A stretch of DNA of 64,000 nucleotides from Chrysochromulina parva (taxonomy: Eukaryota > Haptophyta > Prymnesiales > Chrysochromulinaceae): the NCBI GenBank assembly GCA_002887195.1, contig PJAB01000003.1, positions 1 to 64,000 on the forward strand. The letters are read 5' to 3'. Positions within the stretch are counted from its first letter, which is position 1. Every line of letters begins with the position of its first letter. The notes below the pieces were generated by a model. That model did no database searches. It saw nothing but the letters and a program-made list of their open reading frames with translations, and was not told the DNA's origin. Position numbers and translations under genes: made by a program. Below, piece by piece: positions 1-64,000 of the stretch.

Positions 1-216
1 ACGAGGAGCCCAGTCGCACAGTCACACTGCACACACTCAGGACTCACCTGCTCCCACGCACCTGCTACTGCTGCTGTCAACGCTCTGCGTCAGTGCGCCC
101 GCACTCCCGTCTGCACCATCAGGGCCCCCCTGGCAGGCCCTATCTCTGCCCCTCTCTGCGCCTGCGCCCGCGCGCGCGTGTGGAGCACCCACTCAGAAGC
201 GGTCCGGAGCACCCTC

Positions 217-903
217 TCAAAAGAGGTCCGCGTCGATCCGAACAACATGGGGCTGTGCGGGAATACCGGTCGCCAGGGCCGTGAGGAACTTGATGTGCTC
301 GCTCTTGCGGGTCTCCACCGACCCCCAGGACATGGAGCCTGGGTGGGGGTAGACGCCCAGGAAGAAGGTGGTGGTGACCGCGCCCTTGCGCAAGATCTCG
401 ACCTTGTAGGTCCCCGTGCCGTCGGAAGTCGACGACATGTTGAGCGTGCCGTATCGGCCGTCAGCGACTTGATGGTGGCGAATGCCCAGCGCCAGGAATA
501 CTGCTTGGTGCGCCAGGTAGCGGAGTGGCCGCATCTTGTCCGGCTCGATGAAGCCCGTCGTGGTCGAAATTTGGACTAGCCGATCCATGCCTCCACCGCA
601 GCCCCACACTCGCAACGCCGAGCCATGGATCTCGGCGAGCTCGACAAGCCGTCGGCACGCATCCCACGCGTCCGCCTTGGCCTGCTTGATGGTGCCACCC
701 TTCTTGTTCTTGAAGATGTTGAATGCCTTCATGCGGATGTACTTGCTGATGTGTAGGTTGTTGATGACGATGACGTTGTCGGGCGCTCGGCCGATGGTTG
801 TCATCTTTGTCTCGCGGAGTGTGTAGTTCACGACCTGCGTGCCACTTGGTGTCACCTTCGTGATGCGGACAACGGGCGCCTGCTCGCGCGTATCAGCCTG
901 CAT
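217..903 (-). CDS. Hypothetical protein with FHA-like stretch
   Basis: A 228-residue reading frame from an ATG to a stop, with ordinary protein-like composition and no repeats. I do not recognise the whole protein. Residues about 34-53 carry a TIGRAPDNVIVINN-like run followed by HIS. This resembles the first strands of a forkhead-associated domain (GR, then S/H), but the rest of the fold is not obvious, so FHA is only a hint. No signal peptide or membrane segment is seen. The gene lies 198 bp downstream of the coiled-coil gene on the same strand. It could be a partial gene with unseen exons. Existence is likely, function unknown. Confidence 0.5.
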   Translation of the reverse strand: MQADTREQAPVVRITKVTPSGTQVVNYTLRETKMTTIGRAPDNVIVINNLHISKYIRMKAFNIFKNKKGGTIKQAKADAWDACRRLVELAEIHGSALRVWGCGGGMDRLVQISTTTGFIEPDKMRPLRYLAHQAVFLALGIRHHQVADGRYGTLNMSSTSDGTGTYKVEILRKGAVTTTFFLGVYPHPGSMSWGSVETRKSEHIKFLTALATGIPAQPHVVRIDADLF

Positions 904-1101
904 GGTCGTGTGTTTCGCTTCACAAGGTGGTTTGCAAATGCATGCATGCCGCGAGCTTGAAATGAGAGAGGACCTATTTGTTTCGTGAGAATTGGATCGG
1001 GCTCATGCGACTCGATCACGATCGCGCTACGTGAGCAACCCTTGGTGAGCAAAGTACACAAGGCGGGTGGGGATTCGATCTCCCTAAAAAAACCCTTCCT
1101 C

Positions 1102-4100
1102 CTATGTCTCCCCCTCTTGCATGCTGTAGCCCCTCGAAGGCACGTCCTCGCCATCATATCCGGCCGGCTGTGCTGTGCCGCCCTTGAAGTTGGCTTGGCG
1201 GCTCGGGCTCAGCGCTCGCCCCGCTCCCGGTGAGCTCGCGCCCGCCTTGGCGCCAACATGGCGCTCAAGCAAGGACTGCGCGCCCGCAGCGTGCGCGTGC
1301 GCGTGCGTGTGCGCGTGGAGTAGGCGCCACGCGTACCACGTGGTCTTTAGAAGCATCGCATTCCAGCGCTCGTCGAGGCGATGGACGACACTCCGTTTGG
1401 ACAAGGAGGCGAGGGCCGCATTCGCCTTCGCGAGATCCTTGTCGCGCCGCTCGGCCGCGATCTCTGCGGCGAGGTTGGCGATGCACACTGCCTCGCGAAG
1501 CGAGGTGAGATCGCGCTCGGCTTGCGCCGCCTGCTGCTCATGCCGATGGCGCGCCTGCTGCAGCTCCTTCGCATGCAGTGCGATCCCCGCCTGCTGCTCG
1601 TCCTCGACGAGGCGCACATGCTCTTGCAGCGCCTGGAGCCGTCGGTGCAGCCGCGTGCGCTCTTCCTGCCAACTGTGCTCCGCGTCCCGCCTCTCGTGCT
1701 GATGCGCCGCCTCCGCCTCCTCGACGCGCCTGAGCAGCCGCTGCTTCTCGTGTGCGCTTGCCTCCTTGTTCACCTCAAGCAAGTGATCGTGCAGCTGCTG
1801 CGCCTGGAGCGTTGCCCTGAGCGCCGCGTGCTTCTCCTCGACGGCGTTCACCCTTGCATCGGCGTTCCGACGCTCGGCGACCACTCTGGCCTCGGACGCA
1901 GCGAGCTGCATCTGGAGCGAGCTCACGCGACTCGCCGCCATCTCGTGCCGCTCGCGCTCGGCGAGCACCTCGCGCTGGCGCAAGGCCGCCTCCGTCTCCG
2001 CAGAAGCCCGCAGCCGTTCCACCTCGGCATGCGCCTTGCGCACCCGCTCGCCGAGCTCGCGCCGCGCCTCGTCGGCCTCGTCGCGCTGCGCGGCGCGTAC
2101 CTCGGCCAGCTGCGCGGCGAGCGCGTCCGCGTGTGCACGCACCCCCGAGAGCTCTCTCGCATGCTGCGCGAGCTCTTGATGGTAGATCTCATCCGCCTTT
2201 TGGCGCAGCCGACGAGTGTAGTCCAACTCGACGCGGGAGAGGCGCTGTTTCGTCATCCACCCCTTCCAGCCGTGCCACGTGAGGTTGAGCAACCGGCGGC
2301 GCCACACCGACTCGCCTCGCTTTGCCAGGCACTCGCGGATCGCCTCGTTGCGCTCCGCGAGCTCGATGCAGCGTGTGCGCGCCGCCGCGAGCTTGCTCGT
2401 AGCCTCGTTCTGCTCCGCCAGATGACGCTCCTTGAGCAGCACCAGCGCTTCGGCAAAGAGTCGGCGCTCGAGCTCCACCTGCTCGACCGCCCAGCGCTCG
2501 CGTTCGGACAGCCGCTCGAGCGCCTCTGCGCCGGCCGAGCGCTGGATCTCGATCTCGCGCTCGAGATAGACGAGCCGCTCGCGCGTGTCAGCCACCGCGC
2601 GCGCTTGGGCCTCCTCGACCGCCGTCCCACGCAGCTGCTGCAGCTCCTGATTCGCCTTGAGAAGCGACTTGACCCGCCCGTGCAGAAGGTCCAGCTCTGC
2701 TTGCGCCTGCTGGCTGGCGACCGCGACCGCTTCGCTTTGGTACCTGGCCGCCAGCGCCTCCTCGCGCGCGAGAGTCGCCAGGAGCTCGCGGTACACCGGC
2801 TCGTTGGTGATGAAGACACGCAGGTCGAGCGCGAACCCCTGGTTGCTGTGGAAGGAGTCGAGCTTCGTCGACCAGAGTGACGCTCGCTCTCGATGTGCGT
2901 GCATCTCGCTCGAGCGTTGCAGCTCGCACGCCTTCAGCTGCGCCTCCAGTCGCTCTCGCGTCGTGTCCGCCTCGCCTTGAGCGGCGTGCAGCGCGCCTTG
3001 CAGCTCCCTGCTCTGCGAGTTTGCCATCTCGAGCTGCGCGGAGATCACACCGTGGCTCGCGCGCATCTCGGAGATGGAGGCTTCCGCGCGTTGCAGCTTC
3101 TGCCTCAGATCCTCTTCACGGCGACTCGCCTTGATGGCCTGCCGGCGGAGCTCCTCCGCGCCCGAGCGCTGCTGGCGCATCACCTCCTCAGCCAAGCGCA
3201 GCTCGCCCTTGAGGACCGCGGACACCGCCGTCTCCTCTGACGCACGAGCGCCAGCGCCCGCCGCCTGACGCGCGGCCGCCACCCACTCGGCCCGAATGTT
3301 GCCGAGCTCCCTTTGGAGCGCCGGGTCCAACTGGAGCCTCAGACCCGAGTAGCCGCCCGGGGCGTTCGCGCGCTCGAGCATCGCGCGCGCCGCCTCGAGC
3401 GCGCCGCTCAGCTGCGTCACTTGCTCGTGCAGCACGTGCAGGTCCTCCTCGCGCAGTCGATGGGCGGCACGCGTCTCGAGCAGCTCGCGCTCGCTCTTAG
3501 CGAGCTTCTCGCGCAGCGCCGCGTGCGCATGCAGAAGGGCCAACTCTTGCTCCGAGGCGGCGACGGCGCGCGCCACGACGGCCTCATCGGCGAGCGCCGC
3601 GTCCGCGCTGACCATCGCCGCCACCTCGGCCGCGCTCAGGCCGCCCGCACACGCGAGCGAGGCGGCGAGCGAGCGAGAGGCGCTCACTACGGCGCGAGCA
3701 CGCGTAGCAGGCTCGCGGGGTAAGTCCGGCGCCGCTACCCCCGAGTAGTCCACGTCCACGTGCGCATCGCCACCATGCCTCGAGGGGGGAGCGTCGGCGA
3801 GGCGATCGGCGAGGGCATCTGCCTCGGCGGTCGCCGAGAAAGGCGCACTCCCGCGGACTGCCCGACCGCCGATCATGGTGGCAATCTCGTCGTGGACGTT
3901 CAGATTGCTCGCGAGGCCGTCGGCCGCTTGGCTGAGCGCGGCGGCGAGGTCAGCGCGGCTTGCCATCAGAGCACACAGCTGCGCGACGGCAGGCCGCTGG
4001 GCCTGGGCAAGTGCCGAGCGTAGGTCCGGCCGATTCGCAAGGAACTCGCGCAGCCGACCGACGTCCAGCTTCCCTGCTGGCAACGTCGGAGCGCCGTGGT

Positions 4101-4695
4101 GAGCGCCGTGGCCGCTACCGCCCCTGCTGGCCGCTGTCGTGGCGTCATCCACGCTTGTACCCGTGCCAACAGCCTCGTCCTCGTCCGTCGCGGCGCCGTT
4201 GTGGGCGGTCGTGTCGCGATGACGATGCCGGCTGCGAGAGCGAGAGCGGCCGCCGCGCGTACGATGATGACGATGCGGACGCGATGCGTTCGCCTCGCCC
4301 CACTGGCCTTCACGCACCCCGTGGTCTGAATCACGATGTGCGTGAGACGGCGAGGAAGGCGTAACGGATCCCGCGCCACTCGAAGCGTAAGGCGAAGGCG
4401 CGCCGCTGCTCCGCCGCCCTCGGGTACGCTCGTCCGGCACTGCATCCGCCACCGACAGCGGCGACAGCGGAGCGTCGGCCGCCGCTGCCGCTGCCTGCGT
4501 CCCTGCCACCAACTCAAGCCCCAGAGGAAAGGCACCACGGCGGAGCGCCACGGCGGATGGAGAGCCCGCCGTTTTCTTAGATGTCGGCGAGGCGGCTTGA
4601 GAGGTGGTCATCGGCGAGGCGGCTTTCGTGGCCTGAGGTGGGACCCTCGGGGACGGCTTTTGTGGCGGACGGCGGATGACGTCCGTCGGGGCCAT
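1102..4695 (-). CDS. Large coiled-coil protein with Sfi1-like motifs
   Basis: A 1197-residue intronless frame. Residues 1-200 are disordered and rich in Ser, Arg and His, including an SRSRSRHRHRD patch. From about residue 400 to 1090 the protein is almost continuous heptad coiled coil rich in Glu, Ala, Arg and Leu. Two short segments interrupt it, near residues 800 (LLNLTWHGWKGWM) and 1120 (LLKTTWYAWRLL). Both match the Leu-x-x-x-Trp-x-x-Trp spacing of Sfi1-type centrin-binding repeats. By analogy a centrosomal, basal-body or flagellar-root role is plausible, but this rests on motif shape only. A similar coiled-coil gene lies 111 bp upstream on the same strand, perhaps a functional pair. No catalytic domain is visible. 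Confidence 0.8.
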   Translation of the reverse strand: MAPTDVIRRPPQKPSPRVPPQATKAASPMTTSQAASPTSKKTAGSPSAVALRRGAFPLGLELVAGTQAAAAAADAPLSPLSVADAVPDERTRGRRSSGAPSPYASSGAGSVTPSSPSHAHRDSDHGVREGQWGEANASRPHRHHRTRGGRSRSRSRHRHRDTTAHNGAATDEDEAVGTGTSVDDATTAASRGGSGHGAHHGAPTLPAGKLDVGRLREFLANRPDLRSALAQAQRPAVAQLCALMASRADLAAALSQAADGLASNLNVHDEIATMIGGRAVRGSAPFSATAEADALADRLADAPPSRHGGDAHVDVDYSGVAAPDLPREPATRARAVVSASRSLAASLACAGGLSAAEVAAMVSADAALADEAVVARAVAASEQELALLHAHAALREKLAKSERELLETRAAHRLREEDLHVLHEQVTQLSGALEAARAMLERANAPGGYSGLRLQLDPALQRELGNIRAEWVAAARQAAGAGARASEETAVSAVLKGELRLAEEVMRQQRSGAEELRRQAIKASRREEDLRQKLQRAEASISEMRASHGVISAQLEMANSQSRELQGALHAAQGEADTTRERLEAQLKACELQRSSEMHAHRERASLWSTKLDSFHSNQGFALDLRVFITNEPVYRELLATLAREEALAARYQSEAVAVASQQAQAELDLLHGRVKSLLKANQELQQLRGTAVEEAQARAVADTRERLVYLEREIEIQRSAGAEALERLSERERWAVEQVELERRLFAEALVLLKERHLAEQNEATSKLAAARTRCIELAERNEAIRECLAKRGESVWRRRLLNLTWHGWKGWMTKQRLSRVELDYTRRLRQKADEIYHQELAQHARELSGVRAHADALAAQLAEVRAAQRDEADEARRELGERVRKAHAEVERLRASAETEAALRQREVLAERERHEMAASRVSSLQMQLAASEARVVAERRNADARVNAVEEKHAALRATLQAQQLHDHLLEVNKEASAHEKQRLLRRVEEAEAAHQHERRDAEHSWQEERTRLHRRLQALQEHVRLVEDEQQAGIALHAKELQQARHRHEQQAAQAERDLTSLREAVCIANLAAEIAAERRDKDLAKANAALASLSKRSVVHRLDERWNAMLLKTTWYAWRLLHAHTHAHAHAAGAQSLLERHVGAKAGASSPGAGRALSPSRQANFKGGTAQPAGYDGEDVPSRGYSMQEGET

Positions 4696-4806
4696 TTTCC
4701 AGATCTACGTCGCGCCGCGATGAGCGACGGCTTCCTCGAAAACTTGAACAAGAGGCTGGATAGAACTTCTGTTCATAACAAGGACACTTCGGTCGTGGCA
4801 CCGTGG

Positions 4807-7800
4807 CTACCACGCCCCAGTGGGCCACGCGTCTGCAATGCTGGCTTCGCGGATGACGTCTGGCGGCTTTGACGGCGGCTCGGCAACGGGCGCGTTACTT
4901 GTACAGGTGGATGTCGCTTGTTGCTGCTGGTACAGTGCGGCTAGGGCCTCTTCGAGCTTGCCCTGCAGCACCTGCCGCTCAACCGCGGCCTCGCGAGCAA
5001 TGCGCTCTGCAAGCTCGGCACGCGCGAGATGCAAGTCTGCTTCGAGCCTCAGCCGCAACGCTCGCGCCGCATCACGCAGCGCGGCCTGCAAGACCCCGCC
5101 AACCTCCGCAAGAGGCAGCGTGCTGGCATCGGGTTCGGCGAGCCAAGTCGGATCCACCTCGTCGGAGAGAGAGGCTACCGCATCCGCGGCCGCTCGGCTC
5201 GCCGCGGCTGAGTTCGCGCCCGCCGACGTCGCGGCCGCTGCGGCTGCGGCGAGCTCGAGCTTCCCCACAGCTTCCTTAGCTGCGTGCGCCTGTGCGCGTG
5301 AGAAGGCGAGCACCGCCGCCGCCGCCGAGCGATACTGCGCCTCGAGATACGCGAGCGACGCGCGACAGAAACGGTTGTCCTCCTCCAAGGCCGCATTCGC
5401 GGCGGCACCCTCTCGAGATGAGGCGAGCCGCTCCCGCGCGGCGCGCCGCTCCGCGTCCGACGCCTCGGCGCGGGCGCGCTGCACGTCCTGGTTGGCACCA
5501 GCGAGCTGCGCATCGATGGCGGCGTGCTCGGCGACGAGAAGCGCGAGCTCACGCTCGAGCTTCGCACGAGATTGAAGCTCGAGCTCCGCACGAGATTGCA
5601 GCTCGCGCTCGAGCTTCGCACGAGATTGCAGCTCGAGCTCCGCACGAGATTGTAGCTCGCGCTCGAGCTCCGCACGAGATTGTAGCTCGAGCTCCGCACG
5701 AGATTGCAGCTCGCGCTCGAGCTTCACGAGCTCCGCTCGGGCCATGCTGAGCTCGACGGCCCTCTGCGCCTCCGATGCCCGTGCCGCCGCGAGATTCGCC
5801 TCGGTGTCCTCGAGAAGCGCCGCGCTTCGTCCCTGGGCCTCCGCCACCGCACTCGCGACGGCGGCCGCGACGACCGTGTTCGTCCGCTGCTGCGCTTGCT
5901 CCTCGGCATAGGATGCGTACTGCTCGTGCGCATGCAAGTGCGCCGAGGCGTACTGCTGCGTTATCGCCGCCTCCCGCTGCGCCCATTCGCGCGCCATCGC
6001 TTCCTCTCGTGCCGCCGCCGCGGCCGCCGCCTCGTCCGCCAGCCGCTCGGCCCCGCGTGCCGCAGCCTTAGCGCTCTCCGCATCGACGCGCGCCGACTGC
6101 GCCTCGGCTCGCAAGGCCGCCCTCTCGGCTCGCAACTCATCGAGCTGCCCGATGGCCGCCGACAGGTCACGTGTGAGCGCGTCCGCACGGTCCGACGCGC
6201 TGGCCGCCTCATGGCGAGCCGCCGCGACCTCCTCCAGCGCGGCCCTTCGCGCCGCCGTCGCCTCCTCGGACGACGCCAAACTCGCGGCCCACGCTGCCTC
6301 GGCCGCAGCCTGGCGCTGCGCGGCGGCCGCCTCGTGCTGCGCGCGCTGCACGTCGTTGCGCGCCTTGCCAAGCTGGCGCGCGGCGTTCTCCGCGAGGGCC
6401 TCGACACGGTCTCGTTCCGCCCTCTCGTGAACCACCGCAGCCTTAGCTTCCTCGCACGCAGCATGCAACTCGGCCAGCTGCGCGCTCTGCCACTCCACCT
6501 CGCGGCGCGCCTCGTCAGCGCTTGCCCTTGCGCCGGCCTCGTTGGCTTGGGATGCGCTCAGCAACTGCCGCAGCTCGCCGAGCTGCGCGCTGAGCTGCGC
6601 GTGCTCCACCTGCTGGCTCGCGAGCGACTGACGCAACAGCTCGTCGCTCCGAGCCATCCCTGCACGCGCCGCGGCCGCCCTCTCATCTGCGGATTGGAGG
6701 CGCACTCGTGCCTCGGCAAGCTCGGCTGCGAGCTTCTCGCCACGTGCCTCGGCAGATCGCGCCCGCTCGTCCGCCGCCTCCGCGCGCGCGGCCGCCTCGG
6801 CAAGCGCCTTAGCTCCCTCTGCCTGCACCCGCTCCACTAGCGCTGAGTTCTCATGGTCTTTGTCCGCTCTGAGCCCGCTCGCATGCTCAGCGTCCGCCCG
6901 AAGGCCCGCGACCTCGGCGAGGAGCCGCTGCGTTTCGGCGGCCGCCTCGCGCAGCTTCTTGCGCAGCACGATGCCGTGGCTGGCCTCCTCCCAGTACGCC
7001 TCGCGCAACGCGAGCTGCAGCGTCGCACGCACCTCTTCCGCGACCTCTTCGAAGAGCTCAGCGCGCGCGTCCTCGGCAAGGGCCTCGCGCGCGTCTTCGC
7101 CCAGCGCGTCCATCGCGGCGGCACGCGCCACGAACCGCATCTCCTCGTCCGCCTCCATGGCGTACGTGATCGGCTCGGCAGCGCCCCGGAACCTCGTCAA
7201 CATTCCATCTCCTGCCGCGGCCGCCGCCGCCGCTGCCGCCGCCTCGAAGGACCATCCTGCAGCTGCAAGTGAGGTGGCGGCCGGGGCGCCGTCTTGGGCT
7301 ACCGCCGTCTCGGCTGCGGACGCGCGCGCCTCATTGGCCGCTGCAGACTGCTCCAGCGCCCTCATCCGGCGCGCGAGCGATTCGGCACGCGCCGCGAGGA
7401 CCTCCTGCAGCCGTTCCGCATCTGCTCGCCGCCGGCGCGCGAGCGCGCACTCGCCGATCCAATCTTCTGCCCGGCTGAGCTCGTGCCGAAGCACATGGCA
7501 CACGACCGCCTCCTGCGCCTGCGCAGCGTGATACAGCTGCATGACCGACTCCTCCTGCGCCTGCACGGCGTTGCTGAGCAGCTGCGGCGGCCGCGGCGGC
7601 TGCGGCGGCTGCGGCGACGGCGGCCAGTCTGGAAAGAGCGGCGGCGCGAAGGGCGGCTCTCCCGCATCTCGCCAGGGCGGCGCAGCGTGCAGGTACACGG
7701 CAGGCAGGCCGCTCGCGTGCAGCGGCGGCAGCGGCAGCGGCGGCCGCGGCGGCGCGAGGAGCGCTGGGTGCGGGTGCGCCGCTATGGGCGAGAGCGGCAA

Positions 7801-9087
7801 GTGGCTGGCCTCGTGCTGCAGAGCGGCCAAGGACTCGGTGACGGCGTCGGCGGCCTCCGCAGCCACGCGCTCGAGTGCACGCGCGCGCTGCTGCTCCTCG
7901 CGCAGCTGCTGCTCCTTGGCCCACCCCTCGCGCCGCGCGTCGAGCGACTCGCGCCGTGTCGAGCGCAGCTCGCGCTCGAGACGCGCCACCTCGGCTTGGG
8001 CGGCACGCATGCGCTCCTCCGATGTGCCTCGCTCATGCTCGAGCCGGTGCATGTGCTCTGTCGCCTGTGCCGCCTTGGCCGCGAGCGCCTCCTTGGCCCG
8101 GGCCGCGCGCTCGCGCTGCTCGCTCTGCTTCGCCACCCGATCCTTGGCGGCCTTCTCTCGCTGCTCGCGCTGCCGGCGTAGCTCGTCCCGTCGGCGCTCG
8201 TGTAGACCTTTGAGCTCGGCCTGCACGCGCTCTGCGTGCTCGAGGAGAGCCGCCTCGTGTGCGGCCCTCTCGAGCTGCAGCGCGTGCTCGTGCCGTGCCT
8301 GCTCCGCTCGCAGCCGCTGCTCGTGCTCCGCGCGCACCGCACGCAGCTGCGAGCCTGAGCGCGTGCTCCATTCCTCGTGCCTCGCCTGCGCCTCAGCCTT
8401 GGCGCGCTCGAGCTGACTGCTCAGGTCCGCGGCCGCTCGCTCGTACCGGCTGCGCTCCGCCTGCGTCGCCTGGCGCTCCGCCTGCATCGCCTGCTCGAGC
8501 CGCTGGCGTGCGGCATCTGCTTCCTCGCGAGCGGCCGCATCGCGTGCAGCCGCCTCCCCCGAGGCCATCGTCGCCGCCGTGGCTAATGCTCGCTGGTGCT
8601 CAGCATGCGCGGAGCGCAGCTGTCGCTCATACTGCTCGCACGCTCGCTCGTGCTCAGCCTCCTTTGAGTGCATGTGCCGCTCGTGGTTCTCGCGAGCCTC
8701 GTCAAGGGCGCGTGCGTGACCCGCCTTCTCGGCCGTCCACGCGATGCGCTCGTCGGCCAGCTGCCGTCTCACCTCAACAGCACTGGCCCGCGCCTCCTCC
8801 AGCTGTCCCTCTGCGTACTGTCGCGAGGCCTCGGCACGGCTGAAGGTACTTTCGACATGCGCCAGCTCGGCGAGAAGCGCGCGAGCTGCCACGACCTGGC
8901 CACCAGCGCCGGCATTGCGCTCCTGCTCCGCCTCCTGTAGGGCCTCCTCAAGCTTTAGAATCTCGTTGTGGAAGTGAACCCGCAGTGACTCCTTGTCCGC
9001 CTCTAGCTTGAGGATGTGAGTACGGTACAGCAGCGTCAACTGCGGCGCGCTGGCGTCGTCCTGACCAGGGTCAAATACGCCTCGCAT
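4807..9087 (-). CDS. Giant coiled-coil protein with internal tandem repeats
   Basis: A 1426-residue intronless frame. Two long coiled coils (about residues 25-420 and 760-1370) flank a Pro-rich hinge (about 440-525, with PPQPP runs). The coils are made largely of Ala, Glu, Arg and Gln. Residues about 1124-1176 are exact tandem copies of a QSRAELE-type unit (see the repeat entry). No motor, kinase or membrane segment is seen. Long Ala/Glu/Arg coils with a Pro-rich hinge suggest a structural or scaffold protein of the cytoskeleton or centrosome, but nothing identifies the family. It is transcribed towards the Sfi1-like coiled-coil gene. I tested joining the two by an intron and found no in-phase donor, so I keep them separate. 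Confidence 0.8.
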   Translation of the reverse strand: MRGVFDPGQDDASAPQLTLLYRTHILKLEADKESLRVHFHNEILKLEEALQEAEQERNAGAGGQVVAARALLAELAHVESTFSRAEASRQYAEGQLEEARASAVEVRRQLADERIAWTAEKAGHARALDEARENHERHMHSKEAEHERACEQYERQLRSAHAEHQRALATAATMASGEAAARDAAAREEADAARQRLEQAMQAERQATQAERSRYERAAADLSSQLERAKAEAQARHEEWSTRSGSQLRAVRAEHEQRLRAEQARHEHALQLERAAHEAALLEHAERVQAELKGLHERRRDELRRQREQREKAAKDRVAKQSEQRERAARAKEALAAKAAQATEHMHRLEHERGTSEERMRAAQAEVARLERELRSTRRESLDARREGWAKEQQLREEQQRARALERVAAEAADAVTESLAALQHEASHLPLSPIAAHPHPALLAPPRPPLPLPPLHASGLPAVYLHAAPPWRDAGEPPFAPPLFPDWPPSPQPPQPPRPPQLLSNAVQAQEESVMQLYHAAQAQEAVVCHVLRHELSRAEDWIGECALARRRRADAERLQEVLAARAESLARRMRALEQSAAANEARASAAETAVAQDGAPAATSLAAAGWSFEAAAAAAAAAAGDGMLTRFRGAAEPITYAMEADEEMRFVARAAAMDALGEDAREALAEDARAELFEEVAEEVRATLQLALREAYWEEASHGIVLRKKLREAAAETQRLLAEVAGLRADAEHASGLRADKDHENSALVERVQAEGAKALAEAAARAEAADERARSAEARGEKLAAELAEARVRLQSADERAAAARAGMARSDELLRQSLASQQVEHAQLSAQLGELRQLLSASQANEAGARASADEARREVEWQSAQLAELHAACEEAKAAVVHERAERDRVEALAENAARQLGKARNDVQRAQHEAAAAQRQAAAEAAWAASLASSEEATAARRAALEEVAAARHEAASASDRADALTRDLSAAIGQLDELRAERAALRAEAQSARVDAESAKAAARGAERLADEAAAAAAAREEAMAREWAQREAAITQQYASAHLHAHEQYASYAEEQAQQRTNTVVAAAVASAVAEAQGRSAALLEDTEANLAAARASEAQRAVELSMARAELVKLERELQSRAELELQSRAELERELQSRAELELQSRAKLERELQSRAELELQSRAKLERELALLVAEHAAIDAQLAGANQDVQRARAEASDAERRAARERLASSREGAAANAALEEDNRFCRASLAYLEAQYRSAAAAVLAFSRAQAHAAKEAVGKLELAAAAAAATSAGANSAAASRAAADAVASLSDEVDPTWLAEPDASTLPLAEVGGVLQAALRDAARALRLRLEADLHLARAELAERIAREAAVERQVLQGKLEEALAALYQQQQATSTCTSNAPVAEPPSKPPDVIREASIADAWPTGAW
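5561..5716 (-). repeat. In-frame tandem repeat in coiled-coil gene
   Basis: Alternating units encoding ELELQSRA (24 bp) and ELERELQSRA (30 bp) recur about three times with almost no base changes. The near identity points to recent expansion by slippage or unequal exchange. Because each unit is a multiple of 3, the frame is kept. Confidence 0.85.
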
Positions 9088-9587
9088 CGAGAGTGTCCAG
9101 TACGGCGCTCAAGTTCATGAGGGTTTCCACACGGCAACAATTGAAAAACAGGCCTGATCTGGTTACCCACCCCGACTGAAACACGAATAAGCGTGTATAG
9201 GACAAGATATCTGGTTTCGTATTTGGTGCTATCTCTCACAATACGAGGCGTATTTCGCCGAATCAAACGTCCCAGGGTGGAACCGAACCAAAATCATCTT
9301 GGAGTTGATCTTCCCAATTGCATATTCCATTATCAATTTCACACACTAAAATGTATTATCACTACTATCCACACAATTGTACTTAACTGCTCTTTAACTT
9401 AAGGCCACCAGGGATGTAACACATGCATCCGCACCCGGGTTTCGTGTGCACCTGTCCACGGATCGTGCACATCGTCGTCAGTACATGTGTACGATGCAGA
9501 CACCGGCGTCTCGATCGCAAATCAAAACCCCGCGTTGATCACGACCCATCCCCACAGGGCCCACACTGCGAGCGTTGTCAAGAAGAC
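9088..9587. other. AT-richer intergenic spacer
   Basis: Lies between the start of the giant coiled-coil gene and the 3' end of the channel gene, both on the minus strand. It is clearly more AT-rich than the flanking genes, especially 9300-9410. It probably holds the coiled-coil promoter and the channel gene's 3' end. I see no frame, RNA gene or clear repeat in it. Confidence 0.5.
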
Positions 9588-11165
9588 TCATGCTGTTGTT
9601 GCGCCCGCTCCGCTATCCTCCAGGTTGACGTACGTGTAGGCTCCCTTTTCCGACGAATAGACTTTCACAGTCTTTTGGCTCTTGAAGGAGTCCAAGGCCG
9701 GCTTCGCTTTGTCATGAGGACCGACACGGCTCAAAAATTTAGCAGTGCTGAAGAGCCCGACGAGGCTGATGCGCTTCTGATTGCTATCTTCCGTTAAGCC
9801 CAGGGGCATCACCACGTCGGTAAAGCCGAGAGCGCGCGCCTCCTCGGCCGCAGGCATCACGCGCCAGAGGACAATGTAGACGTGCTGGCCGAGACAGCTC
9901 AGGAACAGGAGGGCGATCAGAAAGGGCTCCCATTCAGTCGATCCATAGCAGCGGGATTCGAGCGCCAGAATTGCATGCACGAGCACGGAGCCGCCGATGA
10001 TGAGTGAGGAGACGAGCATGTACTCGTCGAGCAGCGTCAGGCACGCGACTGGCGGCGAGAACTGCGCGTTCGTCTGCCGATAGATGCCGCAGGTGAGCAC
10101 CAGGGTGAGGGCGAGAGAGATGCGCCCAGCCTCGCCCTCGGTCGTAGCGCCCTCGATGGCAAAGGCGGCGAGCATCATCAGCTCCAGCACGATCATCGTG
10201 ATGACAACGTTGTGCATGTAAAAGTCGGGCTTGCGCCGCACGAGGCACGTCATCGCCAGCTGCGGGAATTCATGCGCATGCACCTCGATGTGGCCGTAGA
10301 CTTTATTGCACATGGTCCACACGTTGTGCAAGTGAAACGTGTCCACCTTGAAGATGTCAAAATGGGAGAGGGACTGCGGCTCCTTCTTGAGCGCATCTTG
10401 CAATTTGTACATGTTCCGCGGGATCGCGCGTACGCCTTTGGGCCCGGAATACTCGTCGACGTAGCCTGGCGCAGTTATCTCAACGCCCACAATGCCGCCG
10501 ATGACGGTGTGAACGATGAGTTTCACCGTGAGCTCCTGGCAGTCGAAGGGAAAGTTTTCCAGCTCGAGCTGCTCCGCAAATTCGCCGAAAGCGCGGTACC
10601 GAAGGTAAATGTCCTCCCCGCGCACCTGCGCCACCGTGTCTTGGTGGACGGTGTGGTGGACGGAGTTGGAGAAGTCGAATTGGTTGAGGTACCACCGCGC
10701 GCTCGGCCGCAAAGTGTCTTTTGGAAAGTGCTGTGACATCGGCCCGTCCCCCTCTCTAATCAGGTCCTCGTCGAGAGCACCGCCAACAATTTTGAACTCG
10801 AAGAAGACATCGGCATAAAAGGTCTGTCTGAAGGCGTTTATCTCAAGCAGCTTGTCAAATTTGGCTCGAACGAGCTCAAGGGTACGAACTGGTCCGCCTT
10901 TCGACATGATCACCGGCTTGGGAGGGGGAGACGTGGCTGGCGGCGGTGGAATGACCTCTGGCTGGTTTGGGCCTTGGCTCTGGCTCTGGCCCGTGGCTGA
11001 CTCTGGCACCGGATCGGGCTCCGGCGCAGGGTCGGGCTCCGGCACAGGGTCAGGCTCCGGTTTTGAGGGATCACTCTCCGTCTCGGAGGCGTCGTGCGTT
11101 CTGAGGCGGGGCTTTTTGGGGCGCCAAGAGTTGAAAACATGACTTTGGGATTTTGGAGGCGGCAT
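9588..11165 (-). CDS. Pentameric ligand-gated ion channel-like protein
   Basis: A 525-residue protein resembling the Cys-loop/pentameric channel family. Residues 1-92 are disordered, with a PEPDPxPEPDP repeat. Residues about 95-310 look like the beta-sandwich ligand-binding domain and include FPFDCQ near residue 207, the hallmark of the Cys-loop (FPFDxQ). The loop cysteine pair is not conserved: only the C within FPFDCQ is there, as in many prokaryotic relatives. Four hydrophobic helices follow at about 312-335 (after RRKPDFYMHNVVI), 350-370, 385-410 and 420-440, matching M1-M4. The usual M1 proline is absent and no N-terminal signal peptide is seen, so a missing 5' exon is possible. It is divergent from the RPAP3-like gene with 157 bp between starts. 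Ligand and ion selectivity cannot be told. Confidence 0.75.
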   Translation of the reverse strand: MPPPKSQSHVFNSWRPKKPRLRTHDASETESDPSKPEPDPVPEPDPAPEPDPVPESATGQSQSQGPNQPEVIPPPPATSPPPKPVIMSKGGPVRTLELVRAKFDKLLEINAFRQTFYADVFFEFKIVGGALDEDLIREGDGPMSQHFPKDTLRPSARWYLNQFDFSNSVHHTVHQDTVAQVRGEDIYLRYRAFGEFAEQLELENFPFDCQELTVKLIVHTVIGGIVGVEITAPGYVDEYSGPKGVRAIPRNMYKLQDALKKEPQSLSHFDIFKVDTFHLHNVWTMCNKVYGHIEVHAHEFPQLAMTCLVRRKPDFYMHNVVITMIVLELMMLAAFAIEGATTEGEAGRISLALTLVLTCGIYRQTNAQFSPPVACLTLLDEYMLVSSLIIGGSVLVHAILALESRCYGSTEWEPFLIALLFLSCLGQHVYIVLWRVMPAAEEARALGFTDVVMPLGLTEDSNQKRISLVGLFSTAKFLSRVGPHDKAKPALDSFKSQKTVKVYSSEKGAYTYVNLEDSGAGATTA

Positions 11166-11322
11166 CTAAGACTAAATCGTGTGAGACCCTCCCGCGGCTT
11201 CGACACTGATTCCGTAGTTGAGAAATCGTTCACATCGTGGAGTCGACCAACGGCCTCTCGTGTCCGAGAGGCGTGTCAACGATCGAGAGGGAGAGCGTGA
11301 CGTCGCCTACGTAGTAGCCAAT

Positions 11323-12906
11323 ATGGCAGCTGACATCCAGCTCCAGATGCGCCGCAACGTGGAGAAGATGCACGAAACTATCGGCGAGCTCGATAGTTGG
11401 CTTGGAGACATTGGCAAGCGCGACGCACAGCTCCGTGGCGTCGCTGCACCAACAGGCTCCGGCAAACGCGGCGGCGTTGCGGACGACGACACTGACGAGG
11501 AGGAGGAGGCGCGTGCGATTGAGGAGGCCAAGGAAGAGCTGCGCAAGCTAGCTTTACAACAGAATGCCGAGGCGGAAGCAATCGGAAAGCCTGATGCCAT
11601 GGCTAAGAGCGGCGGCAGCGGCGGCAGCGGCGGCAGCGGCGGCAGCGGCGGCGGCAAAAAGGGGCCGCTCACGCATGCCCAAAAGTACGGACAGTGGGAG
11701 CGGTTCGACGCCGACGCGATCGTCGAGCAGATCGACAAGACGGAGGCAGAACGCGAGCAGCTACGCAAGGAGGTCGTGCGCCTCGAGAATCGGCGCCTGC
11801 AGTCTCAGGAGCGCAAGAAGGCGGCAGCGGCTGCAGCTGCGTCGGAGGCACTGCGCCTGCAAGGCAACGAGGCCTTTAGCGCCGCGCGCTACGAAGAGGC
11901 GGTCGGGTTGTACACGGACGCGCTTGGCCACACGCCGCGCTCGGCCGTGCTGTACGCTAATCGCGCGCTCGCGCTTCTGAAGCTGCACGCGCACGCAGAG
12001 GCGGAGGAGGACTGCGACGCTGCCCTGCTCATCGAGCCCGCAAATGTCAAGGCGCTGCTGCGCCGCGCGCAGGCGCGGCACGCGACCGAGCAGTACGACC
12101 ATGCCCTCGCGGACCTCGAGTCGGCACTCGAGCACGAGCCTCGCAACGCCGCCGCGCGCTCGCTGATGGCCGAATGCCGACGCCTCAAGAGCCTCCAGGT
12201 GCCACGTCCCAAGCCCACCCTGACGAAGCTCTCCATCGAGCAGGTAGAGCACGACGCCGACAACGACGGCGACGCTTTTGTACTCGCGCTCGCGCCGCCG
12301 CCCCCGCCTGAGGACGCCACGCATCGCATCACCGCGGCACCCTCGCGTGCCATCGCTGGTGCCGCGGCCGCCGCCCTCAGCGAGCATCCTGCGAGCTCCA
12401 GCGCCAGCACTGAGGCCGTCGCCGCGTCCACCGCCGAGCCCGTCGCCACAGCCACCGGAGGCGCATCCACATCCACGATGCGCCCACCGCGTGTGCTCTC
12501 GAGCGCTGTGCCCACTGCCGACAGCTTCCCGCTGCCCACGACTCTTGCGGAGGTGGAGCGCGCCTGGCGCTCGCTCCGCTCAGATCGCGCTGAGTTTGCC
12601 GCCTACGTGCGCCGCGTCGAGCCGTCGCGCTTCGAATCACTCTTTCGCAACAATCTGCCTGCGGAGCTCTTTTCGGCGCTCCTCGCGGCCCTCGACGGCC
12701 ATTTCGCGCCTGAGGAGGCGCCTCGCATCCTTGCGATTATGCGCGCGCTCACTACGGCGGGCCGCTTCTCGATCCTGACGATGTGCCTTGACAAGCCTGA
12801 TCAGAAGGCCATCGATTCGCTCAACATTAAGCTCATCGAAGCGCAGGGTCGCGGTGACCTCCCTGCCGATGAGGACCTCGAGACGATGCGCAAGGCGTAC
12901 TCATGA
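11323..12906 (+). CDS. RPAP3: RPAP3-like TPR co-chaperone
   Basis: A 527-residue protein. The ATG at 11323 is preferred because the following ADIQLQMRRN and SWLGDI segments match the conserved N-terminus of RNA polymerase II-associated protein 3. A Gly-Ser tract near residues 95-110 is followed by three TPR repeats (about 175-290), the likely docking site for HSP90/HSP70 C-termini. Residues about 405-503 form the RPAP3 C-terminal domain, which in known relatives binds RUVBL1/2. With PIH1-type partners this R2TP complex assembles RNA polymerases, snoRNPs and PIKKs; GAR1, an H/ACA snoRNP protein of the kind R2TP helps assemble, is also in this window. An upstream in-frame extension is open but lacks an ATG and family similarity. 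Confidence 0.85.
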   Translation: MAADIQLQMRRNVEKMHETIGELDSWLGDIGKRDAQLRGVAAPTGSGKRGGVADDDTDEEEEARAIEEAKEELRKLALQQNAEAEAIGKPDAMAKSGGSGGSGGSGGSGGGKKGPLTHAQKYGQWERFDADAIVEQIDKTEAEREQLRKEVVRLENRRLQSQERKKAAAAAAASEALRLQGNEAFSAARYEEAVGLYTDALGHTPRSAVLYANRALALLKLHAHAEAEEDCDAALLIEPANVKALLRRAQARHATEQYDHALADLESALEHEPRNAAARSLMAECRRLKSLQVPRPKPTLTKLSIEQVEHDADNDGDAFVLALAPPPPPEDATHRITAAPSRAIAGAAAAALSEHPASSSASTEAVAASTAEPVATATGGASTSTMRPPRVLSSAVPTADSFPLPTTLAEVERAWRSLRSDRAEFAAYVRRVEPSRFESLFRNNLPAELFSALLAALDGHFAPEEAPRILAIMRALTTAGRFSILTMCLDKPDQKAIDSLNIKLIEAQGRGDLPADEDLETMRKAYS

Positions 12907-13266
12907 GCTCCTCGTAAGGGCGTACTCTTGAGCACATCGTGAGGGCGTACGAGCGGATCCCGCCTCATGAACAGAAGACGCCGGTGGGCAGAGGAGCAGC
13001 CTAGAGCAGCACTCGCCATGGCGCTCGCCATGGCGCTCCCTCGCGAGGCCACGTGGAGGAATCGCCTTTGCGGTCGAGCACGGCGGGAGGAGCGGAGAGG
13101 TGAACAGCTTTCATTGTGCCGCGCGACGCCGCCGTAAAGCGTAGCGGGCGAGAGGCTGGCGGTCGTGGACGCGCGACTTTCAGTTCTCTCGGCTGTTGAG
13201 ATGTTTTAACCAGTTGAACGATTTCGAAAAGTTGGGGACAGTGTGTGCGCCTACGAAGCTCGCAGG
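12907..13266. other. Convergent 3'-3' spacer
   Basis: Lies between the ends of the RPAP3-like gene and the exported unknown gene. It opens with two near-copies of a GGGCGTACTCxTGAG segment spanning the stop codon (about 12890-12945). I see nothing else in it. Confidence 0.5.
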
Positions 13267-14094
13267 TCAGAGGCTCAAAGCCGCCGAGTCGGCCGCACTT
13301 CCTCGACGCGATTTCTCACTGTCACTCGCGTCGCCGGCGCGGACACGTCGCCACCAGCGTGCCCATACTGGTGTCGAACGTGCATTCACCTCGAGCGTGC
13401 AGAGCCCGCCGCCGTACCAGGAGGGGCACCGTCCCGTCCTTCGGTAATGAAGGGTGCAACTGCCGCCAGGGCAGACGGGTTCGATGAGCTTGTACTCTTC
13501 GCGGGTCGGCCCGCCGGTGCTGGGTACAGCAGCGCGGGCCGTGCCTGGCAACATGGGCCTCGGCTGCGGAGGCTTTACGGCTGCAGCGTCGCGCTTGGCC
13601 GGGCGTACTGAGAGCTCGAACCCAGTCCGAAGCCCAATACGTATCGGTCCGCGGCCCACGCCGTGCGCACTCGCAATGGGCTGCCCATCGCCACCAATGG
13701 CCCGGAGCATGAGCCCACCATCGTGCGATTGCAGGGACACGTTGTGCACGTAGCGCAGCACAGGCACCTTGCGTCCTTTGTACTCGGAGAGCCGCGCACC
13801 ATCCGCAGCGCAGTACACGAGAACGCGTTCGCTGACAAAGCCAGCCTTGTCCGACGACTGCAAAGCTCGTGAGCATCGCTCAAGCAGGCTCACATCTGCA
13901 ATGTGCTGGCCAGTCACGGTGTTGATCAGCGAGCCGCGCCCGTACCACTCGCGCGACTTGCGACCGGCGCGGGCGTGCGCGTACAGAGACGCCCAGGAAG
14001 TGGCGCCCGCCGCCATCGTGGGCAGTAGGAGCGCGGCGAACACGTGCATGCCTGCCGCGCCTTCGCGTGAACTGTTGACAAAGAGTTTCGTCAT
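13267..14094 (-). CDS. Putative exported protein, unknown family
   Basis: A 275-residue frame from the first ATG at 14094; an alternative start at 14049 (MHVFAALLLPTMAAGA) would place a signal peptide directly at the N-terminus. The body has a WYGRGSLINTVTGQ segment, then a strand-rich region, and a Cys-containing tail (CPGGSC, CPSWYGGGLC) compatible with disulfides in a secreted domain. I do not recognise the family. The C-terminal 30 residues are basic and look unstructured. It is convergent with the RPAP3-like gene and 574 bp from the next gene upstream. Confidence 0.6.
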   Translation of the reverse strand: MTKLFVNSSREGAAGMHVFAALLLPTMAAGATSWASLYAHARAGRKSREWYGRGSLINTVTGQHIADVSLLERCSRALQSSDKAGFVSERVLVYCAADGARLSEYKGRKVPVLRYVHNVSLQSHDGGLMLRAIGGDGQPIASAHGVGRGPIRIGLRTGFELSVRPAKRDAAAVKPPQPRPMLPGTARAAVPSTGGPTREEYKLIEPVCPGGSCTLHYRRTGRCPSWYGGGLCTLEVNARSTPVWARWWRRVRAGDASDSEKSRRGSAADSAALSL

Positions 14095-14668
14095 AAAATC
14101 ATCACGATTCTGTCTCAAAGGACATGAAAGGACGGCTCCGCACCCCTCGATCAACACAAGTACTGAATTGTCGCTCGCTCGGGCTACTCAATTTCGCTTG
14201 TGAGGCGTCGCCGCACGCGGTCTCCCCCCACGCCCACAGCCACAGACCTTGGCCACAGACACGGAACGGGGACAAACAGGTCGCGAGGTCCAGGTGCCAG
14301 CTGCCAGGTCGGTCTCTGACTCGCTCTCTCCCAGCACACACTGCGATACCGGTGGAGGTGGTCGCCTGGTGCTTGCTGCCTTTAAGCTGCCCTATACTAA
14401 CGGGCGGCGGGATTTGCATGATACGTAAACCTTGCCGCATGCCGCCGGGTTTTTTACGTACCCGTTCCTTACCCGACCGCCGGCGGGTCATCATTTTACC
14501 CACGAGGAACGACACGACGAGGCAATCTCGCGTGACGCACACACGACGGCCCGGGCTTCGTTAAAGCTTCGTCATGAGCTTCGTTCGGTCAAAACGGTGA
14601 CGGTCGTGCGCAAGATCGAAGGAGTCATCGCAACGCGGGACGGCGACCCGGGGGAGACCCGCTATTTA
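14095..14668. other. Spacer between two minus-strand genes
   Basis: Holds the promoter of the exported unknown gene and the 3' region of the glycan-enzyme-like gene. Short frames here lack protein-like composition. No tRNA or repeat was found. Confidence 0.4.
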
Positions 14669-16333
14669 CTACCTGAGACCGCGTGACACAGTGACAGGCA
14701 CCTCCCTTCCTCCAGACGCGCCGTGATCGCAAACAGCCGTCTTGCCGTTGAGTGGCATCAGCATGCCCCACACACGGTCCAGGAGCACCTCAGCTATTCG
14801 GGCCTCGCAGTCATTCACGCCGTACGAGATCAGCAACGTGTCCGGCCTGTCGCGAGGGGTGTGAAGGCCCGAAAGGAATTGAACGCTCTCGCAGTCATTG
14901 GGGTCCTGTGATGACTGCAAGCAGAATTCGGCAGAGCTGCTGAGCATCCGATACGGGGCTGCCGTTGACGTTGTGTACCAAAAATGCGTATAGCGCGAGC
15001 CGAACTTGAACACAGCCGCATTGTTAGCCTTCCCCCCGCCTCCCCAACCGCGATGGAGATGCCCGATGCCAAGAAAGGCGGTGCAGCTGCCGTTCTGGAT
15101 CAAGACCAAGTTAGCAGTGGCTGAGATACGCGCGTCACGCACAGCGAGACCTACGGCTGAGCCACCCTTGTCGAGGGAGCTGCTGAGATGCACAGCAGCG
15201 CGGGCCGTTTTTCTGAGTTGGCGTGCCTCATGCCGTGCCTCTTGCCTCTCGACATACCGCTTGCCTCGCCTCTTGCCGCTGGGCGACGGCAGAGACCTCT
15301 CGAGCAGCTCCTCAAGCAAACTGGTGTTCCCATCGATGAGCACGAGAGATGCCGGGGTGACGGCAAACTCACGCAGATTCGCAATGTAGCTGATCTGAAC
15401 CGAGCCGTTTGGTGCAGCCAAGCCGCACGTCCATCGTGCATCGCGCCGCCGATTGATAGGCATGGCAAGGTACTGTGGCCCGTAGCACTCAGGCACAGAG
15501 AGCATCTTGAAGCTTGGCGCTCCGAGCGATCCGATGATGCCAATCCAAGGCTGAATAAGCACCGAAAGGCCTGAAGCAGCCGTCATGTCAGGAGCGACAA
15601 AGAGTGCCTGGTTGCGCCCCTGCAACCACTTATCCCACACCTGAATCCGCTGTGGGGTCCATGCTTGAAGCATGTGAAGGCCACCGTCAGCAGTGAGTTT
15701 GCGCTCTAGATGCACCGGCGAGACAGAAAAGGTGCACGCGGCGCAGTTGTACGTGACCAAAAGGTGGCGGCCGTCGAGGTTGAGCAGCCGTGCATCGTAG
15801 ACCTGCTGGCTCCACGGAGGTGTGAAGCCACCACTGACGCCCGCCGGCACGTACTCACGGCCGTGGTCAGCCCATGTGGCAATCTGCAGCGGTGGTCGTG
15901 TGATGAGCCACGTCCAATCAAGGACCGCCATTTCTCTGTCCAGCACCAAGAGCACGGTGCCTTTGAAGAAGGCTGCCGTTGCAATTGTCATCTTCTTCCA
16001 CGTCGCATTGAAGAGTGGACTGCTTGCATCGCACTGGTGCAGCACATCGGCCCGCACAGCGACAACGTATACGCACCGAGGGCACAGTCCATGAGGCGCG
16101 GCGGTGAGACTCGGGTTGAAGAACCGAAGCGGACGCGGATGCGCAGGCTCACCCAATTGTGGTGGGCCAGCAAAGGTTCCGACATTCACCGAGAGCGTGC
16201 GTGGCTGCTTGACTGGCATCACAGAGGCGCAGTGTCCTCGGAGAAACTGCGCACATTGCTCGCGAGCGAAGTGCCGTGGCGCACCGTACATTTGAGCTGG
16301 TGAGTACGTTGGCTTGGTGGCGGAGGACATCAT
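14669..16333 (-). CDS. Glycosyltransferase/glycosidase-like beta-propeller protein
   Basis: A 554-residue protein starting at the first of two adjacent ATGs (16333, 16330). The C-terminal half contains FLGIGHLHRG, then YTHFWYTT, then an SAEFCL segment, and LLISYGVNDCEARI near the end. This order is typical of five-bladed-propeller glycan enzymes related to GH43/GH130-like folds and their uncharacterised algal glycosyltransferase relatives; the GVNDCEA block is the most telling. The N-terminal half contains several Trp- and Cys-rich strands. I see no signal peptide at this start, though an upstream exon could supply one. It is divergent from the RPE-RPI fusion gene, 183 bp between starts. Substrate cannot be inferred. 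Confidence 0.6.
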   Translation of the reverse strand: MMSSATKPTYSPAQMYGAPRHFAREQCAQFLRGHCASVMPVKQPRTLSVNVGTFAGPPQLGEPAHPRPLRFFNPSLTAAPHGLCPRCVYVVAVRADVLHQCDASSPLFNATWKKMTIATAAFFKGTVLLVLDREMAVLDWTWLITRPPLQIATWADHGREYVPAGVSGGFTPPWSQQVYDARLLNLDGRHLLVTYNCAACTFSVSPVHLERKLTADGGLHMLQAWTPQRIQVWDKWLQGRNQALFVAPDMTAASGLSVLIQPWIGIIGSLGAPSFKMLSVPECYGPQYLAMPINRRRDARWTCGLAAPNGSVQISYIANLREFAVTPASLVLIDGNTSLLEELLERSLPSPSGKRRGKRYVERQEARHEARQLRKTARAAVHLSSSLDKGGSAVGLAVRDARISATANLVLIQNGSCTAFLGIGHLHRGWGGGGKANNAAVFKFGSRYTHFWYTTSTAAPYRMLSSSAEFCLQSSQDPNDCESVQFLSGLHTPRDRPDTLLISYGVNDCEARIAEVLLDRVWGMLMPLNGKTAVCDHGASGGREVPVTVSRGLR

Positions 16334-16516
16334 GCACAGGTTCACGAAAATGTCCTCTGTGAATCGTACAAGTACAAATATTGGACGGACGGCGACACGA
16401 CAACACTTGAGGCTCGAACGGAGGATTTCGATGCGAGGTTTTTGCGAGATTGGCACCTCGCGCCTTGTCGTTCCCTCGTGTGCCGCCGACGGCCACGTGC
16501 TGTGCCCTCAATCAAC

Positions 16517-18088
16517 ATGGACGTGTGCAAGCCGCACTGCGCCCCCTGCAAAATCTGTCCGTCGCTGCTGGCCTCAGATTTGGCGAGTCTCGCCAGCGAG
16601 TCGAGTTTGGTCATCGCCGCGGGTGCGGATGAGCTGCACCTGGACATCATGGACGGCCACTTCGTGCCCAACCTCACATGGGGCAGCCCAGTTGTAGCCT
16701 CACTGCGCAAGCACGTGCCCGATGCTTTCCTCGATTGCCACTTGATGGTGAGCAAACCATCCCAGTGGGTGTCGGACATCGCCAAGGCCGGCGGCTCGCG
16801 CTACACCTTTCACATTGAGGCGGTCCGCGGCCATGGCGATGACCCTCTCGATGCTGCTGAGATGTGCAAACTGATCCGCGAGAACGGCATGCAAGTGGGC
16901 GTCTCGATCAAGCCGGGTACCGGAGTGGAGGTGCTCGCCGGCATCATCGAGCTCGTCGACATGGTTCTCGTCATGACCGTAGAGCCGGGCTTTGGGGGTC
17001 AGAAGTTCCAACCGGCCATGATGTCCAAGGTGCTGGCACTTCGCACGCAGTATCCGAATCTCGACATCCAGGTCGACGGCGGCCTCTCGCCCGAGACCGT
17101 CGACGCCGCGGCCGCCGCGGGTGCCAACCTCATCGTCGCGGGCTCGTCGGTCTTCAAGCCGGGCCTCAACCCGCGCGAGCCGATCAAGACGATGCGATGT
17201 GCCGTCCTGCGCCATGGCCACGGTCTGAGCGCCGAAGAAGCGGAGGCAAGAGCAAACAAGGTGGGCGAGAAGCGGCAGGCGCCCACGGTAGTCGAGGGCG
17301 CAGACGCCAAGAAGCCATCGGTGCCTGTGCCGCCGCCCGCCACACCCGCGACGCTCTCAGCGGCCGACGCCCTCAAGCGAGAGGTGGGCTATCGCGCCGT
17401 CGACGTGCACGTCCGGTCGGGGATGGCGGTGGGCCTCGGGACGGGCTCGACGGCCTACTTTGCCGTCGAGCGCCTCGGCCAGAAGCTCGCGAGCGGCGAG
17501 CTCAAAGACATCATCGCTGTGCCCACCTCGGTACGTACCAAGGAGCAAGCGGAGAGCCTCGGCATCCCGCTGACAACGCTCGACGAGCAGCCGACGCTCG
17601 ACGTGGCCATCGACGGTGCGGATGCCCTCGATCGCGCTCTCAATCTCGTCAAGGGCGGCGGAGGCGCGATGCACCGCGAGAAGATGGTCGCCATGCGCGC
17701 AGCCAAGTTCATCTGCATCGTGGACGAGTCCAAACTCTCCTTCGGCGGGCTGGGACCGTCCTTCCCCCTGCCCGTCGAAATCACACCCTTCTGCGCCAAG
17801 TGCACGATGCGCACGATCGCGAGCCTGCCCGCGCTCGCCGGGTGCGAACCACGCTTGCGCCTTGGCTCCGCCGCGAACAATAAGGTCGACGGTGACCAGC
17901 CGGCCGTGACCGACAACGGCAACTACGTCGTCGACCTCTTCTTCAAACAGCCGATCGCCGACCCCGTCGAGGCGGCCCGCCAGCTCAAGGATGTCGTCGG
18001 CGTCGTCGACCACGGCCTCTTCTGCAGCATGGCGGCCGAGGCCATCGTCGCCGGTCCCGCTGGCGTGTACGTGCTCACGCCCGAGTGA
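16517..18088 (+). CDS. Fused ribulose-phosphate 3-epimerase / ribose-5-phosphate isomerase
   Basis: A 523-residue bifunctional enzyme in one uninterrupted frame. Residues about 12-225 are a ribulose-5-phosphate 3-epimerase TIM barrel with CPSLLASD, LDIMDGHFVPN, CHLMV, TVEPGFGGQ and QVDGGL, so catalytic Asp and His residues and the phosphate site are kept. A Pro/Ala/Lys linker (about 232-285) leads to ribose-5-phosphate isomerase type A (285-523) with GLGTGSTA, DGADALD, KGGGGA and IVDESK. Together they would interconvert xylulose-5-P, ribulose-5-P and ribose-5-P in the non-oxidative pentose phosphate or Calvin cycle. The start at 16517 begins directly before the epimerase. No clear transit peptide is seen, so a cytosolic location is likeliest unless an upstream exon exists. 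Confidence 0.92.
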   Translation: MDVCKPHCAPCKICPSLLASDLASLASESSLVIAAGADELHLDIMDGHFVPNLTWGSPVVASLRKHVPDAFLDCHLMVSKPSQWVSDIAKAGGSRYTFHIEAVRGHGDDPLDAAEMCKLIRENGMQVGVSIKPGTGVEVLAGIIELVDMVLVMTVEPGFGGQKFQPAMMSKVLALRTQYPNLDIQVDGGLSPETVDAAAAAGANLIVAGSSVFKPGLNPREPIKTMRCAVLRHGHGLSAEEAEARANKVGEKRQAPTVVEGADAKKPSVPVPPPATPATLSAADALKREVGYRAVDVHVRSGMAVGLGTGSTAYFAVERLGQKLASGELKDIIAVPTSVRTKEQAESLGIPLTTLDEQPTLDVAIDGADALDRALNLVKGGGGAMHREKMVAMRAAKFICIVDESKLSFGGLGPSFPLPVEITPFCAKCTMRTIASLPALAGCEPRLRLGSAANNKVDGDQPAVTDNGNYVVDLFFKQPIADPVEAARQLKDVVGVVDHGLFCSMAAEAIVAGPAGVYVLTPE

Positions 18089-18266
18089 CATAGTGACCGG
18101 GAGGCGGTCTGGCGAGAGCAATATTAGGGTGGGCCGTCATCGGTTGCGCAGCGCCGCAGTCAAATTGTGTGGTTCGTTTCTTAACGCGTACCCGGTAAGT
18201 TGAAGTGTGAACAAGAGTTTCGTGGCGACGAGACGCCTGCGTTGAGTCAGTGTTGGGTCGCACAAA

Positions 18267-19823
18267 ATGTCGGCGTCGTCAAGCGCAGAAGCGGCGACGG
18301 GACCCTTATTGCGCTACTTTTCAGGCCTGACGCGCGCGGCCCTCGATCGCCTGTACGCCGACGGTTGGACGTGCCAAGGGCTTCTACGCGCGCTGCCAAG
18401 CATGGCTCGCCTGTACGTGTTGCGCCTCGCATGTGCACAAGAAGACGTTCCTGTGGCCGTTGTGGATGCATGGAAGCGCGCGGACAGCAGCACAGCCACC
18501 TTGAGGCACGCCCAAGCGTTAATGGTGCTCGAGCGGTTGAGCCTCATCGAGAAATCGTTGGCACCTGGCGGCGGCACTAGCTGGCGATTGCACCGTGGGT
18601 TTGCCAAGCAACTGCTCGACAGTCTGTGCATTGGCGGTGTTCTCGACGCGGAGAGTGAGCGCGACGTCGGCTCGGCGGCCCTAAGCAGTGGCAGTAGTGG
18701 CGCGCCCGTGCTCGGCCAGCTCGAGCGCCACGCGCACTCCACGTGGGAGCGCGTGCTGCAAGCGATCATAGCTCCTCCGGACGACGACATCGAGCTGACC
18801 ATGCAGTGCGATGGCGCAACGATGCAGGAGCTGCTTATAGAGGCGGACCTGCTGGGCTACGCGCCCAACGACGGCGGCACGGACGTCGATGATAACGGCG
18901 CGTTGCCGGCGCGGTTCACGATGAGCCGGCAAGCGCGTCGATACCTGCTGCTGCCGACTCATGCGCAGGTGTGGATGCTGGTGCGCGCCTACATGAAGCT
19001 GTCGGAGAAGGGGACGCCTGGGACGCAGCACGGCGTGCTCTGCTTCCTCATGCGGCTCGGGCTGCTGCGCCTCGGCCGCGCGTACCGCATGGACGATGCA
19101 GCTCTCGACGAGGCACAACGCGCCACTCTAGCCGACATGGCGCTCTTCGGCCTCATCTACCGGCCAGAGGAGACGCCTGAGTTGTATTACGCGACGCCCC
19201 TATGCCAGTACCTGCTCTCCACGTCTGCGGGCGCCGGCGCTGCGGCAGCGAGCTCCGAAACGGATCGCGCAGGCGCGGCCAACGGCAACGGCGCAATCGC
19301 GAGCGGTGCGGGCAGCGGCGGCGAGGGCGGCGGCGGCTTCCTGGTTCTTGAGACCAACTTCCGTGTGTACGCGTACACGGGCTCGACACTGTGGGCGCGC
19401 GTTCTCGAGGGTTTCACCCGACTCGAGTACGTGCTCCCCAATTTGGTCATCGGCTCTCTCACGCGCGACTCCATCCACGCCGCGGTCGACGCGGGGGTGA
19501 GCGCCGCAGAGATCATCCAGTTCCTCGCACGCAACGCGCACCCGCGCATGGCGAAGCAGACGCCTGTGCTGCCCGAGACGGTCGTCAACCAGATCGAGCT
19601 TTGGGTCAAAGAGAAGCAGCGCGTGCAATATGCCAAGGCGCGGCTATATCAGCACTTCAGCTCCCAGGCTGAATTTCTCGAGGCGGAGGCGTACGCAAAC
19701 GACATCAAGGTCCTGATTTGGTCGAAACACGCACCCGAGGGAAGGCAGTGCTTGCTCGCTGTGAGGGCGGATGCGCACGACGCGATGAAGCGCTTCTTGA
19801 AGGCGCGCACGCAAAACGGCTGA
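18267..19823 (+). CDS. TFB2: TFIIH subunit p52 (Tfb2/GTF2H4)
   Basis: A 518-residue protein matching the p52 subunit of the TFIIH core. The N-terminus has the LLRYFSGLTRAALDRLY and WRLHRGF blocks. The middle has repeated winged-helix segments, and the C-terminal part (FRVYAYTGSTLWARVLEGF, then NQIELW) is the region that in the family contacts p8/TTDA and regulates XPB. TFIIH opens promoter and damaged DNA. A Gly/Ala-rich insert near residues 323-355 is unlike the usual family loop and is probably disordered. Nearly full family length, so the gene appears intact and intronless. It is 178 bp downstream of the RPE-RPI gene on the same strand. Confidence 0.9.
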   Translation: MSASSSAEAATGPLLRYFSGLTRAALDRLYADGWTCQGLLRALPSMARLYVLRLACAQEDVPVAVVDAWKRADSSTATLRHAQALMVLERLSLIEKSLAPGGGTSWRLHRGFAKQLLDSLCIGGVLDAESERDVGSAALSSGSSGAPVLGQLERHAHSTWERVLQAIIAPPDDDIELTMQCDGATMQELLIEADLLGYAPNDGGTDVDDNGALPARFTMSRQARRYLLLPTHAQVWMLVRAYMKLSEKGTPGTQHGVLCFLMRLGLLRLGRAYRMDDAALDEAQRATLADMALFGLIYRPEETPELYYATPLCQYLLSTSAGAGAAAASSETDRAGAANGNGAIASGAGSGGEGGGGFLVLETNFRVYAYTGSTLWARVLEGFTRLEYVLPNLVIGSLTRDSIHAAVDAGVSAAEIIQFLARNAHPRMAKQTPVLPETVVNQIELWVKEKQRVQYAKARLYQHFSSQAEFLEAEAYANDIKVLIWSKHAPEGRQCLLAVRADAHDAMKRFLKARTQNG

Positions 19824-20008
19824 GCCGCGCGGGCGGGTGACCGTTCCTCGTCGCGTACAAGTAGTCGACCCCACATCTCTTTCAAAACGGAGCACCATTA
19901 CATGTCTCATCGACGGAATGATCTTGTTAGGATGTTTGCGGGCTATGATCTTCGCGAATCTAACTTGTCGGTCGTGACGAGGAAAGATTCGTGGCACTTT
20001 CTGAGATA

Positions 20009-21229
20009 ATGCACACGACCCACTTGGCAGCTGCTGGCTGGGCCTCTGCGCAGAGCTTGCCCGTTCGTCTCGGCGTGTCACGCCGTTCGTCTCGTCGGGC
20101 AGATCCGGCCACTCTCATGATCGACCCGGGCTCCTTTGCCGTCGCGGCCGAGCAAAAGTCTGCAGTTGCAAAGCTCATGGAGGGCCTGAGAAAGGAGTAC
20201 GACAGCTTCTTTCAGCCGCTGCTGCCCGAGTTTTACAACCCGGAAGTCTCATTTGCAGACCCGCTCATATCCTTCACCGGCCTCGAGAAGTACAAGAACA
20301 ATGTAGACATGCTAGCCGGCAAGACGCCCCTGGGCAAGGCGTGCTTCACCGACTGCGGGCTTGCGATGCATGGCATCAAGGAGACGCCGACGGGCCTGCA
20401 GACGCGCTGGACGCTGCAGTTCCGCTTCAAGCTGCTGCCATGGGCGCCGCTCGCCCAGTTCACGGGCGTGAGCCAATACACGCTCGACGCCAACAAGCGC
20501 GTGCTCGCGCAGCAGGACTATTGGGACAGCATCAACCTTCAGAAAGGCGGGGCGTACGCGGCTGTCTCGAAATTGGACGCGCTCAAAGACTTTGTGGGAC
20601 AGCTGCAGCCGAGCGGTTCGGGCGCCAGGCAGGCATCGGACAAGGAGCTGCCCTACGTGCTGCTGCGCCGCGCAAAGGACTACGAGGTCCGCCGCTATCC
20701 GCAGCACGTGGCCGTCACCACCAACTATTACCGGCGAATCGACGCATTCGGGACTCTCGGTGCGTACACCAACGGCGCGAATGAGCAGGAGAAGGCGCTG
20801 AAGGCCTACGTGCCGTCGCTCATGAGCGTGCAGCAGGACTCGCGCACGCTCGCGCAGATCACCGACGACGCGCTCGACCTCAAACCAAGCGAGAAACCGA
20901 AGGTGATGCGATGGCCCATGGCTGTCCCCGCGATGCGTGAGCCTGCGCCGCCGCAGCCGACGGAACGGCTCATGGGCGCGTGCGAGCTCGAGCTCGTGCC
21001 CTCGCGTGTGGTTGCGTGCTACAAGTTCTCGGACCCGACGACCGAACCGATCGTCCGGGGCTACCATGCGCTGCTCGCTAAGCGGCTGCGCGAGGACGGT
21101 CTCAAGCCCTCCGACGGCGTGCCGGAGGAGCAGTTCCGGCTCGCCCAATTCGATGCGCTCAACTCCTTCGGGGCACGCCGCTCAGAGGTTTGGATCGACC
21201 TCGAGGAGCACCCGTGGGTAGAGCAGTGA
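20009..21229 (+). CDS. DUF2358-SOUL heme-binding family protein, probably plastid
   Basis: A 406-residue protein. The first 37 residues are rich in Arg, Ser and Ala and look like a transit sequence. Residues about 53-178 match the NTF2-like DUF2358 domain (YDSFFQPLLPEFY, SFADPLISF, RFKLLPW). Residues about 211-404 match a SOUL/HBP domain (LPYVLLRRAKDYEVRRYP, FGTLGAYTNG). The DUF2358-SOUL pairing is also known in plant plastid proteins, and SOUL proteins occur in algal eyespots. A role in binding tetrapyrroles is the family expectation; no axial ligand can be assigned from sequence alone. The chosen ATG is the first available after an in-frame stop. Confidence 0.85.
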   Translation: MHTTHLAAAGWASAQSLPVRLGVSRRSSRRADPATLMIDPGSFAVAAEQKSAVAKLMEGLRKEYDSFFQPLLPEFYNPEVSFADPLISFTGLEKYKNNVDMLAGKTPLGKACFTDCGLAMHGIKETPTGLQTRWTLQFRFKLLPWAPLAQFTGVSQYTLDANKRVLAQQDYWDSINLQKGGAYAAVSKLDALKDFVGQLQPSGSGARQASDKELPYVLLRRAKDYEVRRYPQHVAVTTNYYRRIDAFGTLGAYTNGANEQEKALKAYVPSLMSVQQDSRTLAQITDDALDLKPSEKPKVMRWPMAVPAMREPAPPQPTERLMGACELELVPSRVVACYKFSDPTTEPIVRGYHALLAKRLREDGLKPSDGVPEEQFRLAQFDALNSFGARRSEVWIDLEEHPWVEQ

Positions 21230-21902
21230 GAGGCACAGCCACGCACTGCCCGCAACACGCAGCGCCGCACGAAATTCGTTCACCGAGGCAGCCGGAAGCG
21301 ACCCGCGGGTGTCCCACGTGTGTCTGAGTTCTGATTCAAGGACGAATCGTTACGATAATATGAAATACATGAAACTCTCAATTCAATCCGATCATTCGTC
21401 GGCGAGCTGCGGGAGCTCGCATTCCCCGCTACGACGTTATGGCTTATGCGGATTTGCACGGATCGTGCGCGCTTTCGTGGACCGGCACGTGGCGGCAGCG
21501 CGGGGAGCGGCACTCTCGAATCATGTATCTCGATTTTTGATTATAACGTAGAATTGTGCGTTACTTTGGTGGTGATTGATGCTCATCGACCGACCGCAAG
21601 CTGAAACTCATCGCTCTGCAAGACCGCTGAACGTTCCACTATGGCATGCAATAATTTCATAATACCGTACGGAGCCGCTACATCGCATGTTAAGCAAGTG
21701 GGTCTGACGCTCTACGCTCTACGGCTATAAAGCCGCAAACCCAGGAATAGTCTATGGAGCGCCAACGCGGATGCACGGCACCACATCACCGCACGCACCC
21801 GCAGGGCACGTGCGCGGGAACTTAGTGGGCTTGCGCATGCTCCAATAGTGGCTGCCTTGCAGCATGCATTAGTGGCTGCTGTGCAAGAGAGCTAATGCTG
21901 AA
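21230..21902. other. Convergent spacer with hairpins
   Basis: A 673-bp gap between two convergent genes. It contains an inverted repeat with TATAA in the loop (21722-21735) and a three-copy tandem repeat (separate entry). AT content is higher at 21340-21400 and 21530-21700. No coding frame is convincing; an unannotated small RNA cannot be excluded. Confidence 0.45.
21823..21893. repeat. Three imperfect 24-bp tandem copies
   Basis: Copies begin with TAGTGG at 21823, 21846 and 21870, then share a CTGC/TTGC and GCATGC-like part. The array ends next to a 6-bp-stem inverted repeat (21891-21907, GCTAAT/ATTAGC) that overlaps the stop codon of the minus-strand metallothionein-like gene, so it would lie in that gene's 3' UTR. 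Confidence 0.6.
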
Positions 21903-22388
21903 TTAGCACTTACCGCAGCCACATCCCGCCCCGTGCGAGGCACACGACGCGCAGCCACAGTTGACCGTGTGGGCTTTCTCGTGGGAGCTCTTGTGGCCGT
22001 CGCGGTGCAGTGGGCAATCGCAGGGTCGCGCATGGGAGCCTGTACAGCCAGTGCAATCGCAGCTCCGTGCATGAGACGCCGAGGCGAAAGCAAACGCGGC
22101 GGTGGCGCCGATGAGCATGCGCCGTGAGACGCACTGCATGGCCGGCTTGCTGGTTCGCACGATCGGCTCGTTCGCGCACACAGCTGGCGTTTTGTAGCGC
22201 AAGGCCGGAATGGCCAAGGCCTGTGAGAGAGACCACAGCCACAAGAGTTTCAGCGAAGGCAGTGATGAAACAGGGTGAATAGAGCGGTGGCAATCGAGAA
22301 GATCTAGGTGATAGGCACTCACCGCGGCCGGTGCGATGAACGCGATCAGGAAGAGCAGCGCAGTGATCAGCGCATGGTAGTTCATCAT
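21903..22388 (-). CDS. Cys-rich metallothionein-like protein with thylakoid targeting
   Basis: Two exons (22388-22323 and 22220-21903) give 127 residues. Exon 1 encodes a hydrophobic ER signal peptide. Splicing joins it to ALAIPALRY, creating an A-x-A cleavage site followed by a transit-like stretch. Then comes SRRMLIGATAAFAFASASHA, a twin-arginine thylakoid signal. The mature C-terminal 40 or so residues hold 11 Cys in CDCTGC, CDC, CGCASC and CGCGKC motifs plus several His, typical of metallothioneins, which bind Zn, Cu or Cd. Lumen location is inferred from the leader. The intron is in frame if retained. The stop codon lies inside a short inverted repeat. An alternative is a Cys-rich copper-handling protein of another family. 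Confidence 0.65.
   Translation of the reverse strand: MMNYHALITALLFLIAFIAPAAVSAYHLDLLDCHRSIHPVSSLPSLKLLWLWSLSQALAIPALRYKTPAVCANEPIVRTSKPAMQCVSRRMLIGATAAFAFASASHARSCDCTGCTGSHARPCDCPLHRDGHKSSHEKAHTVNCGCASCASHGAGCGCGKC
22221..22322 (-). other. Intron of the metallothionein-like gene (102 nt)
   Basis: Donor GTGAGT directly after GCCGCG, acceptor CTCTCACAG. It is phase 0 with a length divisible by 3, so it stays open if unspliced. Removal restores a normal signal-peptide cleavage region. Confidence 0.7.
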
Positions 22389-22540
22389 CAGAGTCTGCAA
22401 TAGATCTCCGAGAGCCGAGCGCGTTCGGAAAAGCTTTCACACCGCTTCGAAAACAGTGTGACGAATTCCTAATGTTTCCCCTAAGTGACTCGTTCATGCA
22501 AATACAGGTCGTAAGAGCCGCCCGGGGTGCCGGATAGAGC

Positions 22541-25500
22541 TCAGCTCGGCTTCGTGTACGTGGCGAGCATCCGGCGGTTGCTCGTGAGGGTCACCGAATT
22601 GGCCGACGCCCACTCGATCCTCAGCGCGGCGGCGTCGTCGGCGGTGTCGGCGTGAGCGAACTCATCGACGGTCGTCGTGTGTAGGCACGAGCCATGCAGC
22701 CCAATGAAGCCAAAGAAGCCTTGCGAGCCCGCGAGCCACCAGCGAAGCGTGCGCTCCTCGATCGAGACGGAGGCGACGAGGTCGCCAGCGGCCGAGAAGG
22801 CGAGGCACGTGACGGCATGCTCGTGCCCCTGCAGGATGCGCCACTTGGTCGCGGTGCGCATGTCATAAAGGATGACGACGCCCTCGATCGTCCCGACTGC
22901 GAGCCGCTGCGTGCCCTGATGAAAGGCCATCATCGGGTAGCGCTTGACGAGCTCGCGCAGCGCGGTAGTGCTTGCGACGAGGCACCCCTCGCGCAAGGAG
23001 GGCACCGACGGGTCGAGCGGGCGGAGGACGGCCGCGACCACCGTCGGCAGCTCGGCCTCGAGAGAGACACCGCGCGCCTTGACGAGCGAGATGAGCGCGT
23101 TCACCGCCGACCGCCGCACATGGGCTGGGTGGCTCATGAAGGCCGCATGTTCACCCATGGCGCGGCAAAAGGCGCGCGGCTCCGAGGAGCCCACCGCAAG
23201 CAACGCCGCTTGAAACCGGTTGGGCGCGGCAGGCGAGGCGAGCGGCGGCGCGGCGTCCTTGGCGGTCGCGGCGGGCGGGCTCGGCGGCAGATTGGAGGTG
23301 GCGGCCGAGAGGAGGAAGAGCGTGCGGATGAGCGTCGGCGGGTCGGCGACGTGCGCCTTCCAAATAGGGTAGCCCTTGCCAAGCAGCTCGGCAGCGGCGG
23401 TGCGGTGGAGCTCGGACGGGTGATCAAGCAGCGCGGTGAGCTGGTTGACCACGATCGTCGAGAGCTCCGCGTCGAGTGGCGTGAAGAAGCGCGAAGCGAG
23501 CACCGCGAGCACGAGGACCGAAACGCCCTGTGGCGAGCTGAGGTCCTCGGCCACGACACGCACTTCCTTAGACCCGGCGGCGGCGGCGGTGCTCGCGCGA
23601 CGCGCCGGCTCCGCGAGCCGCAGCACGCGCGGCGCCCACGCTGCCACAAGCTGCTGCCGCACCTCGGGCTTCATCCGGTGCAGGGTGCCCTCCATGAGCG
23701 CGCGAGCTGCTTGCTGCACCTCCTCGACAGGGTCGACGTAGTGGCTCGCGAGCAGCGAGAGCGAGGGCGCGCAAAAGAGTGGCAGTTTCTCGGGCAGCAC
23801 CACCGAAAAGTGCGTCACGAGCGAGGAGCATGCGTTTCGTACGTCGTCGTACCCCGGGCACATCATGAGCGTGTTTGCGAGCGTGACCGCCGCGATCGAG
23901 TGCAGCGCCGTCAGGTGCGATGAGCACTGCCACCGATGGTGGCGGGTATACGCGCATGGCGTGAGGAAGGAGAAGTTGCCCCCGTGGCCCCGCACACCGA
24001 AGGTCACCTGGGGCACGGGCGGCCGCAGCCCGATGACGTCGCTGCACTCGGCGTCGAAGGCCGGGTCCACGCCCCAGCAGGTCATGTAGGACAGGGCCGA
24101 CTGGCACGCGACTACGTCCGAGGGGCGCGGGCCCCGGCTCTTCACAGCCTCCAAGGTCGCACGTTTGCCATGGTCGCTCTCCGCGAGCAGCTTCGACAAT
24201 GGCTGAACCGTCGCCGAGGGCGCAGCGCTATCGACCTCGCCAGGCTTGCTGCTGGAGGCATCGGCGCTACTCGGCACTAGGCCCTCGTCCTTGGAGATCG
24301 ACTCGAGCAGTGGCTCGAGGTTTTCGGGCAGCGTGAAGGGGGTGGCCTCGGCGGTGGCGACCGCGCCGTGGTGAGCACCCGCGCCGGCGGCCGCAGCAGC
24401 GCCCTCCTTCTGTTCTTGAGCGGCCAGCCCTCGGGGCTGCGTGCTGCGTGCCTCACGGCGCACCTCGAGCTCCTTCGCGTCCTCCCCGTCGAGGGCTGTG
24501 AAGATCTCGCTTGTGAACATCTCGCGGCTCTGGCGGCGCGGCGCGCGAGGTGAGGGCCCCAGCTGATAGGAGCGCTCACGCTCAATCGCCGAGCGCTTGG
24601 CCTCGAGCGCGAGTCGCTTGACATTGAAGAGAAGGGCATGCAGCGGCGCGTTCGTGCCGCCGAGGCCGATGCGCACATTCTCAAGCACGCGGTTGGAGGA
24701 GGTGGAGCGCAGCTCACGCGAGATTGCGAGCTCCGGCACGCTCTGCGAGAGAGGCGCGAGGGCCATCGCTTCGAGGTGAGGCCGAGCTTCGGGCCCGCGT
24801 AGCACCCGAGCCAGCCGCCCCGCCTGCAGCTGCCAGATGTACACAGTCGAACCCATCGCCACGTCCGCTCCTGTCCCACAGAGTCCATCGCCGCTGCCGC
24901 ACCACCCAAGGGCGCACCGAACGCTGAGCATCCCTTCGGCGGGTCGCCACTGCAGCTCCCGAATCGGCTCCAGGTGGCCGTTGAGCAAGCCGACGCAGCG
25001 CACACGATCGGCGTCAGCATGCCGCCAGCCCGCGTCGCTGCCGCGCAGCGCAGCAGGCACCAGCGGCACCAACGGCATCTCGGAGACGTCGTAAATGGAG
25101 ATGGCGCCGTCAGTGCCCACGGCGAGCACCCACCTCTCCATGTGCAGGGGCACCCCTGGCGGCGGCTGCAGCAGCGTGGTGATGGGGCCCGAGTGCTCCT
25201 TGAAGCGGCGGAGCGGCTGCAACCGGTGCAGCGACCAAATGACGACCTCACCGAGCGAAGAGGCCGATGCGAAGAAGAGACATGCTGTCGGGATGCCGGA
25301 CTGTGGATTGCCGGACGCTTCTCCAGACTCCACGGCGGCATCCCCATCGCCTCTGCTCTCATTGACGTCGGCGATGCCGTCGGTGAGGGGCGCCGTGGCG
25401 GGCGCCGTGGCAGGGGCGAAGGCGCTCCTCGCGGCCGACGAGGCGCCGAGCTTGAGTGGAAGGATGGCACTCACCCGCGACGGGTGCGCCGCTCGTCGGC

Positions 25501-27322
25501 CCTCGGGTACGCCACCGCCAGGCAGTCGCAACCGGCCAATCGAGCCATCCGTGTAGCCGAGCAGCAGCTGCACCGGCACCCCATCCTGAGCCACCAGAGC
25601 CGAGGCGCTCACCGAGGGCTCGCCCGGAGGCACCGGCGCCCAGCCGCGCGTCAAGGGCGCGTAGCCGAGGCGGGTGAGCGGCGCCGCCGAGGCCACCACC
25701 GCTGACGCCGCCCTGGGCGAGAGCAGATCGGCCACGTAGATGTGCATCGTGCCGGCACTGTCAGCGATGGCGATGGCATGGGCGAGGGGCGATGCCTTCG
25801 GCGCTATCGAGGCCAGCCAAGGAGCAAGCACTGCCGCCGCGCAGCGCAGGAGAGCGTTGCTGTTGCTGTTCCCCTCGGCTGCCTCCTCTGCTGCCTCCTC
25901 GACTGCGGCGAGCTTCGCCTTCTCGGCGGCGGCCGCCGCCTCTTGGGCCGCCTCGATGACAGCGCGCGGCACGATCACGTGCTCGGCACCCACTGGGGCA
26001 TCGGCCGGCTCCTCCAGAAAGGCTGGCACCGCGAAGAGGGTGGGCGGGACCAAAGCGGACCAGGCGACGACGGCCCAACTATCCGTGCTGCCTGCGCCGC
26101 CTGCACCTGCGCCGCCGCCGCCGCCATGCACGAGCCTAGCGCCAGCCCAACCTTCTTCGGCACGTGAGATCGACGCAGGCAGCACAAGGATCACCCGCGG
26201 CGGCGGGACAGACGGCCGCTCCCATAAGGCCGCGGGCATCGCATAGAGCCAGAGCGTTCCATGGGGGTCGAGGAGGAGGACGAGAGAGCCGTCCGCACTC
26301 AGCTGCACGAACCGCTGCGCGCTCAGCGGCAGTGGAGGGTCGGGCACACTCATTACTCCCTCGACACGCGCGCCGTTCTCGCCGCCCTCCTCCTCAACCA
26401 TGTCGCTCTCGGCAGCCGTTCGGTACGTGAGGGTCTGGCGCTGTTTGAACTCTTCGTCAAACGGATTCGCCTCGGCTGCCTTCTTGGCCAGCAGCGCCTT
26501 GGTCGAGGCCGCCTTCGCCGCCTCCGTCTCGCGTCGGCGCCGCTCCAGGACGCTGCGTAAATAGGCCAGCTGCTGCGCCTCCTCGTCGACCGCATGCTGC
26601 ATCGGCTTCGCTTTCAGCAGCTCGGCACGAGGCGGCAGCAGCGTGCAGCGCGTCGGCGGCGCGGCGACCCCGACGTTGCCGTTGGGGTGCACGAGCAGCT
26701 GCCAGCTGCGCACGCCACCAGAGGCGTCGAGGCACACGAGGCGCGCGTGCTGCTCTGCGCCGCCTGGTGTCGCGGCGACCGCCATGCACCAGTCGTCCAA
26801 CGGTGAGAGCACGCAGCGTACGGTCATCGTGGATAGCTGTACTATGCTCAGCGCCTGGCTCTCGCCGCCGATGACCGCATGCTTGAGCCCGGGCAGCATG
26901 GCCCCAACGGTCGCACTGGGCAGCAACGACGTGGGCGAGGACGAGAGGCACCTTCCGTCCATGGGGTCCCACACATTGAGCAGCCCGCCATGGCAGAGTG
27001 AGCAGAGCGCGTCCAAGCGCTCAAAGAGGCACGAAGCGACCCACATGACCGGCGCAGAGTGCCCAAGGAGCATGACACGAGGCGAGAGGCGCAGGGATGC
27101 CGCGGCGGCATGCTCTTCGTCGTCATCGTCTCCCGGCCCGTCTTCAACACCCCAGAGGCAGACCTGGCCTGTGCTCGAGCCACTGACCAGGGCCGCACGC
27201 GGCAGCGACGTCACGCAGATGCAAGTGACGTCGTGGCGCGGCGGTGCGGGCCAAGCGGCGATCGGCACGAGCAGTGACAGCTGTGGCTCCGCAGCGGCAG
27301 GCGGCTTGGGCTCGCGTCTCAT
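22541..27322 (-). CDS. WDR7: WDR7 / rabconnectin-3 beta homologue
   Basis: A 1593-residue intronless frame. The N-terminus (about 28-230) has WD40 blades (VSGSSTGQVCLWG, GLLNVWDPMDGRC). More WD40 blades follow at about 520-870, then a low-complexity part, an alpha-helical HEAT-like region (about 1130-1420), and two C-terminal blades. Those blades begin QRLAVGTIEGVVILYDMRTA and continue with LRWW, the segment most conserved with WDR7. In animals WDR7 pairs with DMXL (rabconnectin-3 alpha) to assemble V1 and Vo sectors of the vacuolar H+-ATPase, so a role in endosome or vacuole acidification is expected. It is divergent from the SelO gene, with 242 bp between starts. Confidence 0.9.
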   Translation of the reverse strand: MRREPKPPAAAEPQLSLLVPIAAWPAPPRHDVTCICVTSLPRAALVSGSSTGQVCLWGVEDGPGDDDDEEHAAAASLRLSPRVMLLGHSAPVMWVASCLFERLDALCSLCHGGLLNVWDPMDGRCLSSSPTSLLPSATVGAMLPGLKHAVIGGESQALSIVQLSTMTVRCVLSPLDDWCMAVAATPGGAEQHARLVCLDASGGVRSWQLLVHPNGNVGVAAPPTRCTLLPPRAELLKAKPMQHAVDEEAQQLAYLRSVLERRRRETEAAKAASTKALLAKKAAEANPFDEEFKQRQTLTYRTAAESDMVEEEGGENGARVEGVMSVPDPPLPLSAQRFVQLSADGSLVLLLDPHGTLWLYAMPAALWERPSVPPPRVILVLPASISRAEEGWAGARLVHGGGGGAGAGGAGSTDSWAVVAWSALVPPTLFAVPAFLEEPADAPVGAEHVIVPRAVIEAAQEAAAAAEKAKLAAVEEAAEEAAEGNSNSNALLRCAAAVLAPWLASIAPKASPLAHAIAIADSAGTMHIYVADLLSPRAASAVVASAAPLTRLGYAPLTRGWAPVPPGEPSVSASALVAQDGVPVQLLLGYTDGSIGRLRLPGGGVPEGRRAAHPSRVSAILPLKLGASSAARSAFAPATAPATAPLTDGIADVNESRGDGDAAVESGEASGNPQSGIPTACLFFASASSLGEVVIWSLHRLQPLRRFKEHSGPITTLLQPPPGVPLHMERWVLAVGTDGAISIYDVSEMPLVPLVPAALRGSDAGWRHADADRVRCVGLLNGHLEPIRELQWRPAEGMLSVRCALGWCGSGDGLCGTGADVAMGSTVYIWQLQAGRLARVLRGPEARPHLEAMALAPLSQSVPELAISRELRSTSSNRVLENVRIGLGGTNAPLHALLFNVKRLALEAKRSAIERERSYQLGPSPRAPRRQSREMFTSEIFTALDGEDAKELEVRREARSTQPRGLAAQEQKEGAAAAAGAGAHHGAVATAEATPFTLPENLEPLLESISKDEGLVPSSADASSSKPGEVDSAAPSATVQPLSKLLAESDHGKRATLEAVKSRGPRPSDVVACQSALSYMTCWGVDPAFDAECSDVIGLRPPVPQVTFGVRGHGGNFSFLTPCAYTRHHRWQCSSHLTALHSIAAVTLANTLMMCPGYDDVRNACSSLVTHFSVVLPEKLPLFCAPSLSLLASHYVDPVEEVQQAARALMEGTLHRMKPEVRQQLVAAWAPRVLRLAEPARRASTAAAAGSKEVRVVAEDLSSPQGVSVLVLAVLASRFFTPLDAELSTIVVNQLTALLDHPSELHRTAAAELLGKGYPIWKAHVADPPTLIRTLFLLSAATSNLPPSPPAATAKDAAPPLASPAAPNRFQAALLAVGSSEPRAFCRAMGEHAAFMSHPAHVRRSAVNALISLVKARGVSLEAELPTVVAAVLRPLDPSVPSLREGCLVASTTALRELVKRYPMMAFHQGTQRLAVGTIEGVVILYDMRTATKWRILQGHEHAVTCLAFSAAGDLVASVSIEERTLRWWLAGSQGFFGFIGLHGSCLHTTTVDEFAHADTADDAAALRIEWASANSVTLTSNRRMLATYTKPS

Positions 27323-27564
27323 AGTCGTCCGATGCCGATGCCTTGCTCGGTCCCGACATTGCTGCGGAATTCAGGTGTGAACGCAAATAGAACATCTCCC
27401 GTTGCAGTGTGAAGTGAGACGCGTCGGCAGAAGGCCGGCGGGGCACATCGGGGCACATTTCCTTCGTGGAATAACTTTTCTTTAGGACCCGCTCGCGGGA
27501 ACGCCATGTGGTTGTGAGGAGTCGCTTTTCGCACTGGGCTCCGGCCCGAGGAGACGGGAGTGTT

Positions 27565-29610
27565 ATGCCCTACTGGGCCGAGCGTTATTTGGCCAAGCGT
27601 CTCCTCATCCTTCTCATAGTGCAGCTCTCCGTTACCTTCGACCTCGGCAGTCTCGGCGAACGCATTGATAACGAGTACATCCGCTCTCTCGAGGCTGATC
27701 CAGAGCAGGCGGCGCATGCGCCGAACCACTCGCCGCGCGAGGTCAGCAGCGGCCACTTCGTGCTCGTGCGACCAACGCCACTCAACAAGCCGAGGCTGGT
27801 GACTTACAGTCCAGAGGTGTGCACCACACTGCTCGGGCTAGATGAGAGTGAGTGCCGCTCCAAGCTCTTTGTGAAGCTCTTCTCGGGCGGAGACGTCGAG
27901 GACGAGATTCCTGGCTTCAATCAGCAGTGGGCCACGCCATATGCACTGTCAATCTACGGCCAAGAGATTAAGCCTGACGGCGCCGGCCCGCGCGGCTACG
28001 GATATGGTGATGGCCGCGCGATCTCCATTGGCGAGGTGCGTATCGAGGGCGTGGGCACCGACGATGAGGAGGAGTGCCCGGCGTGGGCTCATGCTGGCGA
28101 GTGCGCCAAAAATTCCGAATCTATGCTCGCCTCCTGCCGGAAGAGCTGCAATGTCAGCACCGGCAGCACGCCTTGGGAGTTGCAGCTCAAGGGCAGCGGG
28201 AAGACGCCCTTTTGCCGCGGCTCGGACGGCCGTGCAGTGCTTCGATCGAGCCTGCGCGAATTCGTGGCGTCGGAGACCATGGCCGCGCTAGGTGTGCCGA
28301 CGACCCGAGCGCTCTCGCTCGTCGTATCGGCGGACGAGCGCGTGCAGCGGGCCTGGTACACGAACAAATCTGCGGCGATCGCCATCGGGGCGATCAAGCG
28401 GGACAAGCACGGCGGTGACGTGGTGCGCGCGGAGCGGGTGGCCATCACCACCCGCGTCGCGCGGTCCTTTCTACGCGTCGGCCAGTTTGAGCTCTACGGA
28501 CGGCGCGCGAGCCGACGCGAACCAGATGGGCTGAGGCAGCTCGAGCAGCTCGCTCGACACGCCCTTCGGCGCGAGTACCCTGAAGTCTTGGGACCAGCGA
28601 CGTGTACCCGCGCGGCGGGCACGCCGCTGCAAGTGCTGCTGCTGGAAATGGCCCGTAAGGCGAGCGCCCGGTTCGCACGCCTGTCGGCGGACTGGATCCG
28701 CGTGGGATACACGCAGAGCAAGTGAGTGCTAATGACCTCTGATGACCTCTGAAGACCTCTGATGACCTCTGATGGCCTTTGATGGCCTCTGATGACCTCT
28801 CCTCTCCCATGGCCCCACAGCTTCAACGCTGACAACTGCTTGGTGGGCGGCGTCACCCTCGACTATGGCCCGTTTGGCTTCATCGAGCGCTATGATCCAG
28901 CATGGGGCATGTGGGTAGGCTCTGGCGACCACTTCTCCTTCATGAACCAGCCGAGAGCGGCAGGCAGGAACCTTCAAATGTTCCTACGGAGCCTCGAGCC
29001 GCTCGTCGACGCGGAGGGCATTGCCGAGCTTCGGTATATCGTCCAGCGTAGTTACGAGGCCGACATGGAGAGGGCGCTGGGCGAGATGTGGGCCAGCAAG
29101 CTCGGCCTGCCGCCCCATGCCCGTGCGCGTGCCACGCGGCTGTGGCGCGCCCTCGCTGTGCTGATGCAAGAGACGACGACGGATTGGACGATCTTTTGGC
29201 GTCAGCTCGCTCAGGTGGCTGACGCCGCGGCCGAAGGCGTCCGCGACGAGGCGACTCACCTCACGCTGCTGGCGCCCGCCTTTTACACGCCGCCCGCCGA
29301 CCAAGATTCCGCGAGCCGTTGGATGGATTGGCTGCGCGACTGGTGGAGTGAGCTCGACGTCGAGGATGGCCGGAAGGGCGCGGGCGCGCGCATGCGCCTC
29401 GCCAACCCCAAGTTTGTGCCGCGTGAGTGGATGCTCGTCGAGGCGTACACCGCCGCTGAGAAGGACGACTACGGGCCGTTGCGGACGCTCCTCGCGCTGC
29501 TGGGCGCCCCCTACGAGGAGCATCCGGAGCTGAGCGAGCGCTTCTACCATCGAGCGCCGGTAGGCGTCGAGTGGCAGGGCGGCATCGGTTTCATGAGCTG
29601 ATCCTCGTAA
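27565..29610 (+). CDS. SELENOO: Selenoprotein O (SelO/YdiU AMPylase) with ShKT insert
   Basis: Exons 27565-28721 and 28821-29610 give 648 residues if TGA at 29599-29601 is read as selenocysteine: the codons are ATG AGC TGA TCC TCG TAA, i.e. MS-U-SS, matching the antepenultimate Sec of animal SelO and the Cys of bacterial YdiU. SelO is a kinase-fold enzyme that transfers AMP to proteins. Family blocks GYGDGRAISIGEV, ELQLKGSGKTPF, SDGRAVLRSSLREF and NADNCLVGG are present. Between the first two blocks (residues about 167-198) sits an extra ShKT-like module, CPAWAHAGEC then CRKSC. A hydrophobic N-terminal stretch (RLLILLIVQLSV) could be a signal anchor. No convincing SECIS element was found by eye downstream, which is the main doubt about Sec. 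Confidence 0.85.
28722..28820 (+). other. SelO intron (99 nt) with internal minisatellite
   Basis: Donor GTGAGT, acceptor CCCCACAG. Splicing joins SN to FNADNC and restores the SelO active-site block; unspliced, the frame stops at TGA directly in the donor. The intron body is about seven imperfect copies of a 10-bp unit GATGACCTCT (28733-28802). Confidence 0.9.
28733..28802 (+). repeat. 10-bp tandem repeat inside SelO intron
   Basis: Seven copies of GATGACCTCT with single-base variants (GAAGACC, GATGGCC, TTTG). It fills most of the intron between donor and acceptor. Confidence 0.85.
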
Positions 29611-30210
29611 GGTGCGAACTCCACTCACGGAGCGCGCATCCCGAGAGCCCCACAAGCCGGTGGGAGCGAGACGACATGACGCGACGCCCGGAAATACCGA
29701 CGACACTTTGACGAGTTATATGTCACCGTCGACCGGGCGATTGCTGAGACGCCGCTCCGGCCTGCGCAGCTAACAACCGGCCGCCCACACGGTCGACCCA
29801 CACACGGTCGACCAACATTTCTCCCACACGGGTAGGCCTCTCCGCCAAGGGTAACCGACTGGGTGAACCAAGCGACTCCGACACCAATCTATTGAGCTCT
29901 ATTTTCAGGAAAGAGAGGGGCGCTGTGAAGGCCTGGCTGTGTTTGGCAAATCCTTTGACTATGTTTTCTTGAATTTGCATGCAACGACGTGTTGTTTGAG
30001 CTGCTATTTTTGCAATCTATTTTCAGCTCACCCGTTCTCGAACTCCACACGACCAAGTCCAACGGTGCTCGACGCGGCAGACATGGCGCACGCCTTTCCT
30101 TTGCCCAACCCGCCATCCGCATGCACCGCCGAGTATCCGAGCTCTCTTACTCACACGCCGCTGCCCCCTGTTCGGCTTGCACAGGCTATCCTTTCCACTC
30201 CTTCCAAGAC
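29611..30210. other. SelO 3' region and promoter of the next gene
   Basis: A 600-bp spacer. It holds a paired segment, CGCCCGG (29685-29691) with CCGGGCG (29733-29739), plus an inner CGACG/CGTCG pair. A smaller CCCAC/GTGGG hairpin lies near 29650. GGTCGACC is repeated at about 29790-29812. These do not form a clean SECIS. The part after 29880 is more AT-rich and likely promoter or 5' UTR. Confidence 0.45.
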
Positions 30211-33200
30211 ATGTCAGGAGAGGACTCGCGCCGAGTCTCGATGGTAAAAGAGGATGCGAAGGCTGCTCCCGAGGCTGCTCCCTTGGCTGCGCAGGTGGAG
30301 TATGGCGAGAATAGCGCGCCAATGAGCGAGAACGCCAAGCGCTTCGCGCCTATCAAGGCCCGGCTGCTCTCCGAGCTGCGCGCCAACCCGCTCGACTTTG
30401 AGAACCCGCCGACCGAGGCTGCAAAAGAGAAGCCCCATCCATTTCGCTGGGTGCCGGAGCACGACCCGGCGCGTCCCGACGATGAAAATATCAAGGGCCA
30501 GAACAGCGTCTGGATGTTGAACCAGATCCAGAAGTGGGAGTTGGAGCTGCCAGCGATGAGTATCGTCGTCCAAGGTGGACAAAACCACCCGATGATGCTC
30601 ATCCAGCAGTCTGGGTTGCGAGAACAGCGCGCGGACTTCCTCAAGTCGCGTCCACGCATCAACGACACGTATTTTGATGGCAACCGCGACCCTGTCGAGG
30701 GGTGGATGGCCGCAGTCAAGGCGTGGCGATTGCCGGCCTTTTACGTGGGCGCCAACTACCAGATGCCGGAATTCACCTTCAAACCATCTCACACTCTTTT
30801 CATCGACGCGTCTTTGCAGGCACAGGACGACGCCGATCTCATCGGCCGGGAGGACCGAGTGAACAACGAGTGGATAATGGACGCGGTCACGCACCAGCCG
30901 CTCTGCAAGCAGTCAGCCGTCAAGGGGCGTGACGGCATCTTCTTCTGGAATCTGAATGTGGTGGCCGCTGTCACGCCTCTCGGCGTCATGCCCCCGCAGA
31001 CGCAGTTTGTAGGAAATCTGCGCGAGAACTACGATGTATGGTTTGGCGGCATGAAGTCTCAGTCGGCCGTGCTCATCGAGAACAACCCGATGATGTCGTC
31101 GCTCCTCGCCGGCGGCTCGCGCTTCCTCGTCGGCGTGACTCGCCCCAAGAACATCAAGCGCTGGGGGAGGATGGGTAAGCAGATTCTCGATCTAGAGGAG
31201 CGCAAGAAGCACGCTCTTTCCTCTGCAGTGCTTTCCAAGGGTGAGGTGCGCCTCGAGATTGTTAACGCGCGCCTCAACAAGCTCGGCCTCGCGCGTCTTG
31301 CCGCGTTCATGCCGTCCGCGAGTCAAGGCGACGCCCTCGTCCTGCTCAAGTCCTTCATCCCGGGTGACAATCCACCCGAGCACACCTCGGAGGTATTCCC
31401 AATGAAGGCTGGCTTCGTCAAGTTCAAGGGGCGCTCGGCCCAGTCGATCGACCGGCGCTTTATCACCGATGGGCGCCCGTTCGAGCGCGCCGAGCTCAAC
31501 GATATCCTCGAGGACCAAGACCCACAACGCTCTCAAGTGAGAGTCAAGCTCTGCCTCGCTGCCAAGAATGGGAGCGAGATGCGCGGCGAGGGCGGTCAGC
31601 TAAGGGGCTTACTCGGCGAGTTCAAGGTGTCGCTCAAGGAACTGGTGCGCGATGGCACCGCGGACAGCCACGGCTCGTTCTCTGTACAGGGCGAGGTCGA
31701 ACTGATGGGAGCCGAGAAGGAGCCTGAGCCCGAGCCTGTGCCGCGCAAGCTCGTCAAGCCGAGTCGAGAGAACACTCGACAGTCGATGGTATCGAATCCT
31801 CGCGGCAGCCGGCGTATGAGCTTTGGCTACCCCAGCCCCCGCGTGATGCCTTCGTTCAAAACGCAACTGTCTGCGAGGATCGACGATGCGAAAGAAGAGG
31901 CGAGTTCTGAGGAGGAGGTGGAGGAGGCGGAGGAGATGGACGTGGACGAGCCGCAGGTTGCTCTCGGTACGCTGATGTTTCGCGTCGCGATCAATCCGCC
32001 CGAGCCGCCACCCAAAGCACCCCCCTCAAGCGTTGCTCGAGTCCGAACCACAAATGGGGTTTCTAAGGAAGCAGCGACGCCGAGCAACGTAGTTAAAGGC
32101 GCGTCCTCACCTGACATGGACGAGATGGATGACGAGGATAAGGGCGACGACTTATCGGGCATGATGGCCGGGTCCTTGCGGGAGCTGCGGATTTTGGTGC
32201 CGGGTGAGGGCATGGTGCCTGTGGTACACGGAGACTTCTTATCGAAGGCGCCAGCGACGAGCACGCCAGGCACCGACGCGGCAAGAGCACCGATACCGGC
32301 GGACTCCTACTTGCCTCGCAACACCGCGTGGATGTCGCCCGGTTTGTACGACGGGTCCACGCAGCGACCGATGATTCCGCCACCGAGGATGCCGCCGCCG
32401 ATGATGATGCAGCCGCCGATGATGATGCAGCCGCCGCCGATGATGCAGCCGTCGCCGATGATGCAGCCGCCGATGATGATGCAGCCGCCGCCGATGATGC
32501 AGCCGTCGCCGATGATGCAGCCGCCGCCGATGATGCAGCCGTCGCCGATGACGCAGCTGCCGCCGATGATGCAGTCCATGATGCCACCGGCGATTATTCC
32601 ACCGCCAGTGGGTACAGGAGGGATGACACTGCCGCTGTCGGCTGCACCCTCGCCCATGCTCCAGCCGCCTCCGTACGAAGTCGCCGGAGACTGGGCACGT
32701 TCGGAGGCGGCGAGGTCTCCCGTCGAGTTTGCGCGGTTGTCGCCGCGCCCCCAGAGCCTGCGCGCGCCTGCTGCTCTGTTGCCTGACAGGCTCGGTGCTG
32801 GCGCGATCTCGCCGCAGTACAAGGAGCCGCCGCCACTACCGCCTGACTTAGCAAGCACGGCTCGTTCCACACAGCTGATCGACCGACTTGCTATGTCCGA
32901 CTCGGGAGGGCCTGCCTCAAGCAGCGGACCCGCCAGCCCGCCGCCCAGCCCGCCCGAGGACGCCAGAGTACAGCTCGAGCCCGCCGACGCGGGCGACGAG
33001 CCCAAGCCGCCGCCCCAAAGCAGCAGTCCGCCGTCGCCGTCGCAGTCGCCGTCCAACCGGCCCTCGCATGCACCCTCAGTTGCGCCCTCGGAGGCCGACC
33101 CTGACACGGAACATCAGCAGCTCGCGGAGCAGCAGCTCGAGAAGCCCAAGGGCAAGAAGCAGCGCAGCCGCAAGGAGAGCAGGGATGGTGATCTACCCCT

Positions 33201-36200
33201 CACCTCGAAACAGAAGAAGTTGGTGGCCGCTAAACTCGGGTTCTTTTCGGAAGCGCTTCACAGATTGCCGAGGACAATGAAAGACACCTTGCGGTACACC
33301 TTCGCTTACTGGATCAAATGGCACCACGTCGAGACGATCGCCGATCAGCTGCTCTTATTTGGTGACTTGCGCAACATGCCCGCGCTCATACGAAACCACC
33401 GCCTTGGCGCGATCGTCGACGGCGAGTTCCGCGCCACGGAATTCGACCCACGCGAAGCCGGCGACAGGTGGTGCTTGCTCGTCGTCACGAACGACGGGAG
33501 CTTCTCCAACTATAGCATCGGCTACTCGTCTCGCGACCTGACAGGGGCACCCAGTACGGCGCGCAACGCGGATCCCGAGAGCGGCGAGGTGGTGACAAAC
33601 GTGCGCACCGAGTTCGCAAGCACCGTCCAGATCCGCCGGCTGGTCACGACGACCCGAGGCGCGGGCCTCATTGCGCAAGCGTGGATCTGGCCACGAGATC
33701 TCGAGGAGGAGGAGATCATGGAGCTGTGGGTGGCCACCAAAGACCGCTACCTCGACAAGGAGCCCGTCCCCACCGACGAGATGATCCCTAAACAGCCCGC
33801 GCCGAACCGCGGCAGAGACCCTCCGCTGCCCTGGGACTCTCCCGACCCGATCATTGATAAGGACAATGCTGCGATGCTCGACATCCCGCTCGTGTCGAAG
33901 ATCCTCTTCCAGCGGCTGAAGAACGTCTTCACTGTCCTAGTCGACTATGCTAACTATTCGGACTCATTCCTGGTCATCGACCGCATCCACAACCCGTCGG
34001 CGACGGCCGAGCTACTCCTCGAGGTCGCGCTACGTGCCAACGGCTCCAACTCAACCGTGCTCGTGATGGACGCGCGTGCGCGCCTCGAAACTGCCAACGT
34101 GATGTTGCAGCAGCTCATCGACTGCGGCTTTCTCGTCGATCAGGAGGAGAAGTACAAGCCGCGGCCGCGCGGGCTTGACAAGGTACAGGTGGAGGAGCAG
34201 CGCCTCACCGAGTTCAAGCTCACCTCGACCGACTACGCCTCCCCCAGGTGCGACCTGCGCCGGCTCGTGACGCCTGCGGGGCTCGCATGGCTGCGTGCGT
34301 CCCAGGCCGAGCTCGCAGGGACCATCGAGCTCATTAACAGCCACAGCCGACACCTGGACATGTGCAGGCTGGTGACGAATATCTTCTCAGACTTTCAGTG
34401 CTCGGATGACCTGCGGCCCGATGGCCGACCGCGGCTCGACCGCATTTGGAAGGTCTTCTACAACGCGCAGCTCTTTGCGAGCGGGACGCACTACATCGTC
34501 TTTGACGACGTTGAGGTGAAGGGTAAGCGTGTGATCGACACCCTTGGCACCCTCGGTACAATCTACCTCAATGGTAGCACGGAAGTGCACAAGAAGATTA
34601 TCGACTGCGTGCAGGCCGGCTCGCCGATACTCCTGCTCGAGTCGACGGGCGGCGTGACGCAGGCCTTCAGCCACGCGGTCAAAGCGGTCAAGATGATGAA
34701 GTCCAAATGGCCCCTCGACTTTGTGTTGCGGCTCGTCACCGAGTACAAGCAGCGCGTGGCCACGAACCAGCGCAAGGACAAGCTGCCAACCTCAGCGCGC
34801 CCTTACGCGCTCGACAACGTCCACCTGCTCGACAAGGAGCTTGTGCGTATGGACCTGATCCTCTCGTCCGGCGAGTACCAGGAGCCGTGGATGCGCAACT
34901 TCGGGCTGCCCGAGGTGATGCTGCTCTTCGAGACGTGGCAACGCTCGCCCGACTTTCTGCTCAAGTCAATCGTCTCCGCGGACGTGATGCGCTTTTCTGC
35001 AGAGGCGCTGCTTGACCTGTTCACTGCGTGCTTCTCGGGTGGCGCGGGTGGCATACCGGAGCTCGGCCTGGGCAATGCGGAAACCAAGGTGGTGGCTACT
35101 GCGTGGAACCGCCACCTCATTCTCTTCAACAATTCGTGCATGTACTGCAAGCGATCTTGGACGATGCAGTTCGTGCTCTACTTTTTATCGCAATTCACCG
35201 TGCTGCTCTCGATCATCACGTCCAGTTACGCCTCGCTGCAGTCCAACGAGTTTCTTAGCTTCTTGATGCAAGGGCTCCCCATCACGGTGGCGCTGCTTGG
35301 CACCATCTCGACCCGTCTGCGGCAGCCCCAAAAGTACTCTGTGTCCCGTATGGCAAGCATGGAAATCGTCTCCGAGATCTACAAGTACCGCACGCGCTCG
35401 TTGGAGTATGATGGCCTCGCACTCGCGGCGGCCCTCAAGGCTGCGCAAGAGGGACCTGCCGACGCGAAGAAGAAAAAGGGCGAGGAGGGGCTCGCCATGC
35501 CCATCCCCGCCAAGGAGAAGAACAAGCTGGCTCGCAAAGTTTTCGTGGAACGCGTTCAGGCGATCTACTCGCACAGCTTGACCTCAGAGATGAGCAAGGG
35601 CACCTCAGCCTCGCACAAGACAAATGGAATGGATCCGTCACAGCTCGTCGTCGATGCGGACGAGGAGGGGCAGGGGAGCATCATGAACCAGCTGCAGCAG
35701 CACGTGTGCAACAAGCTCTACTTCATCACTGTGCGCGAGTGGGCGCTTACTGCCGAGGAAGTGAAGAGGAAGGCGTACGCTGTTGAAGAAAGGAGAGGAA
35801 GCCGTTTGAGAGATGCCAGACGCAAAGCTTCCAATAAGCTCTCCCTGCTTACCGCCGTAGTGATCACTGTGCTCATTGCCGCCGTCCGGTTCGTGTTTGC
35901 TATTGGGCGCGGTGCTGCACTGCTATGCTCGCCGAGCCGCATGAACAAGTTCGTTAAGCAGCAACGCGCTACCAACGGGAATTCGGCTGCGGAGGCGCGG
36001 GAATCGAGCGAGACGCGCACAAGCCTCGAGATGCGGCTCATCCGTGATCTCAAGGCCCGTGGGGATCGGCTCCGAGGTATCGTCACCGAAGTATCTTCAG
36101 CAATGACGGGATTGCCGGTGAAAGAGGAGGAGATGCCCGAGCAGGTAGCGGGCGGGCGCACCGAGCGGCTCGACACCTCGTTCATCGAAGCCGAAGAGGG

Positions 36201-36756
36201 GGGCAGCGGCGGCGGCGGCGGCGGCGGTGGCGGCCGAGCCTCCGATGATGGCGGCGGCGAACGGCTTCCCAAGATTCGCGATGATCTGATGACCGCTATG
36301 TCAATCGACGACTACATGATGTACAGAGCGCGTCCGATTTGCACCTACATGATGCGCACGGCACCCTGGCGCGCCTTTGAGCTGCAATGCCTCGAAATCT
36401 TCACGTTCATCTTTCAGTCGTCGGGCGCCGTCCTGGTTAGCATCGGTCCCATCTACGTGCCCTACGTGGCGCTGACTATCGGAGTTGCGAGCGTAGCCAA
36501 GTCGTTCATCGAGTTTTCGCGCCTCAACCAGCAGGTGGAGGCTTACAATTCCGCACAGCGCAACATACATAACATGATCAACGCGTGGGATGGCATGACG
36601 CGTACCCAGCGGCGCACACGCAAGACCATCACACAGGTTGTCCAGACCGTCGAGACAGCTCTACTTACTGTCACCACCGGTATGACCGATTCGACTCCTG
36701 GACAGGCCTTTGCAATGGGAAGCGAAGAAGAGGGCGAGGCCGAGGGCGCGGCTTAA
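30211..36756 (+). CDS. Giant SLOG/SLATT-like membrane protein
   Basis: A 2181-residue protein from ATG 30211; the frame is open further upstream but that part looks like UTR. Residues about 1-500 are globular with a C2-like strand region (GEVRLEIVNARL). Residues about 500-980 are disordered, including a Met-Pro-Gln repeat. Residues about 1050-1500 look like a nucleotide-sensing SLOG/LSDAT module, with LGTIYLNGSTEV and GSPILLLESTGGVTQAF. Then a two-helix membrane pair (about 1651-1708) followed by a helical tail resembles SLATT/DUF4231. A single hydrophobic helix (about 1880) and a second two-helix pair (about 2063-2100) with a TRKTITQVVQTVE-like tail follow. In prokaryotes SLOG senses nucleotide signals and SLATT is proposed to perforate membranes. 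Here the role is inferred only. Confidence 0.65.
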   Translation: MSGEDSRRVSMVKEDAKAAPEAAPLAAQVEYGENSAPMSENAKRFAPIKARLLSELRANPLDFENPPTEAAKEKPHPFRWVPEHDPARPDDENIKGQNSVWMLNQIQKWELELPAMSIVVQGGQNHPMMLIQQSGLREQRADFLKSRPRINDTYFDGNRDPVEGWMAAVKAWRLPAFYVGANYQMPEFTFKPSHTLFIDASLQAQDDADLIGREDRVNNEWIMDAVTHQPLCKQSAVKGRDGIFFWNLNVVAAVTPLGVMPPQTQFVGNLRENYDVWFGGMKSQSAVLIENNPMMSSLLAGGSRFLVGVTRPKNIKRWGRMGKQILDLEERKKHALSSAVLSKGEVRLEIVNARLNKLGLARLAAFMPSASQGDALVLLKSFIPGDNPPEHTSEVFPMKAGFVKFKGRSAQSIDRRFITDGRPFERAELNDILEDQDPQRSQVRVKLCLAAKNGSEMRGEGGQLRGLLGEFKVSLKELVRDGTADSHGSFSVQGEVELMGAEKEPEPEPVPRKLVKPSRENTRQSMVSNPRGSRRMSFGYPSPRVMPSFKTQLSARIDDAKEEASSEEEVEEAEEMDVDEPQVALGTLMFRVAINPPEPPPKAPPSSVARVRTTNGVSKEAATPSNVVKGASSPDMDEMDDEDKGDDLSGMMAGSLRELRILVPGEGMVPVVHGDFLSKAPATSTPGTDAARAPIPADSYLPRNTAWMSPGLYDGSTQRPMIPPPRMPPPMMMQPPMMMQPPPMMQPSPMMQPPMMMQPPPMMQPSPMMQPPPMMQPSPMTQLPPMMQSMMPPAIIPPPVGTGGMTLPLSAAPSPMLQPPPYEVAGDWARSEAARSPVEFARLSPRPQSLRAPAALLPDRLGAGAISPQYKEPPPLPPDLASTARSTQLIDRLAMSDSGGPASSSGPASPPPSPPEDARVQLEPADAGDEPKPPPQSSSPPSPSQSPSNRPSHAPSVAPSEADPDTEHQQLAEQQLEKPKGKKQRSRKESRDGDLPLTSKQKKLVAAKLGFFSEALHRLPRTMKDTLRYTFAYWIKWHHVETIADQLLLFGDLRNMPALIRNHRLGAIVDGEFRATEFDPREAGDRWCLLVVTNDGSFSNYSIGYSSRDLTGAPSTARNADPESGEVVTNVRTEFASTVQIRRLVTTTRGAGLIAQAWIWPRDLEEEEIMELWVATKDRYLDKEPVPTDEMIPKQPAPNRGRDPPLPWDSPDPIIDKDNAAMLDIPLVSKILFQRLKNVFTVLVDYANYSDSFLVIDRIHNPSATAELLLEVALRANGSNSTVLVMDARARLETANVMLQQLIDCGFLVDQEEKYKPRPRGLDKVQVEEQRLTEFKLTSTDYASPRCDLRRLVTPAGLAWLRASQAELAGTIELINSHSRHLDMCRLVTNIFSDFQCSDDLRPDGRPRLDRIWKVFYNAQLFASGTHYIVFDDVEVKGKRVIDTLGTLGTIYLNGSTEVHKKIIDCVQAGSPILLLESTGGVTQAFSHAVKAVKMMKSKWPLDFVLRLVTEYKQRVATNQRKDKLPTSARPYALDNVHLLDKELVRMDLILSSGEYQEPWMRNFGLPEVMLLFETWQRSPDFLLKSIVSADVMRFSAEALLDLFTACFSGGAGGIPELGLGNAETKVVATAWNRHLILFNNSCMYCKRSWTMQFVLYFLSQFTVLLSIITSSYASLQSNEFLSFLMQGLPITVALLGTISTRLRQPQKYSVSRMASMEIVSEIYKYRTRSLEYDGLALAAALKAAQEGPADAKKKKGEEGLAMPIPAKEKNKLARKVFVERVQAIYSHSLTSEMSKGTSASHKTNGMDPSQLVVDADEEGQGSIMNQLQQHVCNKLYFITVREWALTAEEVKRKAYAVEERRGSRLRDARRKASNKLSLLTAVVITVLIAAVRFVFAIGRGAALLCSPSRMNKFVKQQRATNGNSAAEARESSETRTSLEMRLIRDLKARGDRLRGIVTEVSSAMTGLPVKEEEMPEQVAGGRTERLDTSFIEAEEGGSGGGGGGGGGRASDDGGGERLPKIRDDLMTAMSIDDYMMYRARPICTYMMRTAPWRAFELQCLEIFTFIFQSSGAVLVSIGPIYVPYVALTIGVASVAKSFIEFSRLNQQVEAYNSAQRNIHNMINAWDGMTRTQRRTRKTITQVVQTVETALLTVTTGMTDSTPGQAFAMGSEEEGEAEGAA
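32389..32580 (+). repeat. Met-Pro-Gln codon repeat
   Basis: A 12- to 15-bp unit (CCGATGATGCAG with extra CCG or TCG codons) recurs over about 190 bp and encodes MMQPP/MMQPS repeats. It lies in the disordered linker of the SLOG/SLATT-like protein and is expected to vary in copy number. Confidence 0.9.
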
Positions 36757-37202
36757 GGCCAACACCAGAGACGGTGTGCCGTATAACGAGAGCACTGATA
36801 TACACGATATACAATCAAGAAGCGCACAATCCGCATGGAAGGCGAAAATAAAGACGGCGCGAGCGCGCGCGTCCACATTGGCCTTAGAATGTAAGCGGTA
36901 ATTATAGTATCTCTTGTCCACTGACAGTCTCTCATTTTGGACCAACCATTTTGACGGCCGTTTCGGTAAATTTGCATAAAATTTGCATGCACAGATTCTA
37001 AACAGGTTCGTTCATTTCTTATCGGTTCATGATCCGAAGTTCCGTCTGTTTATTTTGAGCTCAAGAAGCACACAGCACAGCGGGCCTGGCAGCGCTCGTG
37101 CGGTATCCGCATCAAGAGGCGTCCAAGGAGGGCCAAGCGTCGCGGCTCCGGCCGTCGCCAGCCGTCTCTCCACCCGTCTCCACCCAATATCGTACCATAT
37201 CG
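36757..37202. other. AT-rich promoter-like spacer
   Basis: Separates two plus-strand genes. It is AT-rich, with a repeated TTTGCAT at about 36969-36990 and GATATAC repeats near 36800. The second half (37098 on) is open in frame with the next gene but has no ATG. Confidence 0.4.
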
Positions 37203-40200
37203 ATGCCGCAAGCGCTCGGCGGCAGCGAACACGTATACTCACTTTATGGACGCCTCACACCACCATTGGGAGCTGAACGAATCGAAATCGCCTCTCGAGC
37301 TTCAGGCGCTCTTTCGACACCGTATCGTATGGCACTGCCATTGCCAGGTACCTCACAATCGCATCGAGTACCTGCTCACCGCACGGCGCCAACACCGCCT
37401 GTGGCCGGCCGCTCAGCGCCGCCCGCACCTCGAGCCAGAGCGCTACACGAGACCCCAGCATTGTCCACCCATCGTGAGGCTCCGATGCACACCGCGCTGC
37501 CGGGCTCAATCCACTTTCTAAGAGAAGGCCAGGCGTCTCGCCGCCTGGAGAAGTTGATGGCACACCGTGCATCGCGCATCCTGAACGAGCAGCAGTTGCC
37601 AAGCTCGTCCTCCGGGAAGCAAGCGCGCGTCCTGTTGCTCATCGAGACCTGCTGCTCGAGCTCGACGAGAAAGAGCCAACTGTCGCTGCCGGAGCACGAC
37701 ACGGCCAAGTATAATGCCTACCTCGAGCGACTGCGCGCAGACTTGAGCGGCTCGGTGGTCTCGCCGCACACGAGCGAGCACAGTATCGAGGTGCTGGTGC
37801 AGGCCACCGCTCCAGCCGACTCTTCAGTCGACTCCGTCGGCTCATATGCCATCGGCAGCCGCCTAGGCGCCTTTGAGGTCTACTTGTGCGGAGGCGACTC
37901 TTGGGATGTGGAGACGGCACCGCAGTGCACATGTATGCACTCGAAACTCGAAACGCGTCGCTGGCCTAACCCCAAGTTGATCGAACGCCGCTGCCACGCG
38001 GTCCTCGATCTCGTCTTCAATCGGTGGAAGGCGGACGAGGATCTGAGCGGCCTGTTGCCACACCTTTTGGCCCCCACCGTGGTCGATGCGACGGAGCTGC
38101 GGGCGGCAAGGGATGAATTTTGGGGGCGCGCGGCCCCCAGCTTGCTCGAGCAAGTGCAGCAGCGGCTCGAAGTCATCGAGGAGGCAGATGCGACTCTCAT
38201 TGAAGCCATGAATCCAGGCTACTCGCCAGAGGCCATCAAAGTCCTGTGCATCGCCGTGGAGGAACAGCGGGAGAGCGCGAGCCCAAGCTTACATGCGCAG
38301 GCCGAAGTTACGCTCTTGCAGTGGCTGACATCCGACGCGGACAATCGCGCACTGCGAGATGCTCCGAATGATCGAGCGGCGCTGCAGGCCGTGCTAGCGG
38401 AGCATTCGGCCCATGCAAGCGCTGACGTGCTGGCCGAGGCTCGTGGCCGGATGGAGGCAATCGTCCAAGCGGATGCGCGGCTGCTGATCAAGATGGAGGC
38501 GGCTGACGTCAAGGCACTGTACACGGCCATCGAGCAGTTTGGCGATCGAGCTAGCCCTGGAGTGACTTCGGACGCTTGGGCAACTGTCCATCGTCTAGTA
38601 GCCGAGGCGGACGCAGCGCTCAAAGAGGAGATGGGCAAGGTGGATGATGCCGCAACGGCGCACCACCTCTGCGAAAAGTACCGCAACAGCGCCTCGGACG
38701 ATGTGATGGCACAGATGCTTGGCTTGAGTGAGAGGTTCGACGCAGCAGACGCGGCGCTGCGAGTGGCAATTCAAGCGGGTGAGGTGGATGGACTCAAACG
38801 AGCATTGCGAGTGCACCTGCTCGCCGCAAGCCGTAAGCTCGTCGACATCTCTGTTTCGCTGCTCGCGAAGCTTGAGGCAGACTTTGGATTGCGCTCCGCC
38901 CCGGCTGATCAGCAGACGCTGCGCACTGCCATCGAAATGCACGCTGCCGCAGCGAGCAAAGAAATGCTGGACAATGCAAAGGAGCGTTTACTTGCCATTC
39001 AAGTGGCCGACGCCGCCCTTGAGCAGGCGGGCATGCCACAGGCATGCCCTGCCCAGAGCATCTCGTTGCTTCGCCAGGCCATCCCAGAGCACGGCGAGCA
39101 AGCAAGCCCGGCTTTATTGCAGCACGCAGTGGCGAAGCTTGCGCAACTCGAGGCTGCTGCCGATGCCGCGCTGCGAAAGGCGGCGGCGCCTGTCAAGGAG
39201 GCCACGGAGCTCGCCTTCATTTTGGACGCTCATCGGAAAGGCCCGACCCAACCGGCGCTCAAGGAGGTGGCGGAGCGGCTGCGCTCTCTTGAGGCATCCG
39301 ACTCGTCGTTATATGAGGCGATGGAGCGCGATCCAGATGTGGTCAGTCGCCGATTCTACGAGGACACTCTGCGCGACCTCCAAGAGATCATTGCGAGGCA
39401 TCAGCCATCAGCGAGCCCCAGCGTGCTGCTCCTCGCGGAGGAAGTGCTCCGCCAGTGGTTCGAGAAGTTTACTTCGAACTGTGCCTTGCAGGACGCGCCG
39501 CGGGCAGATCGAGCAGCACTAGATGCTGCTATTGGTACTCACGGGTCAACAGCCTCCGCGGAGGTGGTGTGCGCGGCGCTTGAGCGCTTGCGTAAGCTCG
39601 ACATAGCAGATCGTGCAATTATAGAGGCTCTCAAGGGGCCAAAGGAAGGCGACGTCAAACGGATCCGCAAGGCCATCGCAGATCACCGCGACGAGGCTAG
39701 TGAATCTGTGGTGGTGGAGGCCGCGAGTGTGCAGGCGCAGCTCGAGGCCGAGGCTGATCGCGAGCTTCAGATCGAGATGTCTCCGGAGGCCATCTTCGAG
39801 GTGCATGAGGCGCATGCGGTACTCTGCCGCTACGCTGGCCGCGCCTCGCTCACGCTGATGGAGCACTTAACGGAGAAGTGGAAGCAAGCTGACGCCGTAA
39901 ACGCGAAGCTGCAGGCGGCCGTATACGACTGCTCTATCGACCGCATCTCGCCTAAGGAGCTGCTCAATGTCATGGAGCACAGTCGACCGTACGCCACACC
40001 GAGCTTCATGAAAGCCGCGGAGGCTACGTACGCGCCCAAACTCGAGCTACTCACCCTCGAAGCCGATAACGCCCTGTGCACCGCCTCCAAGGATGACCTC
40101 CGGCACGTCTTTGAAACGGTCGAGGCGTATGCGTCTGAGCTGTCACTTGCGGTCGCGCGTGCCGCGATTCGGGTGCTCGATGCAAGTAGCAGGGGCTTGC

Positions 40201-42017
40201 AGGCAATCGCCTCTCTCACCCAGCCGCCTCAGCACGTGAGGATGGCGAACGCTGTGCGCAAGATGGCCAGCGTCCTGGCACGCAAATCTCGAAGAATGGC
40301 GCATGTGATGCGCTCCATGGGTACTCTAATGGGTACTCGGTCCATGCCAAAGAAGACGGCCGTGAAGGACGGCCCGGTGGAATGGGTCCCCGAATGGGTC
40401 ACAACGGGGCGTGAACAAGCTGCTGAAAAAATTGCTGCTGAAAAAGCTGCTGAAAAACGGGGAATCGCCGCCGCCATTGCTGGCGCCGCTGGCGCCGCTG
40501 TCGGCACTGTTGCTGCAAGTGCCGCAAGTCCCGCAAGTGCCGCTGTGCCTGCTGCTACTGCTGCTTTCGATGCAACTGCCCTCGGTGCGCGCTTTGAACC
40601 GAAGGTCGCGATCGTCGCAAAGATCGTCGCACTCGAAGTCGCCACAGCCAAGCTTAATGTCGCGCTTCATCTCCTCACGGAGGCGGTGTCGAGGCATCGC
40701 ACCAGGCCACGCCAGCCGCACGAGTCACCACACGGGTCTCGTCAGCATACGTCAGAATACGCCAGCCGCACGTATGTGGCAGTGGAGGCTGTCACGGAGG
40801 AAGGCACTGCAACACTAAAGGCATGCGAACGGAAGCTTCTCAGGCTGACGTCCTCCTCTTACAATTGGCTCCTCGTTCCGTTGGGGCTAGCCAAGCCGCA
40901 TCGAGCTTACGGCTGTGGAGTGGGCTTTGCCATCTGGGACAGCACGAGGGTCTCGCGGCTGCCGCTCCACAAGGAATATTGGCTCGAAGCGGTCTTCAAG
41001 GACTGGGCGGCTCTTGCCTTTTCGGCGAAGCCACGCCCGGGATTTGGAGCTCAACACATCCTACCAGCGGCATCGACATGGCAGTCCGTGCGAATGCTCA
41101 GGCGCCAACTGCGCGCGCTCGAGCAACCCCAAGATCCTGTCAAGCGGCAGCACTACGTCTGGAACTGGGAGCTTTCCGCAATTGAGCGGGAGCATCACCA
41201 GCATGTGAAGCTGCCGGCGGGCTGGCAAGCTGTGTGGTACGAAGAGTACAACCGCTTTTGGTACGCAAGTGAGGACGGACGGCAGACGTGGGAGGTGCCG
41301 ACGGATTCAGGGTTGGCCCCGGCCATCCCACAACTGGAGCCTTTGCCTGCTGGGTGGCACGAGATGTACGATCCCGCAAGTGGCCAACCATTCTATGTGA
41401 ACGAGACGGCCCCAGACCAGGCGACTTGGGTGCGGCCGACGAAGCAGCAGGTGTGGCTGTTCAGCCTCATGAAAGCTTGGCACGGCGCAGCGAAGCGAAA
41501 GAAGCAAGGCAGGAAGCAGGCCGAGAAGCTGCAAGCAGCAAAGGTTGCCCTACCCATTGGTTGGACGGAGAATTATGACAAGAAGTCGAAACGGTGGTAC
41601 TTTACGTCGGAAGACGGAGCTGTGTCGTGGGAACGGCCGACCATCGACGTAACAATCGACGAAGAACTCCAAGCCCAACAAGCCGAGGAAGAGTCCAAGA
41701 AAACGGCAAAAGAGGCACAGAAGGAGGCACAAGAAAAGGCATGTGCGCTGAAGGAGGCTCGTGAGAAGGCGGTGAAGGAAGCGCTGGCGGCGTTCGAAGT
41801 GCAGGAGAAGGCCCGATTGGAAGCCGCGGCTCAAGCTGCTGCTCAAGCTGCTGCGGCATCTGCGGTTGCCGCAGCTGAAGCGGCCGCAGCAAACGCCAAG
41901 GCAGAAGCGGAGGCTGAAGCTGCCAAAGAGGCGAAGAAGAGAGCAATCTGGAAATTCAAGCCCGAGCTGAATGCAATGGAAAATGTGAGCACAGATTTTG
42001 AGTCGAACCCAGTGTAA
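37203..42017 (+). CDS. Helical-repeat protein with three WW domains
   Basis: A 1604-residue frame from the first ATG. Residues about 139-259 resemble a SelW/Rdx thioredoxin-like domain (ETCCSSS where CxxC/U would be, then GAFEVYLCG and MHSKLETRRW), but the second active Cys is missing. Residues about 315-1012 are some 14 degenerate helical repeats of about 48 residues ending in ADAxL. After an Ala/Val-rich part come three WW domains: GWQAVWYEEYNRFWY...TWEVP, GWHEMYDPASGQPFY...TWVRP and GWTENYDKKSKRWYF...SWERP (about 1335-1481). WW domains bind Pro-rich ligands. A charged coiled coil ends the protein. The listed stop is probably intronic: a GTGAGC donor at 41985 can join this frame to the EF-hand frame at 42123. 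Function unknown. Confidence 0.75.
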   Translation: MPQALGGSEHVYSLYGRLTPPLGAERIEIASRASGALSTPYRMALPLPGTSQSHRVPAHRTAPTPPVAGRSAPPAPRARALHETPALSTHREAPMHTALPGSIHFLREGQASRRLEKLMAHRASRILNEQQLPSSSSGKQARVLLLIETCCSSSTRKSQLSLPEHDTAKYNAYLERLRADLSGSVVSPHTSEHSIEVLVQATAPADSSVDSVGSYAIGSRLGAFEVYLCGGDSWDVETAPQCTCMHSKLETRRWPNPKLIERRCHAVLDLVFNRWKADEDLSGLLPHLLAPTVVDATELRAARDEFWGRAAPSLLEQVQQRLEVIEEADATLIEAMNPGYSPEAIKVLCIAVEEQRESASPSLHAQAEVTLLQWLTSDADNRALRDAPNDRAALQAVLAEHSAHASADVLAEARGRMEAIVQADARLLIKMEAADVKALYTAIEQFGDRASPGVTSDAWATVHRLVAEADAALKEEMGKVDDAATAHHLCEKYRNSASDDVMAQMLGLSERFDAADAALRVAIQAGEVDGLKRALRVHLLAASRKLVDISVSLLAKLEADFGLRSAPADQQTLRTAIEMHAAAASKEMLDNAKERLLAIQVADAALEQAGMPQACPAQSISLLRQAIPEHGEQASPALLQHAVAKLAQLEAAADAALRKAAAPVKEATELAFILDAHRKGPTQPALKEVAERLRSLEASDSSLYEAMERDPDVVSRRFYEDTLRDLQEIIARHQPSASPSVLLLAEEVLRQWFEKFTSNCALQDAPRADRAALDAAIGTHGSTASAEVVCAALERLRKLDIADRAIIEALKGPKEGDVKRIRKAIADHRDEASESVVVEAASVQAQLEAEADRELQIEMSPEAIFEVHEAHAVLCRYAGRASLTLMEHLTEKWKQADAVNAKLQAAVYDCSIDRISPKELLNVMEHSRPYATPSFMKAAEATYAPKLELLTLEADNALCTASKDDLRHVFETVEAYASELSLAVARAAIRVLDASSRGLQAIASLTQPPQHVRMANAVRKMASVLARKSRRMAHVMRSMGTLMGTRSMPKKTAVKDGPVEWVPEWVTTGREQAAEKIAAEKAAEKRGIAAAIAGAAGAAVGTVAASAASPASAAVPAATAAFDATALGARFEPKVAIVAKIVALEVATAKLNVALHLLTEAVSRHRTRPRQPHESPHGSRQHTSEYASRTYVAVEAVTEEGTATLKACERKLLRLTSSSYNWLLVPLGLAKPHRAYGCGVGFAIWDSTRVSRLPLHKEYWLEAVFKDWAALAFSAKPRPGFGAQHILPAASTWQSVRMLRRQLRALEQPQDPVKRQHYVWNWELSAIEREHHQHVKLPAGWQAVWYEEYNRFWYASEDGRQTWEVPTDSGLAPAIPQLEPLPAGWHEMYDPASGQPFYVNETAPDQATWVRPTKQQVWLFSLMKAWHGAAKRKKQGRKQAEKLQAAKVALPIGWTENYDKKSKRWYFTSEDGAVSWERPTIDVTIDEELQAQQAEEESKKTAKEAQKEAQEKACALKEAREKAVKEALAAFEVQEKARLEAAAQAAAQAAAASAVAAAEAAAANAKAEAEAEAAKEAKKRAIWKFKPELNAMENVSTDFESNPV

Positions 42018-42122
42018 ACCCAGTGCCATACGAGCTATTGGGGGCGCCTCGCCTCCCCCTGTGCACATGCGGCGTCGCTCTATAGCTGACACCTGGTGAT
42101 TGCGATTCCCGGTACTTTGCAG
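41985..42122 (+). other. Candidate intron joining WW and EF-hand frames
   Basis: Donor GTGAGC after AAT, acceptor CTTTGCAG, 138 nt, phase 0 on both sides. It removes the apparent stop at 42017 and makes a 1978-residue protein. Donor and acceptor fit the GTGNGY...CAG pattern of the other introns here. A second possible donor is at 42012. Confidence 0.55.
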
Positions 42123-43277
42123 ATGTTAGATTGGATCGACTTCAAAGCGGCCAAGGGCGAGCGTGCGGACACGCGCGAGCTCTTCAAGTGCTGGGACTAC
42201 AACAACGACGGAAAGGTGAGTAAGAAGGAGTTTTTCGTCGCACTCCCCGCCATGGGCTTTGAGCTGTCGACCAAAGCCATGGAAGATTTGTTCGAGGCAT
42301 TGGACCAAGATAGCTCTGGGCTTGGCAATGGAGAGCTCGTTTTCTCTGAGCTTGACAAGAGGTTGCGTCGCGTCAGGCAGAAGAGTCCCTCGCGGAAAAG
42401 TCCCACGAGTCCCCCTCCTCACCGACTCAACGAGCATGGCGTCGAGCAAGCTACGGTGGAAGAGGCGGGTCCAGGGTCGGGGCCAGGGCATACGATCGGG
42501 AGAGATCCGAAGCCAGGGCGTTCGTACGGCGGCGGCTATCATACGGCGGAGAGGGCACAGGCCAGGGCACAGCATGGCGGCGAGAGGTCTGAAGGCTTCA
42601 CACAGTTGCTAAAATTGATGCGTCAGAATGGCGATTTGGTGGTCTCCAAATTCAAGGTCTGGGACAAGAATAGCAACGGCACACTCTCCAAGCCGGAGTT
42701 CAAGGAAGCCATAACTCGATTCATCAACCTGGTCCACAAGACGCCCAGCGAATTCTTGAGAAATCTGAAAAGCCCTCAGGACATGGACGAGCTGTTTGAT
42801 TTTTTTGACGAGGACACATCCTTTAGCATCTCAATCGATGAGTTCAAAGCAAAACTCGAGAAGAAGAAGAAGAAGAGCGTGGATGCTGCACAGGTGACGG
42901 CGCAGGCGTCAGCCAAGGAGGCGCCGAAGGTTGAGCTGAAGGTGCTCTGCGAAGAAGAGTTGGCGTTGGAGGAGCTTCGCAAGGAATGCGAGGCCACCGA
43001 GCGCAACGCGGAGCAGGTGCTGCGCACGACGGGACGTGGATCGGAACTTCAAGCGGCAAACGCGCAGCTGAATCTCATCAAGCAGCGCTACCTCAACGCC
43101 GCTGCAAGCTGGGATGCAAAGGAGAAGCTCCGGGCCTTGCAGGCCGAGGCGCCCATCACAACTGCGAAGGTTAACTCTCGACGTGATGATCAGGACTTGC
43201 TGATTGAAGAGGACGTTCCGACCGAGGACATTACGATGGAAGGCCGTTCGTGGTCGCCTCCAAACTACGACTTTTAG
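42123..43277 (+). CDS. EF-hand calcium-binding protein (probable C-terminal exon of the WW gene)
   Basis: 384 residues from the first ATG, which lies directly after a CAG acceptor. Canonical loops are DYNNDGKVSKKEF (about residues 25-36) and DKNSNGTLSKPEF (181-192). Two weaker loops are DQDSSGLGNGELVF (61-72) and DEDTSFSISIDEF (228-239). The latter lacks the central Gly, so Ca2+ binding there is doubtful. A Lys-rich patch and a helical C-terminus follow. Only 105 bp separate it from the WW-domain frame, with intron-like ends, so I think both are one gene: a Ca2+-regulated WW scaffold. If separate, this is a small cytosolic Ca2+ sensor. Confidence 0.8.
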   Translation: MLDWIDFKAAKGERADTRELFKCWDYNNDGKVSKKEFFVALPAMGFELSTKAMEDLFEALDQDSSGLGNGELVFSELDKRLRRVRQKSPSRKSPTSPPPHRLNEHGVEQATVEEAGPGSGPGHTIGRDPKPGRSYGGGYHTAERAQARAQHGGERSEGFTQLLKLMRQNGDLVVSKFKVWDKNSNGTLSKPEFKEAITRFINLVHKTPSEFLRNLKSPQDMDELFDFFDEDTSFSISIDEFKAKLEKKKKKSVDAAQVTAQASAKEAPKVELKVLCEEELALEELRKECEATERNAEQVLRTTGRGSELQAANAQLNLIKQRYLNAAASWDAKEKLRALQAEAPITTAKVNSRRDDQDLLIEEDVPTEDITMEGRSWSPPNYDF

Positions 43278-43930
43278 CGGTTTATGCATTATGGGTCGAT
43301 GACTACAATACATATCATGTTGCAACAGCAGGAGCACAAGGAGCTCACAAGGAAATTACAACATATCAACAAGGATTCATATCACAAGATCGAGAAAATG
43401 CAACTTACAAGGAACTTCAACGAGAGTTGCTGCCGCGTGCCGGGGGGTCGCCGGGGGTGCTCGACCTCGAGCCAGTGGCTGGGGTGTGGACTTTGCATGT
43501 ACAACCCAACTGTTATTCGATTCACGATTACGTCGACTTAACGTCAACGCGGGTCGCGCAACGCACACCGCACCAGCCCGCGGGAGCGTGGCTGCGCGTA
43601 GCGGAGCGGCGCAGTGGCTGCCCCCGCGTCTACCCCTGATCCCCCGCGCCGCGCGTGTGTTTCTCAATCTCATGGCGACCGTCTCTAAAACGTAAAAGAT
43701 ATTCGGAACACGGGGATTTGTGCATTTAATTTACATGCAGAGTTGAGACGCAAATTACGTGTTGCAGCTGCGCCGTTTCAGTCTCACTCCGTCCTCGTCC
43801 GGAACGATAGAGATGTACGTTCTACGTACTCCGTAATGTTCGTTTGCTTAATATTCTTCGTCTCATACCGTTTGACAGACAGTACAGCTTAGGATGGGGA
43901 AAAGTTACAGCGGCGCCGGCGGGCGCATGA
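43278..43930. other. Convergent spacer
   Basis: 653 bp between the ends of the EF-hand frame and REV1. The stretch 43520-43660 is very GC-rich, and 43680-43870 is AT-richer with a TACGTTCTACGTACTCCGTA-like part. No gene or RNA was recognised. Confidence 0.4.
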
Positions 43931-45883
43931 TCACTTTTGGCATTGCTGCTCCACGCGATCGCACGCCCCGAGCCACGCAGTCACCCGCTCTGGATCCAGC
44001 CCTGAGGTGAGGTCCGAGTCATGCGCCGCGAACATGAGACTCGATAGGCCCAGGTCGCGCCCGAACTGAATGAGCATCTGAGCTCCTTCATCCGCCACCT
44101 CTTCACAGCCATCTGCGGCAGCCCAGTTGAGTTCGTTGCAGAGCCCAGCCAGCAGCAGCTGTGCCGCTTCGCTCCCGTTACACGCGCCACGGGCACCCGT
44201 CGGCAGCATGGCAGTCGCATATGCCAATCTCAGCGTCTCTTTCATTGCAGCCAAAGCCATCTGAAGCTCGGACTCACTCGCCTTGCCGAGCCTGCGCGTC
44301 GGTGGTTCAGCGGTTTGAGGCTCGTCAGTCCGCACGCGCTTGCTTGGGCGAATACCGCCCGTCTCCTTGGTCATCCTTGCCATCATCTGCCCCAAATCAC
44401 CGCTGCGGGGTTTGCTTGCGGGTGCCTCGGCTGGTGCCTTGCCGCTCACGCCCTTGTACCATGCCGGGACCTTCTCTGGCGAGAACTTAGTGGCTGGCGG
44501 CGCGGCGGCAACGCGAGCCGGCAGCGCTCGGCTGCTTCCACTGCCGCCTCCAGCGCCAGAGCCTGCCGCCGCGCTGCTGAGCGTGCCAACGGACACGCCC
44601 ATGCCCCGTAGCTTGCTCGGCTCGATGCTCACCTCGCGGAGCATCTTGGTAACTTCCCGGGCAATCAGTGCCTTGTCGTTGGTAGCGGAGGGCAGTGTGA
44701 TGGAGCGCGAGATGTGGTCACACATCCCGTGGCCCATCGACCCTTTTCGTGGGCCTGTGGACTCGGCGCCCTCCATGGCGCGCCACAGCTTGAGTGTAAG
44801 GTGCTTGCCGCGATACCCGTGCGCAGCGAGCCTCGAGCCCACCTCCTCACCCAGCTGCCGGCCAAACGATTCCGCCTCCTCGGCGGTGGCAAAGCGCACG
44901 CCCCAGCTCGACTGCGCGCCAATCGACTTGCGAGTTGGCCGGGCTTCCCACTGTCGGTTGTCGGTGGCGTCGGCGTATCCGCGTAGCGTGGCGCTCACTT
45001 TGGGGCCTAGGGCGTCACGAATGCGGCCGGCATCGGCCGCGCGCAACTCGCCACACGTTCTCACGCCGATCGCCTCGAGCTTCTGCGCAATGTGATAGCC
45101 AACGCCAGGAAGCTCTCTCACAGACTCGTCCGTGAGCAGCGTGCGCCCTTCGGCGACGGAGTGCAGCGCGTGGAGGCCGTCGGGCTTGGCACGCTTGGTG
45201 GCAACGCGGGCGAGCAGTCGGTTGGGGCCGATGCCGATGCTGGCGACGCAGCCCGTCTGGGTACGGATGGTCTCACGCAGGTTGGCCGCGGTGGCTTCGG
45301 GGCTTCCAAGTGCGGACAAGTCGGCATAGCACTCGTCGACTGACACGCCCATCACATGCGGCGTGACGGCGAAGACGGCGCGATACATGACCTCCGCAAT
45401 CTCCTCGTAGCGTTCGAACTCGTATGGCATCGTGATAAGTGACGGACAGAGCTCTTTCGCTTGACTGCCCCACATGCCGTTGCGCACACCAAAGGCCCGC
45501 GCTGCGTAGTTGGCAGACGCGATCTCGGCATTGCCATCGGACCATGCGACAGCGACCGGAAGGCCCTCGAGTTCCGGCCGTCCCGCTACGGCGACCGAGG
45601 CAAAGAAGCAGTCCATGTCGATGTGCGCAATCACCCGAGTGCACCCCGGTGCCAACTGAACCAGTGGCGGCGGCGGCGGCATTGTCTCAAGAATGCGTTG
45701 GTAGCGATCCTTCCAGCTGCCAATGTAGTGTAGGCGTGAAGCGCCCATGAACTCCGAGATGAAGCTGTCATTCTCTCGCGACGTGCGGTGCGGCCCCTGA
45801 AGCTGCGGCATACCGCGGCGTGCCTCCGTAGCCACGCGCCGGGCGGCTGCGAGGCGCGAGGCGCTGAAGGTGGCCTCGGCCAT
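43931..45883 (-). CDS. REV1: REV1 translesion DNA polymerase, lacking BRCT
   Basis: A 650-residue Y-family polymerase. The N-terminal SFISEFMGASRLHYIGSW block is specific to REV1. The palm has HIDMDCFFASV (about residue 88) and SVDECYADL (about 181), which carry the metal-binding carboxylates; AEIASANYAARAFGVRNGMW and CPSLITMPYEF are fingers blocks. The little-finger region follows (to about 430), then a disordered linker. The last 100 residues may be the REV1 C-terminal interaction domain. REV1 inserts dCMP opposite lesions and recruits Pol zeta and other Y-polymerases. The usual N-terminal BRCT domain is absent; it may be truly lost or in an unseen 5' exon. Confidence 0.88.
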   Translation of the reverse strand: MAEATFSASRLAAARRVATEARRGMPQLQGPHRTSRENDSFISEFMGASRLHYIGSWKDRYQRILETMPPPPPLVQLAPGCTRVIAHIDMDCFFASVAVAGRPELEGLPVAVAWSDGNAEIASANYAARAFGVRNGMWGSQAKELCPSLITMPYEFERYEEIAEVMYRAVFAVTPHVMGVSVDECYADLSALGSPEATAANLRETIRTQTGCVASIGIGPNRLLARVATKRAKPDGLHALHSVAEGRTLLTDESVRELPGVGYHIAQKLEAIGVRTCGELRAADAGRIRDALGPKVSATLRGYADATDNRQWEARPTRKSIGAQSSWGVRFATAEEAESFGRQLGEEVGSRLAAHGYRGKHLTLKLWRAMEGAESTGPRKGSMGHGMCDHISRSITLPSATNDKALIAREVTKMLREVSIEPSKLRGMGVSVGTLSSAAAGSGAGGGSGSSRALPARVAAAPPATKFSPEKVPAWYKGVSGKAPAEAPASKPRSGDLGQMMARMTKETGGIRPSKRVRTDEPQTAEPPTRRLGKASESELQMALAAMKETLRLAYATAMLPTGARGACNGSEAAQLLLAGLCNELNWAAADGCEEVADEGAQMLIQFGRDLGLSSLMFAAHDSDLTSGLDPERVTAWLGACDRVEQQCQK

Positions 45884-46263
45884 GAAGGTGGTCGGCCTCA
45901 GCCACGAAAGCCCTCCAAGGAGGAAGCTTCGGCAATGCTGTTCACGCGCGTCGTCGTAAGCGCCTCGTCACGCGGCAGGCACATGTCCCAGGTGTCAGTC
46001 TTCCTGTTCCGTGCGTACGCTCGTATTGAAACGCGATGAATCGAACCATTTTTACGGATCTCCCTCCGCACTCCACCAATCAAAGTACACTTAAGGTACC
46101 AGAGCATCACCACATTCGCGCAACGACATCGCCCACGTCGCCTATCGGCTCGCCCCAAGCCGCCAACGAATCGTCACAATGCACCAACATTCATGCATCG
46201 CTCTAGGCCTCCACGGCCGCCGCGCACACCCCTCCCCTGCCCACGAAAACGAGAGCTCCTCGC
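45884..46263. other. Spacer upstream of REV1
   Basis: 380 bp between the REV1 start and the 3' end of the myosin gene, both on the minus strand. It should contain the REV1 promoter. A search for a BRCT-encoding exon by eye was negative. Confidence 0.4.
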
Positions 46264-49200
46264 TCATCGCTTCGCCGCCTTAGCAGCAAGTACGAGCCCC
46301 GAGACCACCGCAAGGCTGCTGGCGGCCACAAGGCCTCCGAGGAAGGCACTCACAGCCGACAGCTTCTCTTCCTCGAGTCTCCGCTGGCGCATCGGGCTCG
46401 GCAGAACCGAAGCGTTGCCATCCAACGTGGATGGCTGCTCGGTCGGCGGCGCACGGCGCGCGTTGGCAGGTTGCCCGGCCGCGATGACCGTCTTGCCCGT
46501 TGGCGAGAGAAGGTCGATAGGGCCCGTGACGGGCGTCACCTGCAGCCGATCTAGGCCCTTTGCCAACACATGGTTCGCTGCTTCGAGGAGAGCCTCGTCC
46601 GAGTCCACCACGATTCGATCGCCGTCATCGTCCGTGTACACGATGCCGCGCAGATCGTCGACGTGACCTTCGAGCTTGGCGGCGAGCGCGGCTTGGAGTG
46701 GTGACCACCCATCGGCGGGCGTGCAGTGCACCCGGTAGAAATGACCTTGCTCGTCCTGCAGCTTGATGAGGAGCATGCCCACGCGCCTCGACTTGGGACT
46801 CTCAAACGACGCGGCCCGGACGATGCGGCGCGGCAGGGCGGCGAGCGGCCGAGCGGCCACTCGGCCATCGGGCGATTTGAGTGGCGAGCGGCCGCAGACC
46901 ATCGAGATCGAGTCCTCGGGCCGGATGTGCATGCTGTCGTAATCCCCCTCCCTCTCGCGCCGTCCCCACTTGACAGGGCTGCCGAAGGCACCGAGGCTGC
47001 CGATGACCGAGCCCTCATCGTCCTCGGTCGCGACCACCGAGCCTGGTGGGCGGTGGGCGGCGGAGCTTTCATCGAGCGCGGCCGCGGCGCCCCAGAACGC
47101 GTGCAGCTGCTGCGCGTCAGCTGAGCGCTCGACGTGAGCGACACTCGCCTGCACCAGCTGGAGCACGTCGAGGAGGCACGTGGGTTGCTGCGTGCTTGGA
47201 TCGAGGAGCAACACATGGCTACAACGTTCCGCCTGCAGCGAGTGGAGCGCATCGATGACCGAGCAATCCGCTGAAGTGATGAATGGCCCCTCGCCCGTGC
47301 ACACGCTGCTCACCGTCGCGGCACCGAGCACCACAGCATCCAGCTGAGCGTCGCTGATCACCGAGGGCAGTAGGGTACGCGGCGTGAGCAGCTCGTACCG
47401 CACGCCGTCCGCGGCGACTGCGGCGGCGCAGCGCTCGACGAGCACGGCCGTAACGCCCGGCAGGCTCAAAGCGGTCGCCGCATCACGTACGGTCGCATGA
47501 TATGGAATGACGGCCGGCGGTTGCACGGCGAGGCTACCCAGGCTAGGGGCGAGCAGCGAGCGAAGCGCCGGCGCCAGCACGTCGACGTTCGAAGCTCCAG
47601 CGCCGCGGCTCACCGCATCGAGCAGCGCCTCGCCCGCAGCCTGCGCCCGTTCGGCGAGCACGAGCACGTCAAAGAGGCAGCGCTTCATGTCGAGGAGCGC
47701 CGGCGCGCCGCCCGGCACATCCACCGGTAGGTGGCGGAAGCGGTGTGCTGTCATGAGAGTGAACGCATTCGCCGCTGGGTCGGACGTCGTCACTACGTGC
47801 GGATTGGCCGTCATGACGTCCGCAGCACGGCACGTGCGAGGATCCAGCCCCACCGCGATCACCTTGCGAGCGATGTCAGTAGCCGTCAGGATCCCGTAGC
47901 GCATCACCGAAGACACGCCTCCAGCTGTTGAGTCGCGAGGCACGAGGAGCGCGTCGGCGCGACCGTCCAGCATGCGCTGCGCCGCGTCGACGATCGTGGT
48001 CGTGGTCTCGACGCACACGGCCTTGGGGGGCTGGAGCTGCCCGACCGTCCGCCCGATCGCTGGCGCTGGCGGGAGAGGCGCCGCCGCTGCGTTGGCGCCC
48101 GCAGCTGTGGCCGCCGACAGGCTGCCAGTGGGCAGCATGGAGAGCGGCAAGATCGCGGGGAGGCATGCTGTGGCTGTCTCCGCCGCCGGTTGCTCAGCAT
48201 AAGCTTTCTCCGCAGCAGCATGTTCCACCTCCGCCCTGAAGGCCACCAGTTGTTCGGCCTCCGCCAGTCGTTCGGCTTCCGTCCTCTCCACCGCCAGTCG
48301 CTCTGCCTCCGCTGCAGCTGCTTCGGCCGCCAGCCGCATCGCCACCACCTTCTCCGCAGCCCGTCGCTTCGCCTCACGGGCCCAGAACTCAAACGCGCGC
48401 TGGCTCGTGCGTGCGCGGATGCGCTGCTCGCGCCCCGCGACCACAGCCCGACCGAGGCGCCACCCCGTCTGCAGGGTGCTTGCAGCGGCGCCCCGGGACC
48501 GTGCCATGTAGGCCCGTGCTGCCCGCTGCAAGGCGCGGCACATGGCGTGCTTGTACAAAATCGCCCACCGCTCGACCGAACGAGCGAGCGGCTGACGCAG
48601 GAAGACCTTGGTGTGCCCCACCTGCCACAGCGCCTGTGGCTGCCCGAGCGTGTACGCGAGCTCATCGGCCACCAAGCGCGACCTCTCAGCGAGCTCCTCC
48701 GCGCCCGCCTCGGTCGGGACATTCAGGGACGACGAGCGCGGGTGACGGATGAGCGGGGTGAAGCGAAACAGGAAGTCGCGAATGGACAGCCGGTACGCGA
48801 ACGACTCCTTGCGGATGCGCACAGCCTCCATCATGCCCGCACAGCGCAGCTGCAGCGTGCACGAGGCCTCGTCGAGCACCCACGGCTTGCGCTCACTGTT
48901 GCTCTTGATGCACCGCACGTATGCACAAGAGTTCCTTGCGGGACGTTCCTCATAGGGCGCTGCATCCTGCAACGCGCCCGACTCCGGCGCGGCGATGGCC
49001 TCGATGAGCTCGTGCAGCTGCGTGCGGAACTGCTCGCCCACAGATTCCTGGCGCAGCTTCCCCTTGCGTTTGCGCGCGAACGACGGGCTCCGCCGAATGA
49101 CGTGCTCGGCCGCAGCAGTCGTCGGGACGGCGGCCGCAGCCTCTGGGAAGCCGCCGAGGACGAGGTGCAGGTTGGCCTTCAGCCACGGGTTGGTTGCCTC

Positions 49201-51012
49201 GGCGAGGAGCTCCTGCACGTCGGGCCCGAGGCTCTCAAAATTCTTGCGCGAGAAGCCGCGCACGTCGTAGCACACCTCGCCAGCGTAGTGCACGAGGGCG
49301 AACGACGTGGCCGAATGCAGCTTGGGGCGCACGTAGCTTGGGTGGCCCAGCTTTGAGGCGAAGGCGGTGTGGAGCTGCTGAAGCATCTGGGTGTCGGCCT
49401 CCTCGCCGCCCGTACGCCACGTGGCATCGTCGAGGCTCGCAAGAATCCCCGGAACGCCGCGGGGCCGCCCCTCGATGAGCTCGAGGGTCGGTTGGTTGTC
49501 CACCCATTCGATCTCCTTCCACTCGATTCCCTCGCGCAAGTACTCTTTCTGTTCGAGCTCGAAGATGTGCAAGTTGAAGAGGTGCTGCAGCTTCTCGTTT
49601 GCGTAGTTGATCAGGAGCTGCTCGAACGAGTTGGTGCCGAGCGACTCGAACCCGTAGATGTCGAGCACCGCCACGCAGCTCCGTCGTGGCTCGCTCGTCG
49701 GGGCGGTGCAGGGCTCGCCGCCGCCCCTGATGGTCGAATTGAGCTGCTCGACGAGCCACTCGAACACGCCGTTGTACAGCGCCCTCGCTAGGGCGTCACG
49801 AGAGTCGTGCGCCTGCTGGATGCTCTGCTCCTTGAGCACGACGTTCTGGTTGCGCACAGCCAGCCGGCGACGGCAGATGGCCGTTGAGAGAGCGGCGGGC
49901 GTCACGCCGAGCAGGGCGGCGAGTGTCGACGAGGCGTCCTCGTCGTTTGGTGCGCATCCTTCGCCGCTCACACTGGGGCTGCCTTGGCCGCTGGCAGCCG
50001 CCTTTTTGGTTGCAAAGGTGAGGTTACCCAGATGGAGGACGGCGCTGAGGATCAGCCATAGCTGCTCGCGCGCCTCGGCAGCCACGCCGATGACATCGAG
50101 GCACGTCGAGGTGTTGCCAAAGGTGATGACGGCCGCGCTCACCTCGGCGCCCCCCCAGCCGCTCGGATCACTGGAAAGATAGGTCAGGTCCTTCGGCTCT
50201 TTCCACGGAAGTGCCTGCTGCAGCGCCGGTGGCAGCCGTGGACTGGCCGCGAGGAGCTGGTACAGGATGTGGAAGTTACGCTCGCCTCGCGGAGGCGTCG
50301 AGATGCGGGTTCGCTCAAGCAGGTAGTTTATGATGCGTGCGCCGGCGATGCGCGAGCCACTGCCGCCGGCGAAGCTGATCTCGATGAGCTTCCCGAAGCG
50401 CGACGAGTTGTCGTTGCGCAGTGTGCGCGCGTTGCCGAAAGCCTCGAGCAGAGGGTTGGCCTGCAGCACACGCTCGCGCAGTATGGCGGCACGCGCATCG
50501 AGATCCACTAAATCGCCTGACGCAGCGACGAGATACGTGAGGATGATCTTGGTCGCCTCCGTCTTGCCCGCACCACTCTCACCCGAGATGACGATGGTAT
50601 GCCGCGTTCCAGCGGCTGCGCGCTCCATTGCTGCATGCGCGCTGGCAGCAGCCTCGTAAAGATGGGGTGGCAGAGGATCGGCGCCGCTCTCACTGCCCGT
50701 GGCGCGTGCGCGGTAGCGCTTCATGACGTCGGTACTATACAGGGTCGGCGACCAACAGTACGGGTTCAATGCGAGCGTGATCGTGCCCGCTCGTGTGTAC
50801 ACCCGGTTCTTCTCAGTGAAGCGCGAGGCGAGAGACGCAACGATGCTCTGTTCGGAGAGATCGTCGAGGTGCAAGAGATTGTCCGTGGAGAGTGGCGCGA
50901 GAGCCTCGCGAGTCGCCTTGCTGGCCGCCAGCGAACGGGCGAGCAGCACGGGAGAGTTTCTCTTCTCCATTCGATTCGTCTCCTCCATTTGAATTCGCGA
51001 TTTCACACTCAT
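46264..51012 (-). CDS. Myosin motor fused to four CBS domains, PB1 and a tail anchor
   Basis: A single 1582-residue frame. The motor (about 50-780) has P-loop GESGAGKTEATK (near 144), switch I NDNSSRFGK and switch II DIYGFE followed by NSFEQLLINYANEKLQ, so all nucleotide motifs are intact. One or two IQ-like helices (about 815-880) and a short Ala/Glu coiled coil follow. Residues about 996-1300 are two CBS pairs; the block VMTANPHVVTTSDPAANAF, RFRHLPVDV, LLDMKRCLFD is near-diagnostic of plant/fungal CBSCBSPB proteins. A PB1-type domain (about 1412-1495) and a C-terminal membrane helix (about 1553-1577) complete that architecture. Inferred role: an actin motor anchored in a membrane and controlled by adenine nucleotides bound at CBS sites. 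Confidence 0.9.
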   Translation of the reverse strand: MSVKSRIQMEETNRMEKRNSPVLLARSLAASKATREALAPLSTDNLLHLDDLSEQSIVASLASRFTEKNRVYTRAGTITLALNPYCWSPTLYSTDVMKRYRARATGSESGADPLPPHLYEAAASAHAAMERAAAGTRHTIVISGESGAGKTEATKIILTYLVAASGDLVDLDARAAILRERVLQANPLLEAFGNARTLRNDNSSRFGKLIEISFAGGSGSRIAGARIINYLLERTRISTPPRGERNFHILYQLLAASPRLPPALQQALPWKEPKDLTYLSSDPSGWGGAEVSAAVITFGNTSTCLDVIGVAAEAREQLWLILSAVLHLGNLTFATKKAAASGQGSPSVSGEGCAPNDEDASSTLAALLGVTPAALSTAICRRRLAVRNQNVVLKEQSIQQAHDSRDALARALYNGVFEWLVEQLNSTIRGGGEPCTAPTSEPRRSCVAVLDIYGFESLGTNSFEQLLINYANEKLQHLFNLHIFELEQKEYLREGIEWKEIEWVDNQPTLELIEGRPRGVPGILASLDDATWRTGGEEADTQMLQQLHTAFASKLGHPSYVRPKLHSATSFALVHYAGEVCYDVRGFSRKNFESLGPDVQELLAEATNPWLKANLHLVLGGFPEAAAAVPTTAAAEHVIRRSPSFARKRKGKLRQESVGEQFRTQLHELIEAIAAPESGALQDAAPYEERPARNSCAYVRCIKSNSERKPWVLDEASCTLQLRCAGMMEAVRIRKESFAYRLSIRDFLFRFTPLIRHPRSSSLNVPTEAGAEELAERSRLVADELAYTLGQPQALWQVGHTKVFLRQPLARSVERWAILYKHAMCRALQRAARAYMARSRGAAASTLQTGWRLGRAVVAGREQRIRARTSQRAFEFWAREAKRRAAEKVVAMRLAAEAAAAEAERLAVERTEAERLAEAEQLVAFRAEVEHAAAEKAYAEQPAAETATACLPAILPLSMLPTGSLSAATAAGANAAAAPLPPAPAIGRTVGQLQPPKAVCVETTTTIVDAAQRMLDGRADALLVPRDSTAGGVSSVMRYGILTATDIARKVIAVGLDPRTCRAADVMTANPHVVTTSDPAANAFTLMTAHRFRHLPVDVPGGAPALLDMKRCLFDVLVLAERAQAAGEALLDAVSRGAGASNVDVLAPALRSLLAPSLGSLAVQPPAVIPYHATVRDAATALSLPGVTAVLVERCAAAVAADGVRYELLTPRTLLPSVISDAQLDAVVLGAATVSSVCTGEGPFITSADCSVIDALHSLQAERCSHVLLLDPSTQQPTCLLDVLQLVQASVAHVERSADAQQLHAFWGAAAALDESSAAHRPPGSVVATEDDEGSVIGSLGAFGSPVKWGRREREGDYDSMHIRPEDSISMVCGRSPLKSPDGRVAARPLAALPRRIVRAASFESPKSRRVGMLLIKLQDEQGHFYRVHCTPADGWSPLQAALAAKLEGHVDDLRGIVYTDDDGDRIVVDSDEALLEAANHVLAKGLDRLQVTPVTGPIDLLSPTGKTVIAAGQPANARRAPPTEQPSTLDGNASVLPSPMRQRRLEEEKLSAVSAFLGGLVAASSLAVVSGLVLAAKAAKR

Positions 51013-51132
51013 GCAAGAAACAAAGAGCCAAGATTCGTCAAAATAGTTCTGATAGATGACAGAGCCTATGCTAGGAGAGGTACAAGTTCAGGAAGCGATT
51101 GAGAACAACTGAGTCCCGCCAGGAGGAGAATC

Positions 51133-53583
51133 CTACGACTCCGACTGGGCTGCCGCGCGTTTCGCCTGGTGTCTCTCGGCACGACGTGCCTTGCGCTCGG
51201 AGCGGTCCGCCTTGCGCTCGGCTTTGTCAAAGCCGAAGGCGCTGTACAGCCCATCGCTCATAAAGGCGCCCTTGTACTCGACCTTATCACGCACAGCGCA
51301 CACAAAGAGCGTGTCAAGCGCGCACGAGAAGACGAGTGCAAACGAGCTCGCGATCACGTAGGCCGCAAGGGCCGTGATGAGCGCGGGGTACATGGGCTCA
51401 GGGTTGCCGAGCCGCTCGAGGTGCGCGTGGCAAATCCACGTACAGAAGACGGTGATGCCGGCGGTCTGGATGAGCCCGAGTACCACGCGCACAAACGTGT
51501 TGAGCGCGAGCTGCGCGGGCTGTGAGGTGATGAGCCCGAACGTTTTGATGCACGCGCTGCAGAAGCTCGAGCCCTGGAGCGCCACGTAGATGTAGCAGTA
51601 GTTGGTGATGAACTTGAGCGACTTTTCGAAGCAGTACAGGCAGCACTTGACGCATTTGATGGCCAACATGAGCGCCGCGTTCGTCTCCTGCAGCTTTTTC
51701 GTCTGCCTGTCGACAAGCTCGAGCAGGATGCGCACGAGCTGCACGAGCGCGATGAGAAAGGAGCCAAAGAGGATCGTGCCCAGGTGGTAGCGCACCACGC
51801 GCGTGAGCGATTGAACAAGCGGCGCGCGCGACCGCAGCTTGGCGTCGCGCCGGAAAAAGTACCAGTCGGAAAAGGCGCCCGAGAGCGTTGTCCATCCGAT
51901 GTTCCGGACCGTCTCCATCGTCCACAGGATGCCGAAGAGGAAGTAGACGTACGCCCCGTTTTGGACCGATAGGTAGGAGCCCAAATCGATCGTGACCGGC
52001 AAGTCCTCGTTGATGACGAGCGCTTGGGAATAGGTCGAGTGCGCAGTCAGAGCGGAGCTCGTGGTGAAGTGGGCGAGCTCGAGGTGCGCCGTGCCAAGGA
52101 AGAGCAACCCGACCACCAAGTATATGAGCAGCGGGAGCTGTGCACCGAGCACTGCGAGCGGCAAGGCCATCGCAGCGGGCTGGTCCGCCAGCACGCCGCA
52201 TGCCTCCTTGATGAGGGCGACAGCAATGCGGATCTTCTTGCGCGCGAGACACATGGCGACCATGTAGAGGACAGCGACGGTCAGGGCGACCCACGCGCTG
52301 ATCGTGTACAGCATCGGGTTCTCGGAGGCGGCGGCATTGCTTAGCTCATTGACTTCAGTGGGCACGAGCCTCACCAAGGCCCCAGCGGCCTGGTTCGCTT
52401 GCTCGGCTGTCGCGGCGAAGGCGGACGCGAGGGCGTTCGCCGTCGCACACTCGTCGGACGGGAAGCCGCTGCCGTTCACGTCGCCCGAGCCAAAATCCCC
52501 TCTCACGTCGCCACTGCTGGCGTTGACGCACCTACTGCCAAGCGTGCTGTTGATGCCACCAAGCTGGCTTCCAAGCTGGTCTAAGACGGCTGCGAGCTCG
52601 CCCGAGATGGCAAAGAGGTAGAACGCGAGTGCGAAGAGCGCAATGCCGATGCACACAATTGCCAAGTAAACGACCACGCCTGCCAAGAAGCGCAGCAGAA
52701 GCAGCCAAGCAAGGCCGAGGAAGACGGGTAAGCCTAGGCCATATCCGATGATCACGTCTCTTGCATCGAGGATCGCATCCACGAGGCGCTGGCCGGCGCC
52801 CATGTAGCTAGAGAGCTTATCCGTGAGCGGCGACGGACGCATAGGTGCGAGTTGGTCCACTTCGACGTGCTGGTACTTGACCTCGCACCGAAACTGATCC
52901 GCCACAGAGTTGATCAGCCAGAGCGATGGGAACCGTTCGTCGCATACCATCCACGGATTCGTCACGTTGTTGCACGGCGGGTAGACGCACTTGTCGGGAT
53001 CGCGCGACGCTGCGGTGCCGCTGGTCGGTATGCATCTATTCATCACGGAGATCGTGGGCAGGACGGCGAAGTAAAACGCCGAGCCGCCCGCCTCAGTGTA
53101 CTGCTCCACCGTACCGTAATCGTGCACCATGCACCGGCTGGCGTCGCCGAAGCATACGGTAGGGTCGCGGACGGAAGGGCAAGACGCGACACACAGGCCG
53201 TAAAAGACCACCTTCCACGGCTGGACCGCAGCAACGTCGGCCTGCTCGAGCGCGTCCTGGTCCATCCGCGGATAGAAGGTTTTGGGCAGATGAGACATTC
53301 TGCCGCGGCCACACCGGTTACCGAGGTAGTCGGCTCCGAACATGATTGAATATGGGTCGCCGACCGTGCACGAGAGGTATGTGAGATAAGCCATTCCCAA
53401 GGCGAAGGCCACAAAGAGGATGAGGCAGCAAAAATCCGTGCAATGCCTCCGGCGCAGCGCCTTCGGAGCGTTTTCGGGCCCGATGTCCGTGTCTTCGGCC
53501 TTGTCACCCCCATCTTCAGGCGCGACCCGGCTCCGCGAGCCGTCGGCCGGCATTGGATGGCCGTTTGCTTCTGTACTCTTCAT
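51133..53583 (-). CDS. SLC44 choline-transporter-like protein
   Basis: 816 residues with a cytosolic N-terminus, a first membrane helix (about 52-72) and a large Cys-containing loop (about 75-265; CVASCPS, DKCVYPPCNN). A block of about nine further helices follows from residue 275 to 770. The C-terminal signature of the CTL/SLC44 family is present: CVKCCLYCFEKSLKFI, then NYCYIYVALQGSSFC. The charged tail ends in Lys/Arg-rich coiled coil. The family moves choline or ethanolamine, or related amines, across plasma or mitochondrial membranes; substrate here is an inference from family. Start is the only ATG before the first helix. It lies 120 bp from the myosin gene, same strand, and is divergent from a plastid gene (120 bp between starts). 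Confidence 0.9.
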   Translation of the reverse strand: MKSTEANGHPMPADGSRSRVAPEDGGDKAEDTDIGPENAPKALRRRHCTDFCCLILFVAFALGMAYLTYLSCTVGDPYSIMFGADYLGNRCGRGRMSHLPKTFYPRMDQDALEQADVAAVQPWKVVFYGLCVASCPSVRDPTVCFGDASRCMVHDYGTVEQYTEAGGSAFYFAVLPTISVMNRCIPTSGTAASRDPDKCVYPPCNNVTNPWMVCDERFPSLWLINSVADQFRCEVKYQHVEVDQLAPMRPSPLTDKLSSYMGAGQRLVDAILDARDVIIGYGLGLPVFLGLAWLLLLRFLAGVVVYLAIVCIGIALFALAFYLFAISGELAAVLDQLGSQLGGINSTLGSRCVNASSGDVRGDFGSGDVNGSGFPSDECATANALASAFAATAEQANQAAGALVRLVPTEVNELSNAAASENPMLYTISAWVALTVAVLYMVAMCLARKKIRIAVALIKEACGVLADQPAAMALPLAVLGAQLPLLIYLVVGLLFLGTAHLELAHFTTSSALTAHSTYSQALVINEDLPVTIDLGSYLSVQNGAYVYFLFGILWTMETVRNIGWTTLSGAFSDWYFFRRDAKLRSRAPLVQSLTRVVRYHLGTILFGSFLIALVQLVRILLELVDRQTKKLQETNAALMLAIKCVKCCLYCFEKSLKFITNYCYIYVALQGSSFCSACIKTFGLITSQPAQLALNTFVRVVLGLIQTAGITVFCTWICHAHLERLGNPEPMYPALITALAAYVIASSFALVFSCALDTLFVCAVRDKVEYKGAFMSDGLYSAFGFDKAERKADRSERKARRAERHQAKRAAAQSES

Positions 53584-53703
53584 AATGAATACACTTCCCC
53601 CTAACGTTTGGAGCGAGATGACAACTTGGACATCGAAACGGCCAGGCCGCTCTTATTTCCCACGTTTCTTACGACCTGCGAAGTTTCGGCACCCTTCTCT
53701 GTC

Positions 53704-54158
53704 ATGATGTCTCGTCTGATCTCGAGCTTGGTGGTGCTTCTCGCGGTGAGCGCATCGGCATTCACGCTCCCCGCGGCCACACGCAGCGCCACTACGCAGA
53801 CGCGCACGACGACGCCCAAGGCCGTGTTGAACGAATTTCCACTCACTCTGCTCGCTGAGATCGTCGATACCACTGGTGAGCGTGTCTACGGTGCCGTGGA
53901 TGCGCCTGGGTGGGTGATTCCGGTCGGTGGTGCCCTGGCCATCGCGACGGCTCTGCTGCCTGTCCTGCTGGCACCAGGTGAGCAGGCGTTCCAGCGGCAG
54001 CAGGGTGATGAGAAGAAGGTGAAGAATGAGTTTGGCAACAACATTTTCAAGTGCGTGTGGCCTCGAACCCCGAAGCTCTGGCTTCCGCCCTGCCCTCTCC
54101 TCATAATCTGACCTATTGGTCGACCATCGAGTCGCGCCTGAACAGCAAGCGCAAGTGA
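53704..54158 (+). CDS. Small plastid membrane protein with ASAF leader
   Basis: Exon 1 (53704-54050) encodes a signal peptide ending ASAFTLPA, the ASAF motif that marks entry to red-lineage complex plastids. A Ser/Thr/Arg-rich transit part follows, and then a mature protein with one hydrophobic helix (PVGGALAIATALLPVLLAP). I place an intron at 54051-54145 (donor GTGCGT, acceptor AACAG) and a 13-nt last exon ending NKRK, giving 119 residues. The exon 2 choice is tentative; unspliced, the frame stops at 54109. I do not recognise the family. It could be a small thylakoid or envelope protein. Gene prediction software may prefer the longer frame. Confidence 0.6.
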
Positions 54159-54576
54159 AATGGCCCTCTCCCGGGTGCGACATTCGTATGCTCCCTCACG
54201 CTTGCCAGGCCCCTGCCCTGATCGCTGATGTGGAACATGGAAAAGGCGTCGCCACATACGCTGCGATCGTCCATGGTAGAATGGGTTGCATTTGGTGACC
54301 GGTCCCATACCTAGCGCTCGCAATGCCTCCATCGGGTTGACCTGCCCCCACGAGATGCGCGTCTGCGCGTACAGTCTACACTCTACTGTGGTGTGTCAGC
54401 GGTTGGGCCAACGCCGGCGTAAATTCAGTGTACTGAGGTTCCGGGCCGGCCGAGAGCAAAACACTGCAGAGGAAGGGAAAGAAATGCAAAAGATTCTTCT
54501 CAAAACTGTTTAGTGTGGGTATGAACCCTTACTTTCACACTCGACGGTCCGCTGAAGGTGTCCGCGTGGCTTCAAC
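54159..54576. other. Spacer before GAR1
   Basis: 418 bp holding the 3' end of the plastid gene and the GAR1 promoter. Only short frames with no protein-like composition are present. Confidence 0.4.
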
Positions 54577-55366
54577 ATGGGCTTCGGAGGTGCGTGTGCG
54601 CCGAGCACGGGACGGAACGTCGGTTGCCCATGCGCTCGTACTCAGCTCTCTCGTGTGTTGTCTCACACACATCCCTTCGCAGGCCGTGGCAAAGGTGAAG
54701 GCAAAGGCGGCGGCAAAGGAAAAGGGGGTGGGGGCTTTTACTCTGAGGGACCTCCCGACTCGGTCGTCGAGATGGGCATCTTCCAGCACTCGTGCGAAGG
54801 CGACCTAGTTGTCAAATCAACGAACGATAAGGTGCGCTAGAGCTCCGGCGGCGCGGCTCTGGTGGTGCGTTTTGCAGCGGGCTGACCCCATGTACGGCAA
54901 ACCCGGCGCGGCAGGTGCCATATTTCAACGCACCGATCTATCTAGAAAACAAACGCGACGTGGGCAAGGTGAGCTCTCCTGCTCTCGCGAGTCCGCACTG
55001 CACGCGACGCGTAAGCAAATGGCTGTCTCATTGTGCCTTCCCCCGCAGGTCGATGAGATCTTTGGCACGATTCAGGAGCTGCTCTTCAGCGTCAAGCCCG
55101 CCACGGGCATGGAGGCGACCTCGTTCAAGGCGGGCGACAAGCTCTACATCAATCCTGAGAAACTGCTCCCTCTGCAGCGCTTCCTCCCGCAGCCCAAGGG
55201 CGCCGGCGGCGGTGGCGCTAAGGGCAAAGGCGGTGGCGGAAAGGGGATCGGAAAGGGGTTCGGAAAGGGCAAAGGCGGAAAGGGCAAAGGCGATGGCAAG
55301 GGCAAAGGCGGCAAGGGTGGCAAAGGCAGCCCAGGGAAGGGCAAGGGTGGCAAGGGCAAGGGATGA
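54577..55366 (+). CDS. GAR1: GAR1, H/ACA snoRNP subunit 1
   Basis: Four exons: 54577-54589, 54683-54831, 54915-54968 and 55049-55366, 177 residues. The order [58 protein letters not shown] and LLPLQRFLP reproduces the Gar1 core almost block by block. Gar1 is part of the H/ACA particle that makes pseudouridine in rRNA and snRNA, and of telomerase. Unlike most Gar1 proteins, the flanking tails are Gly-Lys (KGKGGKGKG) rather than Arg-Gly-Gly, apart from a single early Arg. Introns are 93, 83 and 80 nt, each GTG...CAG. The 13-nt first exon is easy to miss. Confidence 0.93.
55049..55366 (+). repeat. Gly-Lys codon repeat in GAR1
   Basis: The last exon from about 55210 onwards is built from GGCAAAGGC/AAGGGC units encoding GKGGKGKG. 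It is an in-frame low-complexity repeat likely to vary in length. Confidence 0.8.
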
Positions 55367-55609
55367 GTACGGCAGAGCGAGAGAGCGAGCCCCGGGGCCC
55401 GAGGATTCGCTCCTGGTCCATAGGGAGTTACCTGTACAATGGCGATGCGCGATGGAACTGGGAGCGAAAAACGTGCAACCTCAACACAGCACGACCACAC
55501 CACGCACACCACCGGCCGATTGACGAAACAATAACACGTGAACGTGAAGTGCGCGCATGAGCTCGCGCGATCACCGACACTTCAACGAAGAAACACTCAT
55601 CGCTCGCTC

Positions 55610-56464
55610 ATGATCTCCTGCGTGCTGCTGGCGGTGACCGGCGCGCTCGTCGCGCCCTCGACGCGGGTCGTCAGCCGTGCTTCGTGCCCGAAGATGGCCG
55701 CCACTGGCGAGGAGCGCCTGCTGCTCGCCAAGTTTGGCATTCCAGCTGAGAGCCTTTTGACCACGCGTCGCTCAGCTCTTGGGCTTGGCCTTGCTGCTGC
55801 GGCAGCGGTGGGTTTCTCGGACGCCGCGGTGGCGGATGATGCCATGTTCAAGCTCCCCCCACTGCCGTATGCGTACGACGCGCTCGAGCCGCATATCGAC
55901 GCGGCGACTATGAAGTTCCACCATGATTTCCACCATCAGGCGTACGTCAACAACCTCAACAAGGCCATGGCGGGCAAGCCTGCCGCCTCGCTCGTCTCGC
56001 TGATGCCGGGCGCCAAGGCCGCGAAGCTCAACAATGCCGGCGGCGGCCACTATAACCACTGCCTCCTCTGGAACACCATGAGCGCCAACGCTGGCGGCGA
56101 GCCCAAGGGCGTCCTTGCCGACAAGATGATGGCGGCCTTTGGCTCGTATGACAAGTTCAAGGAACAGTTCAGCGCGGCGGCTGCCGGCGTGTTTGGCTCG
56201 GGCTGGGCGTGGCTCGCCGTCGCCAAGGACGGCAGCGTCAAGATCGTGACGACGCCCAACCAGGACAACCCGCTGATGGAGGGCACTGGCCTCGAGGAGG
56301 GCCTCATCCCGATCATGGGCATCGACGTGTGGGAGCACGCCTACTACCTCAAGTACCAGAACCGCCGACCCGAGTACATCGCCGCGTTCTACAACGTCAT
56401 CAACTGGAACAAGGTCGGTGAGTACTACGCGATGGCTGCCAAGGGCCAGCCGGTCGAGTTCTAG
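55610..56464 (+). CDS. SOD2: Mn-type superoxide dismutase with thylakoid-lumen leader
   Basis: 284 residues from ATG 55610, chosen because it opens a signal peptide ([17 protein letters not shown]). A transit stretch follows, then a twin-arginine signal [20 protein letters not shown] ending AVA|DDAMF. The mature enzyme (about 78-284) has the Fe/Mn-SOD fold with [32 protein letters not shown] and [21 protein letters not shown]. It has three His and one Asp metal ligands in place, and a [12 protein letters not shown] signature that points to Mn. It converts superoxide to H2O2 and oxygen. Lumenal placement is inferred from the leader. Start choice matters: 24 codons upstream are open but lack an ATG. 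Confidence 0.88.
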
Positions 56465-56884
56465 ACCCAACGGCTCGCCTCGAAACGAAGGGGCGTGGGC
56501 GGTGCCACAGGTTCCTGCTAGCGCGGGTGCTGCTGCTGTTCAACACAATGCGCATGCTTTCCGGGGCCCCAAGCGCGGGGGCCGCTATCGCAGTGGTTGG
56601 AGGCATGGCCGAGTAGGGGTACGGTACGAGCCGAAGCTGGCCCCATCGGAAAGCTGCGCGGGTGGGAGCCTGGGAGTCAGAGTGGAAAACTGGGACCTGC
56701 TTGTGTCAGCACTTCGATCTTCGTTACATGTACTTTGAACCTCTCGGGTGAGCGTACACTCGAAACCTCAGTCCTCTCTGCTCCGCCGTCCCTAGTGCAG
56801 TAGACAACGAGACAGGAGAGCGCTCGCGACAACGCTTTTTCCGCCACCTCGTGTAGAGACGCCCGAGGCGCAAGTGTGGCACAC
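56465..56884. other. Spacer before cullin-4
   Basis: 420 bp between the SOD stop and the CUL4 start on the plus strand. Nothing but short overlapping frames is seen. Confidence 0.4.
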
Positions 56885-59250
56885 ATGTCGCTCCCGGGCT
56901 CGTCCTTAGCCAATCGAGCAGGCACCAATCCGGTCACCAAGAAGCTCGTGATTAAGCCGCTCAAGTCCCGGCCTAAGCTGCCCGAAAATTTTGAGCGTGA
57001 CACATGGGCGAGGCTGCAGGCAGCGGTGCAGGCGGTGCACGCCAAGTGCGCAGTGGGGCACAGTTTGGAGGAGCTCTACCGCGCCGTCGAAGACATGTGC
57101 TTGCAAAACCTGGCGGCCGTGGTCTACGACCGCCTGCGGGAGGAATGCGAGCAGCATGTGGCGTCACGCCTGGACATGCTCCTGGGGCAGACGCCCGATA
57201 CGCTCGCGTTCCTGTCGCTGGTACAGGCCACCTGGGCAGACCACTGCGACCAAATGCTCACGCTGCGCTCCATCTTCCTCTATTTGGATCGCACGCACGT
57301 CATGCAGACGGCGAACAAGTCGCTCTGGGATATGGGACTCACGATCTTTCGGTCGCACCTGGGTCGGCGGCCGGAGGTGGCGCGCAAAACGGTGCAGGGC
57401 CTCCTGACCCTCATCGAGCACGAGCGCACGGGGGATCAGGTGTGCGAGCGCATCCGCTGCCGTATCCGCGTGTCGCCCGCGAGCTTCTCCGCCCAGTCGC
57501 CACGTAGGCCCCGAATTCACCTGCCCTGACTTGGCCTGCGTGCGTGTCCCCGGCTGCTGCCAACGCGCAGGTGGAGCGTATGCTGCTGCACTCGCTGCTG
57601 CGCATGCTTCATGATTTGGGCATGTACGTTGAGCTCTTCGAGGTCCACTTCCTGCGCACGACGCGCGACTTTTACGTCGCCGAGGCGGCCACGCATCTGC
57701 ATGTGATGGACGTACCCTCGTACCTACAGCACGTGCGCTCGCGCCTCGCGCAGGAGGAGCAACGCGTGCTGCATTACCTGCACCTCTCGACACGCAAAGC
57801 GCTGCTGCAGACGGCGCTGCAGGAGCTGCTCGCCGCGCATGTGGACGCCATCATCGAGAAGGGCTTCACCACACTCATGGAGCAGAGTCGCATCGACGAC
57901 CTCACGTGCATGTACAACCTGCTAGGGTTAGTCGACGCGCTGCCGCGGCTGCGCCAGGCCTTTGCGGCGTTCATCAAGCGCGTGGGCACTGCGATGGTGA
58001 GCGATGCGGAGCGCGAGCGCGGCCTCGTGCAGGAGCTGCTGCAGTTCAAGGAGAAGCTCGACCGCATCCTCTACGACGCCTTCAGCTCCAACGAGCAGTT
58101 CGGCCACTCCCTCAAGGAGGCCTTCGAATGCTTCATCAACGTGCGCCAGAACCGCGCCGCCGAGCTCGTCGCGCGCTTCCTCGACGGCAAGCTGCGCAGC
58201 GGCAATAAGGGTACCTCGGAAGAGGAGCTCGAGGAGGTGCTCGACAAGACGATGACCCTGTTCCGGTACATTGACGGCAAGGACATGTTCGAGGCCTTCT
58301 ACAAGAAGGACTTGTCCAAGCGACTGCTGCTCGACAAGTCGGCCTCTGTGGACGCGGAGAAGTCGATGATCTCGAAGCTGAAGGCCGAGTGTGGCTCGGG
58401 CTTCACTGCCAAGCTCGAGGGCATGTTCAAGGACATAGAGCTCTCGCGCGACGTGATGGCCTCCTTCAAGGAGTCACCGCAGGCGCGTATGCTCGAGTCA
58501 GGCCAGGAGGATAAGGACATCCAGCTCTCGGTGCACGTGCTCACGCAGGGGTACTGGCCTACGTACCCGCCTGTCGAGGTTTGCCTGCCCGAGGAGGTCC
58601 TGCGACTGCAGGGGGTCTTCAACGACTACTACACCAAAAAGCACAACGGCCGCCGGCTGCAGTGGCATCCGTATCTCGGCCACTGCACGCTTCTCGCCAA
58701 CTTCCCTTTGGGGCGCAAAGAGCTTAACGTCTCGCTCAATCAAGCCATCGTGCTGCTGCTCTTCAACGACGACCTGGGAGCAGAGGGATCACTGGGATAT
58801 AAGTCCATCCTCTCCGCGACGGGCATCGAGGATAAGGAGCTCAAGCTGACCCTACAGTCGCTCGCTTGCGGCAAGCAGCGCGTGCTGCGCAAGGAACCCA
58901 AGGGGCGTGACGTGGAAGACGAGGACAGCTTCTTCTTCGAGGACACATTTAAGAACGCACTCTACCGCATCAAGATCAATTCGATCCAGATGCGCGAGAG
59001 CGAGCAGGAGAGTGAGCAGACCACGGAGCGCGTCTTCCAGGACCGGCAGTACCAAATCGATGCTGCCATCGTGCGCATCATGAAGGCGCGCAAGACGCTC
59101 ACGCATGCGCTGCTCATGTCGGAGCTCTTCCAGCAACTCAAGTTCCCTCTGAAGCCACCCGACCTCAAGAAACGCATCGAGTCGCTCATTGACCGCGAGT
59201 ACTTGGAGCGCGACCAAGGCTCTTCTTCAGTGTATCGGTATTTGGCGTGA
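56885..59250 (+). CDS. CUL4: Cullin-4, scaffold of CRL4 E3 ligases
   Basis: Exons 56885-57439 and 57571-59250, 744 residues, close to the family length. The N-terminus KKLVIKPLKSRPKLPENF is typical of cullin-4. Helical cullin repeats (about 60-360), the cullin-homology domain (GKDMFEAFYKKDLSKRLLL, LTQGYWPTYPP) and the C-terminal winged helix with IVRIMKARKTLTH follow. The Lys in that motif is the expected NEDD8 site. CUL4 joins DDB1/DCAF receptors to RBX1 for ubiquitylation in DNA repair and chromatin control. ATG 56885 is the first start; the in-frame GTG upstream is not needed. Confidence 0.94.
57440..57570 (+). other. CUL4 intron (131 nt)
   Basis: Donor GTGTGC, acceptor GCGCAG. Splicing joins HERTGDQ to VERMLLHSLLRML, matching the continuous helix in cullin-4. 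Confidence 0.9.
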
Positions 59251-59673
59251 GCCGGAGAGCGAGAGCGAGCGGGGGCTTCAGTGCCCTTGCTGGTAAACAT
59301 ACATGTATGGCGCGCGAGCTTCGAGGCCCAACGCTCGTCTGTGATTGCACTTTTGGAGAGAGAGGCGACCGTGCTGGACCCAAAAATTCCCGGCTTGAAA
59401 TAGGCTTGAAAGCCCAAGGTTCGCGCAGTGAATTGGAGGACCCGATTGCCACGCGGATCGAACCAGAGCATCCCGGTTCCCGCAGCAACCTACGCGCTAC
59501 GGCTACGCCGCCGCAACCGGGGCCGGCCAGAGAACGTTCCCGAATTGCCAAATCGAATTGCCCAAATGCCAAAGCCACGAATGACGAAAAGACGAAAGTC
59601 GAAACCACGAAACCGCAAACCCGGTCGCGAGCGCGCGTGTGAACGTTCACAGTCAGACACACGCCGACACGCA
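59251..59673. other. Spacer with open frame but no ATG
   Basis: 423 bp between CUL4 and the TPR-like gene. The part after 59428 is open in frame with the next gene. An ATG at 59566 in that frame would add 36 residues, Arg/Lys-rich and of low complexity, so I treat it as 5' UTR or an alternative N-terminus. Confidence 0.4.
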
Positions 59674-61101
59674 ATGCCGACAGAGTTGCTCCCGTCGGCA
59701 CTCAACAGAACATTATGCCCTTTGCTTCGAGGTGAGGTGCACTTTGACCTTTCAAAGGCAAACGCTCAGGCGGTGCGTGGTCTCGTGGTGGACGAAGAGG
59801 TTTGCCATGCCCAAGTCAATGTGCTTGGACTGGTGGCCAGCACCTTCGATCAGAGGAAGCCGAGCTATAAAGCACCTTGGGCCGAGAGTGCGCGCACACG
59901 CTTCCACAAGCTATGCTCAGTTCGCTTCGAGAGCAGCGCTCAGGGCTGCATGCACGCGCTTGCTGCATCTGCAAGTTGTGGTCCGCACGCCGAGTGCACG
60001 GGCGCTCGTGCATTCATGATTGATCTTGTGGATGCAGACAACCATGCCGCATGGGGGCGCAGGTTTGACGCCGCATCCGACACGTTGCCGACACTCGAGC
60101 TCTTGAAGCAGAGGCATGCCGGTATGACCGTGCCTTCGATGGCAGCCCAGCCAGTTCGGATACCGCAGCAGAAAGTGTCACCAGCTGAGGAACGGCGACC
60201 GAACCCAGATGAGGATGCAACACGCAGGGCTTTGTTGGGCGAGGACGCGAGCTATCGGTACCAGGTTGACGGAACCGCCGAGATGGTGCCACCGCCAGTA
60301 CCCATCGTGCCGGCTGCCAGCGCGCCTCCCTCATTGCCACCAGTAGCCGACCGAGACGATGCGGTCGCGAACGATCAAAGGCATGGCTTTGAACGACCAT
60401 TGGTCGCCTGCTCGGTACTGCTCGAAGATGCCATCAAGCAGTCCACAGGAACGATGGAAGATTTCATTCTCATCCAGCGGCGCGGCAGCCCAACGGCCGC
60501 CACGGCGCTTCGCACGCTCTACTCGGCCATTGCAACGTGCACGAGCTCCTCCTCAGCGCCACCGAGCACGCTCGCCAAGTCGTGGTATCGCCTCGGCTTC
60601 CTGCTGAATCGGCACGGTGGGCTGGTGAAGGCGGCCAGCCTCGCCCTCGAGCACGCCATCACGCTCAATCCGGACACGGCCGGGCCGCCGAATGCCGAGT
60701 TGATGCTCCTGAAGCTCGCCGAGCTCGAATCCGAGCACGTCCGCAACGACGTGAAGGATTTGAAGCTGGAGATCAAGACGCACTACACCGAGGCGAGGCG
60801 GCTCAACCCGTCCCTTGCGAGTCACCTGTTCACGAAGCAGTATGGAGAGAGCAGCTTCATGGAGGTGTTGGAGCGCATCGACGAGCGGCGGGCTGCCAGG
60901 GATGGTGTCGACGCTCGGGACCTTGCCAGGCAGATGCCCTCCGACCTCGAGCGCTGCGTCGAGGCGCAGTCGATGAGGGACGTGCATCGCCTGCGTGGTC
61001 GGCAAGGTGACGTGGACCGAGCTGATGCACTCGATCGGATCTTGCATGAGCTCGTTGCCAAAGGCACCAAAGTGCCGAAGGCGCCCTATGTACGCGATTG
61101 A
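59674..61101 (+). CDS. Hypothetical protein with TPR-like helices
   Basis: 475 residues from ATG 59674. The first 130 residues contain several Cys and His (CHAQVNVLG, CMHALAASASCGPHAEC) and may fold as a small domain. A Pro-rich linker (about 165-225) is followed by a helical region; YRLGFLLNRHGGLVKAASLA and EHAITLNPD near residue 310-335 fit one tetratricopeptide repeat. The C-terminus is helical and charged. I do not recognise the family. No signal peptide or membrane helix. It follows CUL4 on the same strand. Confidence 0.6.
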   Translation: MPTELLPSALNRTLCPLLRGEVHFDLSKANAQAVRGLVVDEEVCHAQVNVLGLVASTFDQRKPSYKAPWAESARTRFHKLCSVRFESSAQGCMHALAASASCGPHAECTGARAFMIDLVDADNHAAWGRRFDAASDTLPTLELLKQRHAGMTVPSMAAQPVRIPQQKVSPAEERRPNPDEDATRRALLGEDASYRYQVDGTAEMVPPPVPIVPAASAPPSLPPVADRDDAVANDQRHGFERPLVACSVLLEDAIKQSTGTMEDFILIQRRGSPTAATALRTLYSAIATCTSSSSAPPSTLAKSWYRLGFLLNRHGGLVKAASLALEHAITLNPDTAGPPNAELMLLKLAELESEHVRNDVKDLKLEIKTHYTEARRLNPSLASHLFTKQYGESSFMEVLERIDERRAARDGVDARDLARQMPSDLERCVEAQSMRDVHRLRGRQGDVDRADALDRILHELVAKGTKVPKAPYVRD

Positions 61102-61411
61102 ACGGATTCCGCGCGACCGGGTGGCCTTTCTATACTTTCTTAGACACCTAGCACCTTGACCTTCGCGCCGTACGGTTCCATGGTTGCGTATTTGAGAATC
61201 AGAATGACTTTAAGAGCCGGTTCGAAGTAAGTAACTCACGCCTATCGGCAGCTTAAGAGCCGGCGGTTCGACGGGGGCGGCGGCAGCGGGCGGTATTGCT
61301 GGGCCTTTGAAAGTTTTCACACGTTGACAAACACTCCTCATTTGAACGACGTACATCGAACGAAAAAAACCCTTAAACCCGCTCTGAAGTGATCCGATGG
61401 GAGCTCAGAGC
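61102..61411. other. Short convergent spacer
   Basis: 310 bp between the 3' ends of the TPR-like and PH-like genes. Direct repeat AAGAGCCGG occurs at about 61212 and 61255. Nothing else was seen. Confidence 0.4.
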
Positions 61412-62890
61412 TCACATGTTAAAGACCATGTTTTCCTCACGTGAAGTTGGGGCTCGTGGGCTGACAAAGGAGAGTGGACGCACATCGGGCGTCCTCGAAG
61501 CGCTGTGCGAGCGCCAATCGGGCGTCGCAGGCTGCAGCCGCGCGCCACCACCCGTGGTGGGTCGGGTGGGCGGCCCGCTGCTACGCTTCTGCAGCGCCGC
61601 CGAATTCGCGGACGCATGGGCGCAGCTGGCCGCAGCTGGCGGCCGCGGAGCTGAGCGCGGCGGCGGCGGCGGCGGCGGCCTCCGCGTCGACGAGCCGAGT
61701 CTGGTCTCGGGTGCTCCGATGGGCGCGGCCCCAAGGTCGGAGAGAGGCCGCAGGCCGACGTCGGCGACTGACACGCCGGTGCCTGCGCCATTGAGGTACC
61801 GCGTCATGAGCGCGGGTGAATCCGCTCTCGCGAGGGCCGACAGCGGTGTGAGCGACTGATCTGACGGCGCGAGTCTGGACAACGACTCGCCCGCCTGGCC
61901 GGGATCCACTGCCACGCGCGCATCCGCATCAGGCGGTGGCAGCACCGAGCTGGGCACAGGTGGCTCGGGCGGAGGCAGCGCCGTCGGACGTGTGGCGCGC
62001 GGCGGCTTGTCGCGCCCTGTCGGACGTGGCCGAGAGGGCGTCATCGCCGGCAACGGAGTCGTAGCCGCGGCTGTGTACGCTCCAGAGACGGCGTACGCGT
62101 TCGCATCGGGGCGAGATTGCGCAGGCAGGAAGTGCGGTAGCAGCACTCTGCCGCCAGGGCTGCGCACAGCGTCGCCATAGTAGTCCAGGTACATACGCGC
62201 TACGGCCACCTCGCGTGCCCAGAAGTGCATCGCTTCCTCCGTCTCGGCACCGAAGACGAGCTTGTCCGACTGGAACTGCTGGCGGCCCTCCGCGCTTAGC
62301 AAGCATGCCCACTGCCAGCGCGCCTCCACCGAACACAGGCCGGTGTTGATGTGCACTTCGCCTTCAGCACGTGTCATGTCGATACACTTGAGGCCGATGG
62401 AGTGCTGCTGGACAATCTCGCGGAGCGTCCAGAACGAGCGCGAGACTCGCGTGTAGGTGAGGTGGCCGTCACCAACCATGAGTCGCACGGGCAGCCACCT
62501 CTTGCCGTGTCGCACCCAGCACTGCAGCTGCAGCGCCTGCTGCTTCTCGATGTGCACAAAAGGTGCCGTCTGCACGTGCACCGTGAGCGCAGTCGACGCG
62601 AGCTTGGCCGCGACGTCCTGGAAGAGTTTCGCCGCCTGCTGGCGGTGCTCATAGACCTCGGCGTCCAGCTCGTCCGCACGGGCTTGATGCTTCGCCGCCA
62701 ACTGCTCCTTCTCTTCGCACGCCTTGGCCTCCTCCTGCCACTCCTCAAGCATTTCCATGACCTCGCTGTCAGCATCCTCTAGGTTGATGCGCAGCCGTTG
62801 CAGCGCGCGTCGCAGCCGGAGCGCGTCGCTCTCGTGCGTTGGACTGGTGATCTCATCGTGCGACGAGAACAAATCCAAACCAGAATCCAT
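61412..62890 (-). CDS. Coiled-coil protein with PH-like domain
   Basis: 492 residues from ATG 62890. A coiled coil (about 25-95) is followed by a strand-rich region (about 118-225) whose pattern resembles a pleckstrin-homology fold: LQCWVRHGKRWLPVRLMV, then YTRV, then WQWACLLSA and a final amphipathic helix near HFWAREVAVA. Such domains bind phosphoinositides or proteins. The C-terminal 260 residues are Pro/Ser/Ala-rich and disordered. I cannot give a family name. It is convergent with the TPR-like gene and in line with the SGNH gene. Confidence 0.6.
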   Translation of the reverse strand: MDSGLDLFSSHDEITSPTHESDALRLRRALQRLRINLEDADSEVMEMLEEWQEEAKACEEKEQLAAKHQARADELDAEVYEHRQQAAKLFQDVAAKLASTALTVHVQTAPFVHIEKQQALQLQCWVRHGKRWLPVRLMVGDGHLTYTRVSRSFWTLREIVQQHSIGLKCIDMTRAEGEVHINTGLCSVEARWQWACLLSAEGRQQFQSDKLVFGAETEEAMHFWAREVAVARMYLDYYGDAVRSPGGRVLLPHFLPAQSRPDANAYAVSGAYTAAATTPLPAMTPSRPRPTGRDKPPRATRPTALPPPEPPVPSSVLPPPDADARVAVDPGQAGESLSRLAPSDQSLTPLSALARADSPALMTRYLNGAGTGVSVADVGLRPLSDLGAAPIGAPETRLGSSTRRPPPPPPPRSAPRPPAAASCAHASANSAALQKRSSGPPTRPTTGGGARLQPATPDWRSHSASRTPDVRPLSFVSPRAPTSREENMVFNM

Positions 62891-63021
62891 GGCGGCGACA
62901 CCCCCCAAAATTTGCGTTTCGTCTCTCGGCCATTGATAGTTGGGTCTTGAAACTTGTGGACACTCGGATCGCGTTTCAAGACCACGACGACGTACGGCTC
63001 CAGGTCACGGCCATACTACGG

Positions 63022-64000
63022 TCACATCGTGTCGGCGAGCACGATACTCTGCTGGTGCAAACGGCCCGTGCCAGCGGCTCCCTTTCCAACGAAGAAGCTC
63101 AGCACTTTGAACGAGGTGTTCTCGACCGCGCTCGTCAGAGATCGCGAGAGGGTGCGCACAGTGACGATGCAGCAGCTCGTCGTGTCGCCTGCACTGGCTG
63201 GAGCAGCGACTCTTCTGGTGAACACTCTGGTGCTGCTGCTCTTACTGCTGCTCAAGCTGCTGGGTTCGTCTGGTTTCATGGTTTGATTGCTGAGCCCGCG
63301 CCTCGTGGCTCCACCAGCCCTGCGGCCGCCTGTCAGGACTCGGCGCCGTACGCCCCGACCTTGCTTGAGCACAGAGCCGTTACCACCGAGAGCTACTGTA
63401 GGATGCAGCACCACGTTCTCAACGTGATGGAGCGATGTGCGATCGCGGCCGTTGACGCGCTTTGGCTTGCCGCTAGCGCCGCCCGAGAGAGCAGTACTCG
63501 TGCAGTGGCAGATGCCTGAACAGCTGAGCCGCGCCGGCCCGAATTCTCGTGAATACGTCTTGAGGTAACCAAGCTTGAAGGCCACCGCCCGGTCGAAGTC
63601 GCGTGGCTCCGGCCGCCAGCACAGGTCGAGACGAGAGCCAGCCGCATCAGCTCGCAGCCCCGGTTTAGGATTGCCCGCGCTGCCCTCGATGACAAAGCGC
63701 CAGCCGTCCATGCGCAGAGCGTGCTTCAGCATGTCATGCCCGCGGACGCACACGACGGTGCTCGAGAAGGCGTCATCCGCGTTGTGCTTGAAGTACGGAT
63801 CTCGCAACGAGATGGGCATGAAGCCCATACCGCCCTCGGCTGGGTAGGACACGGCTTGATCGGGCGCGCCACCATCTTTAATCTGCAGGATGGATTCCTC
63901 GAAATAGTTGCTAACTAAGCGTGCGGCCACGAGCTGACCTGTGTCGGACGGGTGGATGCGATCGAGCATCAGATCGCGCATTCGAAGGCCTTCGGTCTCG
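63022..64000 (-). CDS. SGNH/GDSL-type hydrolase, 3' part (partial)
   Basis: The frame runs off the right edge, so the 5' part is missing. Near the edge RDLMLDRIHPSDTGQLVAAR supplies the SGNH block V Asp-x-x-His pair. About 40 residues on, a beta-rich C-terminal module begins (WRFVIEGSAGNPKPG, AFKLGYLKTY, GPARLSCSGICHC, later CCIVTVRTLS and FKVLSFFVG). It resembles carbohydrate-related domains that follow SGNH hydrolases in algae. Likely a secreted esterase or de-acetylase acting on glycans. The basic low-complexity stretch between the Cys motifs might hide an intron. Confidence 0.65.
   Translation of the reverse strand, partial: ETEGLRMRDLMLDRIHPSDTGQLVAARLVSNYFEESILQIKDGGAPDQAVSYPAEGGMGFMPISLRDPYFKHNADDAFSSTVVCVRGHDMLKHALRMDGWRFVIEGSAGNPKPGLRADAAGSRLDLCWRPEPRDFDRAVAFKLGYLKTYSREFGPARLSCSGICHCTSTALSGGASGKPKRVNGRDRTSLHHVENVVLHPTVALGGNGSVLKQGRGVRRRVLTGGRRAGGATRRGLSNQTMKPDEPSSLSSSKSSSTRVFTRRVAAPASAGDTTSCCIVTVRTLSRSLTSAVENTSFKVLSFFVGKGAAGTGRLHQQSIVLADTM

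Follow-up and report, generated by a model that had tools for sequence, protein, structure and literature searches.

The window, a 64,000-nucleotide stretch of DNA, encodes on its minus strand a protein in which a full myosin motor is followed by four CBS domains, a PB1 domain and a hydrophobic helix close to the C-terminus. With a probability of roughly 85%, we take this gene to encode a myosin of the class XXIX type. Such a protein would be an ATPase motor working on actin and held on a membrane through a C-terminal tail anchor, and its CBS quad and PB1 would lie between the lever and the membrane; 'class XXIX-type' is assigned here from architecture and not via published class XXIX accessions. 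Judged from sequence, the window protein and the nine relatives described below (together, the window type) form a shorter-tailed sister group of the class XXIX motors.

Class XXIX myosins are stramenopile proteins, from diatoms and oomycetes, and the account of Odronitz and Kollmar (2007), in the part drawn on here (PMC2375034), gives them IQ motifs, three by the definition of the class, short coiled-coil regions, as many as 18 CBS domains, a PB1 domain and a transmembrane domain at the C-terminus. The first-pass annotation had stated that no described myosin class has a tail of this sort; that statement is contradicted by the same part of PMC2375034, where the motor-CBS-PB1-transmembrane layout has stood since 2007. 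The likeness to the window protein extends to the motor, the CBS domains, PB1 and the C-terminal hydrophobic helix, which occur in the same order, and the motors of the two types are sister groups. A new myosin class was considered and rejected on the motor tree and the 2007 definition.

Domain architecture of the window protein

The features of the gene are collected in Table 1. The myosin frame is directly preceded by a reading frame for a choline-transporter-like membrane protein (51133–53583, minus strand; PF04515, 224 bits) and directly followed downstream by one for a Y-family (IMS) DNA polymerase (43931–45883, minus strand; IMS domain, 146 bits).

Table 1. Features of the myosin gene, with positions in the window and residues of the encoded protein
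Feature	Residues	Position	Strand	Basis or remark
Whole reading frame	1582 aa + stop	46264..51012	-	1582 codons from ATG, one uninterrupted frame
Myosin motor	43–806	48595..50886	-	Pfam Myosin_head, 553 bits
Lever, one or two IQ-like stretches	828–857	48442..48531	-	loose pattern and sequence reading
Glu/Arg/Ala-rich stretch	866–945	48178..48417	-	composition; inferred
One CBS quad (two Bateman modules)	988–1299	47116..48051	-	envelope of profile match
GILTATD, canonical T-x-x-D nucleotide-type site of CBS1	1040–1046	47875..47895	-	
RPEDS, short motif between CBS quad and PB1	1364–1368	46909..46923	-	
PB1 domain	1417–1482	46567..46764	-	basic Lys and acidic Y-x-D-x-D-x-D (OPCA-type) motif
C-terminal hydrophobic helix	1557–1575	46288..46344	-	a short tail ending in AAKR comes after it

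The Pfam match spans the motor from end to end, and the P-loop (GESGAGKT), switch I (NDNSSRFGK) and switch II (DIYGFE) are each intact, which makes it likely that the protein is an active motor. The same switch II sequence is found in the window type and in all 15 class XXIX-type motors. Among 26 myosin loci of the same genome, DIFGFE occurs in 16, DIYGFE in one (L053) and neither in nine.

Beyond the motor, the first IQ-like stretch corresponds to a single loose pattern match (residues 828–838) and the second was recognised by reading the sequence, while a Pfam scan of the protein listed no IQ family at E ≤ 1. The loose pattern was matched in one of six window-type proteins (P0001, one match) and in none of the other five, versus four of five class XXIX-type proteins examined, and three IQ motifs were seen in none of the proteins of either type. 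IQ motifs appear weaker in the window type, and the IQ-like helices proposed in the first-pass annotation are weak candidates. As regards the coiled coils of class XXIX, residues 806–985 were examined for composition only; the Glu/Arg/Ala-rich stretch within them probably forms a single helix or a short coiled coil.

The tail is less readily recognised from one sequence. Pfam passes a single CBS stretch above cut-off (residues 1064–1099, 38 bits), PB1 reaches 15.8 bits against a cut-off of 23.6, and NCBIfam listed nothing for the protein. With no IQ family either, the four CBS domains, PB1 and IQ-like helices would be unsafe to call from this sequence alone, and it is the relatives that settle the CBS and PB1 assignments.

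The CBS quad was identified with a profile of 300 model positions built from six quads of P0010 and P0011, two proteins in which Pfam finds 12 and 10 CBS stretches, respectively, in regular arrays that amount to three quads each at about 300 residues per quad. The profile matches residues 988–1264 of the window protein over model positions 1–273, with 94.6 bits for the protein, and the best of 200 shuffled tails reached 5.1 bits. The protein therefore has one quad with four CBS positions, as the first-pass annotation had proposed. CBS1 and CBS2 are clear and CBS3 and CBS4 are divergent. In a search of solved structures, the best matches to the tail fell in CBS1–2: 4fry at E 1.7e-6, and 5nmu, a chain of CBS-CP12, at E 4.1e-5.

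Across the ten window-type proteins, the window's own included, CBS1 invariably carries G-I-[LV]-T-x-T-D, and this is the only canonical T-x-x-D of the type. CBS2 reads L-[DN]-hydrophobic, as does CBS4, with L-D. CBS3 reads T-P-[RK] and lacks the Asp in 10/10, unlike the stramenopile proteins, where GIFGFKD or GIFTPKD occurs at least once in 10 of the 12 examined (neither is present in P0099 and P0100). The meaning attached here to the T-x-x-D of CBS domains, and to the motifs of PB1 below, is that known for the respective families.

Although PB1 is below threshold in the window protein, it scores above the cut-off in all four of the other window-type proteins scanned (P0004, P0008, P0009 and P0012), and the PB1 Lys together with Y-x-D-[DE]-[DE]-[GS]-D is present in 10/10, counting the window's own, so the claim of a PB1 domain is upheld. 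Precomputed annotation of the eight relatives from the tail search lists PB1 (PF00564) in four; P0002 and P0003, the nearest to the window protein, are not among these. In the search of solved structures with the tail, the PB1 part reached only Cdc24, at a non-significant E of 0.6. Between the quad and PB1, P-E-D-S is invariant in two nine-row alignments (A1 and A2).

The hydrophobic 19-mer at residues 1557–1575 has a mean hydropathy of 2.13 and ends 7 residues before the terminus; it is probably a tail anchor. A corresponding 19-mer lies 4–11 residues from the C-terminus in all 28 proteins examined, with mean hydropathy of 1.58–3.08, values to be read in the light of a test that always yields a best 19-mer within the last 80 residues and that is borderline (1.58–1.85) in the class XXIX rows P0126 and P0128–P0130. 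Within the helix, F-L-G-G-L is invariant when P0002–P0009 are aligned to the window protein.

Relatives with the same fusion

Nine further proteins, encoded on other contigs, carry the same fusion of motor and tail. Eight were returned by a search with the tail (residues 980–1582), which scored the 7998 candidates with most shared words; all eight have both PF00063 and PF00571, and their tails are from 99% down to 35% identical to that of the window. The closest are P0002 (99% tail identity, on a contig of 10,990 bases) and P0003 (93%, on one of 41,603 bases). A second search, with the CBS region of P0008 as query, added P0012, which carries PF00063, PF00571 and PF00564. When the window protein and P0002–P0009 are aligned, invariant positions are spread across the CBS domains, the linker, PB1 and the helix at the C-terminus.

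The class XXIX-type proteins came from a search in which the end of P0010 was the query. Of 140 matches in total, 120 were listed, and 20 of these carry both PF00063 and PF00571; Thalassiosira, Epithemia and Nitzschia are among the named class XXIX-type entries in the matches listed. The remaining 100 of the 120 CBS entries, P0010 and P0011 among them, have no PF00063 in the gene model. For P0084 and P0097 the model retains only the end of a motor, so that some of the motor-less entries are probably truncated class XXIX models; others may be stand-alone proteins. Database names on class XXIX-type and multi-CBS PB1 proteins (P0063, P0016 and P0117, for example) are misleading: 'cystathionine beta synthase domain containing protein' or 'signal-transduction protein with cAMP-binding, CBS, and nucleotidyltransferase domain'.

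The window type is also distinguished from the class XXIX-type proteins by the extent of its tail. It has one CBS quad in all seven proteins counted, against two to four in the class XXIX-type proteins, and its full-length members run to 1498–1611 residues, compared with 2081–2731.

Phylogeny of the motor

The motor phylogeny called for in the first-pass annotation was carried out at two levels. In a quick tree of 44 rows (6 window type, 15 class XXIX-type and 23 paralogues from the same genome), the window and class XXIX-type motors together are split from the rest with SH-aLRT 100. In a careful tree of 36 rows (6, 10 and 20), the same two sets stand apart from the 20 paralogues with 100/100, placing the window motor as sister to those of class XXIX. 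The window type itself is supported at 100/100, and the class XXIX-type motors hold together at 94/90 with the window type outside. The outgroups in these trees are own-genome paralogues only, whose motors were excised using a profile made from those of the window type and of class XXIX type, so that the sister relation is stated relative to these and with the other named myosin classes absent.

Both trees leave out P0002 as a near copy of the window protein, P0005–P0007 together with P0013, P0062, P0103, P0117 and P0122 (five of the 20 motor-bearing entries) as having too little motor, and the own-genome loci L064, L065 and L066, which are incomplete or highly divergent. Also missing from the careful tree are L056, L057 and L063 for their long branches and P0022, P0048, P0096, P0099 and P0130 for speed; all eight are present in the quick tree, with the same split at SH-aLRT 100.

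Alternative groupings were rejected by AU tests. The window type could not be placed with L061, L005 and L051 (p 0.0017), with L001 and L059 (p 0.00005) or with L061 (p 0.0011), nor could the class XXIX-type motors with L061, L005 and L051 (p 0.0012). BLAST with the window motor is in line with the trees: none of the 26 paralogue loci of the same genome exceeds 370 bits, and every class XXIX-type motor but one (14 of 15) reaches 388–465. The one below, P0022 (254 bits), has a motor that lacks model positions 1–190.

Origin of the fusion and alternative explanations

The architecture could conceivably be an artefact, either of two adjacent genes fused in the reading or of an assembly join in the linker. 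The frame from 46264 to 51012 has no internal stop, and the recurrence of the fusion in nine further proteins, P0002 and P0003 included, at tail identities from 99% to 35% makes a join in the gene model or the assembly very unlikely; the class XXIX-type protein P0045, which derives from a transcriptome (MMETSP), also has motor and CBS together. Two genes or an assembly join were rejected because relatives carry the fusion, and the chance that an artefact underlies it is negligible. The one-frame order of motor, CBS, PB1 and C-terminal hydrophobic helix reported in the first-pass annotation is thus confirmed over 1582 open codons.

The gene might instead have been transferred from a stramenopile, or the contig might be a contaminant. 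The genome assembly (45 Mb, 2199 contigs) contains 58 light-harvesting-type matches and 58 myosin-motor stretches, many of them exons, and so appears to be that of an alga with many myosins. Two light-harvesting reading frames had no PDB match at E ≤ 1e-60, and at E ≤ 1e-20 one of them had 17, the best at 9.6e-47. A haptophyte host, as implied in the first-pass annotation, is compatible with the place of the window type next to the sampled stramenopile rows, although that place is no proof of it. The myosin tail is single-copy in this genome, as would suit a foreign gene: the only own-genome match to it at E ≤ 0.001 is a stand-alone protein, L011 (G000:C385:18439-19263). Against this, the window type forms a deep clade that lies beside the sampled class XXIX motors (94/90) and is not nested among them, its quads fall into three divergent sublineages, and its single quad (7/7 counted) and lack of the CBS3 Asp (10/10) set it apart. 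We regard transfer or contamination as unlikely. More improbable still is an independent fusion, in which a separate myosin class of this lineage gained a CBSCBSPB-type tail and converged on class XXIX. It would account for the separation of window-type and stramenopile-type quads into two clades (100/100) in trees drawn from selected entries of the class XXIX search, with the P0005 and P0007 pieces cut by a fixed offset that may miss part of CBS1, and for the contrast of one quad with two to four; a single origin is moreover not evident from the tail tree, which was sampled without stand-alone plant and fungal CBSCBSPB sequences. What speaks against it is the sister relation of the motors at 100/100, the rejection of the tried groupings with own paralogues, the PB1 and C-terminal helix common to both groups, and the position of L011, a single long branch that does not fall inside the window-type quads (100/99).

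Over a stretch of 144 residues, L011 and the window tail have 40% identity. L011 is a 547-residue frame that shares with the window tail the CBS quad and, by reading, a hydrophobic C-terminal part, and it differs in having no motor and no PB1 match. In the quad tree that includes it, L011 belongs to neither group, with support of 100/99 for the window type and 90/86 for the stramenopile quads without L011. Its place between them is that of an outgroup on one long branch, and we are unsure of the placement; L011 is possibly a relative of the source of the tail.

Within the class XXIX-type reading favoured here, the window type could be an early-diverging, minimal form of class XXIX outside the stramenopiles, with one quad, one canonical nucleotide site, a two-faced PB1 and a tail anchor, working as an energy-gated, self-clustering organelle motor; the fusion would then predate the split of the lineages and the quad would have multiplied later in stramenopiles. 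We offer this as a speculative proposal that is rather doubtful in its entirety.

Comparison with other tail architectures

The CBSCBSPB proteins of plants and Mug70 of fungi, compared by description only from the parts of PMC2694836 and PMC7051960 used here, also have CBS domains followed by PB1, as in the window tail. They have no myosin motor in these descriptions, in which CBS and one PB1 are the sole domains of a CBSCBSPB protein; the window protein has a full motor before its CBS and PB1. The available text of PMC2694836 never uses the word 'transmembrane', so that a membrane helix in these proteins stands as a suggestion of the first-pass annotation. Myosin-chitin synthases, fungal class XVII and the class-36 type of molluscs, likewise have a membrane part in the myosin tail, with tail domains unrelated to the CBS-PB1 tail as far as the parts of PMC3942036 and PMC5583752 consulted describe them. 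The main text of these two papers contains no mention of CBS, PB1 or XXIX, and that of PMC5378345 none of CBS, PB1 or class-29; in each case figures and supplements are outside the scope of the statement.

Possible mechanism and implications

By analogy with the families to which these domains belong, a mode of action can be sketched. The C-terminal helix would insert post-translationally into an organelle membrane. PB1, with both complementary faces, could join motors head-to-tail into clusters or recruit a partner that has a PB1 domain. Binding of an adenine ligand to CBS1 may alter how the CBS quad is shaped or paired and thereby tune clustering or autoinhibition, and the clustered motors would move or tether the organelle on actin.

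CBS modules like those of 4fry and CBS-CP12 bind adenine nucleotides, and other CBS modules are structural or bind SAM or Mg. That the window quad senses adenylates may fairly be proposed from its sequence. The fuller suggestion that CBS1 binds AMP, ADP or ATP and that the myosin is switched by the adenylate ratio is tentative, and the balance lies somewhat against it. It is consistent with the canonical T-x-x-D of CBS1 in all ten window-type proteins and with the match of CBS1–2 to 4fry and 5nmu, but the missing Asp of CBS3 (10/10), the L-[DN]-hydrophobic sequence of CBS2, with its L-D counterpart in CBS4, and the structural or SAM/Mg-binding roles of CBS modules elsewhere point the other way.

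The motor-CBS-PB1-membrane architecture was already known, and what is added is its minimal, one-quad form, which gives a myosin class that has been little studied a sister group with a short tail. The window type may be the simplest form of class XXIX, in which the role of CBS-PB1 tails on a motor would be easier to test. Should the motor be under the control of the CBS quad, the energy state of the cell would act on organelle transport inside one polypeptide.
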